A model generated the notes under the pieces. It was not told where the DNA came from, ran no database searches, and saw only the letters and a program-made list of their open reading frames with translations. 64,000 bases of DNA from Pseudopedobacter saltans DSM 12145. GTDB taxonomy: Bacteria; Bacteroidota; Bacteroidia; Sphingobacteriales; Sphingobacteriaceae. The position numbers and the translations under genes were made by a program. Positions 1 to 64,000 of the stretch are shown piece by piece (positions within the stretch are counted from its first letter, which is position 1; every line of letters starts with the position of its first letter). The stretch covers positions 744,001 to 808,000 of the forward strand of contig NC_015177.1 in NCBI RefSeq assembly GCF_000190735.1. The letters run 5' to 3'.

Positions 1-1541
1 ACTTTTTATCGGTCTATAAAAATACAAACAAGCATTTGTTTCTAATATCCGATTTTCAGAAAAATACAAATGAAAATCAGCTTCAGATAGATTCTGCTAT
101 TGACTACAATATCATCTCTTTAAAGCCGCATAACCTTCCTAATGTTTCTGTAGACAGTACCTGGTTTATTTCACCGATCCATCAGCCTTTAGCAGAAGAG
201 AAACTGGTGGTGCGACTGAAAAATCATTCCGATCAGCTCATAGAAAATATTCCGTTATCGTTAAAAATAGATGGGCAGTCGAAGGCCATAGGAAATATCA
301 GTATCAAGGGAAATCAGTCTGTAACAGATACGCTGACATTTTCCGGGCTAGGTGCCGGTTGGCAAAAAGGGGAGTTATCCATTAAAGATTATCCGGTTAT
401 TTTTGACGATCACCTGAACTTTGCTTTTGAGGTAACGTCGAAATTGAAGCTGACTATTATTAGTCCTGAAAATAAACCGAATTACTTTTCCATAGCCTAC
501 GGAACCGATCCTTTTTTTGAGGTAAATAATATAAGCGAAAGTCAGATAAACTATACTGCACTAAAGGAAAACGATTTGGTTGTACTTAATGATTTACCAC
601 AAGTTGCGTCGGGACTGGGCCAGCAATTAAAAGCTTATACAGAAAATGGAGGGAATTTAGCTGTTTTTATGCCGCTTAATGCTGATTTGCCTTCTTACCA
701 GTCTTTTTTGCAGCTCATACAGGTTGACTATCCCACAGCAATTAAAACGGATAGTGTCAAAGCAGATAAATTTAATAGTAAGCACCCCGTCTTTCAGGGC
801 TTGTTCGACCGAACAGATGAACAAATCGATTTACCCAAGGCGAGTACTTATTTTCTACTTACCCAAAAAGTTCGTACCACAAAGTCAGTATTATTGCAGG
901 AAGGTAATATTTCCTTGTTTAATGCTTATACTTTAGGTAAAGGAAATATCTATTTATCTGCTTATCCCTTAGATAGAAAAGCTTCAAATTTTGCGCATCA
1001 CGGTTTATTTTTGCCTTTGTGTTTCAAAATGGCGATGCTTAATAATGCCAAGAGACCTCTTTTTTATCAGATTGGAAATACAGAGCGTTTATTTCTTGAC
1101 AATAAAGCGAATGTAAATGGCGAAAATCTGCGCTTAAAAAATGGAGATATAGAAATCATTCCCGAAGTTACACAAACACCATCAGGTATGTCTTTATATT
1201 TTGCCGATCAGATAAAGCGACCAGGATTTTATGAACTTTTTGATTTAGGTAAATTGATTGATGTGCTGGCTTTTAATGATGATAGAAATGAATCTGCAAA
1301 TGCCTTTTACAACGAATCGGAATTGAGCAAGCTTTTTGGTCCAGCACCCGTAAAAATATTAAAAGGCAGAGAATCTTCGGTAACAAATCAAATAAAAGAC
1401 GAGAAATTAGGTGTGTCATTATGGAAACTTTGTCTAATTTTGGCGCTGTTATTTTTAGCGATAGAAATCTTGCTAATAAGATTTTTTACAGTTGACGGAG
1501 TCGCTTTCCAAAAGAAAGGTTTAAGAAATCAAAAACATTAG
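1..1541 (+). CDS. BatA-like membrane protein, 5' end outside window
   Basis: The reading frame is already open at the left edge (complete codons from base 3, reading FLSVYKNTNKHLFLISDFQK), so the N-terminus lies outside the window. The visible 500 or so residues are a periplasmic-type region of beta-rich repeats and a Rossmann-like segment near residues 150-260, ending in one hydrophobic helix (about residues 465-485) and a short basic tail. The ISDFQK strand and the single C-terminal membrane helix fit the large Bacteroidota proteins with an N-terminal BatA double-transmembrane domain and a degenerate VWA/glutamine-amidotransferase-like region. The function is unknown; such proteins are often linked to the Bat aerotolerance and MoxR systems. 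Family assignment is by recognition only. It is followed after 24 bases by the dihydroorotase-like gene. Confidence 0.7.
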   Translation, partial: FLSVYKNTNKHLFLISDFQKNTNENQLQIDSAIDYNIISLKPHNLPNVSVDSTWFISPIHQPLAEEKLVVRLKNHSDQLIENIPLSLKIDGQSKAIGNISIKGNQSVTDTLTFSGLGAGWQKGELSIKDYPVIFDDHLNFAFEVTSKLKLTIISPENKPNYFSIAYGTDPFFEVNNISESQINYTALKENDLVVLNDLPQVASGLGQQLKAYTENGGNLAVFMPLNADLPSYQSFLQLIQVDYPTAIKTDSVKADKFNSKHPVFQGLFDRTDEQIDLPKASTYFLLTQKVRTTKSVLLQEGNISLFNAYTLGKGNIYLSAYPLDRKASNFAHHGLFLPLCFKMAMLNNAKRPLFYQIGNTERLFLDNKANVNGENLRLKNGDIEIIPEVTQTPSGMSLYFADQIKRPGFYELFDLGKLIDVLAFNDDRNESANAFYNESELSKLFGPAPVKILKGRESSVTNQIKDEKLGVSLWKLCLILALLFLAIEILLIRFFTVDGVAFQKKGLRNQKH

Positions 1542-1565
1542 CATAAAAAAAGTATTATTTATATA

Positions 1566-2816
1566 ATGAATATCCTTATAAAATCTTCTACGATAGTAGA
1601 TCCAACATCTGAATTTAATGGCAAAACAGCCGATGTTTTAATTGAGAATGGGAAGATTACAAAGATAGCTTCTTCTATTCAGGCTGATGTTGAACAAATA
1701 GACGGAAAAGGAAAATATTTAGCACCGGGATTTTTTGATTTGCATGCAAATTTAGGAGAGATTGGTGTAGAAACGAAGGAAGATTTTATTACGGGAAGTG
1801 CCGCTGCGGCTGCAGGAGGTTTTACAGGTTTGGGAATGATGCCAAATACAGATCCCGCTGTAGATTCCAAATCTCAGGTAGAATACCTGAAAAACAGAGC
1901 TAAAGGACTTTTAGTTGATATTTATCCTTATGGTACGATCTCTCAGAAAAGAGAGGGAAAAGACCTTGCAGAGTTGTATGATATGACCAATTCCGGCGCA
2001 ATAGCTTTTTCAGACGGAAACGTTCCGGTGCAGGATGCAGGTTTAATGGAAAGGGCAATGTTATACGCGAAGGGTTTTGATGCTTTGGTGATTTCTTATC
2101 CGGAGGATAAATCTATTGCGGGAAAGGCCAAAATGAACGAGGGTGCCATGAGTACCTATTTAGGAATGAAGGGGATTCCCAATATAGCGGAAGAATTAAT
2201 GATTGTAAGAGATTTGTATCTGGCAGAATATACAGACGCCAAACTACATTTTACTACAATATCTACGGCTCATGCAGTTGAACTGATTAAACAGGCGAAG
2301 AAAAAGGGTTTGAAAGTAACTTGTGATGTTGCTGCTCATCATTTGGTGTTAACAGAAGATGCTTTAGTGGACTTTGATAGCAATTATAAAGTAAAACCAC
2401 CGTTAAGAACAAAAGCAGACGTAAAAGCTTTATTGAAAGGGATACAGGATGGTGTGATAGATGCGGTTGTATCTCAGCATACTCCACAGGAAATAGAATT
2501 TAAAGCCGTAGAATTTGAAATTGCTACTTATGGAATGGTTGCTTTGCAAACGGTATTACCACTTTTAATAAAAGCTGGATTAAAACCAGAACAAATTGTA
2601 GAGAAACTGTCTGTGAAATCTCGTGAAATACTAGGTTTAGCGGTTCCGGAAATAACGGAAGGTGCATTGGCTAACCTTGTACTTTTTGATGATTCGGCAT
2701 GGACATATACAGCAAAAAATAATTACTCCAAATCTTCTAATTCTCCGTTTATAGGCAAAGAATTAAAAGGTAAGGTTTGGGTAACTATCAATAACGGACA
2801 AATTGCAGTATTTTAG
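1566..2816 (+). CDS. Dihydroorotase-like amidohydrolase lacking metal ligands
   Basis: 416 residues with the full amidohydrolase fold of class I dihydroorotases, which cyclise carbamoyl-aspartate to dihydroorotate in pyrimidine synthesis. The GGFTGLGMMPNTDP strand and the CDVAAHHLVLT strand are clear. The metal site is not intact: the usual DxHxH is D58-L-H60-A-N62, the following LREPG is LGEIG, and the late TDHAPH-type motif is SQHTPQ (residues 303-308), so the catalytic Asp is Gln304. The HVST histidine is also replaced (FTTIST). It is therefore probably a non-catalytic paralogue, as known for some DHOases that act with aspartate transcarbamoylase, and an active pyrC should exist elsewhere. 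Fold is certain; loss of activity is inferred. Confidence 0.8.
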   Translation: MNILIKSSTIVDPTSEFNGKTADVLIENGKITKIASSIQADVEQIDGKGKYLAPGFFDLHANLGEIGVETKEDFITGSAAAAAGGFTGLGMMPNTDPAVDSKSQVEYLKNRAKGLLVDIYPYGTISQKREGKDLAELYDMTNSGAIAFSDGNVPVQDAGLMERAMLYAKGFDALVISYPEDKSIAGKAKMNEGAMSTYLGMKGIPNIAEELMIVRDLYLAEYTDAKLHFTTISTAHAVELIKQAKKKGLKVTCDVAAHHLVLTEDALVDFDSNYKVKPPLRTKADVKALLKGIQDGVIDAVVSQHTPQEIEFKAVEFEIATYGMVALQTVLPLLIKAGLKPEQIVEKLSVKSREILGLAVPEITEGALANLVLFDDSAWTYTAKNNYSKSSNSPFIGKELKGKVWVTINNGQIAVF

Positions 2817-2931
2817 ATTTTTAACAAAGCAAAATCCGTACTGTTGGTAATTTAACTGCAAAGGAAGGACAAAGAGAATACAAAGTTTTTAAGTATGGAA
2901 GCATACAGATAACTCATAAAACCTAATTATT

Positions 2932-3609
2932 ATGGATAATAAAGTAAAATCGGCTTTAGAAAGCCTCTTCAATACATTTTCTGCGTTAGAAGGAATAACA
3001 GCGCAACAAGAATTGAAAACTTTGGTTAACATCTTTGAATCTGACAAAGACTTTATGGCTAAAGTGGCTGACATGGATGAGGTTTTTGATTCCTCTCCGA
3101 AATTAGATTCACTTAGAGAAATCACTTTCGATTTATTGCTGACTAATTTCTTTGCAGAAGATACCAAAAAGCTGGAAGAAGATTATCTTGAGTCTCCGGA
3201 ATGGGCGAAAATAGAAGAGGCTACTTTGGACAGAGGAACGGAGCTTCTGAATATGATGATCTATATTAAGGAATGCGAAGACGAAGAAATCAGACCTTCT
3301 TTAGATGATTATTTAAAAGAGTTTTTGTTGGTGGAAGAAGATGAATTCCAGGACGAGCATAGAATTTATGAAGATATTATCGCAAATCAAATCTTAATGG
3401 AAAGTAATTTGAAAGAGATAGCAAAAGTATCTAATCGTCTTTCACCAGATTCAGAGCTTAGAGAGCTGTTTTATCCAATAATGGCCTACTTCTATGATAT
3501 AAATCCAAAAGAAAGCTATTTGAAAGAGTTTAAGGAATTAAGTGAAGATCCTGCTTATGATACAGCGGTTTTAAATTTACTTTTGGCTTATAGCGGTCAC
3601 ACAAACTAA
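2932..3609 (+). CDS. Conserved acidic helical protein, unknown function
   Basis: 225 residues, strongly acidic, predicted almost entirely alpha-helical, with no signal peptide, no membrane segment and no cysteine-rich or nucleotide-binding motif that I can recognise. It is probably cytoplasmic. The gene starts at an ATG preceded by a 115-base gap that holds nothing recognisable, and ends 12 bases before the DUF4199 membrane protein, so the two are probably co-transcribed. No function is proposed. Codon use and base composition look like the neighbours. Confidence 0.7.
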   Translation: MDNKVKSALESLFNTFSALEGITAQQELKTLVNIFESDKDFMAKVADMDEVFDSSPKLDSLREITFDLLLTNFFAEDTKKLEEDYLESPEWAKIEEATLDRGTELLNMMIYIKECEDEEIRPSLDDYLKEFLLVEEDEFQDEHRIYEDIIANQILMESNLKEIAKVSNRLSPDSELRELFYPIMAYFYDINPKESYLKEFKELSEDPAYDTAVLNLLLAYSGHTN

Positions 3610-3621
3610 TACCGAATCGAA

Positions 3622-4161
3622 ATGCAAGAATTAGAAGTTAGGCCGGGGCGGGTTACTTTAAAGTGGGCTTGGAAAATGGCTCTAATAATGATACTGATAA
3701 CTATCGCTTTGTTTTATACCAAAGTCGATGCTAAGTCTTTCTTAAACTATGTAGTTTATATTCCTTTTATATTTGGTTTGATGATGGCCATTAAGGAACA
3801 TAAAGAGAAAGACCTGGAAGGCTTTATCAGTTTTAGAAGAGCTTTTACAACTGGTTTCAGATATGCTTCTATTATATCTTTCATCATGGGAGTATTTATG
3901 TATATCTATCTCAGGTTTATCAATCCACAAGTTTTCGAACAAAGTTTGGTTGAAGCCGAGAATATAATGCTCGATCAGGGGAAATCAGATGATCAGATAG
4001 AAATGGCTTTATCCATGGCGAGAAGCTGGGGTGTATTTATGGCCGCTATATCTGCTTCTATAGGTTATACTTTATTTGGTGGTTTTCTCTCTTTAATAGG
4101 AGCGGCTATATTTAAAAATGCCAGACCTATTTATGTGGAGGTTGAAAGAGATGAATTGTAG
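3622..4161 (+). CDS. DUF4199 family membrane protein
   Basis: 179 residues with four hydrophobic segments (roughly residues 15-35, 42-58, 75-98 and 135-160), typical in size and order for the Bacteroidota DUF4199 family. The conserved stretch ISFRRAFTTGFRYA between helices two and three and the closing FGGFLSLIGAAIFKN helix are the family hallmarks. It is an inner-membrane protein of unknown role. In this window it lies directly before a GT2 glycosyltransferase with a polyprenyl-phosphate type architecture; I recall the same pairing in related genomes, but could not check it. Start at ATG 3622, 12 bases after the previous stop. Confidence 0.8.
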   Translation: MQELEVRPGRVTLKWAWKMALIMILITIALFYTKVDAKSFLNYVVYIPFIFGLMMAIKEHKEKDLEGFISFRRAFTTGFRYASIISFIMGVFMYIYLRFINPQVFEQSLVEAENIMLDQGKSDDQIEMALSMARSWGVFMAAISASIGYTLFGGFLSLIGAAIFKNARPIYVEVERDEL

Positions 4162-4199
4162 AAGACTAATTTGTAATTTACGCATCGTAAAATAAGAAA

Positions 4200-5150
4200 A
4201 TGGATATATCTGTTGTCGTTCCTTTATTTAATGAAGAGGAATCCTTGCCGGAACTAACGTCATGGATTAAAAAAGTTATGCAGGAGAATAATTTCTCTTA
4301 TGAAGTTATTCTGGTGGATGACGGCAGTAACGACGATTCATGGAAAGTGATTGAAAGCCTGAAACTGGGGCATCCGGAAATAAAAGGTATAAAATTTAGA
4401 AGGAACTACGGGAAATCAGCAGCATTGAATGTTGGTTTTACAGTTGCACAAGGCGATGTGGTTATTACTATGGATGCCGATTTGCAGGATTCTCCTGACG
4501 AAATTCCAGTTTTATATAAAAGAATAAAAGAAGAAAAACTGGATTTAATCTCCGGGTGGAAGAAAAAGAGATACGATCCGATATCAAAAACGATTCCGAC
4601 TAAATTGTTTAATTCAGCAACAAGAAGTATGTCTGGAATTCATAATCTACACGATTTCAATTGCGGGTTAAAAGCCTACAGAAAAACTGTAGTTAAAAAT
4701 ATAGAGGTTTATGGCGAAATGCATCGTTATATTCCGGTTATCGCAAAATGGGCAGGCTTTTCTAAAATAGAAGAGCAGGTTGTAGAGCACAGAGCCAGAA
4801 AATACGGGACCACTAAATTTGGATTGAACCGGTTTATTAATGGTTTTCTGGATTTACTTTCTATCTTCTTTGTTGGGAAATTTGGCAAAAGACCAATGCA
4901 TTTCTTTGGTTCATTAGGCGTTTTGAGTTTCTTCTTCGGTACTATAATGGCAATTTGGATTATAGGGGAGAAGCTTTATCATATAGCGCATGGAACATCG
5001 TATAGAGATGTAACCGACCAACCTATGTTTTATATAGCTTTAGTAGCTGTAATAGTGGGGACTCAATTGTTTTTAACCGGTTTTGTGGCAGAGCTGGTTT
5101 CGAGAAGCTCATCAAACAGAAATAACTATCAGATAGAAAAAGAGATATAA
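4200..5150 (+). CDS. GT2 glycosyltransferase, GtrB/DPM1-like
   Basis: 316 residues. Residues 1-230 are a GT-A glycosyltransferase family 2 domain: the opening DISVVVPLFNEEESL, the nucleotide-binding LVDDGSNDD and the DADLQD metal motif (about residue 97) are all present. Two C-terminal membrane helices follow (about residues 235-260 and 275-300). This layout matches enzymes that transfer a sugar from a nucleotide donor to undecaprenyl phosphate (GtrB, ArnC, dolichyl-phosphate mannosyltransferase relatives). The lipid-linked sugar would feed envelope glycan decoration; the actual sugar cannot be read from sequence. It ends at a strong bidirectional terminator. Confidence 0.85.
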   Translation: MDISVVVPLFNEEESLPELTSWIKKVMQENNFSYEVILVDDGSNDDSWKVIESLKLGHPEIKGIKFRRNYGKSAALNVGFTVAQGDVVITMDADLQDSPDEIPVLYKRIKEEKLDLISGWKKKRYDPISKTIPTKLFNSATRSMSGIHNLHDFNCGLKAYRKTVVKNIEVYGEMHRYIPVIAKWAGFSKIEEQVVEHRARKYGTTKFGLNRFINGFLDLLSIFFVGKFGKRPMHFFGSLGVLSFFFGTIMAIWIIGEKLYHIAHGTSYRDVTDQPMFYIALVAVIVGTQLFLTGFVAELVSRSSSNRNNYQIEKEI

Positions 5151-5186
5151 AAAAGGTTCCTGTTTGTTTAAATAGGAACCTTTTTT
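5151..5186. terminator. Bidirectional intrinsic terminator
   Basis: An A-run followed by GGTTCCT (5155-5161), a 12-base loop, AGGAACC (5174-5180) and six T. The stem carries A-runs and T-runs on both sides, so it can end transcription of the GT2 gene on the + strand and of the outer-membrane protein gene on the - strand, which converge here. Confidence 0.85.
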
Positions 5187-5198
5187 ATAAAGGAGAAC

Positions 5199-5762
5199 TT
5201 ATTTAAGTCTATCCCTTAATGCTTTTCCAGGAAGATAAATCTGGAAGCCGACACCCAAGCCTAAACGGTTCGCAGTGGTCGAATTACCAAACCCGGCTGT
5301 GAAATTATACTTCAATAACGCTTCTAAAGCGACATTTTTATTTAGAAAATAAGCCACTCCGGGGCCAATTCCTAAGCCTAGTCCATTAGTATTGCTACCG
5401 CCGGTATTTACTCCATTTATACCCGCATTCGCTTCTATAAACCAACGAGAATTATTGGAAACTTCTGCTTCGCCTTTGTACAGGTAGTAACGACCAAAAG
5501 CACCTACGCCATAATTAAAGATATCGTCTCCGCTTGTAGTATGGAAACCAATTGTTACTTCTGGACCGATAGCTAAACGATCTTGAATAAAATATCCGAT
5601 CTTGGGATTTAAGTCAATACCGAATTGGGTACTGCCTTTTTGAAAATCAAGCTGAATGTTTCCCACATTTGCGCCCCAAAGAACATTACCTTTCTCTGTT
5701 TGAGCCATCAGTCCGGAAACAACTGCTGAAGACAGTAATAGAGTGAAGATTAGTTTTTTCAT
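5199..5762 (-). CDS. Outer-membrane beta-barrel protein
   Basis: 187 residues with a classical signal peptide (MKKLIFTLLLSSAVVSGLMAQ, cleavage after AQ). The mature part alternates polar and hydrophobic residues and is rich in Gly, Asn and aromatic residues, as in small eight-stranded porin-like or OmpW/OprF-type barrels of Bacteroidota (PorT-like or 'outer membrane protein beta-barrel' families). The conserved GxNIGY-like start and glycine-rich strands (NGLGLGIGPGVAYFL) support this. Role unknown, location outer membrane. It is transcribed convergently with the GT2 gene and shares its terminator. The 208-base upstream gap holds no promoter I could identify with confidence. Confidence 0.75.
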   Translation of the reverse strand: MKKLIFTLLLSSAVVSGLMAQTEKGNVLWGANVGNIQLDFQKGSTQFGIDLNPKIGYFIQDRLAIGPEVTIGFHTTSGDDIFNYGVGAFGRYYLYKGEAEVSNNSRWFIEANAGINGVNTGGSNTNGLGLGIGPGVAYFLNKNVALEALLKYNFTAGFGNSTTANRLGLGVGFQIYLPGKALRDRLK

Positions 5763-5970
5763 ATCTAAATTTTATTGGTTAATATAAATTTAGTGTACAA
5801 AGACTATGCCTTTAAATTATGTGTTTAAACTCTTGTTGATCAGCTTCTTGTTTCAAAAAATATTTATAAGATTATTGATTTTTATATCTGTTAAAAGATA
5901 ATGGAACAATTCTAAGGAAATAACCAAAATCATTCGCACTTTTGCGGAAATAAGCAACAACAAACGCAGT

Positions 5971-6957
5971 ATGTTTTTTTCGGTTATCATTCCTCTTTAT
6001 AATCGCCCGCAGGAAATAGACGAGTTACTGTCTACATTAACTAAACAGACTTATACCGCTTTTGAAGTATTGATTATTGAAGACGGATCTACATTAGATG
6101 CAAAAGAAATCGTAAAGTCCTATCAGGATGATTTAGATATTCATTATTACTTTAAAGAAAACGGAGGGCAGGGGTTTGCCAGAAATTATGGTTTTGAAAG
6201 GGCTAAAGGAGATTATTTTATCATCTTTGATTCGGATTGCCTGATTCCATCCAACTATCTGGAAACTGTAAGGAATCATTTGTATGAACATCATCTGGAT
6301 GCATATGGAGGTCCTGATGCCGCTCATAAATCTTTTACGCCAATACAAAAGGCTATTAGTTACGCTATGACTTCTGTTTTTACAACCGGAGGAATCAGAG
6401 GAAAAAAAAGGAACGCGGGGGGGCAATTCCATCCAAGAAGTTTCAATATGGGCGTTTCGCGTAAGGTATGGGAAAAAGTTGGCGGTTTTATTATTACCAG
6501 GTTAGGAGAGGACATAGAATATTCAATTCGTATACACGAAGCAGGTTTTAAAATCGGGTTGATACCTACTGCAAAGGTTTATCACAAGAGAAGAACCTCT
6601 TTTAAGCAATTTTGGAAACAATTGCATTTTTTTGGCCGGGCAAGAATCAATATTTATCAGTTCTTTCCCAATACTTTAAAAGCAGTACATTTTTTTCCGG
6701 CATTATTTACGCTATTTTTAATTTTTAGTGTACTAGCCAATTTGTTTTGCAGTATTTTTGCAGTATGGTGTAATTGGTTAATCGCAATTTATGCGTTATT
6801 AATTTTTATTGATTCGTTTTTTGAAAACAAATCGGTGAAAGTAGCATTTTTAAGTGTAATAGCCTCCTTTGTTCAGTTGACAGCGTATGGGCTGGGCTTT
6901 ATGGAAGATTTTTGGAAGAAAATAATTTTAAAAAAGAATAATAAAAAAATAGCATAG
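5971..6957 (+). CDS. GT2 glycosyltransferase with C-terminal membrane helices
   Basis: 328 residues. The GT-A domain covers residues 1-220: FSVIIPLYNRPQEI, the IIEDGST nucleotide site, the FDSDC metal-binding motif near residue 90 and the LGEDIEYSIR acid/base region near residue 180 are all present. Two or three hydrophobic helices follow (about residues 240-300), so the enzyme is membrane anchored. It resembles Bacteroidota GT2 enzymes that extend envelope polysaccharides or lipids; substrate unknown. The next gene begins 9 bases later, and this gene with the following four probably forms one transcription unit. Confidence 0.82.
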   Translation: MFFSVIIPLYNRPQEIDELLSTLTKQTYTAFEVLIIEDGSTLDAKEIVKSYQDDLDIHYYFKENGGQGFARNYGFERAKGDYFIIFDSDCLIPSNYLETVRNHLYEHHLDAYGGPDAAHKSFTPIQKAISYAMTSVFTTGGIRGKKRNAGGQFHPRSFNMGVSRKVWEKVGGFIITRLGEDIEYSIRIHEAGFKIGLIPTAKVYHKRRTSFKQFWKQLHFFGRARINIYQFFPNTLKAVHFFPALFTLFLIFSVLANLFCSIFAVWCNWLIAIYALLIFIDSFFENKSVKVAFLSVIASFVQLTAYGLGFMEDFWKKIILKKNNKKIA

Positions 6958-6966
6958 CTAAAGGAA

Positions 6967-7740
6967 ATGGATAGAGGTTTTTCTGTAATAGAAGTGTTGG
7001 AAACTGCTTGGGATATCACCAAAAAGAATTTCATTGTCATTGTTGGTTATTCTCTGATGGCGTTTATTTCGCTGTTTGTAGTGCAATTTGTATCTACATT
7101 TCTGATTGCATCGTCGAATGTATTTATCAATTTTATTACTCTTTTTTTAGTATTAATAGTAAATAGTATAGCTACATTGGGTTTTTATAAGCTGGCTTTT
7201 CATTTGATAGATTATGAAGATCAGGAAGTAACCTTTAAATCTGTTCTTCCATCGTGGCAAAATATATCAAGTTTTATATCATTAACCTTATTGCTGGGAT
7301 TTATTGTAGCAAGCTTAAATCTTATTTACGTTAAATTGGATGGTTTAAGTACTTTTCATGAGTTTGTCGAAACCTTAAAAGAGAGTCCGGCTATAATGGA
7401 GATTTTAGCCACAATCGCATTGATCCTTATTTTGTTAATAACAATGCGTTTTATGTTCTTTCCATGTTTTATAGTGGATGATAATTCAACTTCTTTCGAG
7501 TCTCTGAGACAAAGCAGACAACTTACCGAAAACAACCTGATGAAAATTATTACTGTTTTGCTGGTGGTAGTTGGCTTTATTGTACTGGGTTTTCTGGCTT
7601 TGGGTGTGGGAATTATAGTTACTTATCCTTTTACCAATATTATATTGGTGGTTACATATAGAAAGTTAGTGAACACTTATGGAGTTATTGAAGAAGAGGT
7701 AAAAGAAACTTCATCGGATAATGAAGAGCCTACAGTTTAA
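6967..7740 (+). CDS. Multi-pass membrane protein, unknown function
   Basis: 257 residues with about six hydrophobic segments (around residues 18-48, 50-80, 100-118, 140-165 and 190-235), acidic at the C-terminus (VIEEEVKETSSDNEE). It looks like the Bacteroidota integral membrane proteins related to the membrane domain of glycerophosphodiester phosphodiesterase or DUF975, which have repeated helix pairs, but I see no catalytic motif. It starts 9 bases after the GT2 gene and ends 5 bases before the GH3 enzyme gene, so it is certainly in their operon. Confidence 0.7.
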   Translation: MDRGFSVIEVLETAWDITKKNFIVIVGYSLMAFISLFVVQFVSTFLIASSNVFINFITLFLVLIVNSIATLGFYKLAFHLIDYEDQEVTFKSVLPSWQNISSFISLTLLLGFIVASLNLIYVKLDGLSTFHEFVETLKESPAIMEILATIALILILLITMRFMFFPCFIVDDNSTSFESLRQSRQLTENNLMKIITVLLVVVGFIVLGFLALGVGIIVTYPFTNIILVVTYRKLVNTYGVIEEEVKETSSDNEEPTV

Positions 7741-7745
7741 TCATT

Positions 7746-9245
7746 ATGGGAATTAAATCACTTTTAAGCAAACCTATCGCTGCTTTTGTAGTAAGAGGAA
7801 TTAATAAGTGGAAGTATAATGCTGTAGAGTCACAAAGGCAGATTTTAACCCATCTCATAAAGCAAGCGCAACATACTGTTTTTGGCAGGGACCATCATTT
7901 TGAGAGTATAAAGAGCTATCAGGATTTTAAAAAAAATGTTCCGATAGCTGATTACGAAGATTTAAAACCGTATATAGACAGGGTTGTAAAAGGAGAGGAG
8001 AACATTCTCTGGAAAGGGAAGCCAATGTATTTTGCAAAGACATCTGGAACTACATCCGGAGTGAAATATATTCCTATTTCCAAAGAGTCTATGCCAGAAC
8101 ATATCAAAGCAGCAAGAAACGCTCTGTTAACCTATATCCAAGAAACCGGAAAGGCAGATTTTGTTGATGGAAAAATGATATTTCTTCAGGGGAGTCCGGA
8201 AATGGATAAAAAAGGTGGTATTTATTTCGGCAGACTTTCGGGAATTGTTGCACATCACGTTCCTGCTTATTTACAGAAAAACAGATTGCCAGCCTATCAG
8301 ACCAATTGTATTGAGGATTGGGAAGAAAAAGTAGATGCCATAGTTGATGAAACTATAAATGAAGACATGCGATTGATATCCGGAATACCACCTTGGTGTC
8401 AGATGTATTTTGACAGACTTTCTGCAAAATCCGGAGGTAAGAAAATAAAAGACATCTTCAAAAACTTTAGTTTGTTTGTTTACGGAGGTGTAAATTACGA
8501 ACCATATCGCGCAAGAATTGAAGAAAGTATTGGGAAGAAAATCGATGCGATAGAAACTTATCCGGCTTCTGAAGGATTTATTGCCTATCAGGATTCCCAA
8601 AAAGAGAAGGGATTACTTTTACTGGCCAATTCAGGGATTTTTTACGAGTTTGTTCCAACAGAAGAGTATTTCAATGAAAACCCTACGAGACTAAGTTTGG
8701 GAGAGATAGAATTAAATAAAAACTATGCGATCATTTTAAGTACAAATGCTGGTTTATGGGGGTATTCTATTGGTGACACAGTAAAGTTCGTTTCAAAAAA
8801 TCCTTATAAAATATTAGTTACAGGCAGAATAAAGCATTATATTTCGGCGTTTGGAGAGCATGTTATAGGAGAAGAGGTAGAGTATGCACTTTTAAGTGCA
8901 GCAGAAGAAGAGGGGTTGGAAGTAACAGAGTTTACGGTAGCTCCACAGGTAAATCCGGAAGTAGGGCAGTTACCTTATCACGAATGGTTTGTAGAATTTG
9001 TAACAGCTCCTAAAGATTTTGATGCATTCAGATTAAAAGTAGATCAACGTTTACAGGAAAAAAATATTTATTATAGTGATCTTATTCAGGGTAAAGTTTT
9101 GCAACCTCTTATCATACGGCCTTTAAAAGAAAATGCATTCAGACTGATGATGAAAGCAGACGGGAAGTTAGGGGGACAAAACAAAGTGCCGAGATTAACA
9201 AATGATAGGGTGGTAGCAGATAAGTTAGGAGATTATTTGTTGTAG
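7746..9245 (+). CDS. GH3 family acyl-adenylate enzyme
   Basis: 499 residues, the usual length for bacterial GH3 proteins. GH3 enzymes belong to the ANL superfamily: they adenylate a carboxylic acid and join it to an amine, as plant GH3 proteins do with jasmonate or auxin. Visible motifs are the P-loop-like FAKTSGTTSGVKYIPISKE (about residues 97-115), the mid-domain ETYPASEGF ATP site (about residues 265-273) and YSIGDTVKF with the hinge LVTGRIKHYISAFGEHV (about residues 350-370). Bacterial substrates are unknown. The setting between a glycosyltransferase pair and the isoprenoid gene dxr does not reveal one. Confidence 0.88.
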   Translation: MGIKSLLSKPIAAFVVRGINKWKYNAVESQRQILTHLIKQAQHTVFGRDHHFESIKSYQDFKKNVPIADYEDLKPYIDRVVKGEENILWKGKPMYFAKTSGTTSGVKYIPISKESMPEHIKAARNALLTYIQETGKADFVDGKMIFLQGSPEMDKKGGIYFGRLSGIVAHHVPAYLQKNRLPAYQTNCIEDWEEKVDAIVDETINEDMRLISGIPPWCQMYFDRLSAKSGGKKIKDIFKNFSLFVYGGVNYEPYRARIEESIGKKIDAIETYPASEGFIAYQDSQKEKGLLLLANSGIFYEFVPTEEYFNENPTRLSLGEIELNKNYAIILSTNAGLWGYSIGDTVKFVSKNPYKILVTGRIKHYISAFGEHVIGEEVEYALLSAAEEEGLEVTEFTVAPQVNPEVGQLPYHEWFVEFVTAPKDFDAFRLKVDQRLQEKNIYYSDLIQGKVLQPLIIRPLKENAFRLMMKADGKLGGQNKVPRLTNDRVVADKLGDYLL

Positions 9246-9257
9246 AAATTAATAGCA

Positions 9258-10427
9258 TTGGAATTTAATAAATTGAAAAATATAGCCATACTTGGTTCTA
9301 CCGGAAGTATTGGTACACAAGCCTTAGATGTAATCAGAGCCAACCCTCAGCTGTTCAAAGCGGAGGTTCTTACCGCGCAATCAAATGCAGATTTGTTGAT
9401 AGCTCAGGCTTTGGAGTTCGGACCTGAAGTGGTGGTTATTGTTGACGAGCATAAATATCAACAAGTAAAAGAAGCATTGTCGAACACTCCCATAAAAGTA
9501 AAATCGGGAGAAGAGGCCTTAACAGAAGTTGTTGTTCTGCCGCAATTGGACATGGTATTAACTGCTGTGGTAGGATTTTGCGGTTTGCGGCCTACAATCT
9601 CGGCTATTAAAGCCAGGAAAACTATTGCTTTGGCCAATAAGGAAACTCTGGTTGTTGCAGGAGATATTGTTACCCAGTTGGCTAAGGAAAACGGTGTGGA
9701 TATTTTACCTGTAGATTCAGAGCATTCCGCCATATTTCAATGTTTGGTAGGCGAGAAACTCTGTGAGATAGAGAAAATTTATTTAACGGCTTCGGGAGGG
9801 CCTTTTAGAGGCAAAAATATCGATTTCCTGAAAACAGTAACTCATCATCAGGCGTTAAAGCACCCCAATTGGTCTATGGGAGCGAAGATAACTATAGATT
9901 CCGCCTCTTTGATGAATAAAGGATTAGAAGTAATAGAAGCAAAGTGGCTGTTTAATTTAAATGTAGATCAGATAGATGTTATCGTTCATCCGCAATCCAT
10001 AGTCCATTCCCTCGTTCAGTTTAATGATGGATCTATAAAAGCGCAAATGGGATTACCGGATATGAAATTGCCTATTCAATACGCGTTAACTTATCCATCA
10101 AGAGTAAATACAGATTTTAAGCGTTTTAATTTTCTGGATTATCCTTCGCTTACATTCGAACCTGCCGATATGAATACCTTTCGCAATTTGGCCTATGCAT
10201 TTGACGCATTACAAAAAGGAGGGAACATGGCATGTATTATCAACGCAGCGAATGAAGTGGTAGTAGCGGAATTTTTAAAAGAGCGAATTGGATTTTTACA
10301 AATGAGTGATATAATAGAAAGCTGTATGTTGAATGTTGATTTTGTAGAAAAACCTATATTAGAAGATTATTTTCAAACAGATAGAGAAACCAGAGCTTAT
10401 GCTTTGGATTTAATAACGAATATTTAA
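9258..10427 (+). CDS. dxr: 1-deoxy-D-xylulose-5-phosphate reductoisomerase
   Basis: 389 residues. It converts DXP to methylerythritol 4-phosphate with NADPH, the committed step of the MEP isoprenoid pathway, in the cytoplasm. Seen: NADPH-binding ILGSTGSIGTQALDV near the N-terminus, the ALANKETLV segment, the metal-binding PVDSEHSAIFQCL (about residues 154-166), the LTASGGPFRG flexible loop, HPNWSMGAKITIDSASLMNKGLEVIEA split between NADPH and substrate contacts, and the C-terminal four-helix domain. No ATG fits the conserved N-terminus; the start is the TTG at 9258, 12 bases after the GH3 stop. It is followed closely by rseP, the usual Bacteroidota order. Confidence 0.95.
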   Translation: MEFNKLKNIAILGSTGSIGTQALDVIRANPQLFKAEVLTAQSNADLLIAQALEFGPEVVVIVDEHKYQQVKEALSNTPIKVKSGEEALTEVVVLPQLDMVLTAVVGFCGLRPTISAIKARKTIALANKETLVVAGDIVTQLAKENGVDILPVDSEHSAIFQCLVGEKLCEIEKIYLTASGGPFRGKNIDFLKTVTHHQALKHPNWSMGAKITIDSASLMNKGLEVIEAKWLFNLNVDQIDVIVHPQSIVHSLVQFNDGSIKAQMGLPDMKLPIQYALTYPSRVNTDFKRFNFLDYPSLTFEPADMNTFRNLAYAFDALQKGGNMACIINAANEVVVAEFLKERIGFLQMSDIIESCMLNVDFVEKPILEDYFQTDRETRAYALDLITNI

Positions 10428-10444
10428 AGAAGTTAGATTAATAG

Positions 10445-11770
10445 ATGGACGTATTAGTAATGATTGGCCAGCTTTTGCTGGGATTGTCGATTTTAGTTGT
10501 ATTACACGAACTTGGTCATTTTTGGGCCGCAAGGGCATTTGGAATAAAAGTAGAGAAATTCTATCTGTTTTTTGATGCGTGGGGTTTTAAACTTTTTAGT
10601 ATTAATTATAAAGGTGTCGAATATGGAATTGGTTGGCTGCCGTTAGGAGGATATGTGAAGATTGCCGGTATGATAGATGAGTCTATGGATACCGAACAAA
10701 TGAAGCAGGAACCTCAGCCATGGGAATTCAGATCTAAGCCGGCCTGGCAGAGATTGATTGTTATGCTGGGCGGAGTAACCGTTAATATTATTCTGGGGAT
10801 TTTTATCTTCTGGATGATGACATTCAAATACGGAGAGTCTTATATTCCCAATAGTGCATTGAAATACGGTATCGCTCCGGGTATAGTAGGAAAAGAGGTT
10901 GGTTTTAAAGCGGGAGATAAAGTTGTGGCTATTAATGGAACACCATTAGTAAAATACAACGATTTAATGTCTTCTGACGTTATTCTTGGAAATTCGGTTA
11001 TTACTATCGTTAGAGATGGTAAGGAAAAGGATTTGACTATTCCTTCAGGTCTTTTAAACACCATATCAGATTATGGTATGCAGGAGTTTGTTGCTCCCCG
11101 AACCAAGTTTACTGTAGATTCTATAGTTAGCGGAATGCCGGCTTCAAAAGCAGGTTTGCAAAAAGGAGATGTGATTTTAACTGCAAACGGAGAAGAAACC
11201 ATATTTTTTGATCAGTTGCAGGCGGTCTTAAAAGGTAACCCAAATAAAAATATAGAGTTATCGGTGAGAAGGAAAGGCGAAGATTTAACCTTACCAGTAA
11301 CCGTAAGTAGCGAAGGAACTTTAGGTTTCCTGCCTAAATTTGATAGTATCCCTGTAGAGACAGAATACTATGGTTTCTTTCAGTCTTTACCTATAGGTGC
11401 ATCCAAAGCCTGGACCTCTTTAGTAGATAATGCAAAAGGGTTAGGTAAGGTTGTAAAAGGAGAGGTAAAAGCAAATAAAGCTTTCTCGGGCCCTGTGGAA
11501 ATAGCTCGTAAATTATATGGTGGAACCTGGGATTGGGTTAAATTTTGGAATATCACCGGGTTATTATCTATGGCATTAGCATTGATGAATTTATTACCTA
11601 TTCCAGCTTTAGATGGTGGTCATTCTTTATTCCTTTTGATAGAGATGATAAAAGGAAAGCCTTTGAGTGATAAGTTTATGGAGAAAGCACAGATAGTAGG
11701 TTTTGTTCTTTTAGCAACACTCATGGTGTTTGTCCTGGGAAATGACATCTTTAAAGCTTTTACTAAGTAG
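10445..11770 (+). CDS. rseP: RseP-type site-2 metalloprotease
   Basis: 441 residues. An intramembrane zinc protease that cleaves anti-sigma factors or signal-peptide remnants in the inner membrane. The HExxH zinc motif (VLHELGHFWAAR, residues about 20-31) lies in the first membrane helix, a second helix follows near residue 105, two PDZ-like regions occupy residues about 130-300, and the NLLPIPALDGGH motif in the third helix near residue 395 supplies the third zinc ligand. Length and order match E. coli RseP. It starts 17 bases after dxr and probably shares its transcript. Its anti-sigma target cannot be deduced here. Confidence 0.93.
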   Translation: MDVLVMIGQLLLGLSILVVLHELGHFWAARAFGIKVEKFYLFFDAWGFKLFSINYKGVEYGIGWLPLGGYVKIAGMIDESMDTEQMKQEPQPWEFRSKPAWQRLIVMLGGVTVNIILGIFIFWMMTFKYGESYIPNSALKYGIAPGIVGKEVGFKAGDKVVAINGTPLVKYNDLMSSDVILGNSVITIVRDGKEKDLTIPSGLLNTISDYGMQEFVAPRTKFTVDSIVSGMPASKAGLQKGDVILTANGEETIFFDQLQAVLKGNPNKNIELSVRRKGEDLTLPVTVSSEGTLGFLPKFDSIPVETEYYGFFQSLPIGASKAWTSLVDNAKGLGKVVKGEVKANKAFSGPVEIARKLYGGTWDWVKFWNITGLLSMALALMNLLPIPALDGGHSLFLLIEMIKGKPLSDKFMEKAQIVGFVLLATLMVFVLGNDIFKAFTK

Positions 11771-11799
11771 GTAGTTTATTAGTACATTGTTGAATAACT

Positions 11800-11962
11800 A
11801 CTAGTGTTGTGTCAACGATAAAATGTCATATGCGTTTGTCACCTCCGAGTAATCGGAGCAAGCGCTGAGATTCTCGAAGGATCATTTCCAGAGGCTTCGA
11901 TTGCGACAAGCCGGGAAACCTGGCAAAATGTGGTTGACAGGATACTAGTGCACTCATTGTGC
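11800..11962 (+). ncRNA. Candidate structured RNA between rseP and hscB
   Basis: The 230-base gap contains nested complementary segments that fold into one closed structure. An outer stem is ACTAGT 11800-11805 with ACTAGT 11944-11949, and a second is TGTCAAC 11810-11816 with GTTGACA 11933-11939. Inside, TTGTC 11836-11840 pairs with GACAA 11905-11909 and encloses two hairpins: CTCCGA-GTAA-TCGGAG (11843-11858, a perfect stem with a GNRA tetraloop) and TCGAAG...CTTCGA (11874-11900). A further hairpin GCCGGG-AAA-CCTGGC lies at 11910-11924, and GCAC-TCATT-GTGC at 11950-11962. No known riboswitch core is recognised. It could be a 5' leader of hscB or a separate RNA; strand is assumed from the flanking genes. 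Confidence 0.45.
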
Positions 11963-12000
11963 CAGGCTTTCGATTTTCTGATATCTAATTTAATAGATAA

Positions 12001-12531
12001 ATGAATTATTTTGAATTTTATGAACTTCCAGTTTCTTTTTCGCCAGACCAGGGGGTGGTGAAAAAGAAATTTTATGCCTTGAGCAAAGCTTATCATCCTG
12101 ATTTCCATGTTAACGAATCGGAAGAACGGCAAAGAGAAATATTAGATCTGTCTACGCTAAATAATAAAGCTTTTCAAACTCTAAGCGACAGGAATAAGCT
12201 AGTTCCCTATGTCTTGGAACTATATGGGGAACTAAGTGAAGGAGAAAAATATGATCTTCCAAAAGCTTTCTTAATGGAAATGATGGAGGTAAATGAAGCG
12301 CTTATGGAACTCGAATTTGACTTTGATGCTGATAAATTGAAGCAAATAGAGACAGATGTAAAAAATATTGAAAAAAATCTCGATGATGAGTCACAAAACT
12401 TGTTTTCTGATTTTGAGCAAGTTAATGAGTCAGATAAATTGGATGTCTTGAAAAAAATAAAGGATATTCATTTTCGTAAGAAATATTTGTTGCGAATTAA
12501 AGAATCACTACTTATATTTGCGTCCCGTTAG
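12001..12531 (+). CDS. hscB: Fe-S assembly co-chaperone HscB (J-domain)
   Basis: 176 residues, the normal HscB length. HscB brings the scaffold IscU to the Hsp70 HscA and stimulates its ATPase during iron-sulfur cluster transfer. The N-terminal J-domain (residues 1-70) opens MNYFEFYELP, like E. coli HscB MDYFTLFGLP, and carries the HPD tripeptide in KAYHPDFH (about residues 36-38). The C-terminal three-helix bundle (about residues 90-176) has the FLMEMMEVNEAL helix that contacts the scaffold. No isc genes adjoin it here. It is preceded by the structured stretch at 11800-11962 and a small TATCTA/TAGATA inverted repeat touching the start codon. Confidence 0.9.
   Translation: MNYFEFYELPVSFSPDQGVVKKKFYALSKAYHPDFHVNESEERQREILDLSTLNNKAFQTLSDRNKLVPYVLELYGELSEGEKYDLPKAFLMEMMEVNEALMELEFDFDADKLKQIETDVKNIEKNLDDESQNLFSDFEQVNESDKLDVLKKIKDIHFRKKYLLRIKESLLIFASR
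12490..12520 (+). promoter_or_regulatory. Likely tRNA-Leu promoter inside hscB
   Basis: TTG at 12490-12492, 20 bases, then TATATTTG at 12513-12520, which matches the Bacteroidota -7 consensus TAnnTTTG exactly. Transcription would start about 25 bases before the tRNA, so the promoter lies within the last codons of hscB. Confidence 0.55.
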
Positions 12532-12552
12532 ACAGAAATGTCTAGAAAAAAT

Positions 12553-12637
12553 GCCCAGCTGGCGGAACTGGTAGACGCGTTGGTCTCAAACACCAATATC
12601 TTCGGATGTGCCGGTTCGATTCCGGCGCTGGGTACCA
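12553..12637 (+). tRNA. tRNA-Leu(CAA)
   Basis: A class II tRNA with a long variable arm. The acceptor stem is GCCCAGC (12553-12559) with GCTGGGT (12627-12633), one G-T pair at the end. The anticodon stem TTGGT/ACCAA encloses the loop CTCAAAC, so the anticodon is CAA and it reads UUG leucine codons. The variable arm is TATCTTCGGATGTG, followed by the T arm with TTCGATT. The discriminator A and an encoded CCA (12635-12637) end the gene. Confidence 0.95.
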
Positions 12638-12664
12638 ATCCGGGCTCAAGCCCAAAAATTTAGA

Positions 12665-12694
12665 GGGTTGCTTACAAAAAAGCAGCCCTTTCTT
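12665..12694 (+). terminator. Terminator of tRNA-Leu
   Basis: GGGTTGCTT (12665-12673), a six-base loop and AAGCAGCCC (12680-12688) form a nine-pair stem with one G-T pair, followed by TTTCTT. It lies 28 bases after the tRNA. Confidence 0.75.
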
Positions 12695-12728
12695 ATTGAC
12701 TTTCAGTATTAGAGGCTATTCCCTATTC

Positions 12729-12773
12729 CGGGCAGCGGTCTCTCTTAGAGCGCCTGCGAGAAGTTTGAAAATT
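12729..12773. repeat. Diverged palindromic repeat, copy 1
   Basis: Begins CGGGCAGCGGTCTCTCTTAG and continues to CCTGCGAGAAGTTT. It aligns with the copy at 13320-13365 over about 45 bases with a few substitutions and a short gap. The unit is itself an imperfect palindrome (GCAG...CTGC outside, TCTCT...AGAG inside), as in REP-like elements. Confidence 0.5.
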
Positions 12774-13242
12774 TGCTTTAATAAATCGACTCAGAAGCTC
12801 TGTTTTATTTCTTAATTCGCAGAGACTATCACTTAACTCTAAGGACAGCAGAACTGACTTAATGCACCGTTCTGCCCGTTGGGTATCTCTTCTGAGAGAA
12901 TAATACTATATACCAGAATCCTTTCTACCTTTTACTTTCCACTTTTATATCATAGGCATACCTAATAACAATACTCGACGTATAAATAAAAGAAAGCTAA
13001 AATAGGGATTTTAAAGAGTTTTACTTCTATGAACCCTCTATAAACCCTCTATTATCTCACTAATATATCTCTGTAATAAAGCAGGTAATGTTGGCTTAAA
13101 GAGCCGTCTCTGTGCCAGAGAATTTTTGAAAAGGAAGTGCTTAAAAGAAGAATACTATGAAAAAAAACAGCTTTTTTCTAAGTAATGATCTTTCAGAAAG
13201 TACAAACCGGACATATTAGCTATTTCCTATTTTTTCTAAGTT

Positions 13243-13276
13243 GGCGCAGGTCTTTCTCAAAGATCCGCTTGGACAG
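13243..13276. repeat. Diverged palindromic repeat, weak copy
   Basis: GGCGCAGGTCTTTCTCAAAG followed by ATCCGCTTGG resembles the copy at 13320-13365 (GGGCAGCAGTCTCTCTCAGA then GGGATCCTGC) less closely than copy 1 does. It could be a third, older copy of the same unit. Confidence 0.3.
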
Positions 13277-13319
13277 CAGGAGACGGTTTTTCGTTGCAAC
13301 AGCAACAATTTTCTTAGTG

Positions 13320-13365
13320 CGGGCAGCAGTCTCTCTCAGAGGGATCCTGCGATAAATTTCTCAAT
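13320..13365. repeat. Diverged palindromic repeat, copy 2
   Basis: CGGGCAGCAGTCTCTCTCAG, then AGGGATCCTGCGATAAATTT. It is the best-preserved match to the copy at 12729-12773, in the same orientation and about 590 bases downstream. Confidence 0.5.
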
Positions 13366-13412
13366 TCTCCGGAATGTACTCTATAATCGGAAAATGGATT
13401 TGTACCTACACC

Positions 13413-13568
13413 ATGGCCTTAGGGAAGACAAGGTCCATCCCTACGCCAAAGCATTATGTGCCTTTGCTTCATGTACTTGCAGTGAAGGATAAAAATGAAA
13501 AAGCAATCTTGCTTAACGATAAAGAGGTTTTAGGTTCGCTAACAATGACCTCTGTTAAAATTGGTTAA
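13413..13568 (+). pseudogene. Remnant of LigB/YgiD-type 4,5-DOPA dioxygenase
   Basis: An open frame ending at TAA 13566-13568 reads ALGKTRSIPTPKHYVPLLHV, later EVLGSLTMTSVKIG. This matches the C-terminal end of YgiD-type extradiol dioxygenases, where LGKA..IPTPEHYLPLLYVLG precedes a final FNDE..GSLSMTSV strand. Only about 50 residues remain of a protein of roughly 270; the N-terminal metal-binding part is absent upstream in any frame. The stretch is therefore the decayed tail of a lost gene rather than a small functional protein. The family match is by recognition and is good for so short a piece. Confidence 0.65.
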
Positions 13569-13820
13569 TAAGCCAATAAATGGATTTTTTGAATAATGAT
13601 AATTTTTTTGAAATTATTTAAAACTGTCTGTAAAAGAATTAGTTGATTAGAATACCAGGCATTGAAATTTCCAATATGACTATACTTGTTTGGGAAAATT
13701 GTTGTAAAAAACAGTAACCCCAAGTTGTTGTTGAGACTATGTGACTGACTTTTACAGGATCTCATAAAACAGGGAAAAATAAATATTATAGTAATTGGTT
13801 AATAAATTATTAAAATAAAT

Positions 13821-14666
13821 ATGAAACTTGGAATCACAGGAGCTACCGGACAACTTGGTCGTTTGGTGGTAGAAAAATTAAAACAACGTGTAAATGCAGG
13901 AAATTTGGTAGCACTTGTTCGTTCGCCGGAAAAGGCAGCGGATTTGGGAATTGAAGCAAGAAATTTTGATTATACAAAACCAGAGACGCTTACAGAGGGG
14001 TTAAAGGGTATTGACCATCTTTTATTGATTTCCGCTAGTGAGGTCGGTCAGCGTATAACGCAGCACCAAAACATTATTCGGGCTGCGGAGACTGCCGGGG
14101 TGAAATGGATAGTTTATACCAGTTTACTTCATGCAGATACTTCCACATTAAGCCTTGCCGAAGAGCATATCGAAACAGAGAAATTACTAAAGGAGTCTGG
14201 TATCCCATATACCATTTTAAGAAATGGGTGGTATACAGAAAACTATACCGGTTCTGTCCACGGGGCACTTAGTACGGGGGCTTTTGTAGGCAGTGCGGGA
14301 GAGGGTAAAATTTCATCCGCTACCCGCGAGGATTTTGCTGAAGCAGCAGCTATTGTGTTTTCTGGTGAAGGCCATGTGGGAAAAGTGTATGAGTTAGCCG
14401 GTGATGAGGCTTATACACTTAAAGATTTGGCAGCGGAAATCTCTAAACAAACGGGAAAAACTATCCCTTACAATAATTTGTCTGAAGCAGAGTATGCTCA
14501 GGTATTAAGTTCTGTTGGTTTACCAGAAGGATTGGCACAGGCGTATGCAGGTTTTGATACCGGAGCCGCAAAAGGTGATTTGTTCGATGATAGTAAAGCA
14601 CTTTCCAAATTGCTTGGAAGACCAACCACATCATTGTCTGATGCAGTAAAAAAAGCTTTAGCTTGA
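13821..14666 (+). CDS. qorB: NAD(P)H:quinone oxidoreductase QorB/YtfG-like
   Basis: 281 residues, NmrA-like atypical short-chain dehydrogenase. The Rossmann motif GITGATGQLGRLV opens the protein, and long stretches agree with E. coli QorB: LLLISASEVGQRITQHQNII, YTSLLHADTS, EEHIETEKLLKESG, LRNGWYTENY, GKVYELAGDEAYTL and GLFDDSK/DLFDDSKALSKLLG. E. coli QorB reduces quinones with NADPH in the cytoplasm. Such high likeness to a gammaproteobacterial protein, together with its position beside a decayed region after a tRNA, is compatible with horizontal gain, though the family is widespread. It stands alone and ends at a hairpin shared with kdsB. Confidence 0.9.
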   Translation: MKLGITGATGQLGRLVVEKLKQRVNAGNLVALVRSPEKAADLGIEARNFDYTKPETLTEGLKGIDHLLLISASEVGQRITQHQNIIRAAETAGVKWIVYTSLLHADTSTLSLAEEHIETEKLLKESGIPYTILRNGWYTENYTGSVHGALSTGAFVGSAGEGKISSATREDFAEAAAIVFSGEGHVGKVYELAGDEAYTLKDLAAEISKQTGKTIPYNNLSEAEYAQVLSSVGLPEGLAQAYAGFDTGAAKGDLFDDSKALSKLLGRPTTSLSDAVKKALA

Positions 14667-14713
14667 TACAAATATAAATTATTGCAGACGCTGATTATTT
14701 GCAGGGTAAATAA

Positions 14714-14743
14714 GAAAGAGAAATCTGCAGAAATTTCTCTTTC
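14714..14743. terminator. Hairpin between convergent qorB and kdsB
   Basis: GAAAGAGAAAT (14714-14724), an eight-base loop and ATTTCTCTTTC (14733-14743) form an 11-pair AT-rich perfect stem. There is no long T run, so termination efficiency is uncertain, but the location between converging genes fits. Confidence 0.55.
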
Positions 14744-14763
14744 ATGATATTTTGTGAGAATTT

Positions 14764-15504
14764 CTATCTGTTGATCACAGATAATACTTTTTCTAAGTCT
14801 TCCGGTGTATCAATAGCGAGAGTTTCGGAATCGGTAAAAGAAACTTTAATGCGATAGCCATTTTCAAGCCATCTTAATTGTTCTAATGATTCGGCCATTT
14901 CTAATGAGCTTATAGATAGTTTGGATATTTCTTTAAGAACATTAACCGTATATCCGTATATACCAATATGTTTATAGAATGTATGATGTTTTAACCAGTC
15001 TTTTTTATCGTAGTTTCTTAAAAAAGGCACTGTTTCACGGCTAAAATATAAAGCTTCGTTTTTTGAATTTAACAGTACTTTAGGAGTATTGTTGTTAAAG
15101 AGTTCGTCCTGGGTTTTTATCTTTTTTACCAAAGTAGCCAGTTGAGTATCTGCTGAATTGAAACATGCAGCTACCAGATTAATTTGATTTGGATCAACCA
15201 ATGGTTCGTCTCCCTGGATATTGATGATAGCATCGTAACCTGTAACTTTTTCTGCAATTTCTGCACATCGATCTGTGCCGCTTTGATGGTCAGAAGAAGT
15301 CATAATAACGTTTCCATTAAATGATTTCACGGTATCGTAAATACGTTTGTCATCTGTGGCGACAACCAAATCATTTAAAGTTGTTGCCGAGGACGACTTT
15401 TCGTAGACCCTCTGTATCATTGTTTTTCCAGCTATATCTACCAACGGCTTTCCAGGAAATCGCGTAGAGGCAAATCTGGCGGGTATCACTCCTAAAATTT
15501 TCAT
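14764..15504 (-). CDS. kdsB: CMP-KDO synthetase KdsB
   Basis: 246 residues, normal length. It activates 3-deoxy-manno-octulosonate with CTP to CMP-KDO for the lipopolysaccharide core, in the cytoplasm. The nucleotide-binding start IPARFASTRFPGKPL, the ATDD(K/E)RI motif, SSDHQSGTDRCAEI and the metal-binding INIQGDEPLV are all present in family order. The stop of the upstream deoxynucleoside kinase lies only 7 bases before this ATG, so trpS, the kinase and kdsB form one minus-strand unit. Confidence 0.95.
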   Translation of the reverse strand: MKILGVIPARFASTRFPGKPLVDIAGKTMIQRVYEKSSSATTLNDLVVATDDKRIYDTVKSFNGNVIMTSSDHQSGTDRCAEIAEKVTGYDAIINIQGDEPLVDPNQINLVAACFNSADTQLATLVKKIKTQDELFNNNTPKVLLNSKNEALYFSRETVPFLRNYDKKDWLKHHTFYKHIGIYGYTVNVLKEISKLSISSLEMAESLEQLRWLENGYRIKVSFTDSETLAIDTPEDLEKVLSVINR

Positions 15505-15511
15505 GAGAGAA

Positions 15512-16132
15512 TTATTTAAAAAGGCTGTGAATTTCTTTTTCTACACTATCTACGATAAAACCCAAATCATCAGATTTATTTGCAAAATCAAGCTTGTCTT
15601 TGTCAAGTACCAATAATTTACCTTGATTATAACCTTTTATCCATGCATCGTATTTTTCGTTCAGTTTTTGAAGGTAATCAAGTCTTATGGAAGCTTCGTA
15701 CTCTCTTCCTCTGCGTTGGATGTTTTCTACAAGCGTAGGAACAGAAGCTTTAAGATAAATCAGTAAATCCGGAGCTTTAAGAAATGATGTAATATTATCG
15801 AAAATTGCTCTATAGTTTCCGTAATCTCTTGAAGTCATTAAACCCATTTCATGCAGATTTTCTGCAAAAATGAAAGCGTCTTCATAAATAGTTCTATCCT
15901 GAATTACGTTTCTGTTTGTATCTGCCTGTATTTCCCTTATCTGTTGAAATCTACTGTTAAGGAAATAAATTTGAAGATTGAAACTCCATCTTTTCATATC
16001 ATTGTAGAAGTCCTCTAAGTAAGGGTTTCCATCCACAGATTCGAACAAAGCTTCCCAATTGTAATTCTTAGCTAATAATTCTGTAAGTGTGGTTTTTCCG
16101 GCTCCAATATTACCAACAACAGCTATATGCAT
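15512..16132 (-). CDS. Deoxynucleoside kinase
   Basis: 206 residues, the dCK/dGK-like deoxynucleoside kinase family. It phosphorylates deoxyribonucleosides (typically dA, dG or dC) for nucleotide salvage. Seen: P-loop GNIGAGKTTL at residues 7-16, the substrate-binding FESVDGNPYL, the catalytic and base-binding QDRTIYEDAF (about residues 78-87) and the lid arginines in NIQRRGREYE (about residues 138-147). Substrate preference cannot be settled from sequence. It lies 26 bases after trpS and 7 bases before kdsB in their operon. Confidence 0.9.
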   Translation of the reverse strand: MHIAVVGNIGAGKTTLTELLAKNYNWEALFESVDGNPYLEDFYNDMKRWSFNLQIYFLNSRFQQIREIQADTNRNVIQDRTIYEDAFIFAENLHEMGLMTSRDYGNYRAIFDNITSFLKAPDLLIYLKASVPTLVENIQRRGREYEASIRLDYLQKLNEKYDAWIKGYNQGKLLVLDKDKLDFANKSDDLGFIVDSVEKEIHSLFK

Positions 16133-16158
16133 ATTTGCTTTTTTATGTCTTTAAATGA

Positions 16159-17154
16159 TTAAAACGGTCTAAAACCAATAATTTCTCTCACCTCTTTCAT
16201 TGTTTTTGTTGCACTTTCTCTGGCTTTTTCAGCTCCTAATCTAATAACCTTTTGCAGATATTCCTCATCTTCCGAAATTTCTTTTATTCTGGAATAAACG
16301 GGAGTAGTAGCTAATACCATATCTTCTGCCAATTGCTTCTTAAAATCGCCGTAGCGAATTTCGCATTTATTATATAAATCTTCAAAATGCTGCAAAGTAT
16401 CCGCAGAAGAGACAATCTTCATCAAATCAAAGAGATTCTGAATGGGTTCTGGTTTTGGTTGGTTTATTTCTGTTGGACCAGAATCTGAAACTGCCCGCAT
16501 TACTTTTTTTCTGATAATTTCGGGAGCATCCGACAGATATACACAGCTTGCGTCTCCGTTTGATTTTCCCATTTTTCCGTTGCCATCTAATCCTGGAACT
16601 TTAACAAGTTTATCGGAGTAAGTAAATGCAAAAGCTTCTTTAAAGTAGTCCACGTTGTACAATCTGTTAAAACGATTACCAAAAGTTCGGGTCATTTCCA
16701 GGTGTTGCTCCTGATCTTTTCCAACAGGTACTTTTGTGCCGTGATGTAATAAAATATCACAAGCCATTAAAACAGGATAGGTAAGCAAACCTGCATTTAC
16801 ATTGTCCGGATTGGCCCTAACCTTATCTTTAAAGGCAGTAGCTCTTTCTAATTCGCCTAAATAAGCATTCATGTTCATGTACAGATAAAGTTCTGCAACT
16901 TCAGGTACATGAGATTGTATATAGATTGTAGATTTTTCAGGATCGATACCAGCCGCCAAATATTCCACTACAACCTGACGAACTGTATTGTAAAGATTTT
17001 CAGGTGTGGGGTGCGTAGTTAATGAGTGTAAATCGGCTATAAAAAAGAAGCAGTTATAATCATTCTGCATCTTAACAAAATTGCTTAACGCTCCGTAATA
17101 GTTTCCTAAATGTAATTTACCTGTAGATCTAATACCACTTACTACTGTTTCCAT
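16159..17154 (-). CDS. trpS: Tryptophan--tRNA ligase
   Basis: 331 residues, typical bacterial TrpRS. A class I synthetase that charges tRNA-Trp. The HIGH-type signature is GKLHLGNYYGAL (about residues 13-24), the substrate segment is ADLHSLTTHP, and the KMSKS-type loop is DGNGKMGKSNGDA (about residues 190-202). The start codon lies 39 bases from the divergent plsC gene, so both promoters must sit in that short interval. No tryptophan-rich leader peptide was seen upstream. Confidence 0.96.
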   Translation of the reverse strand: METVVSGIRSTGKLHLGNYYGALSNFVKMQNDYNCFFFIADLHSLTTHPTPENLYNTVRQVVVEYLAAGIDPEKSTIYIQSHVPEVAELYLYMNMNAYLGELERATAFKDKVRANPDNVNAGLLTYPVLMACDILLHHGTKVPVGKDQEQHLEMTRTFGNRFNRLYNVDYFKEAFAFTYSDKLVKVPGLDGNGKMGKSNGDASCVYLSDAPEIIRKKVMRAVSDSGPTEINQPKPEPIQNLFDLMKIVSSADTLQHFEDLYNKCEIRYGDFKKQLAEDMVLATTPVYSRIKEISEDEEYLQKVIRLGAEKARESATKTMKEVREIIGFRPF

Positions 17155-17193
17155 AATAAGGCGAAAGTACAGAAAATTTATATTTTTGATTAT

Positions 17194-17961
17194 ATGAAAA
17201 GATTATTGATGTCGCTGCACCGGGTGTTTTACTTATTTTTTACGGTTACCTGTTTCTTTTCGCTTTATCCATTTTTATGGCTGTTTTCCCGAAATCAGTC
17301 TTATTATAAGTATGTTAATATCGTAAGAAAAATAAATGCTTTTCTAGCGTCATTTTTCTCAGGTATATTTTATAAGGCTAGCTACAAGCAAAAGATTGAC
17401 TGGTCCCGAACTTATGTTGTTTGTGCAAACCATGCGTCCAATCTTGACATTTTTGCGGTGAGCGTTTTGTTGAAAAACAACTTTTTCTTTATGGGGAAAC
17501 AAGAGCTTCTGGATAATATTTTCACGAGAATATACTTTCAGACAATTGATGTGCCGGTTGACAGAAAAAGTAAAATGAGTTCTTATAGAGCTTATAAAAA
17601 GGCCGAAGAACGTCTGAAAAATGGAATGAGTCTGGTGATTTTTCCGGAAGGAAAAATAGGAGATGAATACCCTCCGTTGTTGCATCCCTTTAAAAATGGT
17701 ACATTTAAATTAGCTATAGAAAACAATATTCCCATACTTCCGGTAAGTTTACAAAACAATTGGGAATTGCTTTGGGATGATGGTGCGAAAACAGGTTCGA
17801 AACCCGGAATAAGTCGTATATATGTGCATAATCCGATAGAAACTAAAGATTTGACTGTAAAAGATGAAGAAAATCTTAAAAATAATGTTTTTGAAATTGT
17901 ACATTCGAAACTGAATTATCCGGCTTACCCAAAAGATTTGAATAACGGCGATGAAGATTGA
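17194..17961 (+). CDS. 1-acyl-glycerol-3-phosphate acyltransferase (PlsC family)
   Basis: 255 residues. It adds the second acyl chain to lysophosphatidic acid, or a related acceptor, at the inner membrane. A hydrophobic N-terminus (about residues 10-32) anchors it. The catalytic NHxxxxD is NHASNLD (about residues 78-84), block II is near VPVDRKSK, block III is FPEGKIGDE (a variant of FPEGTRS, about residues 149-157) and the LPVSLQNNWEL block IV follows. The last 11 bases overlap the start of gatC, so the two are translationally coupled. Confidence 0.9.
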   Translation: MKRLLMSLHRVFYLFFTVTCFFSLYPFLWLFSRNQSYYKYVNIVRKINAFLASFFSGIFYKASYKQKIDWSRTYVVCANHASNLDIFAVSVLLKNNFFFMGKQELLDNIFTRIYFQTIDVPVDRKSKMSSYRAYKKAEERLKNGMSLVIFPEGKIGDEYPPLLHPFKNGTFKLAIENNIPILPVSLQNNWELLWDDGAKTGSKPGISRIYVHNPIETKDLTVKDEENLKNNVFEIVHSKLNYPAYPKDLNNGDED

Positions 17962-18241
17962 TAAAGAAACTGTAGAAAAGATAGCTCACCTAAGCAGGCT
18001 TAGTCTGACAGAAGAGGAAAAGAAAAAATCCATTCAGGAGTTGAGTGAGATATTAAGCTTTATGGAAAAGCTGAATGAAGTTGATGTGGAAGGTGTAAGT
18101 CCACTCATACATTTAAATGATGAGGTAAATGTGCTGCGAGAAGATATCGAAAAACAGGAACTTACCCGGGAAGAGGCGTTGCAAAATGCTCCCCTAAAAA
18201 ATGAAGAATACTTTAAAGTATCTAAAGTGATTAACAAATAG
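17951..18241 (+). CDS. gatC: Asp/Glu-tRNA amidotransferase subunit C
   Basis: 96 residues, full-length GatC. With GatA and GatB it converts misacylated Glu-tRNA-Gln or Asp-tRNA-Asn to the amide form; GatC stabilises GatA. The family pattern is clear: VEKIAHLSRLSLTEEE near the start, ILSFMEKLNEVDVEGVSP in the middle, and LREDIEKQELTREEALQNAP at the end. It overlaps plsC by 11 bases. gatA and gatB are not in this window. Confidence 0.93.
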   Translation: MKIDKETVEKIAHLSRLSLTEEEKKKSIQELSEILSFMEKLNEVDVEGVSPLIHLNDEVNVLREDIEKQELTREEALQNAPLKNEEYFKVSKVINK

Positions 18242-18302
18242 TTTGTAACAAAAAATACGCTTTGTCGCTCTTAATAGCATATTATCAATTAGACTCTGTT
18301 AA

Positions 18303-18995
18303 ATGGATGAATTAATCAGAATACGGGATATAGGACGAAAGTATGTTATTGGAACAGAAACAATAGAAGCGTTAAAATCTGTTTCGTTGGATATTCATAA
18401 AGGAGAATTTGTAGCGCTAATGGGACCTTCCGGTTCTGGAAAATCTACTTTAATGAATATTCTTGGCTGTCTTGATACTCCAAGCCATGGAGATTATATC
18501 CTCAATGGAATTAATGTAAGCCACATGACGGACAATCAGTTAGCAACCGTTAGAAATAAAGAGATAGGATTCGTCTTCCAGACTTTTAATTTACTACCTC
18601 GTTACACGGCTTTGGAAAATGTTGCTTTGCCCTTGGTATACGCTGGCGTAAGTAAGAAAGAGAGGGAAGAAAGGGCTCTGGATGCTTTGATAAATGTAGG
18701 ACTGGAAAATAGAGTAGACCATAGGCCTAATGAACTTTCGGGAGGACAGAGGCAAAGAGTTGCTGTAGCAAGAGCTTTGATAAATAATCCGTCTATTATT
18801 TTGGCTGATGAGCCTACCGGGAATTTGGACACCAAAACTTCCGTAGAGATTATGGCTTTAATGGAAAATATCCATATAAAAGGAAATACTATTATTTTGG
18901 TTACTCATGAAGAGGATATTGCTCGGCATGCACACCGAATTGTTAGGATGAGAGACGGACTTATAGAAAACGACGATTTAATATCGAAAGTTTAA
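18303..18995 (+). CDS. ABC transporter ATPase, LolD/MacB family
   Basis: 230 residues. Walker [10 protein letters not shown] (about residues 41-49), Q-loop [18 protein letters not shown], signature [15 protein letters not shown] (about residues 140-154) and Walker [13 protein letters not shown] are all intact, with the LolD/MacB-type insertion after the Q-loop. These ATPases drive lipoprotein release (LolCDE) or MacB/FtsX-like permeases that work from outside the bilayer. No permease gene adjoins it, so the partner must be encoded elsewhere. It ends 2 bases before the adenosyltransferase gene. Confidence 0.9.
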
Positions 18996-18997
18996 AA

Positions 18998-19546
18998 ATG
19001 AAGATTTATACTAAAACAGGAGATAAAGGTTATACTTCTTTGATAGGAGGGACAAGGATATCTAAACATCATTTAAGGATTGAATCTTATGGGACTATAG
19101 ATGAGTTGAATAGTTACCTGGGGTTGATTAAAGATCAGGATATACGGGATAGAGACAAGGAAGTGCTTAAAGAAATTCAAGATAGATTATTTACAATAGG
19201 AGCGTTATTAGCCAGTGACCCGGAAAAGCAAACCAAAAAAGTGCCTGATCTTTTTATAAGCGATGTGGAGCTGCTTGAAAAGGAAATAGACTTGATGACG
19301 GAAATACTTCCTGCTTTGAGACATTTTGTATTACCGGGAGGAACAACAGCCTCCTCATTTTGCCATATAGCCAGATGTGTTTGCAGAAGGGCGGAGAGAT
19401 TAGTGGTAGAACTTTCGGAAACTTCAATCGTTGAAAAATTAGTGATTATGTACTTGAATCGACTGTCTGATTACCTTTTTGTATTATCCCGAACTATAAA
19501 TCACTTAAGTCATGTTGAGGAAAACAAATGGATACCGAGATTGTAA
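18998..19546 (+). CDS. Cob(I)alamin adenosyltransferase, PduO type
   Basis: 182 residues. It transfers the adenosyl group of ATP to cob(I)alamin, making coenzyme B12 for methylmalonyl-CoA mutase and similar enzymes. The N-terminal ATP loop KIYTKTGDKGYTSLIGGTRISK is diagnostic, followed by YGTIDELNSYLGL and the C-terminal CRRAERLVVELSE helix and LNRLSDYLFVLSR. A trimeric cytoplasmic enzyme. It starts 2 bases after the ABC ATPase stop, which suggests co-transcription without an obvious functional tie. Confidence 0.93.
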   Translation: MKIYTKTGDKGYTSLIGGTRISKHHLRIESYGTIDELNSYLGLIKDQDIRDRDKEVLKEIQDRLFTIGALLASDPEKQTKKVPDLFISDVELLEKEIDLMTEILPALRHFVLPGGTTASSFCHIARCVCRRAERLVVELSETSIVEKLVIMYLNRLSDYLFVLSRTINHLSHVEENKWIPRL

Positions 19547-19677
19547 TGTTTTAGTTGTAAGTAATAACTTTGTCAAGTTATGAACTGAAGACTATTTGGC
19601 CTTCAAATTGTTGATAACTTTTTTAGGAACTTTTAAATAATAATATAGCTTTGCGAATAAATTAAAATTCTAAATAT

Positions 19678-19899
19678 ATGTATTGGACGTTAGAATTAGC
19701 ATCACACTTAGAAGATGCACCATGGCCTGCTACTAAAGATGAATTAATTGATTATGCTATCCGTTCTGGTGCTCCTGTGGAAGTTATTGAGAACTTACAA
19801 GCGCTAGAAGATGACGGCGAGCCGTATGAAAATATAGAAGAGATTTGGCCAGATTATCCTACTAAGGATGACTTCTTCTTTAACGAAGACGAGTATTAA
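19678..19899 (+). CDS. DUF2795 family small acidic protein
   Basis: 73 residues, very acidic at the C-terminus (DDFFFNEDEY). The sequence YWTLELASHLEDAPWPATKDELIDYAIRSGAP matches the DUF2795 fold, a small helical domain found singly in nearly all Bacteroidota and of unknown function. TAGCTTTG at 19646-19653, 24 bases before the ATG, fits the -7 consensus TAnnTTTG, although no clear -33 element precedes it. The gene ends in a strong terminator, so it is probably an independent, well expressed unit. Confidence 0.88.
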   Translation: MYWTLELASHLEDAPWPATKDELIDYAIRSGAPVEVIENLQALEDDGEPYENIEEIWPDYPTKDDFFFNEDEY

Positions 19900-19934
19900 G
19901 AAAAGCCCGAGTTTATCACTCGGGCTTTTCTTTT
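19900..19934 (+). terminator. Strong intrinsic terminator after DUF2795 gene
   Basis: A perfect 13-pair stem, GAAAAGCCCGAGT (19900-19912) and ACTCGGGCTTTTC (19918-19930), with a TTATC loop and a following TTTT. It begins directly at the stop codon. Confidence 0.92.
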
Positions 19935-20181
19935 GTATACTGCTTTAGGATGACCTTTATACACCTGATTTCCGGGTGTATTTTTCCTTTGCTTTTTAAG
20001 AGATGTTTTTACAAAGTAATTGTAAAATTTTTGAAGCTATTTTTTGTTTCATATTTTCAATGAAAGCGGAGGAAATCTTTAAAATACAGTAGTAAAGTCC
20101 CTTTATTTAAGGATTTACCCTTAATTATTTAAAAATCTACCTCTTGATTTTTAGTCTCTCGACCTAATTTCGTTATCAATC
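19935..20181. other. Non-coding stretch before the susC control region
   Basis: About 250 AT-rich bases between the DUF2795 terminator and the operator region of susC. CACCTGATTTCCGGGTG (19960-19976) is a small hairpin of five pairs. I see no gene, no second promoter and no further repeat. Confidence 0.5.
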
Positions 20182-20213
20182 ATATTGAAATATGGTAACA
20201 GGTATTTCAATAT
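20182..20213. promoter_or_regulatory. Perfect inverted repeat upstream of susC promoter
   Basis: ATATTGAAATA (20182-20192), a ten-base spacer TGGTAACAGG and TATTTCAATAT (20203-20213). The 11-base arms are exact complements. It lies just upstream of the -33 element, the place for an activator site; the spacer begins with TGGTAA, like the downstream operator half-sites. The binding protein is unknown. Confidence 0.5.
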
Positions 20214-20216
20214 TGT

Positions 20217-20246
20217 TTTGAATTATCAAATAAATATCTATTTTTG
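20217..20246 (+). promoter_or_regulatory. Likely susC promoter
   Basis: TTTG (20217-20220), 18 bases, then TATTTTTG (20239-20246), a full match to TAnnTTTG of Bacteroidota. The -7 element overlaps the first TTGGTAAACCAA box, so occupancy of that box should block the polymerase. Confidence 0.6.
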
Positions 20247-20270
20247 GTAAACCAATTTTTGGTAAACCAA
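20241..20270. promoter_or_regulatory. Tandem TTGGTAAACCAA operators (GntR/FadR-like)
   Basis: The 15-base unit TTTTTGGTAAACCAA occurs twice back to back (20241-20255 and 20256-20270). Each contains the inverted repeat TTGGT-AA-ACCAA, close to the TTGGTATACCAA operators of FadR-subfamily GntR repressors such as UxuR and ExuR, which sense uronates. Box position over the -7 element and start site fits repression released by an uronate from the locus substrate. The regulator gene is not in the window. Confidence 0.6.
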
Positions 20271-20329
20271 TTTGGATTTATTGGTAGAAACGAAAAGGAA
20301 TAATCCCAATTAAACAACACCTAAAAATT

Positions 20330-23300
20330 ATGAAGTTCAGAATTTATGCGAAAGGTTTTGTGTTTATGCTGATTTGTAGTGTTTTATTCACTCAAATAGC
20401 ACTAGCCCAAAACAAAGTGAAGGTTCAAGGAGTGGTAAAGTCAGATAGTGGAGAACCGCTGCCTGGAGTATCGGTATCTATTAAGGATACTAAACAGGGT
20501 ACACAAACCGGACCGAATGGCGAATTTACAATTAATGCTGCGGTTGGACAGATTTTACTGTTTAACTATATGGGCTTTAAGCCTCAGGCGGTTGGCGTGT
20601 CTAAAGCCGGAAGTATAAATGTAACCATGGAAGAAGTGGTTACGGCCATGAATGAAGTGGTAGTCGTTGGCTACGGTAGCCTAAAGAAATCAGCCATTAC
20701 ATCTGCAGTAAGCAAATTGGAGAATAAGAACTTGGATGAAATTCCAACTTCTCGTCTGGACAATGCCCTTATTGGTAAAATTGCAGGAGTTACCGTTCAG
20801 AATGTTAGTTCTGAAGTTGGTGCTGAACCTGTTGTACGTGTAAGAGGTTTTAACTCTATCAGTGCAGATTCATCTCCTTTGGTTGTAGTAGATGGTTATC
20901 CTGTTCCTGACGGTCTTTCGTTTGTGAATCCACAAGACGTAGAATCTATTGAAGTATTAAAGGACGCTGCATCAGCCTCTATTTACGGTTCAAGAGCAGC
21001 GAATGGAGTGATTTTGATCACAACCAAATCAGGTACACCGGATAAACCAAGAATCTCTTTGAAATCTTATTATGGTTTTAAAAATCCATATAAGCTGCAT
21101 CCGATTTTAACTATGTCTGAATATGTGGATAAACTATATGCAGAAGCTGCTTTGAGAGAAAATGATCCATCGGTAGCTACAAATCGAAGAAATCTGATTA
21201 CTAATCAGGAGAGAGCAGCATATATTATAGAAAATCAGATCACTGGTTATTCAACAGATTGGCAAGATATGGCGCTAAATGATAATGCTGGTATATACAA
21301 TGTGCAATTGGGGATTTCCGGAGGTAAGAAAGATCTGAAATACTATATCTCCGGTAGTATGCAAAAGGACGAGGGGATTATGAAGTTTAGTCAGAATGAC
21401 AGAACTACATTTAAAGCTAAAGTCGATGGTAATCTGACGAAGAAACTGAAATTTAGCTTAAATTTTAACCCGACATATATTAAAACAGACAGGCCTTCTG
21501 CTAATTATACAGATTATTATAGGTGGTATAGTTTTGTTCCGGCTTATCATAATGAGTTTACAGCAGCTTATGTGAAGCAAAATAGCCAATGGGCAAATAT
21601 ATTGCCAGGAGACTATGCGCAGGCTCGTCATTTTAATGGTTTAGCTTATTCAGGTTATATGCCCGATGGAACTTTTTGGACAAGCCCGGGAACAGTAGAT
21701 CCATGGAGCACTCAAAATAACACACCTCTTTCCATAGCAAGCAGAGAATCCAGAGCAAGAACCGCTTATAGAATTCTTACATCGGGGGATTTGTCATATG
21801 AAATTCTTCCGAAGTTGGTGTTTAAGACTTCTTTAGGTGGATATTATAATTTTGAAGAGAACACAACATTTACACAAAGTAATGCTAAACAAGACGGTGC
21901 AGTAAACCAAGCTTTAGTTACTGGAATGCATTTTAAAGATTTATTATGGGAGAATACGCTAAACTATGCATATTCAAAAAGGAAGCACAATTTTACAGGC
22001 CTATTAGGTTACACAGCTCAGCAAACCTGGATAGACAATTCAAGTATGGCAGGAATGAATTTTCCAACTGAAAATTTCCAAACACTGAATCAAGCTGCTC
22101 AAATTGATCAAAGCAGGACTTTTACAACTAAGGACAGAATTGGTTTAGTCTCTTATTTAGGTAGATTGACTTACGATTATAATAGTAAGTATATGTTGAC
22201 GGCCAGTTTTAGGACTGATGGAAGTTCTTACTTTGCTAGCGGAAGAAAGTATGGCTTTTTTCCATCTGTATCAGCAGGTTGGAATATTACCAGCGAGCCA
22301 TTCATGAAAGATCTTAGCTGGTTAACAACCATGAAATTAAGAACAAGTTATGGGGCTACCGGAAATAATAAGATAACAAGTTTCTCGTATCAGGATTTAT
22401 TGAATCCAGCTAATTATGGTTTCGGAGCGGGTACAGGTAATGTAAACCTGGGTTTATCACCAAACTCACCTGTAATTGCAAATCCATTGATAACCTGGGA
22501 ACGCACTTTTGAATCTAATACGGGTTTAGATTTAGCTTTCTTACAAAATAGATTTAACCTCTCTGTAGAATATTATCGCTCGGTAACAGATAAATTATTG
22601 TTTAATCAAGCGGCAATGGCTTTTACAGGTTCAGAGGAATTCATCAACAATATAGGTAAAGTAAGAAATAATGGTATTGAAGCAGAATTTAGTTCCAATA
22701 ATCTAAAAACTAAGAATTTCGAGTGGACATCTTCTATCAATTTTGCCAGAAACAAAAATAAATTGTTGGAATTGGGAGGAGAACCTTTCCAATATAATTA
22801 TGGTGAAAGGAACGAGATTTATGCAGCAATAGTAGGGCAGCCGTCCATCCAGTTTTTCGGTTACAAAACCCAAGGAGTATGGAAATCTGCCGATGAGATT
22901 GCTGCTTCAGGAATTACATCTGCGATTACGAACTTTGCAGTACCAGGAGGTTTAAGATATGCGGATACTAATGGCGATAATATTGTCAACACTGATGATA
23001 GAGTTGTTTTGGGGAGTCCTTTTCCAGACTTTACATGGGGATTTTCGAATGCCTTTAAATATAAAAACTTTGATTTAAATATTTTAGTACAAGGCTCTCA
23101 AGGCGGAAAATTGATTAATGGTGACGCATATTATAATGAAACAAAGCGATTCAATAAAAATTATAATTCAAATAATCGTTGGTTGAGTGACATGTATCCG
23201 GGAGATGGAAAAACCCCGTATTTCACAAGTGGAGCAGATTGGATGGTTTCGGATTATGTACTTGAAGATGCCTCGTATATTTCTTTAAGAAACGTAATTT

Positions 23301-23530
23301 TGGGGTATACAATTCCTCAAAAATCAATTAAGAAACTTGGACTGAATGCAGTTAGATTATATGCTTCAGCGGATAATTTAGCTTATTTCATGGGCAAAGG
23401 ATATAGAGGCATTAATCCTGAGGCCAGAGTGACATCAAATCAATATCAATCTCCTTTAGTAACTGGATACCAAAGAGGTGCATTTCCTTTAATGCAGACA
23501 TTTACATTTGGTTTGGATCTGAACTTTTAA
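20330..23530 (+). CDS. susC: SusC/RagA TonB-dependent glycan transporter
   Basis: 1066 residues. The outer-membrane barrel that imports oligosaccharides with its SusD lid, powered by TonB. Signal peptide residues 1-26 (ending LAQ), a carboxypeptidase-D-like domain at about 30-105 (VKVQGVVKSDSGEPLPGVSVS), a TonB-box-like stretch near NEVVVVGYGSLKKSAITSAV, a plug at about 115-225 (DNALIGKIAGVTVQ, ASIYGSRAANGVILITTK) and the long beta-barrel ending in FTFGLDLNF. There is no extra N-terminal sigma-regulating (STN) domain. It begins the locus of five genes, behind the tandem operators. Confidence 0.95.
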   Translation: MKFRIYAKGFVFMLICSVLFTQIALAQNKVKVQGVVKSDSGEPLPGVSVSIKDTKQGTQTGPNGEFTINAAVGQILLFNYMGFKPQAVGVSKAGSINVTMEEVVTAMNEVVVVGYGSLKKSAITSAVSKLENKNLDEIPTSRLDNALIGKIAGVTVQNVSSEVGAEPVVRVRGFNSISADSSPLVVVDGYPVPDGLSFVNPQDVESIEVLKDAASASIYGSRAANGVILITTKSGTPDKPRISLKSYYGFKNPYKLHPILTMSEYVDKLYAEAALRENDPSVATNRRNLITNQERAAYIIENQITGYSTDWQDMALNDNAGIYNVQLGISGGKKDLKYYISGSMQKDEGIMKFSQNDRTTFKAKVDGNLTKKLKFSLNFNPTYIKTDRPSANYTDYYRWYSFVPAYHNEFTAAYVKQNSQWANILPGDYAQARHFNGLAYSGYMPDGTFWTSPGTVDPWSTQNNTPLSIASRESRARTAYRILTSGDLSYEILPKLVFKTSLGGYYNFEENTTFTQSNAKQDGAVNQALVTGMHFKDLLWENTLNYAYSKRKHNFTGLLGYTAQQTWIDNSSMAGMNFPTENFQTLNQAAQIDQSRTFTTKDRIGLVSYLGRLTYDYNSKYMLTASFRTDGSSYFASGRKYGFFPSVSAGWNITSEPFMKDLSWLTTMKLRTSYGATGNNKITSFSYQDLLNPANYGFGAGTGNVNLGLSPNSPVIANPLITWERTFESNTGLDLAFLQNRFNLSVEYYRSVTDKLLFNQAAMAFTGSEEFINNIGKVRNNGIEAEFSSNNLKTKNFEWTSSINFARNKNKLLELGGEPFQYNYGERNEIYAAIVGQPSIQFFGYKTQGVWKSADEIAASGITSAITNFAVPGGLRYADTNGDNIVNTDDRVVLGSPFPDFTWGFSNAFKYKNFDLNILVQGSQGGKLINGDAYYNETKRFNKNYNSNNRWLSDMYPGDGKTPYFTSGADWMVSDYVLEDASYISLRNVILGYTIPQKSIKKLGLNAVRLYASADNLAYFMGKGYRGINPEARVTSNQYQSPLVTGYQRGAFPLMQTFTFGLDLNF

Positions 23531-23541
23531 TTGGAATTAAC

Positions 23542-25128
23542 ATGAACAAGATATTAAAACATAATAAAAAGTTACTGGCATCGATCTTCTTATCGGTATC
23601 GTTAGTGTCATGTCAGAAATCTATTGATCTTCAGCCTATTTCTAATGTTGGCGCGGAAGATTATTATAAAAACTTTAACGAAGTTAGTAGTGCACTTACT
23701 GGGTGTTACAGCGGTTTGCATAAACCACTATATAATGAATGGATGTTTACCGAATTAAGAAGCGATAATTCTAAACAGGGTGTGCCTAACAGTACCAACG
23801 TAGCTAACGCCGAATTGAACGCTTTGGATATGTTTACGTTAAATCCGTTTCATGAGAGAGTTTATGATTATTGGCTTGATACTTATAACAATATTAGAGC
23901 TATCAATTATGTGCTTAGGAGCCTGGGGGTTAAGTACGAGAATAAGGAAATTGTAGTTTCTAATGGTACCGCCGAAATGAGTGATGTACAAAGAAACAAA
24001 ATAATGGGAGAAGCACTATTCTTGAGGGCATACCATTATTTCAATTTAGTTAGATTATTTGGCGGAGTGTTTCTGGTAGACAAACCTGTTAGTCCGCAAG
24101 AAGCCAAATTAATTCAAAGATCTTCTGTAAATGATTTATATGATTTTATCGTTGCAGATTTAAAAAAGGCAAACGAAGTTTTCCCGCATTTGACTTTTGC
24201 TACTATTCCTCAGGCAGATTTAGGAAGAGCTAATATTTGGTCATCAAAATCATTATTAGCAAAGGTTTATCTGACTCTTGGGCAAAAGAATGAATCTTTG
24301 ATTTTACTGAATGACGTAATTAATAATAGTGGATATGGCTTAGTTTCGTCTTATTCGGATGTCTTTTCTATCTCTAATGAAATGAATAAGGAAATTATTT
24401 TTGCCATAAGATATAAAGCGGGTGGCTTAGGACTTGGGTCCCCGTTTGCTAATTTATTTGCACCGACAGGAAGTGGGAATGCTGTAGTGAATAATGACGG
24501 TAATGGTTATAATTTTCCAACAGAAGAAATGAAGACCATTTACAAGGTAGGAGACTTGCGTAAAGATGTTACAATAGCACAATACACAGCTACAAGACCT
24601 TATGTTAAAAAATTTCTTTCTCAGGTTTCTTTAAGATATGATGCGGAAAATGATTTCCCTATAATCCGTTATTCTGATATTTTATTAATGAAAGCTGAAG
24701 CTTTGGGATATGATAATGCAGATGGTGAATCAGTAGCCCTTATTAATCAGGTAAGAACGAGAGCGGGTGCATTAGATTATGGAAGTAACACAGATTTTGC
24801 TGGTAAATTATATAAATATCCGTCTTCTGGCACAGAATCTTTGAGTAATGCAGAATCTTTCAGAAAAGCTTTGCTAAACGAAAGGCGAATAGAATTTGCT
24901 TTCGAAAATCAAAGATACTTTGATATAATGAGACAGTCGGATGCGGTGGAGATTATTAAAAATCATTTTGCAGAAGAATTCGCTAATCATTATGTTAATA
25001 TCATTCCTCCAATAACTTTATCTGCCCTACAGGCGAACGTTACAAAAGATCGGCTCTTGTTGCCAATCCCACAAAAAGAGAGAGATAAAAATGATCAGAT
25101 AGATATTGGTCAAAACCCAGGTTATTAA
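23542..25128 (+). CDS. susD: SusD/RagB surface glycan-binding lipoprotein
   Basis: 528 residues, starting 11 bases after susC. It caps the SusC barrel at the cell surface and captures glycan. A lipoprotein signal peptide ends in the lipobox LVSC (Cys at about residue 24). The TPR-like helical core is recognisable: GEALFLRAYHYFNLVRLFGGV (about residues 155-176), DIILLMKAEAL and the C-terminal NERRIEFAFENQRYFDIMR and LLLPIPQKERDKN, which are the hallmark RagB/SusD C-terminal motifs. Confidence 0.95.
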   Translation: MNKILKHNKKLLASIFLSVSLVSCQKSIDLQPISNVGAEDYYKNFNEVSSALTGCYSGLHKPLYNEWMFTELRSDNSKQGVPNSTNVANAELNALDMFTLNPFHERVYDYWLDTYNNIRAINYVLRSLGVKYENKEIVVSNGTAEMSDVQRNKIMGEALFLRAYHYFNLVRLFGGVFLVDKPVSPQEAKLIQRSSVNDLYDFIVADLKKANEVFPHLTFATIPQADLGRANIWSSKSLLAKVYLTLGQKNESLILLNDVINNSGYGLVSSYSDVFSISNEMNKEIIFAIRYKAGGLGLGSPFANLFAPTGSGNAVVNNDGNGYNFPTEEMKTIYKVGDLRKDVTIAQYTATRPYVKKFLSQVSLRYDAENDFPIIRYSDILLMKAEALGYDNADGESVALINQVRTRAGALDYGSNTDFAGKLYKYPSSGTESLSNAESFRKALLNERRIEFAFENQRYFDIMRQSDAVEIIKNHFAEEFANHYVNIIPPITLSALQANVTKDRLLLPIPQKERDKNDQIDIGQNPGY

Positions 25129-25147
25129 TATAAAAAAGATAAAGAAT

Positions 25148-26473
25148 ATGAAAAATATTAATAAAATATTCCTATTTCTTCTGATAAGTATGGGGATAAT
25201 GTCTTGTAAGAAGGATGAAAAGCAAGCAACTGCTACTGTAAGTGTGCAAACACGGGAATATACTTTTAATATGGGGAATAAGAAATTATCCCCAAATAAT
25301 GACATTAGTGTAAATGTGAAATCTGATGTAGGAGTAGAATCTATCTATAGTTATCTAATTAGAGGTAACAAACCGGACTCCTTAATCGGGATATTTTTTC
25401 CAGGAGAAGAGGATAATATAAAAGATTTGACCTTAAGTTTTTCTAATAATATTTTCCAAAGACCAGATCTGTCGCAAGTAGAAGGTATAAAGATGATGGT
25501 TAAAAGTTTAAATAATGCGGCATATGAAGGATTTGTGAAGATAACCGCTTATTTTCCGCATTTACCCAAGCTGTCTGGTTTTCCGGTTAATGAGAAGTTA
25601 AATGACCACGATCAGATTACCATCCAAGGAAAAGCCGAGTCGGAAAATGGAATTACTAAAATTGAAATTTTTGATGATTCTACAGGACCTTTTACATTAG
25701 TTCATTCAATAGATAATTTAAATGACATTAAAAGTTATAATGTAAATTATACTTATACTTATAGGCCAGAAGCAAATAATGTACAAATTGTACTTTATGA
25801 TAAGGAAGACTTTTCTACAAGTCATCTCATGAAAATTGCAACAACCCCTTATATTTTAAGAACTGATTTAGTTATGAATGCTCAGGGAGATGCTACTACA
25901 AATACGGTTTCTAACTGGGTTAATGATTTTACCTGGACATCTTTTGGCAGTTGTGATTTACATGCGTTATCTAAGAATAGTACAGATCCTCTGAAAGATT
26001 ATCAAAGGATAGCTTTCTTGTTTTATGGAACATCTTCTAACGCAACTTTTTATTCACCGTCAAATGCCTCTTCTGTTGCAAAGAATTATATATGTGGTTC
26101 TTCAGAGTGGGGAATACCAGGAACAGATATAGCTACGCTGAAAGCTACGAAATTCAGAGCACTCCTAAGGAATCAAAATGCAGCTACAGCAGCTGTATAC
26201 GCGAATATCGAATCTGGAAATATTTCGACTTTAGATAATACTTTCTTTACTGGGATTACAGTTCCTGGTTCTAGCCAGGCGAAATATGTTGAGAGTCCTG
26301 CAGATACTCAAGCGGCAGATTTTAATGCAACTACAAGGAATCTGATCTGGATAAAAGTTCCAAAACAAAATGGTGGAGAAATTAACGTTATACTAAAAAT
26401 AAAGGAAGTGAATTATGTTTCAACTAGTAATAAGTTTGCTACCATTAAATTCGATATGTACGTTCAAAAATAA
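25148..26473 (+). CDS. Surface lipoprotein of the PL6 locus (SusE/SGBP-like position)
   Basis: 441 residues from the ATG at 25148; an in-frame earlier start at 25106 would overlap susD and give a poor signal peptide, so 25148 is preferred. The signal peptide ends in a lipobox (GIMSC, Cys at about residue 20). The mature protein looks like several beta-sandwich domains: FPGEEDNIKDLTLSFS, KITAYFPHLPKLSGFPVN and a C-terminal third with many Ser, Thr and Asn. No catalytic motif is seen. Directly downstream of susD, it is probably an outer-membrane surface glycan-binding protein that helps hold the polymer for the PL6 lyases. Family uncertain. Confidence 0.75.
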   Translation: MKNINKIFLFLLISMGIMSCKKDEKQATATVSVQTREYTFNMGNKKLSPNNDISVNVKSDVGVESIYSYLIRGNKPDSLIGIFFPGEEDNIKDLTLSFSNNIFQRPDLSQVEGIKMMVKSLNNAAYEGFVKITAYFPHLPKLSGFPVNEKLNDHDQITIQGKAESENGITKIEIFDDSTGPFTLVHSIDNLNDIKSYNVNYTYTYRPEANNVQIVLYDKEDFSTSHLMKIATTPYILRTDLVMNAQGDATTNTVSNWVNDFTWTSFGSCDLHALSKNSTDPLKDYQRIAFLFYGTSSNATFYSPSNASSVAKNYICGSSEWGIPGTDIATLKATKFRALLRNQNAATAAVYANIESGNISTLDNTFFTGITVPGSSQAKYVESPADTQAADFNATTRNLIWIKVPKQNGGEINVILKIKEVNYVSTSNKFATIKFDMYVQK

Positions 26474-26530
26474 TGTGACTAAATAGGAAAGTCTAAAGAT
26501 TTAAACGACATTGGTATTTCAACGACTTTA

Positions 26531-26577
26531 GGAGGAGAAATCTCTATCGCAAATATTTGTAAATGAGATTCTTCTCC
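26531..26577 (+). other. Long hairpin in leader of first PL6 gene
   Basis: GGAGGAGAAATCTC (26531-26544) can pair with GAGATTCTTCTCC (26565-26577), giving about 13 pairs with one bulge and one G-T pair. It sits in the 165-base gap between the lipoprotein gene and the first PL6 gene. There is no T run after it, so it looks more like an mRNA-stability or processing element than a terminator. Confidence 0.35.
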
Positions 26578-26638
26578 CAAAGTTTTCGGGGAAATGACAA
26601 TGATCTTTTTAGACAGTTCCGTTGCTATAAAAAAATAT

Positions 26639-28963
26639 ATGCCGAAATATAAGTTAATATTAGGAAGTCTTCTTTTTACTTCTTTGTTTTCATACGCTAA
26701 AAACATAACCGTTTCCACTCCTACAGAGTTGAAAAAGTCGGTTCAAAACGCTGTACCCGGCGATACCATATTTTTAGAAGATAAAGAATGGAAAAATGCA
26801 AATTTGGTAGTAGAAGGAAAAGGAACCGCTGCAAAGCCAATTGTTATTGCGCCTAAAAACTTAGGAAAGGTTGTTATAACCGGACAATCATCCTTAAAAA
26901 TTGCTGGAGAATATTTGGTAATTAAAGGACTGCATTTTAAAGATGGTTACACGCCAGAAAAGGATTTAATCGTTTTCAGGGTAAATAATGATAGATTGGC
27001 AAACAACTGCCGTTTGACAGAATGCGTTATAGAAGAATTTAATAATCCAGACCGTTTCAGGAATGAAAACTGGATAGTGTTATGGGGAAAGAATAATCGG
27101 GTAGACCATAATACTTTTATCAATAAACTAACAGCGAGTCCTGTATTAATTGCTGAATTGAACGATGAACGCAGTCAGCAAAATTATCATAGTGTAGATC
27201 ATAATTATTTTAAGGGACGTCAGCGTTTTGGTGGAAATGGAGGAGAAACGATAAGAATAGGCGTTTCGAGATACTCGTTGACACCATCAAGAACACAAAT
27301 TGTAGATAATTATTTTGAACGTTGTAACGGAGAGGTTGAAATCGTTTCCATAAAATCTGGAGAGAATAATATCAGCAGAAATACTTTTTTCGAATGTGAA
27401 GGAGGTTTAGTGCTAAGACACGGTGCTAATAATACAATCACAGGAAACTTGTTTTTAGGAAATAACAAGCCATTTACCGGGGGTGTCAGGATCATCAATC
27501 CAGGACATAAAGTTACAGACAATGTTTTTATGGAATTGAGAGGAACCGCTTTCAGATCTCCTTTGTCTATCATGAATGGGGTACCTAATTCTTTAATTAA
27601 TAGATACTATCAGGTTGTAGATGTACAAATAGAGAACAATACATTTGTAAATTGTACAGCTTTGACTTTTGGAGCCGGCAAGGATGCAGAAAGAACTTTA
27701 TCACCACAAAAAGTAACTTTTCAAAGAAACCTTTTTGTTAATCCGAATAATCCTATTTACGTAGATAATAATAACGACGGAGGTGTTTCTGTATTTAATA
27801 ATGTTATAGATAAGGCAAATTCGGAAAAAGGATTTATTCAGGTAAAAACCTCCTTTTTTACAAAGAATGGAATTAAGATTCCACAAGCAAAAGGCTACGG
27901 AGCCGATCCCAAAAAGCTTTCATTTATTACGTTGAATGATGTTGGAGCAAGGTGGTTTAATACGGATAGAACAAGGTCGGTAATCAATAATAAAGCGATA
28001 GCCGTAAATAAATCCAATATCAAAGAAATACAACAATATATTGACAAAGCAAACGCAGGAGATACTATCCTTTTAGCTGAAGAAGGGATTTATCGATTGG
28101 AATCGGAAATTGTGATCAATAAGCCGATTGTAATAGCGGCCAATAAAGCATTACATAGCAAACCTGTATTTGTAAATGCATCTTATAAAACCTTACCTGC
28201 ATTGATAACCATAGAAAATGGAGGAAATCTGGAAGTAAGGAATATTGCTTTTCAAGGGGCTTTTGAAAGTTTTGGAAATGTGCAGGCAGGAATCAGATCT
28301 ACAGATCAGCCAATGAACAGACACTATAATCTAACTATAGATGGATGTGAGTTTTATGATTATAATGAAAGTTCTTTTGCTGGGGTTAAAGCTTCGAAAA
28401 GCACATTAGCGGATAGTATTGTAATTAAAAATTCTTTATTTAGAAATATTTCCGGTACGGCTGTAAATGTTGCCGAAGAAAAAGAAGATAAAGGTTTTTA
28501 TGGGGCAGAATATACAATTGTAACCAATACAGTATTTACCAATGTAATGGGGAGTGCAATAAATGTCTATCGTGGCGGAAACGACGAAAGTACATTGGGG
28601 CCATTTGTGCGGATAAATCATTGTACTTTTAATGAGGTTGAAAATAGAGAGCAAGGAACAGTAATCAGATTGGTTGGAGTGCAGGATGCTTCGATAACTA
28701 ACAGCATATTTGCCAATAGTGGGCAAGGGGGAAGATCTATTGAATTTAGAGAGTTTAGATGGGATAATATAGTTGTTGATTATTGTGATTTTTATAACTC
28801 GGGCAGAGTAGAGTCGTTTTACAATAAGGTATTAGGAAAAAATATATATAATATTAATCCGGAATTTGTTGATTTGACTAAGCTGAATTTTAATTTAAAA
28901 AGCAGTTCTTCTTTAATCAGTAAATCTTCGGATGGAAAGGCATTAGGAGCGAAAATCAATTAA
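26639..28963 (+). CDS. PL6 lyase with two beta-helix domains (alginate lyase likely)
   Basis: 774 residues from the ATG at 26639, which gives a good signal peptide (MPKYKLILGSLLFTSLFSYA); an earlier frame start at 26594 would not. Residues 22-430 are a right-handed beta-helix of polysaccharide lyase family 6, with the motif [11 protein letters not shown] and the catalytic pair Lys239 (SIKSGEN) and Arg260 (LRHGAN), 21 residues apart as in chondroitinase B. Residues about 460-774 form a second beta-helix, as in the two-domain alginate lyase AlyGC. It cleaves uronic-acid polymers by beta-elimination, probably in the periplasm. The NGGETIR motif favours alginate over dermatan. Confidence 0.88.
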   Translation: MPKYKLILGSLLFTSLFSYAKNITVSTPTELKKSVQNAVPGDTIFLEDKEWKNANLVVEGKGTAAKPIVIAPKNLGKVVITGQSSLKIAGEYLVIKGLHFKDGYTPEKDLIVFRVNNDRLANNCRLTECVIEEFNNPDRFRNENWIVLWGKNNRVDHNTFINKLTASPVLIAELNDERSQQNYHSVDHNYFKGRQRFGGNGGETIRIGVSRYSLTPSRTQIVDNYFERCNGEVEIVSIKSGENNISRNTFFECEGGLVLRHGANNTITGNLFLGNNKPFTGGVRIINPGHKVTDNVFMELRGTAFRSPLSIMNGVPNSLINRYYQVVDVQIENNTFVNCTALTFGAGKDAERTLSPQKVTFQRNLFVNPNNPIYVDNNNDGGVSVFNNVIDKANSEKGFIQVKTSFFTKNGIKIPQAKGYGADPKKLSFITLNDVGARWFNTDRTRSVINNKAIAVNKSNIKEIQQYIDKANAGDTILLAEEGIYRLESEIVINKPIVIAANKALHSKPVFVNASYKTLPALITIENGGNLEVRNIAFQGAFESFGNVQAGIRSTDQPMNRHYNLTIDGCEFYDYNESSFAGVKASKSTLADSIVIKNSLFRNISGTAVNVAEEKEDKGFYGAEYTIVTNTVFTNVMGSAINVYRGGNDESTLGPFVRINHCTFNEVENREQGTVIRLVGVQDASITNSIFANSGQGGRSIEFREFRWDNIVVDYCDFYNSGRVESFYNKVLGKNIYNINPEFVDLTKLNFNLKSSSSLISKSSDGKALGAKIN

Positions 28964-30325
<1,362 letters not shown>

Positions 30326-30355
30326 TTCAGGTTGTTTTAAGCTTAATTAAAGTAA

Positions 30356-30390
30356 AAGGTTATCCATAATTTGGGTAACCTTCTTATTTT
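30356..30390 (+). terminator. Terminator of the PL6 locus
   Basis: AAGGTTATCC (30356-30365), loop ATAATTT, GGGTAACCTT (30373-30382), then CTTATTTT. Ten pairs with one G-T pair. It marks the end of the susC to PL6 transcription unit. Confidence 0.75.
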
Positions 30391-30485
30391 CTGATAAATT
30401 ATGTTTTCATTCGTTTAACTCAATATTACAAATCGTTAACAAATCAAAGCTTAAATTTGCCTCAATTTTTGAGGTAGTATAGCGC

Positions 30486-31688
30486 ATGGAAGAAGAGAAA
30501 AAGCAGATAAACTGGGGAGTAATTATAGCTGTAATTGGTGTTTTTTTTATATCGTCTAATTTAAGAGCAGCAATTACATCTGTGGGACCTGTTATTTCGG
30601 AAATTAGTGCCCAGTTAAATATGAATAAATTTCAATCTGGTTTGGTGACTACCATCCCTTTACTGGCATTTGGATTTCTATCAGCTTTAGCTCCGAAATT
30701 TGCTTCTAAAATCGGTATTGAAAAGGTTTTGGGATTTTCAATGCTTGTACTCACCGCAGGATTATTGATTAGAATTCAGGGAAATGTACCGTTTTTGTTT
30801 CTCGGTGCAGCACTGATTGGAACTGCTATAGCTATGGGGAATGTTCTAATGCCTGCTTTTATAAAAGATAAGTTTCCAAAAAACTTAGGCTTGGTAACAG
30901 GGATTTTTACTGTTTCTATGAATTTAATAGGAGCATTGGCTGCTGGTTATAGCATAAGAATGGGCCATTTAACCGGTTGGGGTTGGAAAGGTTCTATAGG
31001 TGTTTGGTTTATCCTTTCTTTAATTGCTTTTGCAGTCTGGATTCCTCAGCTAATCAACAGCCGGAAATCACAAAAAACAGAACAAAATATCATAGCGGAG
31101 CAAAAAAGAGAAAGTTTTTCAAGTTTACTAAGATCTCCTTTGGCCTGGTGCATTACTTTATTCATGGGACTTCAATCTTGCTTGTTTTATATGCTGGTAG
31201 CCTGGCTTCCGATTATTTTACAAGATTGGGGTATGACTAAAGAACAATCTGGCTGGACGTTTTCCTATGTACAATTAGCCCAGTTGCCAGTTACGTTTAT
31301 AGGTCCTATTTTGGCTGTTAAAATGAAAAATCAAGCTCCATTGGTTTGGCTAACGGCGATAGCTTTATTATTAGGGACTATTGGTATTGTATTTTTTAAG
31401 ACAACATATATAGTTCCCTCGGTACTGGCTATTGGCTTCTCTGGCGGATTAGCTTTTAGTCTGGTGATGATGTTCTTCGTTCTTAGAACAAAATCGTCTA
31501 TCAGAGCTGCACAATTATCTGGTATGGCACAATCTTTTGGATATCTTATTGCAGCGTGTTCGCCTCCATTGTTTGGCTTAATCTATGACCTGACATTGGA
31601 TTGGACATATCCACTTTTATTATATTTCTTGTTGTCTTTTTCCTTATTGGGCTTAGGCTTAATAGCATCAAGAAATAAATATGTTTAG
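30486..31688 (+). CDS. MFS transporter, CynX/NimT type
   Basis: 400 residues with twelve predicted membrane helices. The start VFFISSNLRAAITSVGPVI matches the CynX/NimT (cyanate and 2-nitroimidazole) branch of the major facilitator superfamily, whose first helix carries N-L-R-A-x-I/T; the middle loop (about residues 190-215) is charged. Its natural substrate is unknown; it lies after the PL6 terminator and so need not belong to that locus. TAAATTTG at 30452-30459 fits the -7 consensus, followed by a small CCTCAA/TTGAGG hairpin in the leader. It converges with osmC, their coding ends overlapping by 4 bases. Confidence 0.85.
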   Translation: MEEEKKQINWGVIIAVIGVFFISSNLRAAITSVGPVISEISAQLNMNKFQSGLVTTIPLLAFGFLSALAPKFASKIGIEKVLGFSMLVLTAGLLIRIQGNVPFLFLGAALIGTAIAMGNVLMPAFIKDKFPKNLGLVTGIFTVSMNLIGALAAGYSIRMGHLTGWGWKGSIGVWFILSLIAFAVWIPQLINSRKSQKTEQNIIAEQKRESFSSLLRSPLAWCITLFMGLQSCLFYMLVAWLPIILQDWGMTKEQSGWTFSYVQLAQLPVTFIGPILAVKMKNQAPLVWLTAIALLLGTIGIVFFKTTYIVPSVLAIGFSGGLAFSLVMMFFVLRTKSSIRAAQLSGMAQSFGYLIAACSPPLFGLIYDLTLDWTYPLLLYFLLSFSLLGLGLIASRNKYV

Positions 31689-32086
31689 TTTGATTCTATT
31701 TCAATAGAATTGCTAAGGATTACATGAACGGGACATTTATTTGCTATCTCTTTGAGTCTGGCAGTTTGTTCCTCGGTTAAATTCCCTGTAAAATCAATTT
31801 GCTTTCTAAATTTAGTTGTTTTAGTTGCTAGCTGCTTAACAATAGATACAGAGATAATAATCTCGTCCAACTCCCACTTTTTCCTGTCTGCGTACATTCT
31901 TATAGTAATTGCCGAACAGGAAGCTAGTGAAGATGCTAATAATTGAGAAGGAGAAAGCCCCTGATTTGTACCTCCAACTGCAATGGGTTCATCGGCAATA
32001 ATTTGGTGCTCGTTATCTGTAATAACAGTCCTGTATCGTTCTCTGGCATTGTAGGCAATAATAGAATCCATATTGTTATAATTCAT
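31685..32086 (-). CDS. OsmC family protein
   Basis: 133 residues. OsmC-type proteins are thiol-dependent peroxidases that reduce organic hydroperoxides, or relatives of unknown role. The N-terminal beta-strands (ITDNEHQIIADEP), GGTNQGLSPSQLLASSLASCSAITIRMYADR with the first reactive Cys (about residue 59), and the second Cys in ANKCPVHVILSN (about residue 120) match the YhfA/OsmC group. The last bases of the upstream VOC gene overlap this start by 11 bases, so both are co-translated. Confidence 0.88.
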   Translation of the reverse strand: MNYNNMDSIIAYNARERYRTVITDNEHQIIADEPIAVGGTNQGLSPSQLLASSLASCSAITIRMYADRKKWELDEIIISVSIVKQLATKTTKFRKQIDFTGNLTEEQTARLKEIANKCPVHVILSNSIEIESN

Positions 32087-32459
32087 AAATCTCTAAAGGT
32101 AAATTATCCGGATCACTAAAAAAAGTAAAACGTTTCCCGGTAATTTCGTCAATTCTGATGTCTTCGGTAGAAACACCTTTTTTATTTAGGAGTTCCACTG
32201 TAAGGTCGATGTTTTTTACTGAAAATGCGAGATGTCTCAGGCCGCAGGCTTCCGGTCTGGAGGGTCTTTCAGGAGGATTTGGAAATGAAAACAATTCTAT
32301 GATGTAATGCTTATTCAACGCTAAATCAAGTTTATAAGAATCTCTTTCCTTTCTATAAGTTTCATTTATTACTTCAAGTCCGAGTATCCGAGTATAAAAA
32401 TGTTTTGATTTTTGATAATCAGAGCAGATGATAGCGATGTGATGAATGTCGACAAACAT
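32076..32459 (-). CDS. VOC family protein, YaeR/GloA2-like
   Basis: 127 residues from the ATG at 32459; an upstream in-frame start would add 16 residues that do not belong to the fold. One vicinal-oxygen-chelate domain: HHIAIICSDYQKSKHFYTRILGLEVI at the start, GLRHLAFSVKNIDLTVELL in the middle, and the metal-binding Glu in LPLEIYEL at the end. His residues in HHIAI and LRHLAF with this Glu are the usual metal ligands. The YaeR/SMU1112c group resembles glyoxalase I but its substrate is not known. Overlaps osmC by 11 bases. Confidence 0.88.
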   Translation of the reverse strand: MFVDIHHIAIICSDYQKSKHFYTRILGLEVINETYRKERDSYKLDLALNKHYIIELFSFPNPPERPSRPEACGLRHLAFSVKNIDLTVELLNKKGVSTEDIRIDEITGKRFTFFSDPDNLPLEIYEL

Positions 32460-32550
32460 ATTTTTGCTTTTAAGCCTTAAGCTACTAAATAAAAATCGCG
32501 ACTGCACATTTTTGTAAAAATAGTAGTCGCGATTAGGGTTTGGTTCTTTT

Positions 32551-33591
32551 TTATTTTTTTAGATAATGAATGTCACTCAAATCTTTCAATCTCTTTGCAG
32601 CTTGTTCCGGAGTGATATCCCTTTGCGGGTTTGCAAGCATTTCATAACCAACCATAAACTTCTTAACTGTTGCAGAACGAAGTAATGGCGGATAAAAGTG
32701 CATATGCCAATGCCATTCGGGATGCTCACCATCATTTACAGGTGCCTGATGCATACCTGCAGAATAAGGGAAAGAAGTTTCAAACAGATTGTCGTATTTT
32801 ATGGTAAGGTTCTTCAATATTTTTGCAAAGGCCTTTTTTTCTTCTTCAGTAAATTCCAAAATATTCTGAACATGTCTTTTACTTATTAACATGGTTTCGA
32901 ACGGCCAAACTGCCCAGAAAGGGACAATCGCAATAAAATGTTCGTTTTCGCAGACAATTCTTTCTTGTTTTTGCTGTTCTAACGTAACATAATCACTTAA
33001 AATACTTTTTCCCTTTTTTTCGAAATATTGTTTAAACTGGATACTTTCTTTAGCTGGTTCTCCAGGAACGGTACTTTGTGCCCAGATTTGCCCGTGAGGA
33101 TGGGGATTGCTACATCCCATAATCTCGCCTTTATTCTCGAAAATTTGAATGTATTTAATCCATTCATTTTTGCTTAATGCTGAAAATTCGTCCTGCCAAA
33201 GATCTATTACCTTTACGATATCATCTTCTTCCATTTGTGGCAAAGTGAGGTCGTGGCGTGGTGAGAAGCAAATAACTCTGCAGATTCCTTTTTCGCTGGA
33301 AGCCTGTAGTAAACCATCTTCCAGTTTTCCAGAAGGGGTGTCTTGCAATAAGGCCGAAAAATCATTAGTGAAAGCGTACGGTCCCTTATATGGTGGATTT
33401 ATGCTTCCGTCGGAACGAGTGTTTCCAGGGCATAGATAGCATTTTTCATCATAAGCAGGTCTATTGTCTACCGGTAAATTTTCTACTTTTCCCTGCCAGG
33501 GTCTTTTGGTTCTATGAGGAGAGACCAGTACCCATTCGCCGGTAAGGATGTTTAACCTTCTATGTGGATGTTCTTCAAAACTAAAACTCAT
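32551..33591 (-). CDS. galT: Galactose-1-phosphate uridylyltransferase
   Basis: 346 residues, class I GalT. It exchanges UDP-glucose and galactose-1-phosphate in the Leloir pathway, in the cytoplasm. The zinc Cys pair CYLCPGN (about residues 52-58), the active-site histidine triad in [13 protein letters not shown] (about residues 159-171; His between the prolines is nucleophilic), and the C-terminal HWHMHFYPP metal site are all intact. It starts 3 bases after galK on the minus strand, forming galK-galT. The likely regulator is the divergent AraC gene. Confidence 0.96.
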
Positions 33592-33594
33592 TTT

Positions 33595-34749
33595 CTATAA
33601 TATTCTTGTGCCGTCCTCGATTTGCGTGATATAGACATTCATTCCCTTATTCATTTTTTGGAAATACAAGTCTTTCATTCTTTTTACAACCTCATCTACT
33701 TCAGCTTCCTTTACTAATGCGATAACACAGCCGCCAAAGCCGCCTCCCATCATTCTTGCGCCTAATATCGCCGATTCTTTTTTTGCATTTGCTGCAATGA
33801 AATCTAGTTCAGGACAACTCACCTCGTATAATTTGCTTAGACCTTCGTGTGTATCATACATTTTCTGTCCGAAAGATTCTATATCGCCATGCTTCAGATC
33901 CTCGCAAGCTTTTAATAATCTGTCGTTCTCTTCAACTACATATTTACAGCGGTTGTATATATCGGCGCTAGTGTGTTTTAAGCAGGTTTCTACCATTTCT
34001 AGGGTAGCATCTCTAAGTGTTTTTACCTGAGGATATGTTTGTTGAATAATAGAAACACCTTCTTCGCATTGACTTCTTCGGACATTGTATTCAGAGGACG
34101 CAAGAGAGTGCTTTACCATGGAATCAAAAAGTACAATTTTAATTCCCTCAATATCAAAAGGTACATATTCGTACTCCAATGATCTGCAATCTAATTTAAT
34201 AACGTGTTTTTTCTTACCGAAAACACTTGCAAACTGATCCATAATGCCACATTGAAGACCTACGAATTCATTTTCTGCCTTTTGCGCCTTTTGTACAAGA
34301 GATAATTTATCCAAACCCAGGTCAAAAATATGGTTTAAAGAAAACGCAACAGCGCATTCTAAAGCTGCAGAAGAAGACATGCCTGCTCCTAATGGAACGT
34401 CGCCAGAGATAACAGCGTTAAATCCGCTTAGGTGTTTTCCGGCTTTTAACAATTGATCGACAACGCCTAATATAAAATTGGGCCAGTTATCATCCGAGTA
34501 TTTGTAGTCTTTTAAAGTAGTTTGGTGCTTTTTATTCAAGTCTGCAGCAATGAGAGATACTACATCATCATCTCTTTTTTTTATGGCAATATAAATACCT
34601 TTATTTATCGCGGCAGGAAGTACAAAACCCATATTGTAATCGGTATGTTCGCCAATAAGATTTACACGGCCCGGAGAACACACTACGATAGGTTCCTGAT
34701 TAAAATTTTCTCTAAATGTAGAAATTACAAGTTGATGAGATTGTTCCAT
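33595..34749 (-). CDS. galK: Galactokinase
   Basis: 384 residues. It phosphorylates galactose with ATP. The GHMP-kinase motifs are all present: the galactokinase signature PGRVNLIGEHTDYNMGFVLP near residues 26-45, the ATP loop DVPLGAGMSSSAALECAVAF (about residues 122-141) and the C-terminal GARMMGGGFGGCVIALV (about residues 337-353). First gene of a minus-strand galK-galT operon, divergent from an AraC-family regulator across 157 bases. Confidence 0.97.
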   Translation of the reverse strand: MEQSHQLVISTFRENFNQEPIVVCSPGRVNLIGEHTDYNMGFVLPAAINKGIYIAIKKRDDDVVSLIAADLNKKHQTTLKDYKYSDDNWPNFILGVVDQLLKAGKHLSGFNAVISGDVPLGAGMSSSAALECAVAFSLNHIFDLGLDKLSLVQKAQKAENEFVGLQCGIMDQFASVFGKKKHVIKLDCRSLEYEYVPFDIEGIKIVLFDSMVKHSLASSEYNVRRSQCEEGVSIIQQTYPQVKTLRDATLEMVETCLKHTSADIYNRCKYVVEENDRLLKACEDLKHGDIESFGQKMYDTHEGLSKLYEVSCPELDFIAANAKKESAILGARMMGGGFGGCVIALVKEAEVDEVVKRMKDLYFQKMNKGMNVYITQIEDGTRIL

Positions 34750-34864
34750 TTGAAATATCTAAAATAACTGATTAATAGATGATTAAATACAGTTTTGAAT
34801 TGTGTTAATCAATATAATCATTTCCCTTCTAAATTTTTTTGAATTTATAGCAAATAAAATCTCT

Positions 34865-34898
34865 ATAATTGGATTATATTACGTAATAATTGGATTAT
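34865..34898 (+). promoter_or_regulatory. Direct-repeat operator before AraC gene
   Basis: The 13-base sequence ATAATTGGATTAT occurs twice (34865-34877 and 34886-34898), 21 bases apart, that is two helical turns, so both lie on the same DNA face. Direct repeats of this spacing are the usual binding pattern of AraC-family dimers. They end 8 bases before the chosen start of the AraC gene, which suggests autoregulation and perhaps control of galK. Confidence 0.55.
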
Positions 34899-34906
34899 TT
34901 TGTTGT

Positions 34907-35779
34907 ATGAAAAAACGAAAAGGCTTTTCCGGAGAACGAATTATAGACGTGGATAGCGTTTTAAAAGATGAAGATTCAAAAGGATTGATATTTTCGAAAA
35001 TAGGTTTTTTCCCAAAAGCGAGACATCAGCATAGTGAAGGTCGGGAAAACAGTTTATATATATTATTATATTGTATAGACGGAATAGGAGAAGTTGTAAT
35101 AGATGGACATCAACATGTATTGAATATAGGTGATTTTGTCATCATTCCTAAATTAACCGATTATGCGTATTACGCCAATAAAGGAAATCCATGGAGTTTT
35201 TACTGGTTTTATTTTAAGGATGATTTGTCTTTGATAAACAATATGCTTGATTTTTTTTATAAACGTAATAAAATGGCAAAAGGAAACCTAAGTTATAACG
35301 AAGAACGCATAGCGCTTTTCGGAGCGATATTCGATAATTTAAATAAAGGGTATAGTACAGACAATTTATTGATACTTAATATGTGTCTGATAAACTTTTT
35401 AAGTTCATTGGTTTTTAGTTTTGCTTTGGTAAAGAAAGATCAGCAGGATAAATCTAAAAATAGGATAGAGGAGGCGATAGATTTTATGAAAAATAGAGTG
35501 GAAGGCAATCTTACATTAGCAGAACTTTCCAAAATGACCAGTTTGTCAAATTCGCAATTTTCTCATCTATTTAAGGAAACAACCGGTATTTCTCCTCTGG
35601 AATATTTCAACCAGCTTAAAATAAAGCGAGCAGCCAGGTATTTAGAGAATACTGGCTTGCAAATGAAACAGATTGCCTATAAAGTTGGAATTCAGGACGC
35701 GGCTTATTTTTCGCGCTTGTTTACCAAAATAATGGGGATTTCGCCTATAAAATATAAACAATCTCTTTTACAAAAATAA
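34907..35779 (+). CDS. AraC family transcriptional regulator
   Basis: 290 residues from the ATG at 34907. An upstream GTG at 34802 keeps the frame open but adds a hydrophobic segment encoded across the direct repeats, so it is rejected. The N-terminal cupin-type sugar-sensing domain (about residues 20-160) has ARHQHSEGRENSLYILLYCIDG and GDFVIIPKLTDYAYY; the C-terminal pair of helix-turn-helix motifs (about residues 190-288) includes LTLAELSKMTSLSNSQFSHLF and the AraC signature YKVGIQDAAYFSRLFTKIMG. Divergent from galK-galT, it is probably their galactose-responsive regulator; this is inferred from position. Confidence 0.9.
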   Translation: MKKRKGFSGERIIDVDSVLKDEDSKGLIFSKIGFFPKARHQHSEGRENSLYILLYCIDGIGEVVIDGHQHVLNIGDFVIIPKLTDYAYYANKGNPWSFYWFYFKDDLSLINNMLDFFYKRNKMAKGNLSYNEERIALFGAIFDNLNKGYSTDNLLILNMCLINFLSSLVFSFALVKKDQQDKSKNRIEEAIDFMKNRVEGNLTLAELSKMTSLSNSQFSHLFKETTGISPLEYFNQLKIKRAARYLENTGLQMKQIAYKVGIQDAAYFSRLFTKIMGISPIKYKQSLLQK

Positions 35780-35833
35780 TTTTGGTATGTCTTTTGGAAT
35801 GTGATTGTTGTTTTATAACAAAAAATTAAAACT

Positions 35834-36355
35834 ATGATCAGGAATTCAGTTAAAATGCTTGCTGTAGCAGCTATGGTAACGTTTTGTGCAGGTAATATAA
35901 ATGCACAACAGTCCAATCCGGACGGTACGAGAACCAGGTTAGGAGTAGCTCTTGGCTTAGGAGTTCCAACTAAAGATTATGCAGACTTTGTAATTGCACC
36001 GGATATCAGACTACAACATGACTTAGTGGGAAGAACATCTTTAACTCTAACCACTGGTTATTATGGTTTTATCGGAAAACCAAAAATTAATGGAGAAACA
36101 ATTGGAACCGATATGATTCCTTTGAAAGCAGGGGCAAAATTTTTCTTTGGAAATACATTTTATGTACAACCAGAACTTGGTGCTGCTTTTGCAACAAAAT
36201 CAGGCTATGGAACCTCTTTTGTGTGGGCGCCCAACATTGGTTATGCTAACCAAAAATGGGACGTTGGATTGAGATATGAAGGTTTTGAGCGCAACGGAGG
36301 AAGTAATGGTATGGTAGCTGTTAGAGCAGCTTATTCCTTTAACTTATCGAAATAG
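35834..36355 (+). CDS. Outer-membrane beta-barrel protein
   Basis: 173 residues with a clear signal peptide (about residues 1-25, ending NINAQ). The mature part has alternating strands rich in Gly and aromatics (LGVALGLGVPTKDY, LTLTTGYYGFIG, VGLRYEGFERNGG) and ends in YSFNLSK, like small eight-stranded barrels of Bacteroidota. Role unknown; location outer membrane. It stands alone between the AraC gene and a strong terminator. Confidence 0.78.
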   Translation: MIRNSVKMLAVAAMVTFCAGNINAQQSNPDGTRTRLGVALGLGVPTKDYADFVIAPDIRLQHDLVGRTSLTLTTGYYGFIGKPKINGETIGTDMIPLKAGAKFFFGNTFYVQPELGAAFATKSGYGTSFVWAPNIGYANQKWDVGLRYEGFERNGGSNGMVAVRAAYSFNLSK

Positions 36356-36376
36356 TCATGATTTTGTATTTTTAAT

Positions 36377-36407
36377 AAAAAAGGCCTTCAATGAGGGCCT
36401 TTTTTTA
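36377..36407. terminator. Intrinsic terminator after barrel gene
   Basis: Six A, GGCCTTC, a three-base loop, GAGGGCC and seven T (36377-36407). Seven stem pairs with one G-T, extended by A-T pairs on both sides. Confidence 0.85.
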
Positions 36408-36559
36408 TTAAATCTTTATTAGTTGTTGATAAATATTCTTATACTTGAAAAATCTTAGCGGATGCTAATTTATTTTTACATTTTACAGATATTTAATGCC
36501 GTGTAACAAAGGATAGATGTTGCAAGGATTTTTAAATTTGTGCAAAATACCAGTTTTAT

Positions 36560-37846
36560 ATGTCAGAAACAGCAGAAATTAAGCTAGGAGAGAAGACTCT
36601 CCAGTTGCCGGTAATTGAAGGAACAGAAAACGAAAAAGCAATAGACATTTCTAAATTAAGAGATCAGAGCGGATATATAACTTTAGATAGTGGCTTTAAA
36701 AATACTGGAGCTACGAAAAGTGCTATCACGTTTTTAGATGGTGAAAAAGGTATTTTAAAATATAGAGGCTATTCTATTGAGGATTTGGCAGAAAAAGCGT
36801 CTTTCCTGGAAGTTGCATATTTGTTGATTTACGGAGAATTGCCAACAAAAGCACAAGTAGAAAATTTCCAAAATCAGATCAATAAACATACATTGGTTCA
36901 TGAAGATATGAAGAAATTCTTTGATGGATTTCCTTCAAAATCACATCCAATGGGGCAATTGTCTTCTTTAGTATGTTCTTTATCTGCATTCTATCCGGAA
37001 TCATTAAATCCTAATCAAAGTAAAGAAGAGCAAGAGCTTACCATAATAAAATTGTTGGCGAAAATGACCACAATTGTTTCATGGATTTATAAAAAATCTT
37101 TGGGACATCCGGTAAATTATCCGCAAAACAGATTGGATTATGTAACCAACTTCATGTCTATGACATTTTCTTATACAACAGAAGAATATGAAGTAGATCC
37201 TGTTGTTATTGATGCAATGAATAAGCTGTTAATTCTTCATGCTGATCATGAGCAAAACTGCTCTACATCGACTGTAAGAATAGTTGGGTCTTCTGATTGT
37301 AACTTGTATGCTTCTATTTCAGCTGGTATTTCTGCTTTATGGGGGCCTCTACATGGTGGAGCTAATCAGGCAGTTATCGAAATGCTTGAGAAAATAAAAG
37401 AAGATGGTGGAGATGTAGAAAAGTGGGTAGCAAAAGCAAAGGATAAAAATGATCCTTTCCGTTTAATGGGATTTGGACATAGAGTTTATAAAAATTTCGA
37501 TCCAAGAGCAAAGATTATTAAAAAAGCTTGTGATGATGTTTTAGCTAAAATGGGAATAAACGATCCGGTTTTAGATATAGCGAAAAAATTGGAAGCTGTA
37601 GCATTAAACGATCCATATTTTGTTGAAAGAAAACTTTATCCAAATGTAGATTTCTATTCTGGTATATTGTACAGGGCATTTGGTTTCCCTACAGAGATGT
37701 TTACAGTGTTATTTGCTTTAGGACGTCTTCCTGGATGGATTGCGCAGTGGAAAGAAATGAAAGAAAACAGAGAACCTATTGGAAGGCCTCGACAAATTTA
37801 TGTAGGGGAAAAAGACAGAGAATATATTCCTTTAGAAAACAGATAA
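36560..37846 (+). CDS. gltA: Citrate synthase
   Basis: 428 residues, type II citrate synthase of Gram-negative bacteria. It condenses acetyl-CoA and oxaloacetate at the start of the TCA cycle. An N-terminal beta domain (about residues 1-60) precedes the helical body. Catalytic residues lie in HADHEQNCSTSTVR (first His), GPLHGGANQAVIEML (second His) and MGFGHRVYKNFDPRAK (third motif), and the C-terminal RPRQIYVGEKDREY is typical. TAAATTTG at 36533-36540 is a possible -7 element, without a clear -33 box. A terminator follows at once. Confidence 0.97.
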   Translation: MSETAEIKLGEKTLQLPVIEGTENEKAIDISKLRDQSGYITLDSGFKNTGATKSAITFLDGEKGILKYRGYSIEDLAEKASFLEVAYLLIYGELPTKAQVENFQNQINKHTLVHEDMKKFFDGFPSKSHPMGQLSSLVCSLSAFYPESLNPNQSKEEQELTIIKLLAKMTTIVSWIYKKSLGHPVNYPQNRLDYVTNFMSMTFSYTTEEYEVDPVVIDAMNKLLILHADHEQNCSTSTVRIVGSSDCNLYASISAGISALWGPLHGGANQAVIEMLEKIKEDGGDVEKWVAKAKDKNDPFRLMGFGHRVYKNFDPRAKIIKKACDDVLAKMGINDPVLDIAKKLEAVALNDPYFVERKLYPNVDFYSGILYRAFGFPTEMFTVLFALGRLPGWIAQWKEMKENREPIGRPRQIYVGEKDREYIPLENR

Positions 37847-37887
37847 AAAAGAAGCCGTCCTAATATTTTTTGAGACGGCTTTTTTTA
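37846..37887 (+). terminator. Terminator of gltA
   Basis: An A-run and AGCCGTC (37853-37859), a 14-base loop, GACGGCT (37874-37880) and six further T. It begins at the gltA stop codon. Confidence 0.85.
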
Positions 37888-38002
37888 TTTTCCAATATAT
37901 CCAACTTTCAAATTCAATAAATAATTTATTTGTAGCATCTATTCTAGTATTAATGAGGGGGTATGATATGCTATAATTTAAGTTGGTTTTTAGCGTTTCT
38001 TT

Positions 38003-38560
38003 TTATTTTGTATAACGAAGCATAATAGCTCCCGATTTAAATACTCTAGATTCTATAAGCTTCAATTGTAACCTTTCGGGTAAATCAGCTCTATCCCAAA
38101 GTCTTCTTCCTTTTCCTACAATTAAAGGTTGAACTACAAAGTGATATTCATCGATCAGGTCGAGTTCTATAATTTGCGAAGTAAGATCCACACCACCTAG
38201 TAAAATATTTTTCCCTTCTCCCTGTTTCAATTTGAGTATTTCTTCCCTAAGATTTGTATTAACTACTGTCGTTTTCGAATGATCTATTTTTTCTAAAGAG
38301 CGTGAAAAAACAACGATTTTACTAACGGCATCAAATGCCCGGGCAAAATCATTGATAGCATTTGTCTGTCCTGAATGATTTTTTGCCATATCGGGCCAAA
38401 AAGGAACCATCAACTCATAAGTCTTGCGACCATAAATAAGTACATCGACTTGTCGCAAGAGATCCGCGAAATATTCATGTATTTCATCATCAGCCATTCC
38501 TTTCGTGTGATCACAACAGCCATCTAGAGTCACGTTAATCGCAAAGATTATTTTTTTCAT
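38003..38560 (-). CDS. Dihydrofolate reductase-like (RibD C-terminal domain) protein
   Basis: 185 residues, the YyaP/YwjB group of RibD C-terminal/DHFR-like proteins. The start IFAINVTLDGCCDHTKGMADDE, the VDVLIYGRKTYELMVPFWPD helix and the NADPH-site GEGKNILLGGVDLTSQIIELDLIDEYHFVVQPLIVG strand-loop-strand are typical. These stand-alone proteins are presumed NADPH-dependent reductases; no physiological substrate is known. Single gene, with the gltA terminator region in front of its 3' end and endonuclease V behind. Confidence 0.88.
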   Translation of the reverse strand: MKKIIFAINVTLDGCCDHTKGMADDEIHEYFADLLRQVDVLIYGRKTYELMVPFWPDMAKNHSGQTNAINDFARAFDAVSKIVVFSRSLEKIDHSKTTVVNTNLREEILKLKQGEGKNILLGGVDLTSQIIELDLIDEYHFVVQPLIVGKGRRLWDRADLPERLQLKLIESRVFKSGAIMLRYTK

Positions 38561-38686
38561 TTGATGGAATTTAGATTTAATTTTCTAAAAATAATGAATA
38601 TGTCTTCAAATTTTTATGCGATACCTTCTTGTTTTAAACCCGATATATTTGAAATTCTTTTAAAAAAATGGAAAAAGGAATCTTAT

Positions 38687-39385
38687 TTAAAACAAAGTTT
38701 GTGTGTTATCTTGCTTACTGTTTTTGATGCGAATGTCATTTACCAGTAAATGAGCCAATCTTGTAGGTTCGGGTATTCTATAGGATTTTATGCAATTTTT
38801 GATAATTTCTATTGCTTCCTGATTTGTTAACAGATTTCCTGGAGAAATGAAAAGTGGTTTGCAATTGATTTTTGATCGCAGAACGGTACCAATGCGTTCG
38901 GTTTTGTCCATCAATTCACTTTCAGCAAATTTTTGATTGGCGGGCTCGATAAAAGTGCCAAACAATCTGCTTTTTCCGCATCCTATAGTAGAAGTATTGG
39001 TTAAAACGCCAAAGTGGCTGGCTATTCCAGTCCGCCTTCTGTGTGCAATACCCTGGCCATCTAAAACCATAACATCTGGTTTGTTTTTCAATTTTTCATA
39101 GACCTCTAATAAAGTTGGAACCTCTCTAAAAGCCAATAATCCAGAGATATAAGGGAAATTACTTTTTCCAATAACTGTAGCCTGTTCTATTATTTTTAAA
39201 TCGGGATAACTTAAAATAACAATTCCGGCATAAACAGTGTCTTCATATTTATTGAAGGAAATATCTGCACCGCCGATTGTATTGATTTGTTTGGTTAATG
39301 GCTTTAATTCAATTTGATGTCTTAGTATATTCTGATAAGCGATAGCTTCAAACGGACTTAGTTTATCGTAATTAGTTACATTCAT
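38687..39385 (-). CDS. nfi: Endonuclease V
   Basis: 232 residues. It nicks DNA (or cleaves RNA) one base 3' of deoxyinosine, repairing deaminated adenine. Family motifs are intact: IGGADISF with the first catalytic Asp (about residue 41), the wedge FPYISGLLAFREVP with the Glu metal ligand, the DGQGIAHRRRTGIASHFGV motif with the second Asp (about residue 109), and the TNQEAIEIIKNCI and PTRLAHLLVNDIR C-terminal helices. Single-gene unit. Confidence 0.94.
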   Translation of the reverse strand: MNVTNYDKLSPFEAIAYQNILRHQIELKPLTKQINTIGGADISFNKYEDTVYAGIVILSYPDLKIIEQATVIGKSNFPYISGLLAFREVPTLLEVYEKLKNKPDVMVLDGQGIAHRRRTGIASHFGVLTNTSTIGCGKSRLFGTFIEPANQKFAESELMDKTERIGTVLRSKINCKPLFISPGNLLTNQEAIEIIKNCIKSYRIPEPTRLAHLLVNDIRIKNSKQDNTQTLF

Positions 39386-39555
39386 GATAATTTACTAACA
39401 ATAACAGAACCGATTTCTTAATTTAACTTTATTAAGTGTTTTTGATGATAGAAATTATCTGAGTTTCTGGTTCCAATTCATCATTTTATATTCTTTTTAT
39501 CCCTTGTTTTGGCTCGGAATATGCGGGCGATTTAATGTCTACTAAAATTATTACT

Positions 39556-39807
39556 ATGAAAAAGTTTGGATTAATTGCTGGTGTAGCATGTATTGTTATG
39601 TCGGCATATGCAGTCGTTGAAAATGCACCTATTAAAAAGAATGAGGATTTTTATTTGGCAATGAAACAGGATACTATCAAAATACCAGATACGATTAAGA
39701 AGCCTAAAGTTCCTTTGCCAACACAACCAGATCCATTACCGATTCCTATCCCAGATCCGGAAAACCCTAATCCGAAACCTGATACAGTTTCCCTTCCGAC
39801 TAAATAG
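39556..39807 (+). CDS. Small proline-rich secreted protein
   Basis: 83 residues from the ATG at 39556, which directly begins a signal peptide (MKKFGLIAGVACIVMSAYAV); the in-frame start seven codons earlier would place polar residues before it. The mature part ends in a proline-rich tail with repeated PxP and DP units (PLPIPIPDPENPNPKPD), likely an extended rod or linker. I do not recognise a family. It stands alone, with a possible terminator 20 bases downstream. It could be a periplasmic or cell-surface spacer peptide; this is a guess from composition only. Confidence 0.6.
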   Translation: MKKFGLIAGVACIVMSAYAVVENAPIKKNEDFYLAMKQDTIKIPDTIKKPKVPLPTQPDPLPIPIPDPENPNPKPDTVSLPTK

Positions 39808-39825
39808 ATGGAGTATTTATTCCTT

Positions 39826-39876
39826 AAAGCAGTTGACGGATAGCGAAATAAGCTAATTGTTTGTTAACTGCTTTTA
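39826..39876 (+). terminator. Possible terminator of the proline-rich gene
   Basis: AAAGCAGTT (39826-39834) pairs with AACTGCTTT (39866-39874), and the loop holds a further TAGC/GCTA pairing (39841-39855). The T tract is short. The rest of the 207-base gap to the SDR gene is AT-rich with nothing else recognised. Confidence 0.4.
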
Positions 39877-40014
39877 GTATGATAAATGTGGTAATAAAAA
39901 ATATCTTATTATTTATGATCGGTTGGCTTTTAGTTTGTAATAAAAAAATGTTATTTGCTTAATAAATGAAAATATGGTTGTATTCTAATAAATAAAAGGA
40001 GGACCAAAGTTATC

Positions 40015-40791
40015 ATGTCATTGTATGCTTTAATAACAGGAGCAAGCGGAGGAATCGGACGAGCCATTGCTTACAAACTAGCTTCGCATAAAATAAACCT
40101 GATTTTGGTTTCCCGGTCGGAGCAAAAACTCAATGAAGTGGCATCGGATATAAGTGCTAAGTTTGATGTTGATGCTTTATATCTATCTTTAGATTTATCA
40201 TATCCGGACTCGAATACCATATTGTTAAACTTTCTAAATGAAAAAAATATTGGGATTAATATATTAGTTAATAATGCCGGTTACGGTTTAAGTGGACCTT
40301 TATTAAATACCGGGCTAAGCGACTGGATTAATATGTTAAGCCTGAACATGATATCTTTAACAAGTCTGACTTATACTTTTCTTCCAATACTAAAATCTCA
40401 ACAAAAGGGTTATATTTTAAATATTGCAAGTATTGCTGCTTATCAGTCAATTCCTTTTCTTTCATTGTATGCTGCTAGTAAATCATTTGTTTTATCTTTC
40501 AGCAGAGGATTGGCGAAAGAATTGGAAGGTAGTGGTGTTTCAGTAACTTGTGTTTCTCCCGGACCAACAGACACGGAGTTTATCGTAAGAGCGAGAGTTG
40601 GAAGAACCGGACAACATACTGCAAAAAGGGTAAACATGACACCGGAGGAAGTTGCATCTATTGCTGTAAAAGCAATGTTTAGCGAAAGAAAAGAGATTGT
40701 ACCAGGATTGATTAATAAAATGGGTGTATTTTTATCCTGGCTTTTGCCTAAGTCTTTAGTGGAAAGCGTTTCTGCTAAAATATATCAATAA
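40015..40791 (+). CDS. Short-chain dehydrogenase/reductase
   Basis: 258 residues, classical SDR, closest in pattern to the DltE/YqjQ-like group. NAD(P) motif ITGASGGIGRAIA (about residues 7-19), the structural VNNAGYG (about residues 87-93), catalytic Ser in NIASIAAYQ and the YAASK tetrad (Tyr about 156, Lys about 160), then PGPTDTEF. Substrate unknown. A hydroxyacid dehydrogenase gene starts 14 bases after its stop, so the two are probably co-transcribed. Confidence 0.88.
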   Translation: MSLYALITGASGGIGRAIAYKLASHKINLILVSRSEQKLNEVASDISAKFDVDALYLSLDLSYPDSNTILLNFLNEKNIGINILVNNAGYGLSGPLLNTGLSDWINMLSLNMISLTSLTYTFLPILKSQQKGYILNIASIAAYQSIPFLSLYAASKSFVLSFSRGLAKELEGSGVSVTCVSPGPTDTEFIVRARVGRTGQHTAKRVNMTPEEVASIAVKAMFSERKEIVPGLINKMGVFLSWLLPKSLVESVSAKIYQ

Positions 40792-40805
40792 CTAAATTAT
40801 AGTTT

Positions 40806-41795
40806 ATGTCAGAAAAATTAGTTTTTATTACGAGCAGAATTCCCCAAATAGGTTTAGAGTTATTAGATAAGGCAGGGATTTTTTATAGACAATGGCCTCA
40901 CGAAAGAAAAATTACCAAGGAAGAACTGATTGAAAATGTAAAGGAATGCAATATATTGTTGAATATAGGTTCTAATCAGTTAGATGAGGCTTTTTTTAAA
41001 GCTTGCCCAAAATTAGAATTGGTTTCTCTTTTGAGTGTTGGTTATGACCATGTAAATATAGGGGCTGCAAATCAGTATCGTGTACCCGTTACCAATACTC
41101 CGGGCGTATTAAGTAAGGCTACTGCCGATACAGCATTTTTATTGATGTTGGCTTCGTCGAGAAAGGCACTGTTTCAGTACAAAAAGATATTAGACGGGAA
41201 ATGGCAGAAAAATGTTCCGACAGATATTCTTGGTATTGAATTGCATGACAGAACATTAGGTGTTTTTGGGTTGGGAAGGATAGGATTAGAAATGGCAAAG
41301 CTTTGCAAAGGAGCTTACAATATGGATATAATTTACCACAACCGAAACAGAAATGCTGAAGCTGAAGAAATATTAGGAGCAAAATGGGTGAATTTCGAGG
41401 ATTTACTAAAGCAAAGTGATGTGTTAAGTGTTCATTCTCAGTTAAGTAAAGAGACGGAAGGACTATTTAATTATGATGTTTTTTCTAAAATGAAGAAAAC
41501 ATCAATTTTTATTAACACATCAAGAGGCGCGGTGCATAATGAAGAAGACCTCATTAGAGCTCTTCAGGACGGAAAAATTTGGGGTGCGGGTTTAGACGTA
41601 ACTAATCCAGAGCCTATGACAGCGGATAGCCCTTTGTTAACGATGCCAACGGTTGCAATACTTCCGCATATCGGATCGGCAACGGTAGAGACAAGAGATG
41701 AAATGGCAAGATTGGCTGTTCAAAATATAATAGCAAAAATCAATAACGAATTTTTATTAACATGTATTAATCCTGAAGTTTTGGAGATTACCTAA
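40806..41795 (+). CDS. D-2-hydroxyacid dehydrogenase, glyoxylate/hydroxypyruvate reductase type
   Basis: 329 residues, GyaR/GhrB-like. It reduces glyoxylate or hydroxypyruvate with NAD(P)H. The Rossmann motif is GVFGLGRIGLEMAKLCKGA (about residues 156-174), the substrate-binding loop LLSVGYDHVNI, the catalytic Arg in TSRGAVHNEEDL, the Glu in NPEP and the active-site His in LPHIGSATVETRDEM (about residue 287) are all present. Substrate choice cannot be fixed from sequence. Downstream lies an 850-base stretch without genes. Confidence 0.9.
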   Translation: MSEKLVFITSRIPQIGLELLDKAGIFYRQWPHERKITKEELIENVKECNILLNIGSNQLDEAFFKACPKLELVSLLSVGYDHVNIGAANQYRVPVTNTPGVLSKATADTAFLLMLASSRKALFQYKKILDGKWQKNVPTDILGIELHDRTLGVFGLGRIGLEMAKLCKGAYNMDIIYHNRNRNAEAEEILGAKWVNFEDLLKQSDVLSVHSQLSKETEGLFNYDVFSKMKKTSIFINTSRGAVHNEEDLIRALQDGKIWGAGLDVTNPEPMTADSPLLTMPTVAILPHIGSATVETRDEMARLAVQNIIAKINNEFLLTCINPEVLEIT

Positions 41796-42076
41796 TTGGG
41801 AACTGTAGCTAAATTGGTCGGACATAGTGGTATGTGCCTTAGTTCGCAATTATCTTTTAATGTGTCGCTATACTCACTAATTCATTCCAGATTGGAAAAA
41901 GGACGAGATAAGACTTAGTAAATGACATTGATTTTAGCTGAATTGTGCAGGAATAAATCTGTAGAAATAAAAATATTTAGTTGGAAGATTGATGTTTTAT
42001 ATTAGAATAATCGAGTATAATTAATTATTGCGTTTATAAATTAAGAAAAGTATAGGAAATGGAAAGTCTTAAAAAT

Positions 42077-42111
42077 GTTTAAGCTCCAAACGGGGAGAAT
42101 GGAGCCTAAAC
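42077..42111 (+). other. Long hairpin, possible RNA element
   Basis: GTTTA-A-GCTCC (42077-42087) pairs with GGAGC-C-TAAAC (42101-42111), ten pairs around one mismatch, closing a 13-base loop AAACGGGGAGAAT. The surrounding bases are AT-rich, so the GC-rich stem stands out. Confidence 0.35.
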
Positions 42112-42395
42112 TAACCAATTATAAACCTGATTCAAAGATAAGGCGAAACTACCGATCTGCAAAGACTGTTAACATTATTTAACAAAATGATAATGATTTT
42201 TTAATGAATGGTGGTTTTATGAGTTTCTGTATGATAAAAAAAGAGTTTTACAAGTTGGCACAGCTAATGTGATTCTCACTTTTTTGAAATATATAACTTC
42301 CATTTTTAACCAGCTTCTTAAAGTTTAAAATTAGCTATTATTGGATTTCGAAATTAGCTGTTGACTTCTCCGGATTTGTTATATAGGGTAAATTT

Positions 42396-42428
42396 AAATG
42401 TTCATTTCAAGGAAAATGAACATTTTTT
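42396..42428 (+). terminator. Terminator-like hairpin in gene-free stretch
   Basis: AAATGTTCATTT (42396-42407), loop CAAGGA, AAATGAACATTT (42414-42425), a perfect 12-pair stem followed directly by TTT. It is well placed to end a + strand transcript, yet no + gene precedes it within 600 bases. Confidence 0.6.
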
Positions 42429-42590
42429 CATCAATTGCTGAGGTTACATTATTGGGGCACCGTTTTCTCTTAATATATTCGTTTATTTCAATCTTGTATT
42501 TTGTTGAATTTGGTTCTGAGTCAATGTCAGATTTTGATTATGAACAACTATATTTTGTCGAAAGAAATGTTTCAGGATTATGGAAAATAA

Positions 42591-42635
42591 AAAAGACTAA
42601 GGAATTACAGCTAATTTGTAATTCCTTAGTCTTTT
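42591..42635 (-). terminator. Terminator of the aromatic operon
   Basis: A 19-pair perfect stem: AAAAGACTAAGGAATTACA (42591-42609) and its complement at 42617-42635, with a seven-base loop. It begins 14 bases after the aroC stop codon and carries T runs in the minus-strand reading direction. Confidence 0.9.
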
Positions 42636-42648
42636 TTATTTATAAGAT

Positions 42649-43737
42649 TTACCGATATACCTTATTTCTCAAATAATGATCCAGCACTACTAAAGCTGCC
42701 ATAGCTTCAACAATAGCGACCGCTCTGGGAACTACACAAGGATCGTGGCGACCTTTACCTTTGATTTCATCAATCTGGCCATCTTTATTGATGGTTTGCT
42801 GGTTGGTCATAATAGTTGCTACCGGTTTGAATGCTACCCTGAAATTGATGTCCATTCCGTTAGAGATACCGCCTTGTATACCTCCTGAGAAATTTGTTCT
42901 GGTAATTACTTTTCCATCGGTATCCACATCGAAGATGTCATTATGTTCTGAACCTCGCATGGTGGAACCATCGAAACCTGAACCATAATCAAAACCATGA
43001 ACAGCATTGATGCTTAGCATAGCTTTGCCCAGGTCGGCGTGTAATTTATCAAACACAGGCTCGCCTAATCCAACCGGACAGTTTTTGACAGTACAGGAAA
43101 CTTTGCCACCTATAGTGTCGCCAGCTTTTCTTACCGAATCAATTAATGCAATCATTTCGTTTGCAGTAGCCGGATCGGCACATCTTGCGATATTACTTTC
43201 CCTTAAAGCTTCAAATTCTGAAACCGAAGAAATGTCAACATGGGGAGCATCTATTGTCCCAACTGAAGAAACGTGAGCTGCTATTTCGATGCCTACCTGT
43301 TTCAATGCCAATTTCGCAATTGCTCCGGCGGCAACGCGGGCGGCGGTTTCCCTTGCAGAAGAGCGACCACCACCACGGTGGTCCCTTATGCCATATTTTT
43401 GATGGTAGACATAATCGGCATGTGAAGGCCTGAAAACGTCTTTATTGTGATCGTAATCTTTGGATTTCTGATCTTCGTTAGGAATGATGATTGCGATAGG
43501 AGTACCTGTGGTTTTTCCTTCAAAAACACCAGATAAAATCTGACAAGTGTCGGATTCTTTTCTTTGTGTAGTGATTTTAGATTGACCAGGTTTACGCTTA
43601 TCCAGTTCGTTCTGGATAAATTCTTCATCAACAGTAACATTTGGCGGACATCCATCAATGATAACCCCAATAGCTTTACCATGAGACTCTCCAAAAGTCG
43701 TAATTCTAAAAATCTCTCCGAATGAATTTCCTGCCAT
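42649..43737 (-). CDS. aroC: Chorismate synthase
   Basis: 362 residues. It forms chorismate from EPSP using reduced FMN, the last shared step of aromatic synthesis. The start [15 protein letters not shown], the FMN-binding [21 protein letters not shown] (about residues 119-139), [20 protein letters not shown] and the C-terminal [25 protein letters not shown] are diagnostic. It is the last gene of the minus-strand pheA, DAHP synthase, aroA, aroC operon and lies 72 bases after aroA, with a repeat-rich spacer between. Confidence 0.97.
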
Positions 43738-43743
43738 TTTTTT

Positions 43744-43820
43744 TTAGTATCTAGTAGTTAGTACTTAGTATCTAGTCTTTAGGAGCGTTAAGCTTTCAGC
43801 CTTCGGCTTTTAGCTTAACG
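43744..43820. repeat. Micro-repeats and nested hairpin between aroA and aroC
   Basis: TTAGTATCTAGT is present twice (43744-43755 and 43765-43776). Next to it CGTTAAGCT (43786-43794) pairs with AGCTTAACG (43812-43820), and inside it AGCC-TTC-GGCT (43798-43808) makes a second stem. The outer 3' arm overlaps the last codons of aroA. Such TAGTA-type runs recur in the 46155-46245 spacer and look like dispersed intergenic repeats. Confidence 0.5.
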
Positions 43821-45048
43821 TGAATCCTATTTTTCTAACATCTTCCCAATAGTGAGGATAAGACTTATCTACCACTCTTTCTTCTTCAATTTCAACTTCT
43901 TTTACAAATAATGCCAACGGAGCAAATGCCATAGCCATTCTGTGATCCTCATAAGTGTTGATGAAGATTTTCTCAGGGAAATGTAAACCGCTACAATCTA
44001 AGGTGTAATTTAAATCCTTTTCAATAAGCTTTACTCCAATTTTAGCTAATTGTTCTTGTAAGGCTTTTATACGGTCTGTCTCTTTAATTTTTAAAGTTTC
44101 CAGTCCTGTAAAGGTAGCTTCGTGACCTAAAGCCGCACTAACAACAATAACAGTTTGTGCCAGATCCGGACAGTTTTTAAGATCAAAAAATTTACTATCA
44201 AGCGGTGTACTTACTTTTTCTAAAATCAATCCTGTTTCGTTAAAAGTTGTTTTAACACCGAAATGCGACATAATTTCTACGATAGCACTGTCGCCTTGTA
44301 AGCTATTTTGTCTTAAATAAGGAAGTGTAATCGTAGCAGAATCTGCCAATGCTGCAAAAGCATACCAATATGAAGCAGCGCTCCAATCTGGCTCTACAAT
44401 TAACTTGCTTTCATTAAACTCCTGATGTGGAATAGCAATTTTATTATCGTTCCAGGTATATTTAATACCACATTGTTCCAGAAAGCCCAAAGTCATTTCC
44501 ACATAAGGGCGAGAAGTCAGTTCTCCTTCAATTTCCAAAGTCAAACCTTTCGGAAGGAAAGATGCAATTAGTAGTAAAGATGTAATGTATTGAGATGAAA
44601 TATCTCCTTTGATTTTTACAGCTTCGCTCTTTTGAATGAATTGGGAAGGAATCTGAAGAGGAGGAAAGCCCTCGTTTTCGATGTATACTATTTCTCCGCC
44701 AATATGTCTTAAAGCGTCTACTAGTATACCTATTGGACGCTGTTTCATGCGTTCTGTTCCAGTTAAGACGGTATTAATGCCTTTTACTGTAAGGTAAGAT
44801 GCTAGAAAACGCATAGCAGTACCCGCTGGACCCACATTTGCTTCTGCAATATTTCCAGCAGCTGCATTTTTCAGAATATTATCCAGAGTTACCGTGTCGG
44901 CAGCAGAAGAAAGGTTCTCTATCTGAACCTTTCCTTTGCTTAATGCCTGTATGATTAAAGCTCTGTTGCTTTCGCTTTTAGAGCCTGTCAGTTCTATGGT
45001 CTGATTGATATTCTTATTGCTATTGCTGATGAGAATATTCTTTCCCAT
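43810..45048 (-). CDS. aroA: EPSP synthase
   Basis: 412 residues, slightly shorter than the usual 427. It joins shikimate-3-phosphate and phosphoenolpyruvate. Substrate-binding GSKSESNRALIIQAL (about residues 23-37), the PEP loop VGPAGTAMRFLASYL (about residues 82-96), RPIGILVDAL, the catalytic Asp in LKNCPDLAQTVIV and the Glu in KIKETDRIKAL, and EDHRMAMAFAPLAL near the end are all present. The GPAGTAMRF loop (with Ala in place of the second Gly of GNAGT) is common in this phylum. Its start codon overlaps the stop codon of the DAHP synthase gene by one base. Confidence 0.96.
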   Translation of the reverse strand: MGKNILISNSNKNINQTIELTGSKSESNRALIIQALSKGKVQIENLSSAADTVTLDNILKNAAAGNIAEANVGPAGTAMRFLASYLTVKGINTVLTGTERMKQRPIGILVDALRHIGGEIVYIENEGFPPLQIPSQFIQKSEAVKIKGDISSQYITSLLLIASFLPKGLTLEIEGELTSRPYVEMTLGFLEQCGIKYTWNDNKIAIPHQEFNESKLIVEPDWSAASYWYAFAALADSATITLPYLRQNSLQGDSAIVEIMSHFGVKTTFNETGLILEKVSTPLDSKFFDLKNCPDLAQTVIVVSAALGHEATFTGLETLKIKETDRIKALQEQLAKIGVKLIEKDLNYTLDCSGLHFPEKIFINTYEDHRMAMAFAPLALFVKEVEIEEERVVDKSYPHYWEDVRKIGFTLS

Positions 45049-46154
45049 TAGTTTACCTCACTTTTTGAAGCGTTCATGATTTCCGTTTGTTTACGGATTG
45101 ACTCACTATGAATTAATTCTAAGAATTTTTCTACGAAGTCTTTGTCTAATTTTAGAGCATTAGCCAAAGTCATTCTTTTCTCTAAAATTTCTTCCCAACG
45201 GTTTACTTGTAAAATGGTAACATCATTATCTCTTTTGTATTCACCAATTTTTTGAACCAATGCCATTCTCTCGCCAATTTTTTGAAGAATTAAATCGTCA
45301 ACTCTGTCGATAGAGTTCCTTAAATTGTTTAGCTTATTAGTGAATTCAGAATTATCAGAATCGCTGTGTCTTAAAGTTAAGTTGTCGATAATTTCAGCCA
45401 ATTTAGCCGGAGTAACCTGTTGTTTAGCGTCTGTCCATGCTACAGAAGGATCTCTATGTGCCTCAATCATTAGACCTTGCATATCCAGATCAATAGCCGT
45501 CTGAGCGATATGAGGAATTAATTCTCTGGCACCACAAATGTGAGAAGGATCGTTGAAAATTGGCAATTCAGGAGCTAACGTTTTCAATTGTATAGCTAAA
45601 TCCCACATAGGTTCGTTTCTGTAAGCAGATTTTTCGAAAGAAGAGAAACCTCTATGAATAGCAGCCAATTTAGTGATACCTGCTCTGTTTATTCTCTCCA
45701 AAGCACCAATCCACAAAGAAAGATCAGGGTTAATAGGGTTTTTTACTAATACCGGAACATCAACACCTTGTAATGCATCAGCAATATCCTGAACCGTAAA
45801 AGGATTTACAGTAGAACGGGCACCGATCCAAAGAATATCAACACCAGCAGCTAAAGCTTCTTCTACGTGTTTTGCAGTAGCAACTTCAACAGCTGTAGGT
45901 AAACCTGTTTCTTTTTTTGCTTTGTCTAACCAGACTAAACCTTCTACACCAATACCTTCAAATTCTCCCGGACGGGTTCGTGGTTTCCAGATACCAGCTC
46001 TTAAGATGTTAACTTTACCAGTTTCTTTTACTAAACGGGCAGTTTCTAATAATTGCTCTTCTGTTTCTGCACTACAAGGTCCAGAGATAATGATAGGCTT
46101 TCCGCCATTATCGAACCAGCTTTCTAGTGGTTGTATATTTAAGTTCAGTTTCAT
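45048..46154 (-). CDS. DAHP synthase fused to chorismate mutase
   Basis: 368 residues with two domains. Residues 1-260 are a type I-beta DAHP synthase: GPCSAETEEQLLETA, LRAGIWKPRTRPGEFEG, ARSTVNPFTVQDIAD, VLVKNPINPDL, and FNDPSHICG with metal and PEP contacts. Residues about 275-360 are an AroQ-type chorismate mutase (LRNSIDRVDDLILQKIGERM, KRDNDVTI, WEEILEKRM). It makes the first intermediate of the pathway and converts chorismate to prephenate, so the operon leads directly to phenylalanine and tyrosine; feedback control of such fusions by prephenate is established. Second gene of the operon. Confidence 0.95.
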   Translation of the reverse strand: MKLNLNIQPLESWFDNGGKPIIISGPCSAETEEQLLETARLVKETGKVNILRAGIWKPRTRPGEFEGIGVEGLVWLDKAKKETGLPTAVEVATAKHVEEALAAGVDILWIGARSTVNPFTVQDIADALQGVDVPVLVKNPINPDLSLWIGALERINRAGITKLAAIHRGFSSFEKSAYRNEPMWDLAIQLKTLAPELPIFNDPSHICGARELIPHIAQTAIDLDMQGLMIEAHRDPSVAWTDAKQQVTPAKLAEIIDNLTLRHSDSDNSEFTNKLNNLRNSIDRVDDLILQKIGERMALVQKIGEYKRDNDVTILQVNRWEEILEKRMTLANALKLDKDFVEKFLELIHSESIRKQTEIMNASKSEVN

Positions 46155-46245
46155 ATCTTACTTTAGTTTGTTAATTGTCTGTTATTAGTTGTTAGTTAGC
46201 GCTTTAGTGTTATGGAAAATTAAATATTCGGCACTAAAAAATTAT

Positions 46246-47076
46246 TTATACTTTATCGTTCTTTCTGTATTCGCCCATAATGTTGAAGTTGTTTGTCAGT
46301 CTCAACAGTTTTCTGATGGCAGAATCATAGTTTCCATTGATTTTCCATTCCATATCAATATAGAAAGTAAACTCATTTCTCTTTCCTATTACAGGCATAG
46401 ATTGGATTTTGCTCATATTGATTTCGTGTTCAACCAAAACATTCAATATTTTTGACAGAATTCCCATCTCGTCTTTAACCTGGAAGGATACAGAAGCCTT
46501 GTTCGGATTTTTAATTTCTTCTTCATGACCAGCTAAAATCAAGAAACGTGTATAATTCTTTTTATTGGTTTCTATTCTTTTCTCTAAGATCTCCAAGCCG
46601 TACATTTCTGCCGCTAACGAATTAGCAATTGCTGCAGTATCTTTCAACTGCTCATCTTTAATTCTTTTCGCACAGGCTGCTGTATCGCTGCTTTCTGTTA
46701 CTTTCAATTGTGGGTAATCATCTAAAAATTCTCCACATTGGCGAATAGCGATAGGATGTGAGGTAACATTTGCAATGTCTTCAAATTTAACTCCCGGCAA
46801 TCCCATCAAGTGTAATTGTATGTGTAAATAAACTTCCCCTATAACGGGGTAGTTGAATTCTTTTAATAAAGAGTAGTTTGGTAATAAACTACCAGCGATA
46901 CTGTTTTCTATTGCCATAACAATGTAGTCCGCTTCACCAGCTTTCACTTTCTGAAAGGTTTCTTTAAAAGAATTACATTCAACAGTTTCGATATCTGTTC
47001 CGAAAAATTTGAATGCAGCCTCTTCATGAAATGAAGCTTTGATACCCTGAATAGCAACTCTTTTTTTAGTTTCCAT
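46246..47076 (-). CDS. pheA: Prephenate dehydratase
   Basis: 276 residues, stand-alone prephenate dehydratase without a mutase domain. It converts prephenate to phenylpyruvate for phenylalanine. The catalytic domain (about residues 1-180) has VAIQGIKASFHEEAAFKFF, MAIENSIAGSLLPNYSLL, VTSHPIAIRQCGEFL, DTAACAKRI and the NYTRFLIL motif with the catalytic Thr. A C-terminal ACT domain (about residues 195-270) binds Phe for feedback; its usual ESRP motif reads IQSMP here. It is the first gene after the aromatic attenuator, 91 bases before the DAHP synthase gene. Confidence 0.95.
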   Translation of the reverse strand: METKKRVAIQGIKASFHEEAAFKFFGTDIETVECNSFKETFQKVKAGEADYIVMAIENSIAGSLLPNYSLLKEFNYPVIGEVYLHIQLHLMGLPGVKFEDIANVTSHPIAIRQCGEFLDDYPQLKVTESSDTAACAKRIKDEQLKDTAAIANSLAAEMYGLEILEKRIETNKKNYTRFLILAGHEEEIKNPNKASVSFQVKDEMGILSKILNVLVEHEINMSKIQSMPVIGKRNEFTFYIDMEWKINGNYDSAIRKLLRLTNNFNIMGEYRKNDKV

Positions 47077-47094
47077 TTTTAAATTCCTCTTAAC

Positions 47095-47127
47095 AAAAAA
47101 GGCCCGGACATTTTTGAACGGGCCTTT
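47095..47127 (-). terminator. Attenuator terminator before pheA
   Basis: In minus-strand order: AAAGGCCCG (47127 to 47119), a 12-base loop, CGGGCCTTT (47106 to 47098), extended to six T ending at 47095. It lies upstream of pheA and downstream of an aromatic leader peptide, so it works as an attenuator. The 5' arm is also the partner of the antiterminator segment at 47162-47168. Confidence 0.85.
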
Positions 47128-47161
47128 AATATTTTAGATTTTCATTTCTTGCATATTATAT

Positions 47162-47168
47162 CCCGCTC
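47162..47168 (-). promoter_or_regulatory. Antiterminator segment of the aromatic attenuator
   Basis: Minus-strand GAGCGGG, placed directly after the leader peptide stop codon. It can pair with CCCGTTC (47122 to 47116), the 5' arm of the terminator, by seven pairs including one G-U. A ribosome at the stop codon would cover this segment and let the terminator form; a ribosome stalled earlier on Phe or Tyr codons would leave it free. Confidence 0.7.
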
Positions 47169-47219
47169 TTATTGTGAAAAATAAAAGTAGAAGTAGTAAT
47201 ATGTGTTAAATGATTTCAT
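47169..47219 (-). CDS. Aromatic leader peptide (Phe/Tyr attenuator)
   Basis: A 16-codon open frame with ATG and TAA whose product is MKSFNTYYYFYFYFSQ. Four Phe and five Tyr codons, eight of them within residues 7-14, are far beyond chance. It starts about 15 bases after the predicted transcription start and stops next to the antiterminator segment, 42 bases before the terminator hairpin. The peptide itself is presumably not needed; ribosome speed over its codons senses charged tRNA-Phe and tRNA-Tyr, as in trp, phe and his leaders of enterobacteria. It controls pheA, DAHP synthase, aroA and aroC. Confidence 0.85.
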   Translation of the reverse strand: MKSFNTYYYFYFYFSQ

Positions 47220-47239
47220 GTATATCTTTTTGTTCGGAA

Positions 47240-47270
47240 CAAATGTATGAATTAATTTTTAACCTCCAAA
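47240..47270 (-). promoter_or_regulatory. Promoter of the aromatic operon
   Basis: On the minus strand TTTG (47270 to 47267), exactly 19 bases, then TACATTTG (47247 to 47240), a full match to the Bacteroidota consensus TTTG-N19-TAnnTTTG. An inverted repeat TTGTTC-G-GAACAA (47230-47242) overlaps the -7 element and start site and could be an operator or the first hairpin of the leader RNA. Confidence 0.75.
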
Positions 47271-47575
47271 ATATTTGAAAATAAAATCTGGTTATTATAA
47301 AATAAAATTAAATATTTCTTTGGTTTTTTAGCCATTTTTTTGTGCATATTTTAATGTTTTTTTTAAATGTTATTTTTGATAAAAGTGGCTTTTAAATAAT
47401 CTTAAATGAGTATTTGATGTTTTAATAATGTATAAAAAATGAGATATTTTTATCAATTTTTAACGTGAAATTTATTGAATTTTCAAATGATTTATCGCAG
47501 TAATTTAACTTCAAAAATGATGTTTGATTTGAATTGTTTTAATCTCTATTTTAGGGACAATCAATATAAATCGAT
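47271..47575. other. AT-rich spacer between divergent units
   Basis: About 300 very AT-rich bases between the aromatic promoter and the TIM-barrel gene. TTTG followed by TATTTTAG near 47522-47555 may serve the + strand gene but departs from the consensus. No repeat, gene or hairpin of note. Confidence 0.5.
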
Positions 47576-48427
47576 ATGAAAGTACATGTAATGAGTTTGA
47601 TTGCTTCGTTTTTATTAAGCAATGCATATGGTCAAAAGATACCAGAAATTGGGATAGCAACCCAGATTAGCAACGATAGTGTGGTTTATAAAGCCGGATA
47701 CAAATATATTGGAGAAGGGGTTGCCAGAATGGTTTCTCCAAGACTTTCCGAAGCTGACTTTCAGGAGAATAAACGAAAGGTAAAAAGTGCGAAATGTCAC
47801 GTATACATGTGTAACGTGTTTTTTCCTTCCGATATAAAAATTGCAGGAAAAGATGTAGATGAAGTTAAAGTGCTTTCCCATGCCGAGGGCGTTTTTAAAA
47901 GAGCTAGTATATTGGGTATAGAAGCTATTGTTTTAGGTAGCGGAAGTGCAAGAAAAATTGAAGACGATGTAAACAGGCAGCAAGCAATATCAAATTTTAT
48001 ATCTCTGGGTAAGAAAATGGCTGGTTTAGCTCAAAAAAATAACGTTAAGATATTTCTGGAAAATCTAAATAGTACCGAAACAAATTTTATGACAACGTTG
48101 GCCGATGCTGCTGAAGTAGTACGGGCTATTAATCATCCAAATTTCAGATTGAATGCTGATATATATCATATGTTAAGAGAAAATGAATCTCCAAATAGTA
48201 TTCTGAATGCAGCAGATGTGATTTCGTACGTTGAAGTGGCAGAGAAAGAAGGACGCACAAGACCAGGTGTTAATAATGAAAATTTTATACCATATTTTAA
48301 AGCCTTAAAGAAAATTGATTATCAAGGAAAGGTTTTTATAGAAGGAAGATGGACTGATTTGGCAAAAGAGGCGCCTTTAGCTAAAGATTATCTGGAAACG
48401 CAATTGAAAACTGCTTATGCCGATTAA
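47576..48427 (+). CDS. Secreted sugar phosphate isomerase/epimerase-like TIM barrel
   Basis: 283 residues. A signal peptide (about residues 1-19, ending NAYG) precedes an AP-endonuclease-2-type TIM barrel: GIEAIVLGSGSARK, NVKIFLENLNSTETNFM with the metal Glu, NFRLNADIYHML with Asp and His ligands, and the late VFIEGRW Glu. These residues are those of xylose isomerase-like epimerases and of 2-keto-myo-inositol or 3-keto-sugar isomerases. It starts a cluster with DUF1080 and Gfo/Idh/MocA genes, where such proteins isomerise or open 3-keto-glycosides. The periplasmic location is inferred from the signal peptide. Confidence 0.83.
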   Translation: MKVHVMSLIASFLLSNAYGQKIPEIGIATQISNDSVVYKAGYKYIGEGVARMVSPRLSEADFQENKRKVKSAKCHVYMCNVFFPSDIKIAGKDVDEVKVLSHAEGVFKRASILGIEAIVLGSGSARKIEDDVNRQQAISNFISLGKKMAGLAQKNNVKIFLENLNSTETNFMTTLADAAEVVRAINHPNFRLNADIYHMLRENESPNSILNAADVISYVEVAEKEGRTRPGVNNENFIPYFKALKKIDYQGKVFIEGRWTDLAKEAPLAKDYLETQLKTAYAD

Positions 48428-48478
48428 GTTGAATAAAATGGTAAAATAGCATTATAGAAGCTTTTTTGTTTTCTTTAA

Positions 48479-48494
48479 ACGTAATCGATTACGT
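48479..48494. promoter_or_regulatory. LacI-type operator palindrome
   Basis: ACGTAATCGATTACGT is a perfect 16-base palindrome with a central CG, the form recognised by LacI/PurR-family repressors. It lies 134 bases before the DUF1080 gene and 51 bases after the TIM-barrel gene. No LacI-family gene is in the window. Confidence 0.6.
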
Positions 48495-48628
48495 AAAAAT
48501 AACTCCCACAAAATATTGTTTAGAATGCTATTTTGAGTTAATTAGAGAAAATAACCAAATATCTAAATTATTTAAATCAAATCCAGTCTGTATAAAAAGA
48601 TGGATGAATTAGCGTATTATTTAAAACT

Positions 48629-49984
48629 ATGAGAATACAAACTATTTTCGGTGCGTTTATGCTTTGTGCTGTAGCTGCCGTTGCACAGCCAAACAAAGAT
48701 GGATGGCGTAATCTTTTCAATGGGAAAAACTTCGATGGGTTTAAACAACTCAATGGAAAAGCCAAATACGAAGTGAAAAATGGAGAAATGGTTGGTACCA
48801 CTGTTAGTGGTGAACCCAATTCCTTTTTGGCTACAGAAAAGAATTATAAAGACTTTATCCTTGAATTGGAGCTTTTCGTTGATCCTTCCATGAATTCAGG
48901 CGTTCAGATCAGGAGTCTGAGCAATCCTGATTATATGAACGGAAGAGTACATGGTTATCAAGTAGAGATAGATCCTTCAGAAAGAGCATGGAGTGGAGGA
49001 ATTTACGATGAGGCTCGTAGAGGTTGGTTGTATACCGCCGATTTAAACCCGAGAGCTAAGACCGCTTTTAAAAACAATCAATGGAATAAATATAGGATAG
49101 AGTGCATAGGTGATAATATCAGAACCTGGGTAAATGGCGTACCTATCGCGAATGTTGTGGATAATATGACTCCGGAAGGTTTTATCGCTTTTCAGGTACA
49201 TTCTATCCCAAAAAATGAAACTCCGGGAAAGCAAATCCGCTGGAGAAATATCAGGATTAAGACGGAAAATCTGAAACCATCACCAATGGATGATATTTAT
49301 GTTGTTAACCTTATTCCCAATAATTTGTCGGCACAAGAAAAGAAAGAAGGTTTCTATATGCTTTGGGATGGTGTTTCAACTAAAGGATGGAGAGGGGCTT
49401 ATAAACCAACTTTTCCAACTAAAGGATGGGAGATTAAAGACGGTGTGCTTAGTGTAGTAAAATCTGATGGTGGAGAATCTACCAATGGAGGTGACATCGT
49501 TACAGAAAAGGAATTTGGAGCTTTTGAATTAAAGTTTGATTTCAAACTGACAGAGGGAGCTAATAGTGGTGTGAAATATTTTGTAACCGAGAAGGAAGGA
49601 AACAAAGGATCCGCAATTGGATTGGAATACCAAATTCTTGACGATGAAAAACATCCTGATGCGAAACTGGGAAGAGATGGAAACAGAACGCTGGCTTCAT
49701 TGTATGATTTGAAGACCTCCAATAAACAAGCAAGGTTTATCAAAAAAATCGGAGAGTGGAATCAAGGGATTATCAAAGTTTCTCGGGATAACAAGGTGGA
49801 ATACTGGCTAAATGGAGTTAAAGTATTGGAGTTTGTAAGAGGGTCTAAAGAATTCAATGATTTGGTGGCAAAAAGTAAATATAAAGACTGGCAGAACTTT
49901 GGAATGGCTCCTAAGGGAAGAATCCTGTTACAGGATCATGGAGATAATGTTTCATTCAGAAGTATCAAAATCAGAGAATTATAG
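48629..49984 (+). CDS. Tandem DUF1080 (3-keto-disaccharide hydrolase) protein
   Basis: 451 residues, secreted (signal peptide residues 1-19, ending AVAQ), with two DUF1080 concanavalin-like beta-jelly-roll domains at about residues 24-210 and 240-450. Each has the family phrases: [18 protein letters not shown] and [14 protein letters not shown] at the starts, and NSGVQIRS and NSGVKYFV in the centre. DUF1080 (PF06439) members include hydrolases of 3-keto-disaccharides. Tandem forms are less common than single ones. It follows the LacI-type operator and precedes two Gfo/Idh/MocA oxidoreductases, one 20 bases downstream. Confidence 0.88.
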
Positions 49985-50004
49985 ACCAATAACCATTATA
50001 GATT

Positions 50005-51363
50005 ATGGAAAATTCAAGAAGAAAATTCATTAAACAATCGGCAATTGCATCCGCAGGGGTTTACTTAGGCACAATGGGAATGAGCGCAAAAAGCTATGGC
50101 AGAATTATAGGTGCTAATGATAGGGTAAGGATAGGAGTTGTTGGTTTTTCAGACCGTTTCAGGAGTTCTCTATTTCCTTCGTTCCTAAACCATTATAAAG
50201 AACTTAATTTCGAAATAGTAGCTGTTTCTGATCTATGGAAGCTGAGAAGAGAAGAGGGTAAAGGCTTTTTAGAACAGAAGTTGGGAAATAAGATACAGGC
50301 GTTTAGGAACAATGACGAACTGTATACAATGAAAGATCTGAACGGTGTAATAATCAGTACTGCTGATTTTCAACATGCTCTACATACGATAGAAGCGGTA
50401 AAGGCGGGATGTGATGCATATGTAGAAAAGCCTTTTGCCGAAACTATGGAAGATAATAAAGCCGCTCTGAAAGCGGTTAGAGCTACAGATAGAATAGTGC
50501 AGATAGGTTCGCAAAGAAGAAGTGGTTTAAATTATAAGGCAGCAGAGCAATTTATAAAAGAAGGAAAATTTGGAAATATCACCATGGTCGAATTGACCTG
50601 GAACGTTAACCAGCCGGGCAGATGGAGAAGACCTGAACTTGTTGCCAAATGCAAAGAAGCAGATACAGATTGGAAACGTTTCTTGATGAACAGACCTTAC
50701 GAGGCCTGGGATCCAAGAAAGTATTTAGAATACCGTCTTTTCTGGCCTTATTCATCAGGAATGCCAGGGCAGTGGATGTCGCATCAAATAGATACGGTTC
50801 ACTGGTTTACTAACCTGAAACATCCGAGAAGTGTGGTTGCTAACGGAGGAGTTTATCAATGGAAAGATGGTAGAAGAAACTGGGATACAACTACGGCTGT
50901 ATTTGATTATGGTCCGGAAAATGATATGAATAGTGGCTTTCAGGTGACGTTTAATTCAAGGATGCATAACGGAGATGAAAGACCATCAGAAGTATATTAT
51001 TCAAATGGAGGAGAACTTAACTTGATTACAAATAAAGTTTCGCCAAAAGGTGGATTAACGGAGAAGGCAGCGGAAGTGATGGGAATGAAAGCTAATTTGT
51101 TACCGGAAGTGAATTTAACGGAAAAAGTGGAAAGAGTAGCTGCTTCAGCAAATACCGGAGCAGACGTATTAACTTCTGCACATATGAGGAACTGGATGGA
51201 ATGTATCAGAAGCAGGAAGCAGCCAAATGCACCGGTAGAAGCAGGATATTATCATTCTATTGCTAATATTATGACAACAGCAGCGTCTCATACCGGAGCA
51301 AAAGCTACTTTCGATAGTAAGGCGCAAGAAGTAATGGCTAACGGAAAGATTTTTAAAATCTAA
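50005..51363 (+). CDS. Secreted Gfo/Idh/MocA oxidoreductase (Tat-type signal)
   Basis: 452 residues. The N-terminus SRRKFIKQSAIASAGVYLG is a twin-arginine signal, so it would be exported folded with bound NAD(P). The Rossmann domain starts at VRIGVVGFSDRFRSS (about residues 41-55); the KP motif YVEKPFAETMEDN (about residues 138-150) supplies the catalytic Lys, and a C-terminal alpha/beta substrate domain follows with MSHQIDTVHWF. Such enzymes oxidise a sugar hydroxyl, often at C3. Together with the DUF1080 and isomerase genes it suggests a periplasmic 3-keto-glycoside pathway. Confidence 0.9.
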   Translation: MENSRRKFIKQSAIASAGVYLGTMGMSAKSYGRIIGANDRVRIGVVGFSDRFRSSLFPSFLNHYKELNFEIVAVSDLWKLRREEGKGFLEQKLGNKIQAFRNNDELYTMKDLNGVIISTADFQHALHTIEAVKAGCDAYVEKPFAETMEDNKAALKAVRATDRIVQIGSQRRSGLNYKAAEQFIKEGKFGNITMVELTWNVNQPGRWRRPELVAKCKEADTDWKRFLMNRPYEAWDPRKYLEYRLFWPYSSGMPGQWMSHQIDTVHWFTNLKHPRSVVANGGVYQWKDGRRNWDTTTAVFDYGPENDMNSGFQVTFNSRMHNGDERPSEVYYSNGGELNLITNKVSPKGGLTEKAAEVMGMKANLLPEVNLTEKVERVAASANTGADVLTSAHMRNWMECIRSRKQPNAPVEAGYYHSIANIMTTAASHTGAKATFDSKAQEVMANGKIFKI

Positions 51364-51371
51364 GTTCTTTT

Positions 51372-51422
51372 TATAAGCGATAAATAGTATTTTGATAAAC
51401 ATCATACTAATTATCGCTTATA
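51372..51422. repeat. Long imperfect inverted repeat between oxidoreductase genes
   Basis: TATAAGCGATAA (51372-51383), one unpaired A, TAGTAT (51385-51390), a 13-base loop, then ATACTA (51404-51409), one unpaired A, and TTATCGCTTATA (51411-51422). 18 pairs with one symmetrical A-A mismatch. There is no T run, so it may be an mRNA-processing or stabilising hairpin, a weak terminator or a regulator site. Confidence 0.5.
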
Positions 51423-51460
51423 GTCGTAAATAGTAATTCTAATATTGTGTAAATATAATA

Positions 51461-52657
51461 ATGAGTAGACGTAAGTTTTTGGCACAAAGTGGATTAATTG
51501 CAGGTGGAGTCTTATTACAAAATTCGGCTTTTGCCAATCTATATCAAAAAGGGGAAAAAATATTAAAAGTAGGTATCATAGGTTATGGAGATCGTGGTTC
51601 AGGCATAAAGTCAGTAATGGATAGTCTACCTGACCTGTTTGATGTAGTAGCCGTTTGCGACACTTTACAGTTTAGATTAGACAATGCTAAGAAGTTAAAA
51701 ACCTACGCTTACAAAACTAAGGATTATAAAAAGATTCTGGATGACAAGCAGATTGACGTGGTAGTAATTGCTACTCCTTTAAGCGAACATTATCACATAG
51801 CCAAAGATTCACTACTTGCCGGTAAGCATGTTTATCTTGAAAAGGCTATGACCTATACCTCTGCTCAGGCTCTGGATTTAGTGAATTTATCAAAGAAATA
51901 TTCTAAACAAATACTTCAAATAGGTCATCAATACAGGTCGTCCCCTTTGTATTATAAAGTGAAGGATATGATAGAGAGTGGTTATATAGGAAAAGTCACT
52001 CATATTGATTGTCGTTGGGATAGAAATTGGAACTGGCGAAGGGCTGTGCCAGACCCGGCGCTGGAAAGACAAGTCAATTGGCGGATGTACAAAGAGTATT
52101 CCGGCGGACTGGCAGCAGAGTTGCTCTCTCATCAAATAGATTTTATTAATTGGGCCTTTAAAACGAATCCGCAGGAAATTTTTGCTACCGGAGGAATTGA
52201 TTTTTATAAGGATGGAAGGGAAACTTTCGATAATCTACAAGCAGTTCTCCGTTATAAAGATGCTGGCATGATTGGTACTTTTGGTGCTACTTGTGCGAAT
52301 AAAAAAGACGGGTATTTGTTTAAAATTAAGGGATCTAAAGGGGCAATCTCTCTCTTGGTAAATGAAGGTGTTATCTATCCTGAGAAAGAAATGATGGAAG
52401 CACTGCAAACCGTGGACGGAGTTACAGGGGCTACGAAAATAACATGGAATAAAGATGGCGGAATTCCGATTTTGAATGAGCCTACAAAGGATGGAACCTG
52501 GTATGCACTAAAGGATTATTATAAAAGTATTATAGAAAATAAACAACCTGACTCAAACGTAATTACCGGAGCTAAAACTGCCTTTTGTGTTGATATGATC
52601 AATCAGGCAGCATATAATGATAAAATTCAGTATTGGAAACCGGAATTTAATATTTGA
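51461..52657 (+). CDS. Secreted Gfo/Idh/MocA oxidoreductase
   Basis: 398 residues. MSRRKFLAQSGLIAGGVLLQ is a twin-arginine signal peptide. The NAD(P) fold opens with LKVGIIGYGDRGSGI (about residues 35-49), and HVYLEKAMTYTSAQALDL (about residues 124-141) carries the catalytic Lys, here followed by Ala in place of the usual Pro. The substrate-domain motif LLSHQIDFINW aligns with MSHQIDTVHW of the upstream paralogue. The two proteins are clearly different subfamilies, so they may act on successive sugars or positions. It ends the sugar-oxidation cluster. Confidence 0.88.
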   Translation: MSRRKFLAQSGLIAGGVLLQNSAFANLYQKGEKILKVGIIGYGDRGSGIKSVMDSLPDLFDVVAVCDTLQFRLDNAKKLKTYAYKTKDYKKILDDKQIDVVVIATPLSEHYHIAKDSLLAGKHVYLEKAMTYTSAQALDLVNLSKKYSKQILQIGHQYRSSPLYYKVKDMIESGYIGKVTHIDCRWDRNWNWRRAVPDPALERQVNWRMYKEYSGGLAAELLSHQIDFINWAFKTNPQEIFATGGIDFYKDGRETFDNLQAVLRYKDAGMIGTFGATCANKKDGYLFKIKGSKGAISLLVNEGVIYPEKEMMEALQTVDGVTGATKITWNKDGGIPILNEPTKDGTWYALKDYYKSIIENKQPDSNVITGAKTAFCVDMINQAAYNDKIQYWKPEFNI

Positions 52658-52697
52658 TTATACAAGAGCGGAAAAAAGAGACTTCTTAAAAAAGAAA

Positions 52698-52769
52698 TGT
52701 CATTTCGATTAAAGAACAATCTCTGTCGGAGTAGTCCATAAAGAGATTATAGCTAATATCGGAATGACA
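52698..52769. repeat. TGTCATTTCGA-type palindromic intergenic repeat
   Basis: TGTCATTTCGAT (52698-52709) and ATCGGAATGACA (52758-52769) are near-complementary ends, and AATCTCT (52718-52724) pairs with AGAGATT (52742-52748) inside. The 72-base unit resembles the TGTCATTTCGA...AGAGAT...TCGAAATGACA elements scattered in many Bacteroidota genomes. It lies between two convergent genes. Confidence 0.6.
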
Positions 52770-52802
52770 AAAATTGTTAACTTATATCTTTTTAAACAAC
52801 CA

Positions 52803-53699
52803 TTAACTATAAAATCTTTTAGCTGACCCTGCTTTTTTCTTCTTTTTTGATGGTGATTTAGGTTTTTCGTCTCTTTTTTTATTTTTCAAGTCCTGGGGCT
52901 TTGATCTTATATGTTTTTGCTCTTTTTTGAATTCCGTATTTTCAAAAGAGGCTTCTTCCGTCCCAGAAGAACTATCTACCATATCCATTATACCTTGAAG
53001 TTCTTCGGGTGTTAAATACCTCCAGGTGCCTAAAGGAAGTTTAGCCAAGGAGATATTCATAATTCTGGTTCTCTTAAGCTTAGTAACATGGTAGCCAAAA
53101 TACTCACACATTTTCCTAACCTGTCTATAAAGGCCCTGGGTTAAAATAATTCTGAAGACCAATTCACCTTCCTTAAAAACCTGACATTTTTTTGTTACTG
53201 TATCTAAAATAGGGACACCTTTCATCATTCCCTTTATAAATTCATCAGTTATAGGTTTGTCTACGGTAACGATATATTCTTTTTCATGGTTATTCCCTGC
53301 CCGAAGAATTTTATTTACAATATTACCATCGCTGGTGAGGAATATCAAACCTTCTGAAGGCTTATCTAATCTTCCGATAGGAAAGATGCGTTTTGGGAAA
53401 TTAATATAATCTATGATATTGTCCTTGACATCCGGCTCTGTAGTACAAACAATACCCCTTGGTTTATTAAAAGCTATGTAAACAGGTCTTTCGCCCGTTT
53501 TATTGAGTTTCAATCTGCGATCATCAACAATTACTTCGTCAAAAGCACTTACTCTATCACCAACTTTAGCCGTCTTGCCGTTAATAGTTACCCTGCCTTC
53601 TTCAATTAAACGATCAGCTTCTCTTCTCGAACATATTCCACTGTCGCTAATAGCTTTATTTAACCGAAATAAGTTTTGATCTCCGAATCCCATAAACAT
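52803..53699 (-). CDS. rluF: 23S rRNA pseudouridine synthase RluF-like
   Basis: About 298 residues from the ATG at 53699 (another ATG lies at 53693; the longer frame starts with TTG and is less likely). The RsuA/RluB family: N-terminal S4 RNA-binding domain ([27 protein letters not shown]), then the synthase fold with the catalytic Asp in [18 protein letters not shown], and the [23 protein letters not shown] motif typical of RluF. The last 55 residues are a basic, Lys-rich tail ([13 protein letters not shown]), a common extension in this phylum. RluF modifies U2604 of 23S rRNA in E. coli. Confidence 0.9.
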
Positions 53700-53818
53700 C
53701 AATTTTGGCAAAGATAGAAAGTAAATCTGATATTATTAATTATGAAAAACCGTTGGTTCTTTGTTATCAAATAGCTATTTTGGTATAGAATTTGGCTTTC
53801 AATTATAAACGTTTGCCT

Positions 53819-54289
53819 ATGAAGTACTACAATCTTTTTTTGATCGTTGGATTTGTACTTACAGTTAGTACCGCCGTTGGCCAGATAAGTGATGATAAGA
53901 TTTGTGGAAAATGGATTACAAAGGAGAAGAATCTGGTAGTGAGAGTTTTCAGGAGTGGAGGTAATCTTAGAGCCAAGATTTTGTGGTTTAAACCTGACGG
54001 GATAAAGGATATAGACGATTTTAAGGACGAAAGTAACCCGAATCCATCTTTAAGAAATAGAAAGCTTTTAGGTTTGGAGATAGTCGATGGGTTGAAGTAC
54101 AGTCCGGAAACGCAAACTTGGGAAAATGGCAAAATTTATGATCCTTATCACGGTCGTTTCTGGGATTCTTCAGCCTATGTTACCAAAGATGGAGTGCTGA
54201 AAGTAACCGGTTACTGGAAATTTAAGTGGATTGGTAAGACACTAACATTTGATAAATTGCCCGAGGATGTTATTGTAGGCAAGTTTTAA
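53819..54289 (+). CDS. DUF2147 secreted protein
   Basis: 156 residues from the ATG at 53819, which opens a signal peptide (about residues 1-22, ending AVGQ); an earlier in-frame start at 53792 would put polar residues before it. The DUF2147 domain (about residues 26-156) has the characteristic ICGKWITKEKNLVVRVF start, the GKIYDPYHGRFWDSSAYV centre with a conserved Asp-Pro, and LKVTGYWKFKWIGKTLTF. A small lipocalin-like beta-barrel of unknown function, periplasmic or outer-membrane associated. Confidence 0.87.
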   Translation: MKYYNLFLIVGFVLTVSTAVGQISDDKICGKWITKEKNLVVRVFRSGGNLRAKILWFKPDGIKDIDDFKDESNPNPSLRNRKLLGLEIVDGLKYSPETQTWENGKIYDPYHGRFWDSSAYVTKDGVLKVTGYWKFKWIGKTLTFDKLPEDVIVGKF

Positions 54290-54317
54290 TAAAATGCTGA
54301 AGAGATTTTAACTTATC

Positions 54318-55172
54318 CTATTTCTTCTTTTGACTAAGATATAAACCACCAATAACGAGAATAGTCCCTATGCAAGTGTACAAGGTTATTGGTTCATCCA
54401 TAAGCCACCATGCATAGAAAAATCCAAAGATCGGACAGAGAAATAGCCATAAGGATGCTTTTACGGTGTCTATACGAAGTAAATAGAACCAGCAAATTAG
54501 TCCCACTACAGATACAGCTAAGCTTAGCCAGAGTACAGCGTACCAGAATCTAGTATCTAAAACAAGTTGAGAAGTATCAGACATCGTTAGAGTAAATGGT
54601 AAAAGGAATATGCCGCCCAGTATAACCTGCCACCCGTTTATTAAAATATTAGACAGATTCCATCGTACTTTGGCATAATAGACACTTGCAAAAGATACCG
54701 CAATCATGCTTAATGCCAGTAATAGTAATCCAAAAAGATTCGTTTGGCTATTGCTTAGTAATGGGACTGTAGCGATGTAAATACCCGTAATTCCAAGTAT
54801 TATACTTATCCATTCTTTTCTGGAAGCTTTTCTCCCAATTAGCCAACCGGAAATCAGCACAATCAATAGCGGGTTAGTTGACACTGCAAGACTTCCGATA
54901 CCAGCAGCGGTATATTTCATGGCATAAACATATAAGCCGAGATACAAGGTAGTGTTTAGAAAACCAAAAATGGCTAAATGTTTCCACTCCTGAATAGTTG
55001 GTTGTCTATATTTTTTAGACAATAAAGCATAAAGGATAAGAACCATTCCGGCAATGAAAAAGCGAACATTACCTAATACCAGTGGAGGTACAGATAATAC
55101 ACCAAATTTAGTGGCCACTGCAGCAGAAGACCACAACATTGCAAATAATATACCTATCAGGATGTTTTTCAT
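54318..55172 (-). CDS. EamA/DMT superfamily transporter
   Basis: 284 residues from the ATG at 55172; the longer frame begins with TTG four codons earlier and is less likely. Ten predicted membrane helices arranged as two EamA repeats (about residues 1-135 and 145-284), ending KKK in the cytoplasm. The first repeat has LWSSAAVATKFGVLSVPPL, the second GWQVILGGIFLLPFTL and LCPIFGFFYAWWLMDEPI, as in RhaT/YdcZ-like metabolite exporters. Substrate unknown. The gene is divergent from the Smr gene. Confidence 0.88.
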   Translation of the reverse strand: MKNILIGILFAMLWSSAAVATKFGVLSVPPLVLGNVRFFIAGMVLILYALLSKKYRQPTIQEWKHLAIFGFLNTTLYLGLYVYAMKYTAAGIGSLAVSTNPLLIVLISGWLIGRKASRKEWISIILGITGIYIATVPLLSNSQTNLFGLLLLALSMIAVSFASVYYAKVRWNLSNILINGWQVILGGIFLLPFTLTMSDTSQLVLDTRFWYAVLWLSLAVSVVGLICWFYLLRIDTVKASLWLFLCPIFGFFYAWWLMDEPITLYTCIGTILVIGGLYLSQKKK

Positions 55173-55313
55173 TATTGTGGACAAAAATAAGTTTATAAGA
55201 TTTAAGAATATACATGGGATTTAATAAAAAATAAATTCTGTGTCGATTTAAATAATCGAATAATAGGCTCTCATTTGTGTCGTAAGTTCTGCGATAGTTA
55301 CGATATTTGTTAA

Positions 55314-56273
55314 ATGAAATTTAAGCTAGGAGAATTTGTTCGTTTTATAGACGAAAACAGAGAGGGTTATATTACCAGAATTATTGATGATCAGGTTGTG
55401 GCTGTAACCGGAGATGACGATTTTGAAATTCCGGTTGCGGTTAGTAATCTGGCGAGAGTTCATGGTCATATGGCAAATGCCGTAGAAGCTGATTTTGGTA
55501 CTGGTCTTGAAGAAGAAGAATTATCTGCCGCCGAATTTTCAACTAAAGGAATATCTATCGCATTCGTACAGGATTTGAATAAAGGTTCTCTTGTGCATTT
55601 CTACCTGGTAAACGAAACTTCCTTTGAACTACTGGTTACATTAACTACTGTTCGTAAAGATGATTATAAGGGCGAATTCGCAGCGAAACTTGGCCCTTTA
55701 TCTATTACAAAAATGCATACTGCTTCTTTGCCGGAATTGGATTTATGGCCCAAATTTTTAGTTGATGTTCTAACTTTTACCAGTTCTAATATAAAGCCAC
55801 TTAAGCCTATTAATTTAGAATATCGATTTAAGGCTAAAGATTTTTCAGATAATAAAAAGACAATACCTTTTATCAAGCAACAGGGATGGATTCTTCAATT
55901 AGACGAACCCGAAGTAAAAATTGATGTTCAAAAGCTTAAGGAAAGTTTTTATAACCAGCCTAAATCTGAAGAAAATAAAGTAGACAAGCCTCAACGGGAA
56001 ATTGATTTACATATCGAAAAACTGCGTGATGATCATCAATTCTTGAGTAAATCGGAAATACTTAATATTCAATTAGCTGAGTTTCATTCTAAGCTTGCGG
56101 CGGCAATTGTTCACAAATTCCCTGATATCGTTTTTATACATGGAGTTGGAAACGGAGTGTTAAGAGACAATATCCATAAGGCATTAGGTAAACATTCTCA
56201 GGTTCGTACGTTCAAAGACGCACAGAGAGAGAAATTTGGTTATGGCGCTACAGAGGTGATCTTTAAAATTTAA
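55314..56273 (+). CDS. DUF2027 and Smr domain protein
   Basis: 319 residues. The N-terminal part (about residues 1-190) is DUF2027, starting FKLGEFVRFIDENREGYITRI, a small SH3-like fold followed by a beta-sandwich. The C-terminal Smr domain (about residues 235-319) has EIDLHIEKL and the nuclease-type loop IHGVGNGVLRDNIHKAL. Smr domains bind or cut branched or structured nucleic acid, as in MutS2; here the His-Gly-x-Gly motif is HGVG, as in active forms. DUF2027-Smr fusions are typical of Bacteroidota, with no assigned role. Confidence 0.88.
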   Translation: MKFKLGEFVRFIDENREGYITRIIDDQVVAVTGDDDFEIPVAVSNLARVHGHMANAVEADFGTGLEEEELSAAEFSTKGISIAFVQDLNKGSLVHFYLVNETSFELLVTLTTVRKDDYKGEFAAKLGPLSITKMHTASLPELDLWPKFLVDVLTFTSSNIKPLKPINLEYRFKAKDFSDNKKTIPFIKQQGWILQLDEPEVKIDVQKLKESFYNQPKSEENKVDKPQREIDLHIEKLRDDHQFLSKSEILNIQLAEFHSKLAAAIVHKFPDIVFIHGVGNGVLRDNIHKALGKHSQVRTFKDAQREKFGYGATEVIFKI

Positions 56274-56421
56274 AATGATTATATTCTGCAATATAATGAT
56301 AACTTTTGTCTGCCATTTATATGGGAATGCTAAAGCGTGGACATAATCGGAATAAAAATGACGAACTAAGTTAAACCAGAAAAGGTTTAAGCGTATATAA
56401 CAATATTTGAAATAATTTAAA

Positions 56422-57852
56422 ATGATGAATCCCGAACAACTTTCAGTTTTTGATATATTTAAGATTGGTATAGGACCATCCAGCTCCCATACGCTTGGTC
56501 CCTGGAGAGCAGCTCAGGCTTTTTTGAAAGAAATAGCGAACGTTTTAGAAGAAGTAACACAGGTAAAGGTATTATTATACGGCTCTCTTGCTAAGACAGG
56601 GATTGGGCATGGTACAGATATCGCTGCTGTGCTAGGATTATGTGGCTTTGATCCGGTAACGATGGATGTGAATTTGATAAATCCTATTATCGCTGATATT
56701 AAGGATAAAAATACGTTACTTCTTGCAGGGAAACATGCTTTGACATTTGAATATAATACAGATATCGAATTTTTATTTTCGAAAAGTTTACCACAGCATC
56801 CTAACGGAATCATCTTCAAAATTATCTTAAATGACGGAACAGAACTGTCATCTGTATATTTTTCGATTGGAGGAGGTTTTATTATAAAAGAAGGAGAGGA
56901 AAGGGAATTTTCAGAATCTTCTAATGTAGATTACCCTTTCCATATAGAAAATGCGAAAGACCTCCTACATTGGTGTATGAAAACTGGTTTGAAAATTTCT
57001 GAAGTGGTATTGGAGAATGAATTGGCAATTCGTTCTGAGAATGAAATAAAAAAAGGGATATCAGAAATAGTTTCTGTTATAAAAGAATGTGTTTATCGTG
57101 GTTGTCATATTTCGGGTACGTTACCTGGTGGTCTTTATGTCGAACGTCGAGCTGCAAAAATAAACAAAAAGCTCTTGGGTGATTACGAATATGATGACTA
57201 TATTTCGTGGTTGAAAGCAATAAGAAACAAAGGTTCGGATTTTCAGAATATCTTAAATTGGATTAGTTGTTTCGCTTTGGCAGTAAACGAAGAAAATGCT
57301 TCGTTTAGCAGAGTTGTAACGGCGCCTACAAATGGGTCTGCAGGAGTAATTCCTGCTGTACTTCATTATTTAATGGTATTTTGCGACGGAAATTCAGATG
57401 ATAAAGTCATACAGTTTATGCTTACAGCATCCGAAATAGGATCGATTTTTAAAAGAGGAGCTACCATTTCGGCAGCTATGGGAGGATGCCAGGCAGAAAT
57501 AGGAGTTTCATCGGCAATGGCTGCAGCAGCGTTAACTGAATGTTTAGGCGGTTCCCAAAGGCAGGTTTTAATGGCTGCAGAGATAGCAATGGAACATCAT
57601 TTGGGACTAACTTGCGATCCGATTGGTGGTTTGGTACAAATCCCGTGTATAGAAAGAAATAGCATGGGAGCTATAAAAGCTATTACGGCATCGCAATTGG
57701 CATTACAAACCAATCCGGATAACGCAAAAGTAAGTTTAGATGCAGTAGTAAATACAATGTGGCAAACGGCTTTGGACATGAATTCAAAATATAAAGAAAC
57801 ATCGGAAGGGGGGCTGGCGATTAATATTCCGCTAAGTTCTCCGGAATGTTAA
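56422..57852 (+). CDS. sdaA: L-serine ammonia-lyase (iron-sulfur type)
   Basis: 476 residues, single-chain serine deaminase. It deaminates serine to pyruvate with an oxygen-labile 4Fe-4S cluster. The beta-chain region (about residues 1-190) starts [20 protein letters not shown]; the alpha-chain region holds [16 protein letters not shown] (about residues 301-316), the first cluster Cys in [17 protein letters not shown] and two more in [18 protein letters not shown] (about residues 393-410). The start could be either of two adjacent ATG codons at 56422 and 56425. The 148-base gap before it shows nothing notable. Confidence 0.95.
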
Positions 57853-57862
57853 TATAGAAATT

Positions 57863-58429
57863 ATGCAAAAAATATATTTAGCGTCGAAATCACCAAGAAG
57901 GCAGGAATTATTGAAGTTAATGGGGTTGGAATATACCCTTTATATTAAAGAGATTGACGAAAGTTATCCAGAATCACTTAAAGTAAGCGAAGTAGCTGAA
58001 TATATTTCTAAAAAGAAAGCCAATGCATTTCCCGTATCTAAAGAAGGAATTATTTTAACTGCGGATACCATTGTTGTTGTAGATAATGAGATTTTAGGTA
58101 AACCAATAGATTTTGATGACGCATTTGCTATGATAAAAAGGCTTTCAGGAAGGAAGCATGAAGTTATTACCGGAGTAACTATCGTATCCAAAGAAAAGCA
58201 AATCTCCTTTAGCGATGTTACTGAAGTTTATTTCAGAGAAATTAGCGATGCAGAAATTACCTATTATATAGAAAATTATAAACCGTTTGATAAAGCAGGA
58301 GCTTATGGTATTCAGGAATGGATTGGCGTTGCAGCGATTACAAAAATAAAAGGCTCTTACACAAATGTAGTTGGTTTGCCTACCGAGAAATTGTACAGGG
58401 AGCTTAAACAATTTGGTTTCAGTTTATAA
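57863..58429 (+). CDS. maf: Maf nucleotide pyrophosphatase
   Basis: 188 residues. Maf proteins hydrolyse non-canonical or modified nucleoside triphosphates (dTTP/UTP type or m7GTP type). The start IYLASKSPRRQELLKLMG is the family signature, with TADTIVVVDNEILGKP (Asp base) and GKP...RLSGRKHEVITGV and AGAYGIQEWIGV following. Substrate class cannot be settled from these motifs alone. It starts 10 bases after the serine deaminase stop codon and is probably co-transcribed with it. Confidence 0.9.
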   Translation: MQKIYLASKSPRRQELLKLMGLEYTLYIKEIDESYPESLKVSEVAEYISKKKANAFPVSKEGIILTADTIVVVDNEILGKPIDFDDAFAMIKRLSGRKHEVITGVTIVSKEKQISFSDVTEVYFREISDAEITYYIENYKPFDKAGAYGIQEWIGVAAITKIKGSYTNVVGLPTEKLYRELKQFGFSL

Positions 58430-58573
58430 TGAGGCTTAACTGAGTTTTTTTAATTTTAGTTTTTTTGTTTTTCGTTGAATGATATGGGTTGAGAGATATG
58501 AACTTAGTTTGCTTTTTGGTACTATTATTTTAATTTTGGACATTACTAAACGATAAATTATCTATAACTACCG

Positions 58574-59296
58574 TTGACGAAACCAAAAGTATTAATAACA
58601 GGTGCTAGTTCTGGGCTGGGATTGGCGCTAGCTAAAAGGCTAAATCAAGACTATTGCCTGATATTACACGCTTCTAAAGAAGAAAATATAAAAGAACTCA
58701 GAGAAGGAAATTATGTACTGGCTGCTGATTTTTCGAATCCTGATGAACTCAACGAGTTTTGCAAGAAATTAAAGAAAGATCATGGAGATGATTTATTTGC
58801 AGTTATTAATAATGCAGGTATCACTATAGATAAACCGCTGGTTTTTCAACCGGAAAGAGATATAGATAAAATGTTGATGGTTAATCTAAAAGCACCCATT
58901 ATGATAACTAAAACAGTTATCAAACTTTTTGGTCTCAAGAAAAGAGGGGTTGTTATTCAAATGAGTTCTTGTGTTGCCGAGACAGGAAATGCATTTCAGT
59001 CGGTATATTCTGCTGCAAAAGCAGGCTTGATAGCCTTTACAAAATCTATTGCGAAAGAAGTTGCTAATCTATACGATAATCACCGGATAAGAGTGTTGAG
59101 TGTGTCTCCGGGATTTATTGAAACACCCATGACAGATGCAGTGCCCCAAACAGAAAAGGAAAAATATCTCACAATGATTCCTGCTCAACGTTTTGGAAAA
59201 CCAGAGGAAGTAGCAGAAACTATAGCTTTTCTTTTGTCAGAAAAAGCTTCTTATATAAACGGGAGTAATATTGATATTAACGGTGGACTTTTTTAA
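58574..59296 (+). CDS. 3-ketoacyl-ACP reductase-like SDR (FabG type)
   Basis: 240 residues from the TTG at 58574, the only start that suits the conserved ITGASSGLGLALAKRL motif (about residues 8-23). The rest is classical SDR: NNAGITIDKPL, catalytic Ser in MSSCVAETG, YSAAKAG (Tyr about 149, Lys about 153), PGFIETPMTDAVP and the C-terminal YINGSNIDINGGLF strand of FabG. First gene of the private acyl-synthesis cluster; it would reduce the beta-keto group. The next gene starts 3 bases after its stop. Confidence 0.88.
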   Translation: MTKPKVLITGASSGLGLALAKRLNQDYCLILHASKEENIKELREGNYVLAADFSNPDELNEFCKKLKKDHGDDLFAVINNAGITIDKPLVFQPERDIDKMLMVNLKAPIMITKTVIKLFGLKKRGVVIQMSSCVAETGNAFQSVYSAAKAGLIAFTKSIAKEVANLYDNHRIRVLSVSPGFIETPMTDAVPQTEKEKYLTMIPAQRFGKPEEVAETIAFLLSEKASYINGSNIDINGGLF

Positions 59297-59299
59297 AGA

Positions 59300-59848
59300 A
59301 TGGAAAATCTCGTAGGCATTTCTCCCGAAAAAATACTTCCTCATGGTCCGTCGAAAACTTTGGTTGATGATTACCACTGGCATGAACCAAAAGTTGGAAT
59401 TGTAGCTAGTTACAGTCCTAAAGAAATAGATGTAAGGGATCATTTCGGAATTTTCAGAGGAGTGGATCAAATAGAATCATTTGCTCAGGCAACGATTGTG
59501 TCGTGTGCGACTTTTTTGGAAGCTAAAAGACAAAATCGAGATCCGCTGGAGCTTTTGGATGATTATATCCCAGCATTTATCAGCATAGGACAAGTTAATT
59601 TTCTCAACTATTTAGAAGTTGGAGATACTTTTGTGTGCCTTGGCAAGATTACTTTCTTTAAATTCAGGCAAATGGTTTGTGACGGAAGAATATACAAAGT
59701 TCCCAAAGGCCTGGATTTAAAAAACTATTTCAAGGACTTTGATGAAAATAAGCTAAGTGGTTACGATCTTAGAGAAGATTTTGTACTGGTAGCCAAATTG
59801 TTTGATATCACGGGCAGAGCTTTGAAAAAACAAATTTTTAATAAATAA
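59300..59848 (+). CDS. FabZ-like hotdog dehydratase
   Basis: 182 residues. The stretch EIDVRDHFGIFRGVDQIESFAQATI aligns with the FabZ active site GHFPxxPVxPGVxQIEAMAQA: the His (about residue 54) and Glu (about residue 63) are retained, whereas the surrounding Pro and Gly of FabZ are largely gone. N- and C-terminal extensions (about residues 1-30 and 135-182) make it longer than FabZ (about 150). It would remove water from 3-hydroxyacyl-ACP in the cluster's elongation cycle. I do not know a close named homologue. Confidence 0.7.
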   Translation: MENLVGISPEKILPHGPSKTLVDDYHWHEPKVGIVASYSPKEIDVRDHFGIFRGVDQIESFAQATIVSCATFLEAKRQNRDPLELLDDYIPAFISIGQVNFLNYLEVGDTFVCLGKITFFKFRQMVCDGRIYKVPKGLDLKNYFKDFDENKLSGYDLREDFVLVAKLFDITGRALKKQIFNK

Positions 59849-59855
59849 TACTATA

Positions 59856-60116
59856 ATGGAAAGACAGGAAATAATTGAAGGTTTAGTGGAAATATTGAAA
59901 ACTGTGAGAACGGTAGATCAGGAGAAGCTGGTAAATATTACCGAGGAAACAGATTTTATCGCAGATTTGGGAACTCCTTCAACGGAAATGATCAATATAG
60001 CAGCAAAGACAGAACAAAAATTCGGGATCGAGTTTGATGATGACGATATTGACGACCTGGGATCTAAAGTGAAAGATGTAGTGGATCTTATAGTACGTAC
60101 GCAAGCAAAGGGATAA
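59856..60116 (+). CDS. Acyl carrier protein
   Basis: 86 residues, acidic four-helix carrier protein. The modification site is DLGTPSTEMINI, in which the usual D-S-L triplet is P-S-T; the Ser (about residue 44) should take phosphopantetheine from the cluster's own transferase. Helix II-III (EMINIAAKTEQKFGIEFDDDDIDDLGSKVKDVVDLI) is typical. The altered DSL motif marks it as a specialised carrier, distinct from the housekeeping AcpP. The ketosynthase begins 1 base after its stop codon. Confidence 0.85.
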   Translation: MERQEIIEGLVEILKTVRTVDQEKLVNITEETDFIADLGTPSTEMINIAAKTEQKFGIEFDDDDIDDLGSKVKDVVDLIVRTQAKG

Positions 60117-60117
60117 T

Positions 60118-61467
60118 ATGGATTTTGCAGGGAGAAAAGTTGCAGTAGTAGGAATGGGCGGTGTTTTTCCTACCTGTTCTGATTTAGATGACTTTGCAGA
60201 GAAAATTTTCTCAAATAAAAGTCTGGTCAGAACCTGGGATAAAGCGCTAGCACATGGGAAAAACATCCGGTCTACAGTTTCAGGCTACGTTAGCGAAGCT
60301 GAAATGAATCTTGAAGCCGTTTATTCTACACTGGTAAATACTTACCCTGAAGTTTATATAGATCATTTGAATCGTATACCGGCTGCTAATTTATCTACAG
60401 CAGACATTGGCAGTATCTGGGCAATGCTTGCTACGCTAGACGCTATAAAGATGTCTGGTTGGGATCAAAAAGAAATAGAATCAGAAGCCACAGGAGTGGT
60501 GGTGGGATCTGGAGGCAGTGCAACGGAGATTGCCAGAGCTGCATGGCATGCTTTTTTTGAAATGGGGATGAAAAGCAGGGCTGCAGGTGCACATACCGTT
60601 GATAGATCGATGACTTATAGAGAAGCGGCAAATGTTTCTTGTCTCATCAGGAATAAAGGAGTATGTGAATCTATTGGATCTGCCTGTGCAACGGGACTTG
60701 GAAATATAGGGCATGCTTACCGCTTGATAAAGTTCGGTTTGCAAGACAGGGCAGTAGCAGGAGGTGTGGAAGGAACCTCTTTAGAAAGCTTCATAGGGTT
60801 TGATGCAATGCAGGTGCTTAGTAGAGGTTTTTCGCCGGAGGAAAGTTCTCGGCCGTTTGATGTAAACCGGAATGGTTTTGTATGTTCTTTTGGGGCAGGT
60901 ATAGTTTGTTTGGAAGAATATGAGCTAGCTAAAGCCAGAGGGGCAAATATTTTGGCTGTTATAGATAATTATCATAACAATTCGGATGGCGACGGCAATA
61001 TGTTTTATCCCTCTTACGAAGGGCAAACAAGATTATGGAAAGGCCTTCTTGGAACTACCGGAATTGTACCGGATGTTGTTAAAGTTCATGGAACTTCCAC
61101 ACCGGCTGGTGATGCTGTGGAGCTGCTAAGTGTTGTAGATTCTTTAGGAGATAAAGGTTATCATATTGCGGCGCCTAAATCTCAATTTGGACATATGTTG
61201 GGAGCGGCAGGCTCGGTAGAGTTTATAACAGCTTTACTGATGTTTCAAAAACAAGCAGTTTTGCCATGTCTGAATTCTTTTAATTTAAATACAGAATTGG
61301 AAAACTTCCAGAAAAAAGAAGATTGGAAAGGCGTAAAAGAACCATTAGCATATTTCAGAGATTTATTACCACAATCTGTTTTCGGCAAAGAAATTAATAG
61401 AATCGCCTGCCTCAATTATGGCTTCGGAGGTACAAATAGTTCTATTTTAATTTCCAGAGAATTATGA
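60118..61467 (+). CDS. Beta-ketoacyl-ACP synthase (KAS II type)
   Basis: 449 residues, elongating-type ketosynthase. Catalytic Cys190 in SIGSACATGLGNIGHAYRLI, His324 in KVHGTSTPAGDAVE and His359 in KSQFGHMLGAAGSVE are all intact, so it should be condensing, not a chain-length factor. The N-terminal VAVVGMGGVFPTC and the C-terminal NYGFGGTNSSILI are typical. An insertion near residues 40-75 is longer than in FabF. It carries out the decarboxylative condensation of the cluster's cycle. The stop codon overlaps the start of the enoyl reductase by 4 bases. Confidence 0.92.
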   Translation: MDFAGRKVAVVGMGGVFPTCSDLDDFAEKIFSNKSLVRTWDKALAHGKNIRSTVSGYVSEAEMNLEAVYSTLVNTYPEVYIDHLNRIPAANLSTADIGSIWAMLATLDAIKMSGWDQKEIESEATGVVVGSGGSATEIARAAWHAFFEMGMKSRAAGAHTVDRSMTYREAANVSCLIRNKGVCESIGSACATGLGNIGHAYRLIKFGLQDRAVAGGVEGTSLESFIGFDAMQVLSRGFSPEESSRPFDVNRNGFVCSFGAGIVCLEEYELAKARGANILAVIDNYHNNSDGDGNMFYPSYEGQTRLWKGLLGTTGIVPDVVKVHGTSTPAGDAVELLSVVDSLGDKGYHIAAPKSQFGHMLGAAGSVEFITALLMFQKQAVLPCLNSFNLNTELENFQKKEDWKGVKEPLAYFRDLLPQSVFGKEINRIACLNYGFGGTNSSILISREL

Positions 61468-62276
61468 TAGATAATAAAAATAAAATAGCAGTAGTTTTCG
61501 GTGTTCGGAATGAAAGTTCAATAGCTTTTCATATAGCATTAAGGCTTCATCAATCTGGTTGCAAAGTAGTTTTAAATTACGTGAACAATACTAAAGATGA
61601 AGTTCTATATCTTTTAGAAAAGCATAATATGGATACTTCCTATGCCGCCGAAGTAGATGTAAAAGATGAAGGTCAAATAAGCTCTTTTTTAGAAAAAATA
61701 TACAAAGAACTGGGGCCTATTCATTACCTTCTGCATGGCGTGGCATTCGGTAATCAAAATGTGCTTTGTTACAGTATTCCCGGAAGTGGCAAACCTACGC
61801 CGTCATATATAGATATACCTCTAGAAGATTTTGTTGATTCTTTTGATATCAGTGCATATTCTTTATTGAGAATATCCAGAGTTGCCGAACCGCTGTTGGC
61901 AGAAAATGCTTCGATCTTGACTTTAACCTATAATGCTTCACAGCGCGTTTTTCCTGCTTATGCAGGTATGGCAATTAATAAAGCAGCCCTGGAAAATATC
62001 ATGATGTATTTATCCAGCTATTTTAGAAAATCTGCCGTAAGGGTGAACGCTATTTCGGCGGGGTTGGTAATGACTACTTCAGCTGGTGGAATTAATGGAG
62101 TTAGGAAATTGAGAAAAGTAGGGAAGTTTACAGCACCATTAGGCAATGTTGATGCAAGTGATGTGGCTGATACCGCACTTTACTATTTTTCGGACTTATC
62201 TAAGAAAGTGACAGGGAATATTCATTATGTAGATGGCGGATTCAATATAATGGGAGTTTCAAAAGATGAAGAGTAA
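61464..62276 (+). CDS. Enoyl-ACP reductase, FabI-like
   Basis: 270 residues. The FabI pattern rather than the classical SDR pattern: VVFGVRNESSIAFHIALRLH at the start, then SAYSLLRISRVAEPLL, LTLTYNASQRVFPAYAGM and a Tyr166-x6-Lys173 pair (YAGMAINK), with the upstream Tyr156. The C-terminal TGNIHYVDGGFNIMG matches FabI. It reduces the enoyl double bond, so the cluster can make fully saturated chains. It overlaps the ketosynthase by 4 bases and the phosphopantetheinyl transferase by 11 bases. Confidence 0.9.
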   Translation: MIDNKNKIAVVFGVRNESSIAFHIALRLHQSGCKVVLNYVNNTKDEVLYLLEKHNMDTSYAAEVDVKDEGQISSFLEKIYKELGPIHYLLHGVAFGNQNVLCYSIPGSGKPTPSYIDIPLEDFVDSFDISAYSLLRISRVAEPLLAENASILTLTYNASQRVFPAYAGMAINKAALENIMMYLSSYFRKSAVRVNAISAGLVMTTSAGGINGVRKLRKVGKFTAPLGNVDASDVADTALYYFSDLSKKVTGNIHYVDGGFNIMGVSKDEE

Positions 62277-62670
62277 TCAGGTAAAGGAATTCATAACTTC
62301 ATTATCTACGGGTTTAGACCTGACTGTTGGAAATGATTTGGTGTTTTTACCGGATTTTGAAAAGTCTTTTAATGAACTTTTTAAAAAGAAAGTTTTCACT
62401 ACGAGGGAAATTGCTTATTGTGAACAATTCGATAAACCTATTTTACGATATGCATCAACCTGGGCGGCTAAAGAAGCTGTATATAAGAGTATTAAGCAAT
62501 TGTCAGATACTTCACTGCCTTTTAATAAGATAGAAATAGTTAGGGAAAAGATTCAGGGTAAACCAACAGTTTCTTTGCCAGTATTATTTTCAGATTTTCA
62601 GATTAGTTTATCTATTTCGCATGACGGCTCATACGTTTGGGTAATAGCCATTTCAAAAAGAATTATTTAA
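62266..62670 (+). CDS. Holo-ACP synthase (AcpS-type phosphopantetheinyl transferase)
   Basis: 134 residues, AcpS size. TVGNDLVFLPDFEKSF holds the metal Asp (about residue 24), RYASTWAAKEAVYKSI the second acidic ligand and Lys (about residues 62-77), and LSISHDGSYVWVIAIS the C-terminal strand. It attaches phosphopantetheine to the Ser of a carrier protein, most likely the unusual ACP of this cluster. A dedicated transferase in the operon supports a specialised acyl pathway. Overlaps the enoyl reductase by 11 bases. Confidence 0.88.
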   Translation: MKSNQVKEFITSLSTGLDLTVGNDLVFLPDFEKSFNELFKKKVFTTREIAYCEQFDKPILRYASTWAAKEAVYKSIKQLSDTSLPFNKIEIVREKIQGKPTVSLPVLFSDFQISLSISHDGSYVWVIAISKRII

Positions 62671-62733
62671 AATTATAACGGATACGGGGAGGACTTTTAG
62701 TTTCTCTTTCGTATTTATACTATATACGCCATT

Positions 62734-63561
62734 ATGACGGATCATTATTTCGGGAATGAATTTGTTTCAATGCACTATTATAAATTTGGTTCGGGGGACC
62801 AAAATATGCTCTGCTTTCATGGCTACGGGATGCATGGTAAGCAGTTTAAGATTTTAGAAGAGAACTTTGGACATCAATACACTTTTTACGGATTCGATCT
62901 GTTTTTTCATAAAGAAACCAAATTAAAAAACCAGACTTTAGCTATTGTTAAGCAAGGAATATCCAAGAAAGAATTATCGGAATTATTTGTAGATTTTTGT
63001 GATAGTGTGGGAATAGATAAGTTTTCAATGATTGCTTATTCCATGGGGTCTCATTATGCTACAACTCTGGTCGAAGAAGTTCCCCACAAAATAAATGAGA
63101 TAATAATTGCTGCACCAGCGAGTTTTAGACCGGGAAAGATAATCACATTTTTGAGTTTAAATACCATTGGAAACAGGCTATTGGAATATCTGGCCCTAAG
63201 TGATAAAGGGATGATCAGGTTACTTTCTGTTTTAAAGAAAATTTCTGTGGTGGATAAAACTTCTTATGAAATACTTTATAAGGAAATTAGTACGTTTGAT
63301 TTACGCTTTGCTTTTTATGCATGTTTAAGTTATAAGCGGTTTCTTACACTGGACACTACTAAGTTTATTAATGCAATTAATGCTCATCAAATAAAAAGCT
63401 ATTTTGTTTTTGGAGAAAGAGATCGAAACTATCCTCAGAAGATCGGTAAATCAATTATTCCAAAAATTTCTAACGCCCGGCAAGTTGTAATAAGCGAAAA
63501 TCACGATATGATTAATCAAAAATTCGCTGAAATTTTATTAGAATTGTTGAATGATAATTAA
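62734..63561 (+). CDS. Alpha/beta hydrolase
   Basis: 275 residues. The oxyanion start is LCFHGYGMHGKQF (about residues 26-38), the nucleophile elbow is AYSMGS (Ser about residue 99), the acid is Asp in FGERDRNYP (about residue 231) and the His is in SENHDMI (about residue 255). It lies in the acyl cluster and could be a thioesterase or lipase that releases the finished chain from the carrier protein. The last 11 bases overlap the following acyltransferase gene, so the two products are translated together. Confidence 0.85.
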   Translation: MTDHYFGNEFVSMHYYKFGSGDQNMLCFHGYGMHGKQFKILEENFGHQYTFYGFDLFFHKETKLKNQTLAIVKQGISKKELSELFVDFCDSVGIDKFSMIAYSMGSHYATTLVEEVPHKINEIIIAAPASFRPGKIITFLSLNTIGNRLLEYLALSDKGMIRLLSVLKKISVVDKTSYEILYKEISTFDLRFAFYACLSYKRFLTLDTTKFINAINAHQIKSYFVFGERDRNYPQKIGKSIIPKISNARQVVISENHDMINQKFAEILLELLNDN

Positions 63562-64000
63562 AGCAAAGCCACTTCCTCCGTTTCTTGTTAAAGGAGCCTT
63601 CCTTTTTTTGAAATTAATTATCAAATTCCGCTTCAATAAATTGGTGATTAAGGATATCGAAATAAAGCCAGGCCATTCTTATTTATTAATGTGCAATCAT
63701 TTTAGTTTTTGGGATGGTTTTTTGGCTACTTATCTATGCTTGAACACGATCTATAAGCACAATAAAATGAAGGGATTTTATTATATGTCTCTTAAGAAGC
63801 AAATGCAGAAAAATCCCTGGTTAAGATATTTTGGTGGTTTTTCCATAGCTCCGGGGACGCCATCTGTTAATAAAAGCCTGGAACACGCAGCAGAGCTTTT
63901 GAGTAAGCCAGGAAACGTACTCATTTTATTTCCGCAAGGCAAACTTGAATCTAATCACGTTAGAAAAATAGAAATGCAAGATGGAATAAGCTATCTTTTA
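63551..64000 (+). CDS. Lysophospholipid acyltransferase, cut by window end
   Basis: The frame starts at ATG 63551, 11 bases inside the hydrolase gene, and is still open at the last base (150 codons seen). The product begins MIIKAKPLPPFLVKGAFLFL. The PlsC-family NHxxxxD motif appears as NHFSFWD (about residues 52-58), with FYYMSLKKQM, the GGFSIAPGTPSVNKS block and LILFPQGKLES (about residues 132-142, replacing FPEGTR). It would move an acyl chain, perhaps the product of this cluster, to a lipid acceptor. The C-terminal part lies outside the window. Confidence 0.85.
   Translation, partial: MIIKAKPLPPFLVKGAFLFLKLIIKFRFNKLVIKDIEIKPGHSYLLMCNHFSFWDGFLATYLCLNTIYKHNKMKGFYYMSLKKQMQKNPWLRYFGGFSIAPGTPSVNKSLEHAAELLSKPGNVLILFPQGKLESNHVRKIEMQDGISYLL

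Follow-up and report, generated by a model that had tools for sequence, protein, structure and literature searches.

Leader-peptide attenuation is a textbook mechanism in Proteobacteria. The enterobacterial pheL peptide is rich in Phe and senses Phe only, and the thrL (Thr/Ile) and ilv leaders of enterobacteria each sense more than one amino acid. Vitreschak and others (2004) reportedly mention Bacteroidetes/Chlorobi. According to the excerpt of a 2010 survey (PMC2965389), its authors knew of leader peptides demonstrated in no groups other than Proteobacteria and Actinobacteria until their own Firmicutes cases. The excerpt of PMC2864571 lists the Bacteroid-trp motif (RF01692) as a probable cis-regulatory RNA of Bacteroidetes, and that of PMC7366714 mentions leader-like sORFs in B. 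thetaiotaomicron. The excerpted text of a 2021 transcriptome study of Flavobacterium psychrophilum (PMC9723704) gives hints of attenuation by leader peptides upstream of amino acid operons, as well as a structured element before pheA that also occurs in other Flavobacteriaceae genera and has no Rfam hits. Since both were thus noted in Flavobacteriaceae, the novelty in Bacteroidota suggested by the original prediction is smaller than claimed. Among the matches listed in a search of the open-licence literature, no title pointed to a study of a Bacteroidota Phe/Tyr leader.

The element considered here lies on the minus strand of the window (the whole 64-kb stretch of DNA analysed). It is very probably a ribosome-mediated transcription attenuator of the trp/phe type, which would set pheA-aroG-aroA-aroC jointly by charged tRNA-Phe and tRNA-Tyr. 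Every part named in the original prediction (promoter, 16-residue leader with nine aromatic codons, GAGCGGG, and terminator) can be read in the sequence, and the 5' arm of the terminator can indeed pair with GAGCGGG, through CCCGTTC at 47122-47116. The parts are as follows.

47240..47270, minus strand: promoter of the Bacteroidota type, TTTG (47270-47267), N19, and TACATTTG (47247-47240), read in the sequence
47169..47219, minus strand: leader peptide ORF MKSFNTYYYFYFYFSQ, from ATG at 47219 to TAA at 47169, read in the sequence and kept in relatives
47180..47203, minus strand: segment 1, the control codons, which are also the 5' arm of the 1:2 hairpin (CATATTACTACTTCTACTTTTATT), from the minimum free energy (MFE) fold of the window leader and family helix 1:2
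47152..47173, minus strand: segment 2, the 3' arm of the 1:2 hairpin, from the MFE fold, helix counts, and ribosome masking
47168-47162, minus strand: GAGCGGG, the antiterminator arm within segment 2, adjoining the leader stop codon, read in the sequence
47116..47122, minus strand: CCCGTTC, the part of segment 3 that pairs with GAGCGGG (2:3 antiterminator) and overlaps the terminator 5' arm, from folds
47095..47127, minus strand: intrinsic terminator (3:4), AAAGGCCCG (47127-47119), a 12-nt loop, CGGGCCTTT (47106-47098), and a T-run (47100-47095)

The combination TTTG-N19-TACATTTG is what we take to be the promoter type of the phylum Bacteroidota. Nine of the 16 codons of MKSFNTYYYFYFYFSQ encode Phe or Tyr, and codons 7-14 are, as originally described, all Tyr or Phe; the Gly, Ala, or Ser codon that breaks the aromatic run in most relatives is missing from the window leader. 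The GC-rich terminator sits between the leader ORF and pheA, the first of the four genes that would be controlled:

46246..47076, minus strand: pheA, prephenate dehydratase with ACT domain, first gene (Pfam PF00800, PDT domain E 4e-58, and PF01842)
45048..46154, minus strand: aroG-type DAHP synthase/chorismate mutase fusion, second gene (PF00793, PF01817)
43810..45048, minus strand: aroA, EPSP synthase, third gene (PF00275)
42649..43737, minus strand: aroC, chorismate synthase, fourth gene (PF01264)

As for the actual transcription start, stalling, read-through, and amino acid response, we infer the following course. Transcription would begin just upstream of the leader ORF, and the ribosome would initiate at an A-rich site that has no Shine-Dalgarno sequence. 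When charged tRNA-Phe or tRNA-Tyr runs low, the ribosome would stall in codons 7-14 and cover segment 1, leaving GAGCGGG (segment 2) free; segment 2 would then pair with the terminator 5' arm (segment 3), and RNA polymerase would read into pheA. If both tRNAs are plentiful, the ribosome at the stop codon would cover segment 2, the 3:4 terminator would form, and the transcript would end at ~140 nt.

Comparison with related genomes bears out the leader, the terminator, their position, the three helices that can form as alternatives, and a codon run that matches the ribosome footprint. The relatives are the best 80 of 316 stretches encoding a PheA relative (65-76% identity in the best segment), mostly from Pedobacter, Mucilaginibacter, Daejeonella, and allied genera. 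The expectation that they would carry an aromatic leader and a terminator before pheA proved correct: 79/80 of these best 80 of 316 have both a leader rich in Phe and Tyr and a GC-rich terminator no more than 240 nt from pheA. The exception is L076 (Mucilaginibacter aurantiaciroseus), with neither leader nor terminator in the 450 nt upstream, a stretch that resembles another gene. Typical leaders of relatives are MKNITTYWFGYFYYFSKSRD and MKFNNAYFYGYYFYFTSKSRD. The gene order pheA-aroG-aroA-aroC is found in 68 of the 80 relative loci, and the remaining 12 have an early locus end, a gene uncalled or unrecognised at that place, or an intervening extra ORF. A covariance model of alignment A1 (46 of the 80 leaders of the window and 79 relatives, <90% identical) finds the element in 10/10 same-family genomes searched (E 2.7e-9 or better). 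A Daejeonella-like pheA leader also occurs on L080, a MAG contig titled Legionellaceae bacterium, which is for this reason probably mis-binned.

Across the same 80 leaders, the loose promoter motif TAnnTTTN occurs within 90 nt upstream of the leader start in 79, the strict form TAnnTTTG in 51, and an additional TTG at about the right distance in 63, all three counts being without a chance control. A Shine-Dalgarno core of at least 4 bases precedes the leader in only 1/80.

The arrangement was compared with chance in several controls. A search of both strands of the 64-kb window for a short ORF with at least 5 of 8 F/Y/W codons and a terminator within 150 nt gives one match, the pheA leader. 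When the 350 nt before pheA were dinucleotide-shuffled 5000 times, no shuffle gave an ORF with 8 consecutive F/Y codons, and 300 gave an ORF with 5 of 8 aromatic codons (terminator not required). Over both strands of the 80 relative loci (974,517 bases) the combined ORF and terminator search returned 90 matches, 74 of them with leader motifs; the other 16 comprise six pheA leaders and ten places elsewhere, six of these ten being antisense to the same terminator. A generic terminator scan, limited to loops of 3-8 nt, did not detect the pheA-leader terminator, whose loop is 12 nt.

For the class Bacteroidia, 52 pheA places outside the own genome were considered (L082-L110 and L171-L193), a sample biased to PheA resembling that of the window, with the PheA search matching only 39/149 genomes. 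A strict script accepts 19/29 and 18/23 of them, i.e., 37/52 pheA genes with a leader, and L107, L108, and L183, whose terminators have fewer GC pairs, were added by eye, giving 40/52. The element was not found at the other 12/52 (L087, L089, L090, L091, L092, L093, L101, L105, L174, L178, L179, and L187). Among these, pheA appears directly behind another gene with no space for a leader in L101, L174, L179, and L187; L105 contains unread bases; and in L091 a TACATTTG element upstream of pheA is soon followed by a terminator, and no aromatic leader lies between them. In other classes of the phylum the element was found at 0/28 pheA loci (28 of 90 such places). Two complete tandem leader-terminator units precede a single pheA in L172:247-520 (MAYRSAYYFYFFCFFSSCRG, then MGYTYYYFFSLMDHRRLWVV) and likewise in L175 (MQKQLNNYFFFFNAMR, then MKRQTSTVFFYFFFIQP), possibly as a way to sharpen the response. 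The covariance-model search of the class reports 149/295 genomes at E 0.01, of which the top 15 places (E up to 1.4e-5) alone are treated as solid; L194-L199 were picked from model matches and are excluded from all counts. As for seven weak same-family places, one (L207) is a Thr/Ile leader with a terminator before an aspartokinase-like start, and the other six were rejected because they looked like ordinary terminators.

Codon content bears on which amino acids would be sensed. The 80 leaders contain 356 Tyr, 259 Phe, and 25 Trp codons in total, and the 40 class leaders 145, 191, and 17, respectively; Trp codons occur in 25 of the 80 and 17 of the 40. The two sets overlap (for example, the L082 and L083 peptides are identical to those of L060 and L078), and since leaders were chosen for richness in Phe/Tyr/Trp, only the joint presence of Phe and Tyr codons is informative. 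Both are present in 120/120 leaders (80 + 40). A sensor of Phe only, as in enterobacterial pheL, with Tyr codons tolerated for their resemblance to Phe codons in an AT-rich genome, would suit a first gene that encodes the Phe-specific prephenate dehydratase and an operon in which, in the window and the relative loci, no tyrA is seen. It is, however, unlikely: besides the joint presence of both codons, Tyr codons are more numerous than Phe codons across the 80 leaders (the 40 class leaders show the reverse), and the common-pathway enzymes of the operon serve Tyr too. Furthermore, a 425-aa divergent prephenate dehydrogenase-like protein, below NCBIfam cut-offs and presumably reminiscent of the fungal TYR1 type, is encoded outside the operon in the own genome (L217:187-1464), so Tyr is probably a product of the pathway there. 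The idea that tyrA is absent from the genome was dropped: PF02153 reaches only 26.7 bits, yet the 425-aa ORF matches prephenate dehydrogenase models (below cut-offs). Phe hydroxylase, as a route to Tyr, has no match in the own genome.

The alternative RNA helices were counted in A1. RNAalifold alone yields the inner 1:2 stem and the terminator only; the remaining helices were named by hand and then counted, with 500 shuffles per helix as control (relatedness not kept) and slid controls, in which 24-70% of cells are paired. The covariation foreseen in the alternative stems was found, with the scores of all three helices reached by 0/500 shuffles each, modestly for 1:2. The 3:4 helix is paired in 98.0% of cells and has five pairs with two-sided changes (covariation 0.197 vs a shuffled mean of 0.087). 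The 2:3 helix is paired in 94.1% with three such pairs (0.083 vs 0.042), its two-sided pairs being reached by 10/500 shuffles and its further pair types by 87/500. As for 1:2, 92.4% of cells are paired, with five two-sided pairs vs 2.8 in shuffles (20/500 reach this), covariation of 0.143 vs 0.122, and further pair types that 83/500 shuffles also reach; in 21/46 leaders its outermost pair is not formed.

In L022 one position is altered jointly in segments 2, 3, and 4 (GCCAGGAC, GTCCTGGC, and GCCAGGAC, respectively), and a silent Tyr codon change (TAC/TAT) is compensated by the partner base in 8/46 leaders (columns 60:71). The Daejeonella group has Ala instead of Gly in the aromatic run (GGT to GCT), AGCGGGG as segment 2, and GTCCCTGC/GCAGGGAC as terminator; by eye, its 1:2 pairing survives with a shift in register, and the counts treat this shifted pairing as partly unpaired. 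This suggests that RNA pairing is what requires a Gly or Ala codon amid the aromatic ones. Taken together, the alignments strongly support that all three helices are kept with compensatory changes, 1:2 least clearly and with modest covariation.

Folding of the window leader itself shows the 1:2 hairpin in the MFE structure, and its energy is 4.7 SD below that of its shuffles. Folded alone, the 1:2 and 3:4 helices have −10.3 and −15.7 kcal/mol, respectively. The window antiterminator register differs from the family consensus. In the window, 2:3 has 5 pairs in the MFE fold while segment 4 is not yet made, and the isolated 2:3 stretch reaches −14.5 kcal/mol with all 7 pairs formed.

Ribosome positions were modelled by hiding all RNA up to the A-site +12 nt, with segment 4 not yet made, and a position was called permissive if at least 5 bp of 2:3 could form; +12 is the footprint edge in E. 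coli. The trp/phe geometry of the original prediction holds up in this in-silico masking. A stall frees segment 2 in 80/80 leaders, the first five aromatic positions being all permissive, and a stop codon in the A site hides it in 77/80, with 2:3 still possible in 3/80. Counted from the last aromatic codon, the last permissive position is 0, 1, or 2 codons further on in 77/80 leaders (31, 44, and 2, respectively) and 4-7 codons further on in 3. In the window the switch point lies between S15 and Q16, a single codon beyond the final Phe. Leaders commonly end in SKSRD, which is the translation of the antiterminator segment (AGT AAG AGC CGG GAC), so a ribosome at the leader stop codon would sit over segment 2. 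Among the 40 class leaders the boundary fit is looser than in the 80: relative to the last aromatic codon, the last permissive position ranges from −1 to 2 codons in 31 leaders and lies 3-8 codons beyond it in 9, and at the stop codon 36/40 are hidden and 4/40 remain permissive. With no ribosome and a transcript up to segment 3, MFE prefers 2:3 over 1:2 in 78/80 leaders, the window being one of the two exceptions; without translation, termination of the kind seen in E. coli trp may therefore depend on 1:2 forming first. Once segment 4 is made, 3:4 is the MFE state in 12/12 leaders listed, so the antiterminator would have to win kinetically.

These results also weigh against two other readings. 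A terminator with constitutive partial activity, or an expressed small protein, giving no amino acid response, is very improbable: the leader would be translated in that case anyway, but there would be no need for a conserved set of three mutually exclusive helices or for aromatic codons at the edge of the ribosome. A riboswitch or T-box, in which the RNA itself or a bound tRNA decides rather than the translating ribosome and the aromatic ORF is incidental, is likewise very improbable, for although a terminator with a competing helix is riboswitch-like, the sole Rfam match of the window at gathering score is a tRNA elsewhere, T-box has no Rfam match before the operon (in the window or in own and related leaders) and is absent even from the weak matches of those leaders, the Phe/Tyr run is kept with varying codons in 79/80 relatives (best 80 of 316), and the codon run ends where a ribosome would start masking segment 2.

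The pheA attenuator appears to have company in the same genome. The trpE gene (L216) is preceded by a WWW leader and a terminator-like hairpin, with a CCCGG segment after the leader that by eye does not fit the pheA scheme. In L214, a Thr/Ile leader (MRRFITGTIITTTITLNA) and a hairpin with a T-run precede a homoserine dehydrogenase gene, whose frame, judged from its first residues, presumably begins like aspartokinase. The His-rich leader MNKFLNTVHHHLHHRHLGGVI precedes hisG (L215, G000:C1:2001900-2002700); the script scored no intrinsic terminator between the two, and hisG may be controlled at translation. No such leader is seen upstream of ilvD in the own genome, and L214 and L216 have no Rfam match at gathering score.

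On balance, we favour the view that the joint Phe and Tyr (and Trp) attenuator upstream of pheA is ancient within the class Bacteroidia, one of a set (Phe/Tyr, Trp, Thr/Ile, and His), sometimes in tandem, which would act via close coupling of transcription and translation without a Shine-Dalgarno start. A conserved set of this kind would mean that in Bacteroidia ribosomes follow RNA polymerase closely enough to control termination, despite leaders that lack a Shine-Dalgarno sequence. The element would also give a natural reporter of aromatic amino acid supply and of joint Phe/Tyr logic, and it represents an RNA family that no Rfam model reaches at gathering score.

Compared with known systems, pheL-pheA (RF01859, Phe_leader) shares the aromatic leader peptide, the antiterminator, the terminator before pheA, and the same logic. 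In contrast to it, the present leaders carry Phe and Tyr codons, often with Trp, lack a Shine-Dalgarno sequence, and precede an operon that adds DAHP synthase, aroA, and aroC. The window element (L118) falls outside that Rfam family by score and obtains 26.5 bits (E 0.68) with RF01859 vs a gathering threshold of 55 bits. RF01692 (Bacteroid-trp), whose link to trp is implied by name only, has no match in the window or in the own trpE leader stretch L216. Enterobacterial thrL (Thr/Ile) and the ilv leaders likewise let one leader sense more than one amino acid, for other amino acids and operons. The F. psychrophilum element shares the gene, the phylum, and the mechanism proposed for amino acid operons, and may be comparable; the excerpted text (PMC9723704) describes it without giving its sequence, its Phe and Tyr content, the geometry of a switch, or a distribution outside Flavobacteriaceae. 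Thus, judged on sequence comparison, it is well supported that this is an attenuator of a known kind, distinguished by its spread through the class and by what would be joint control by Phe and Tyr.
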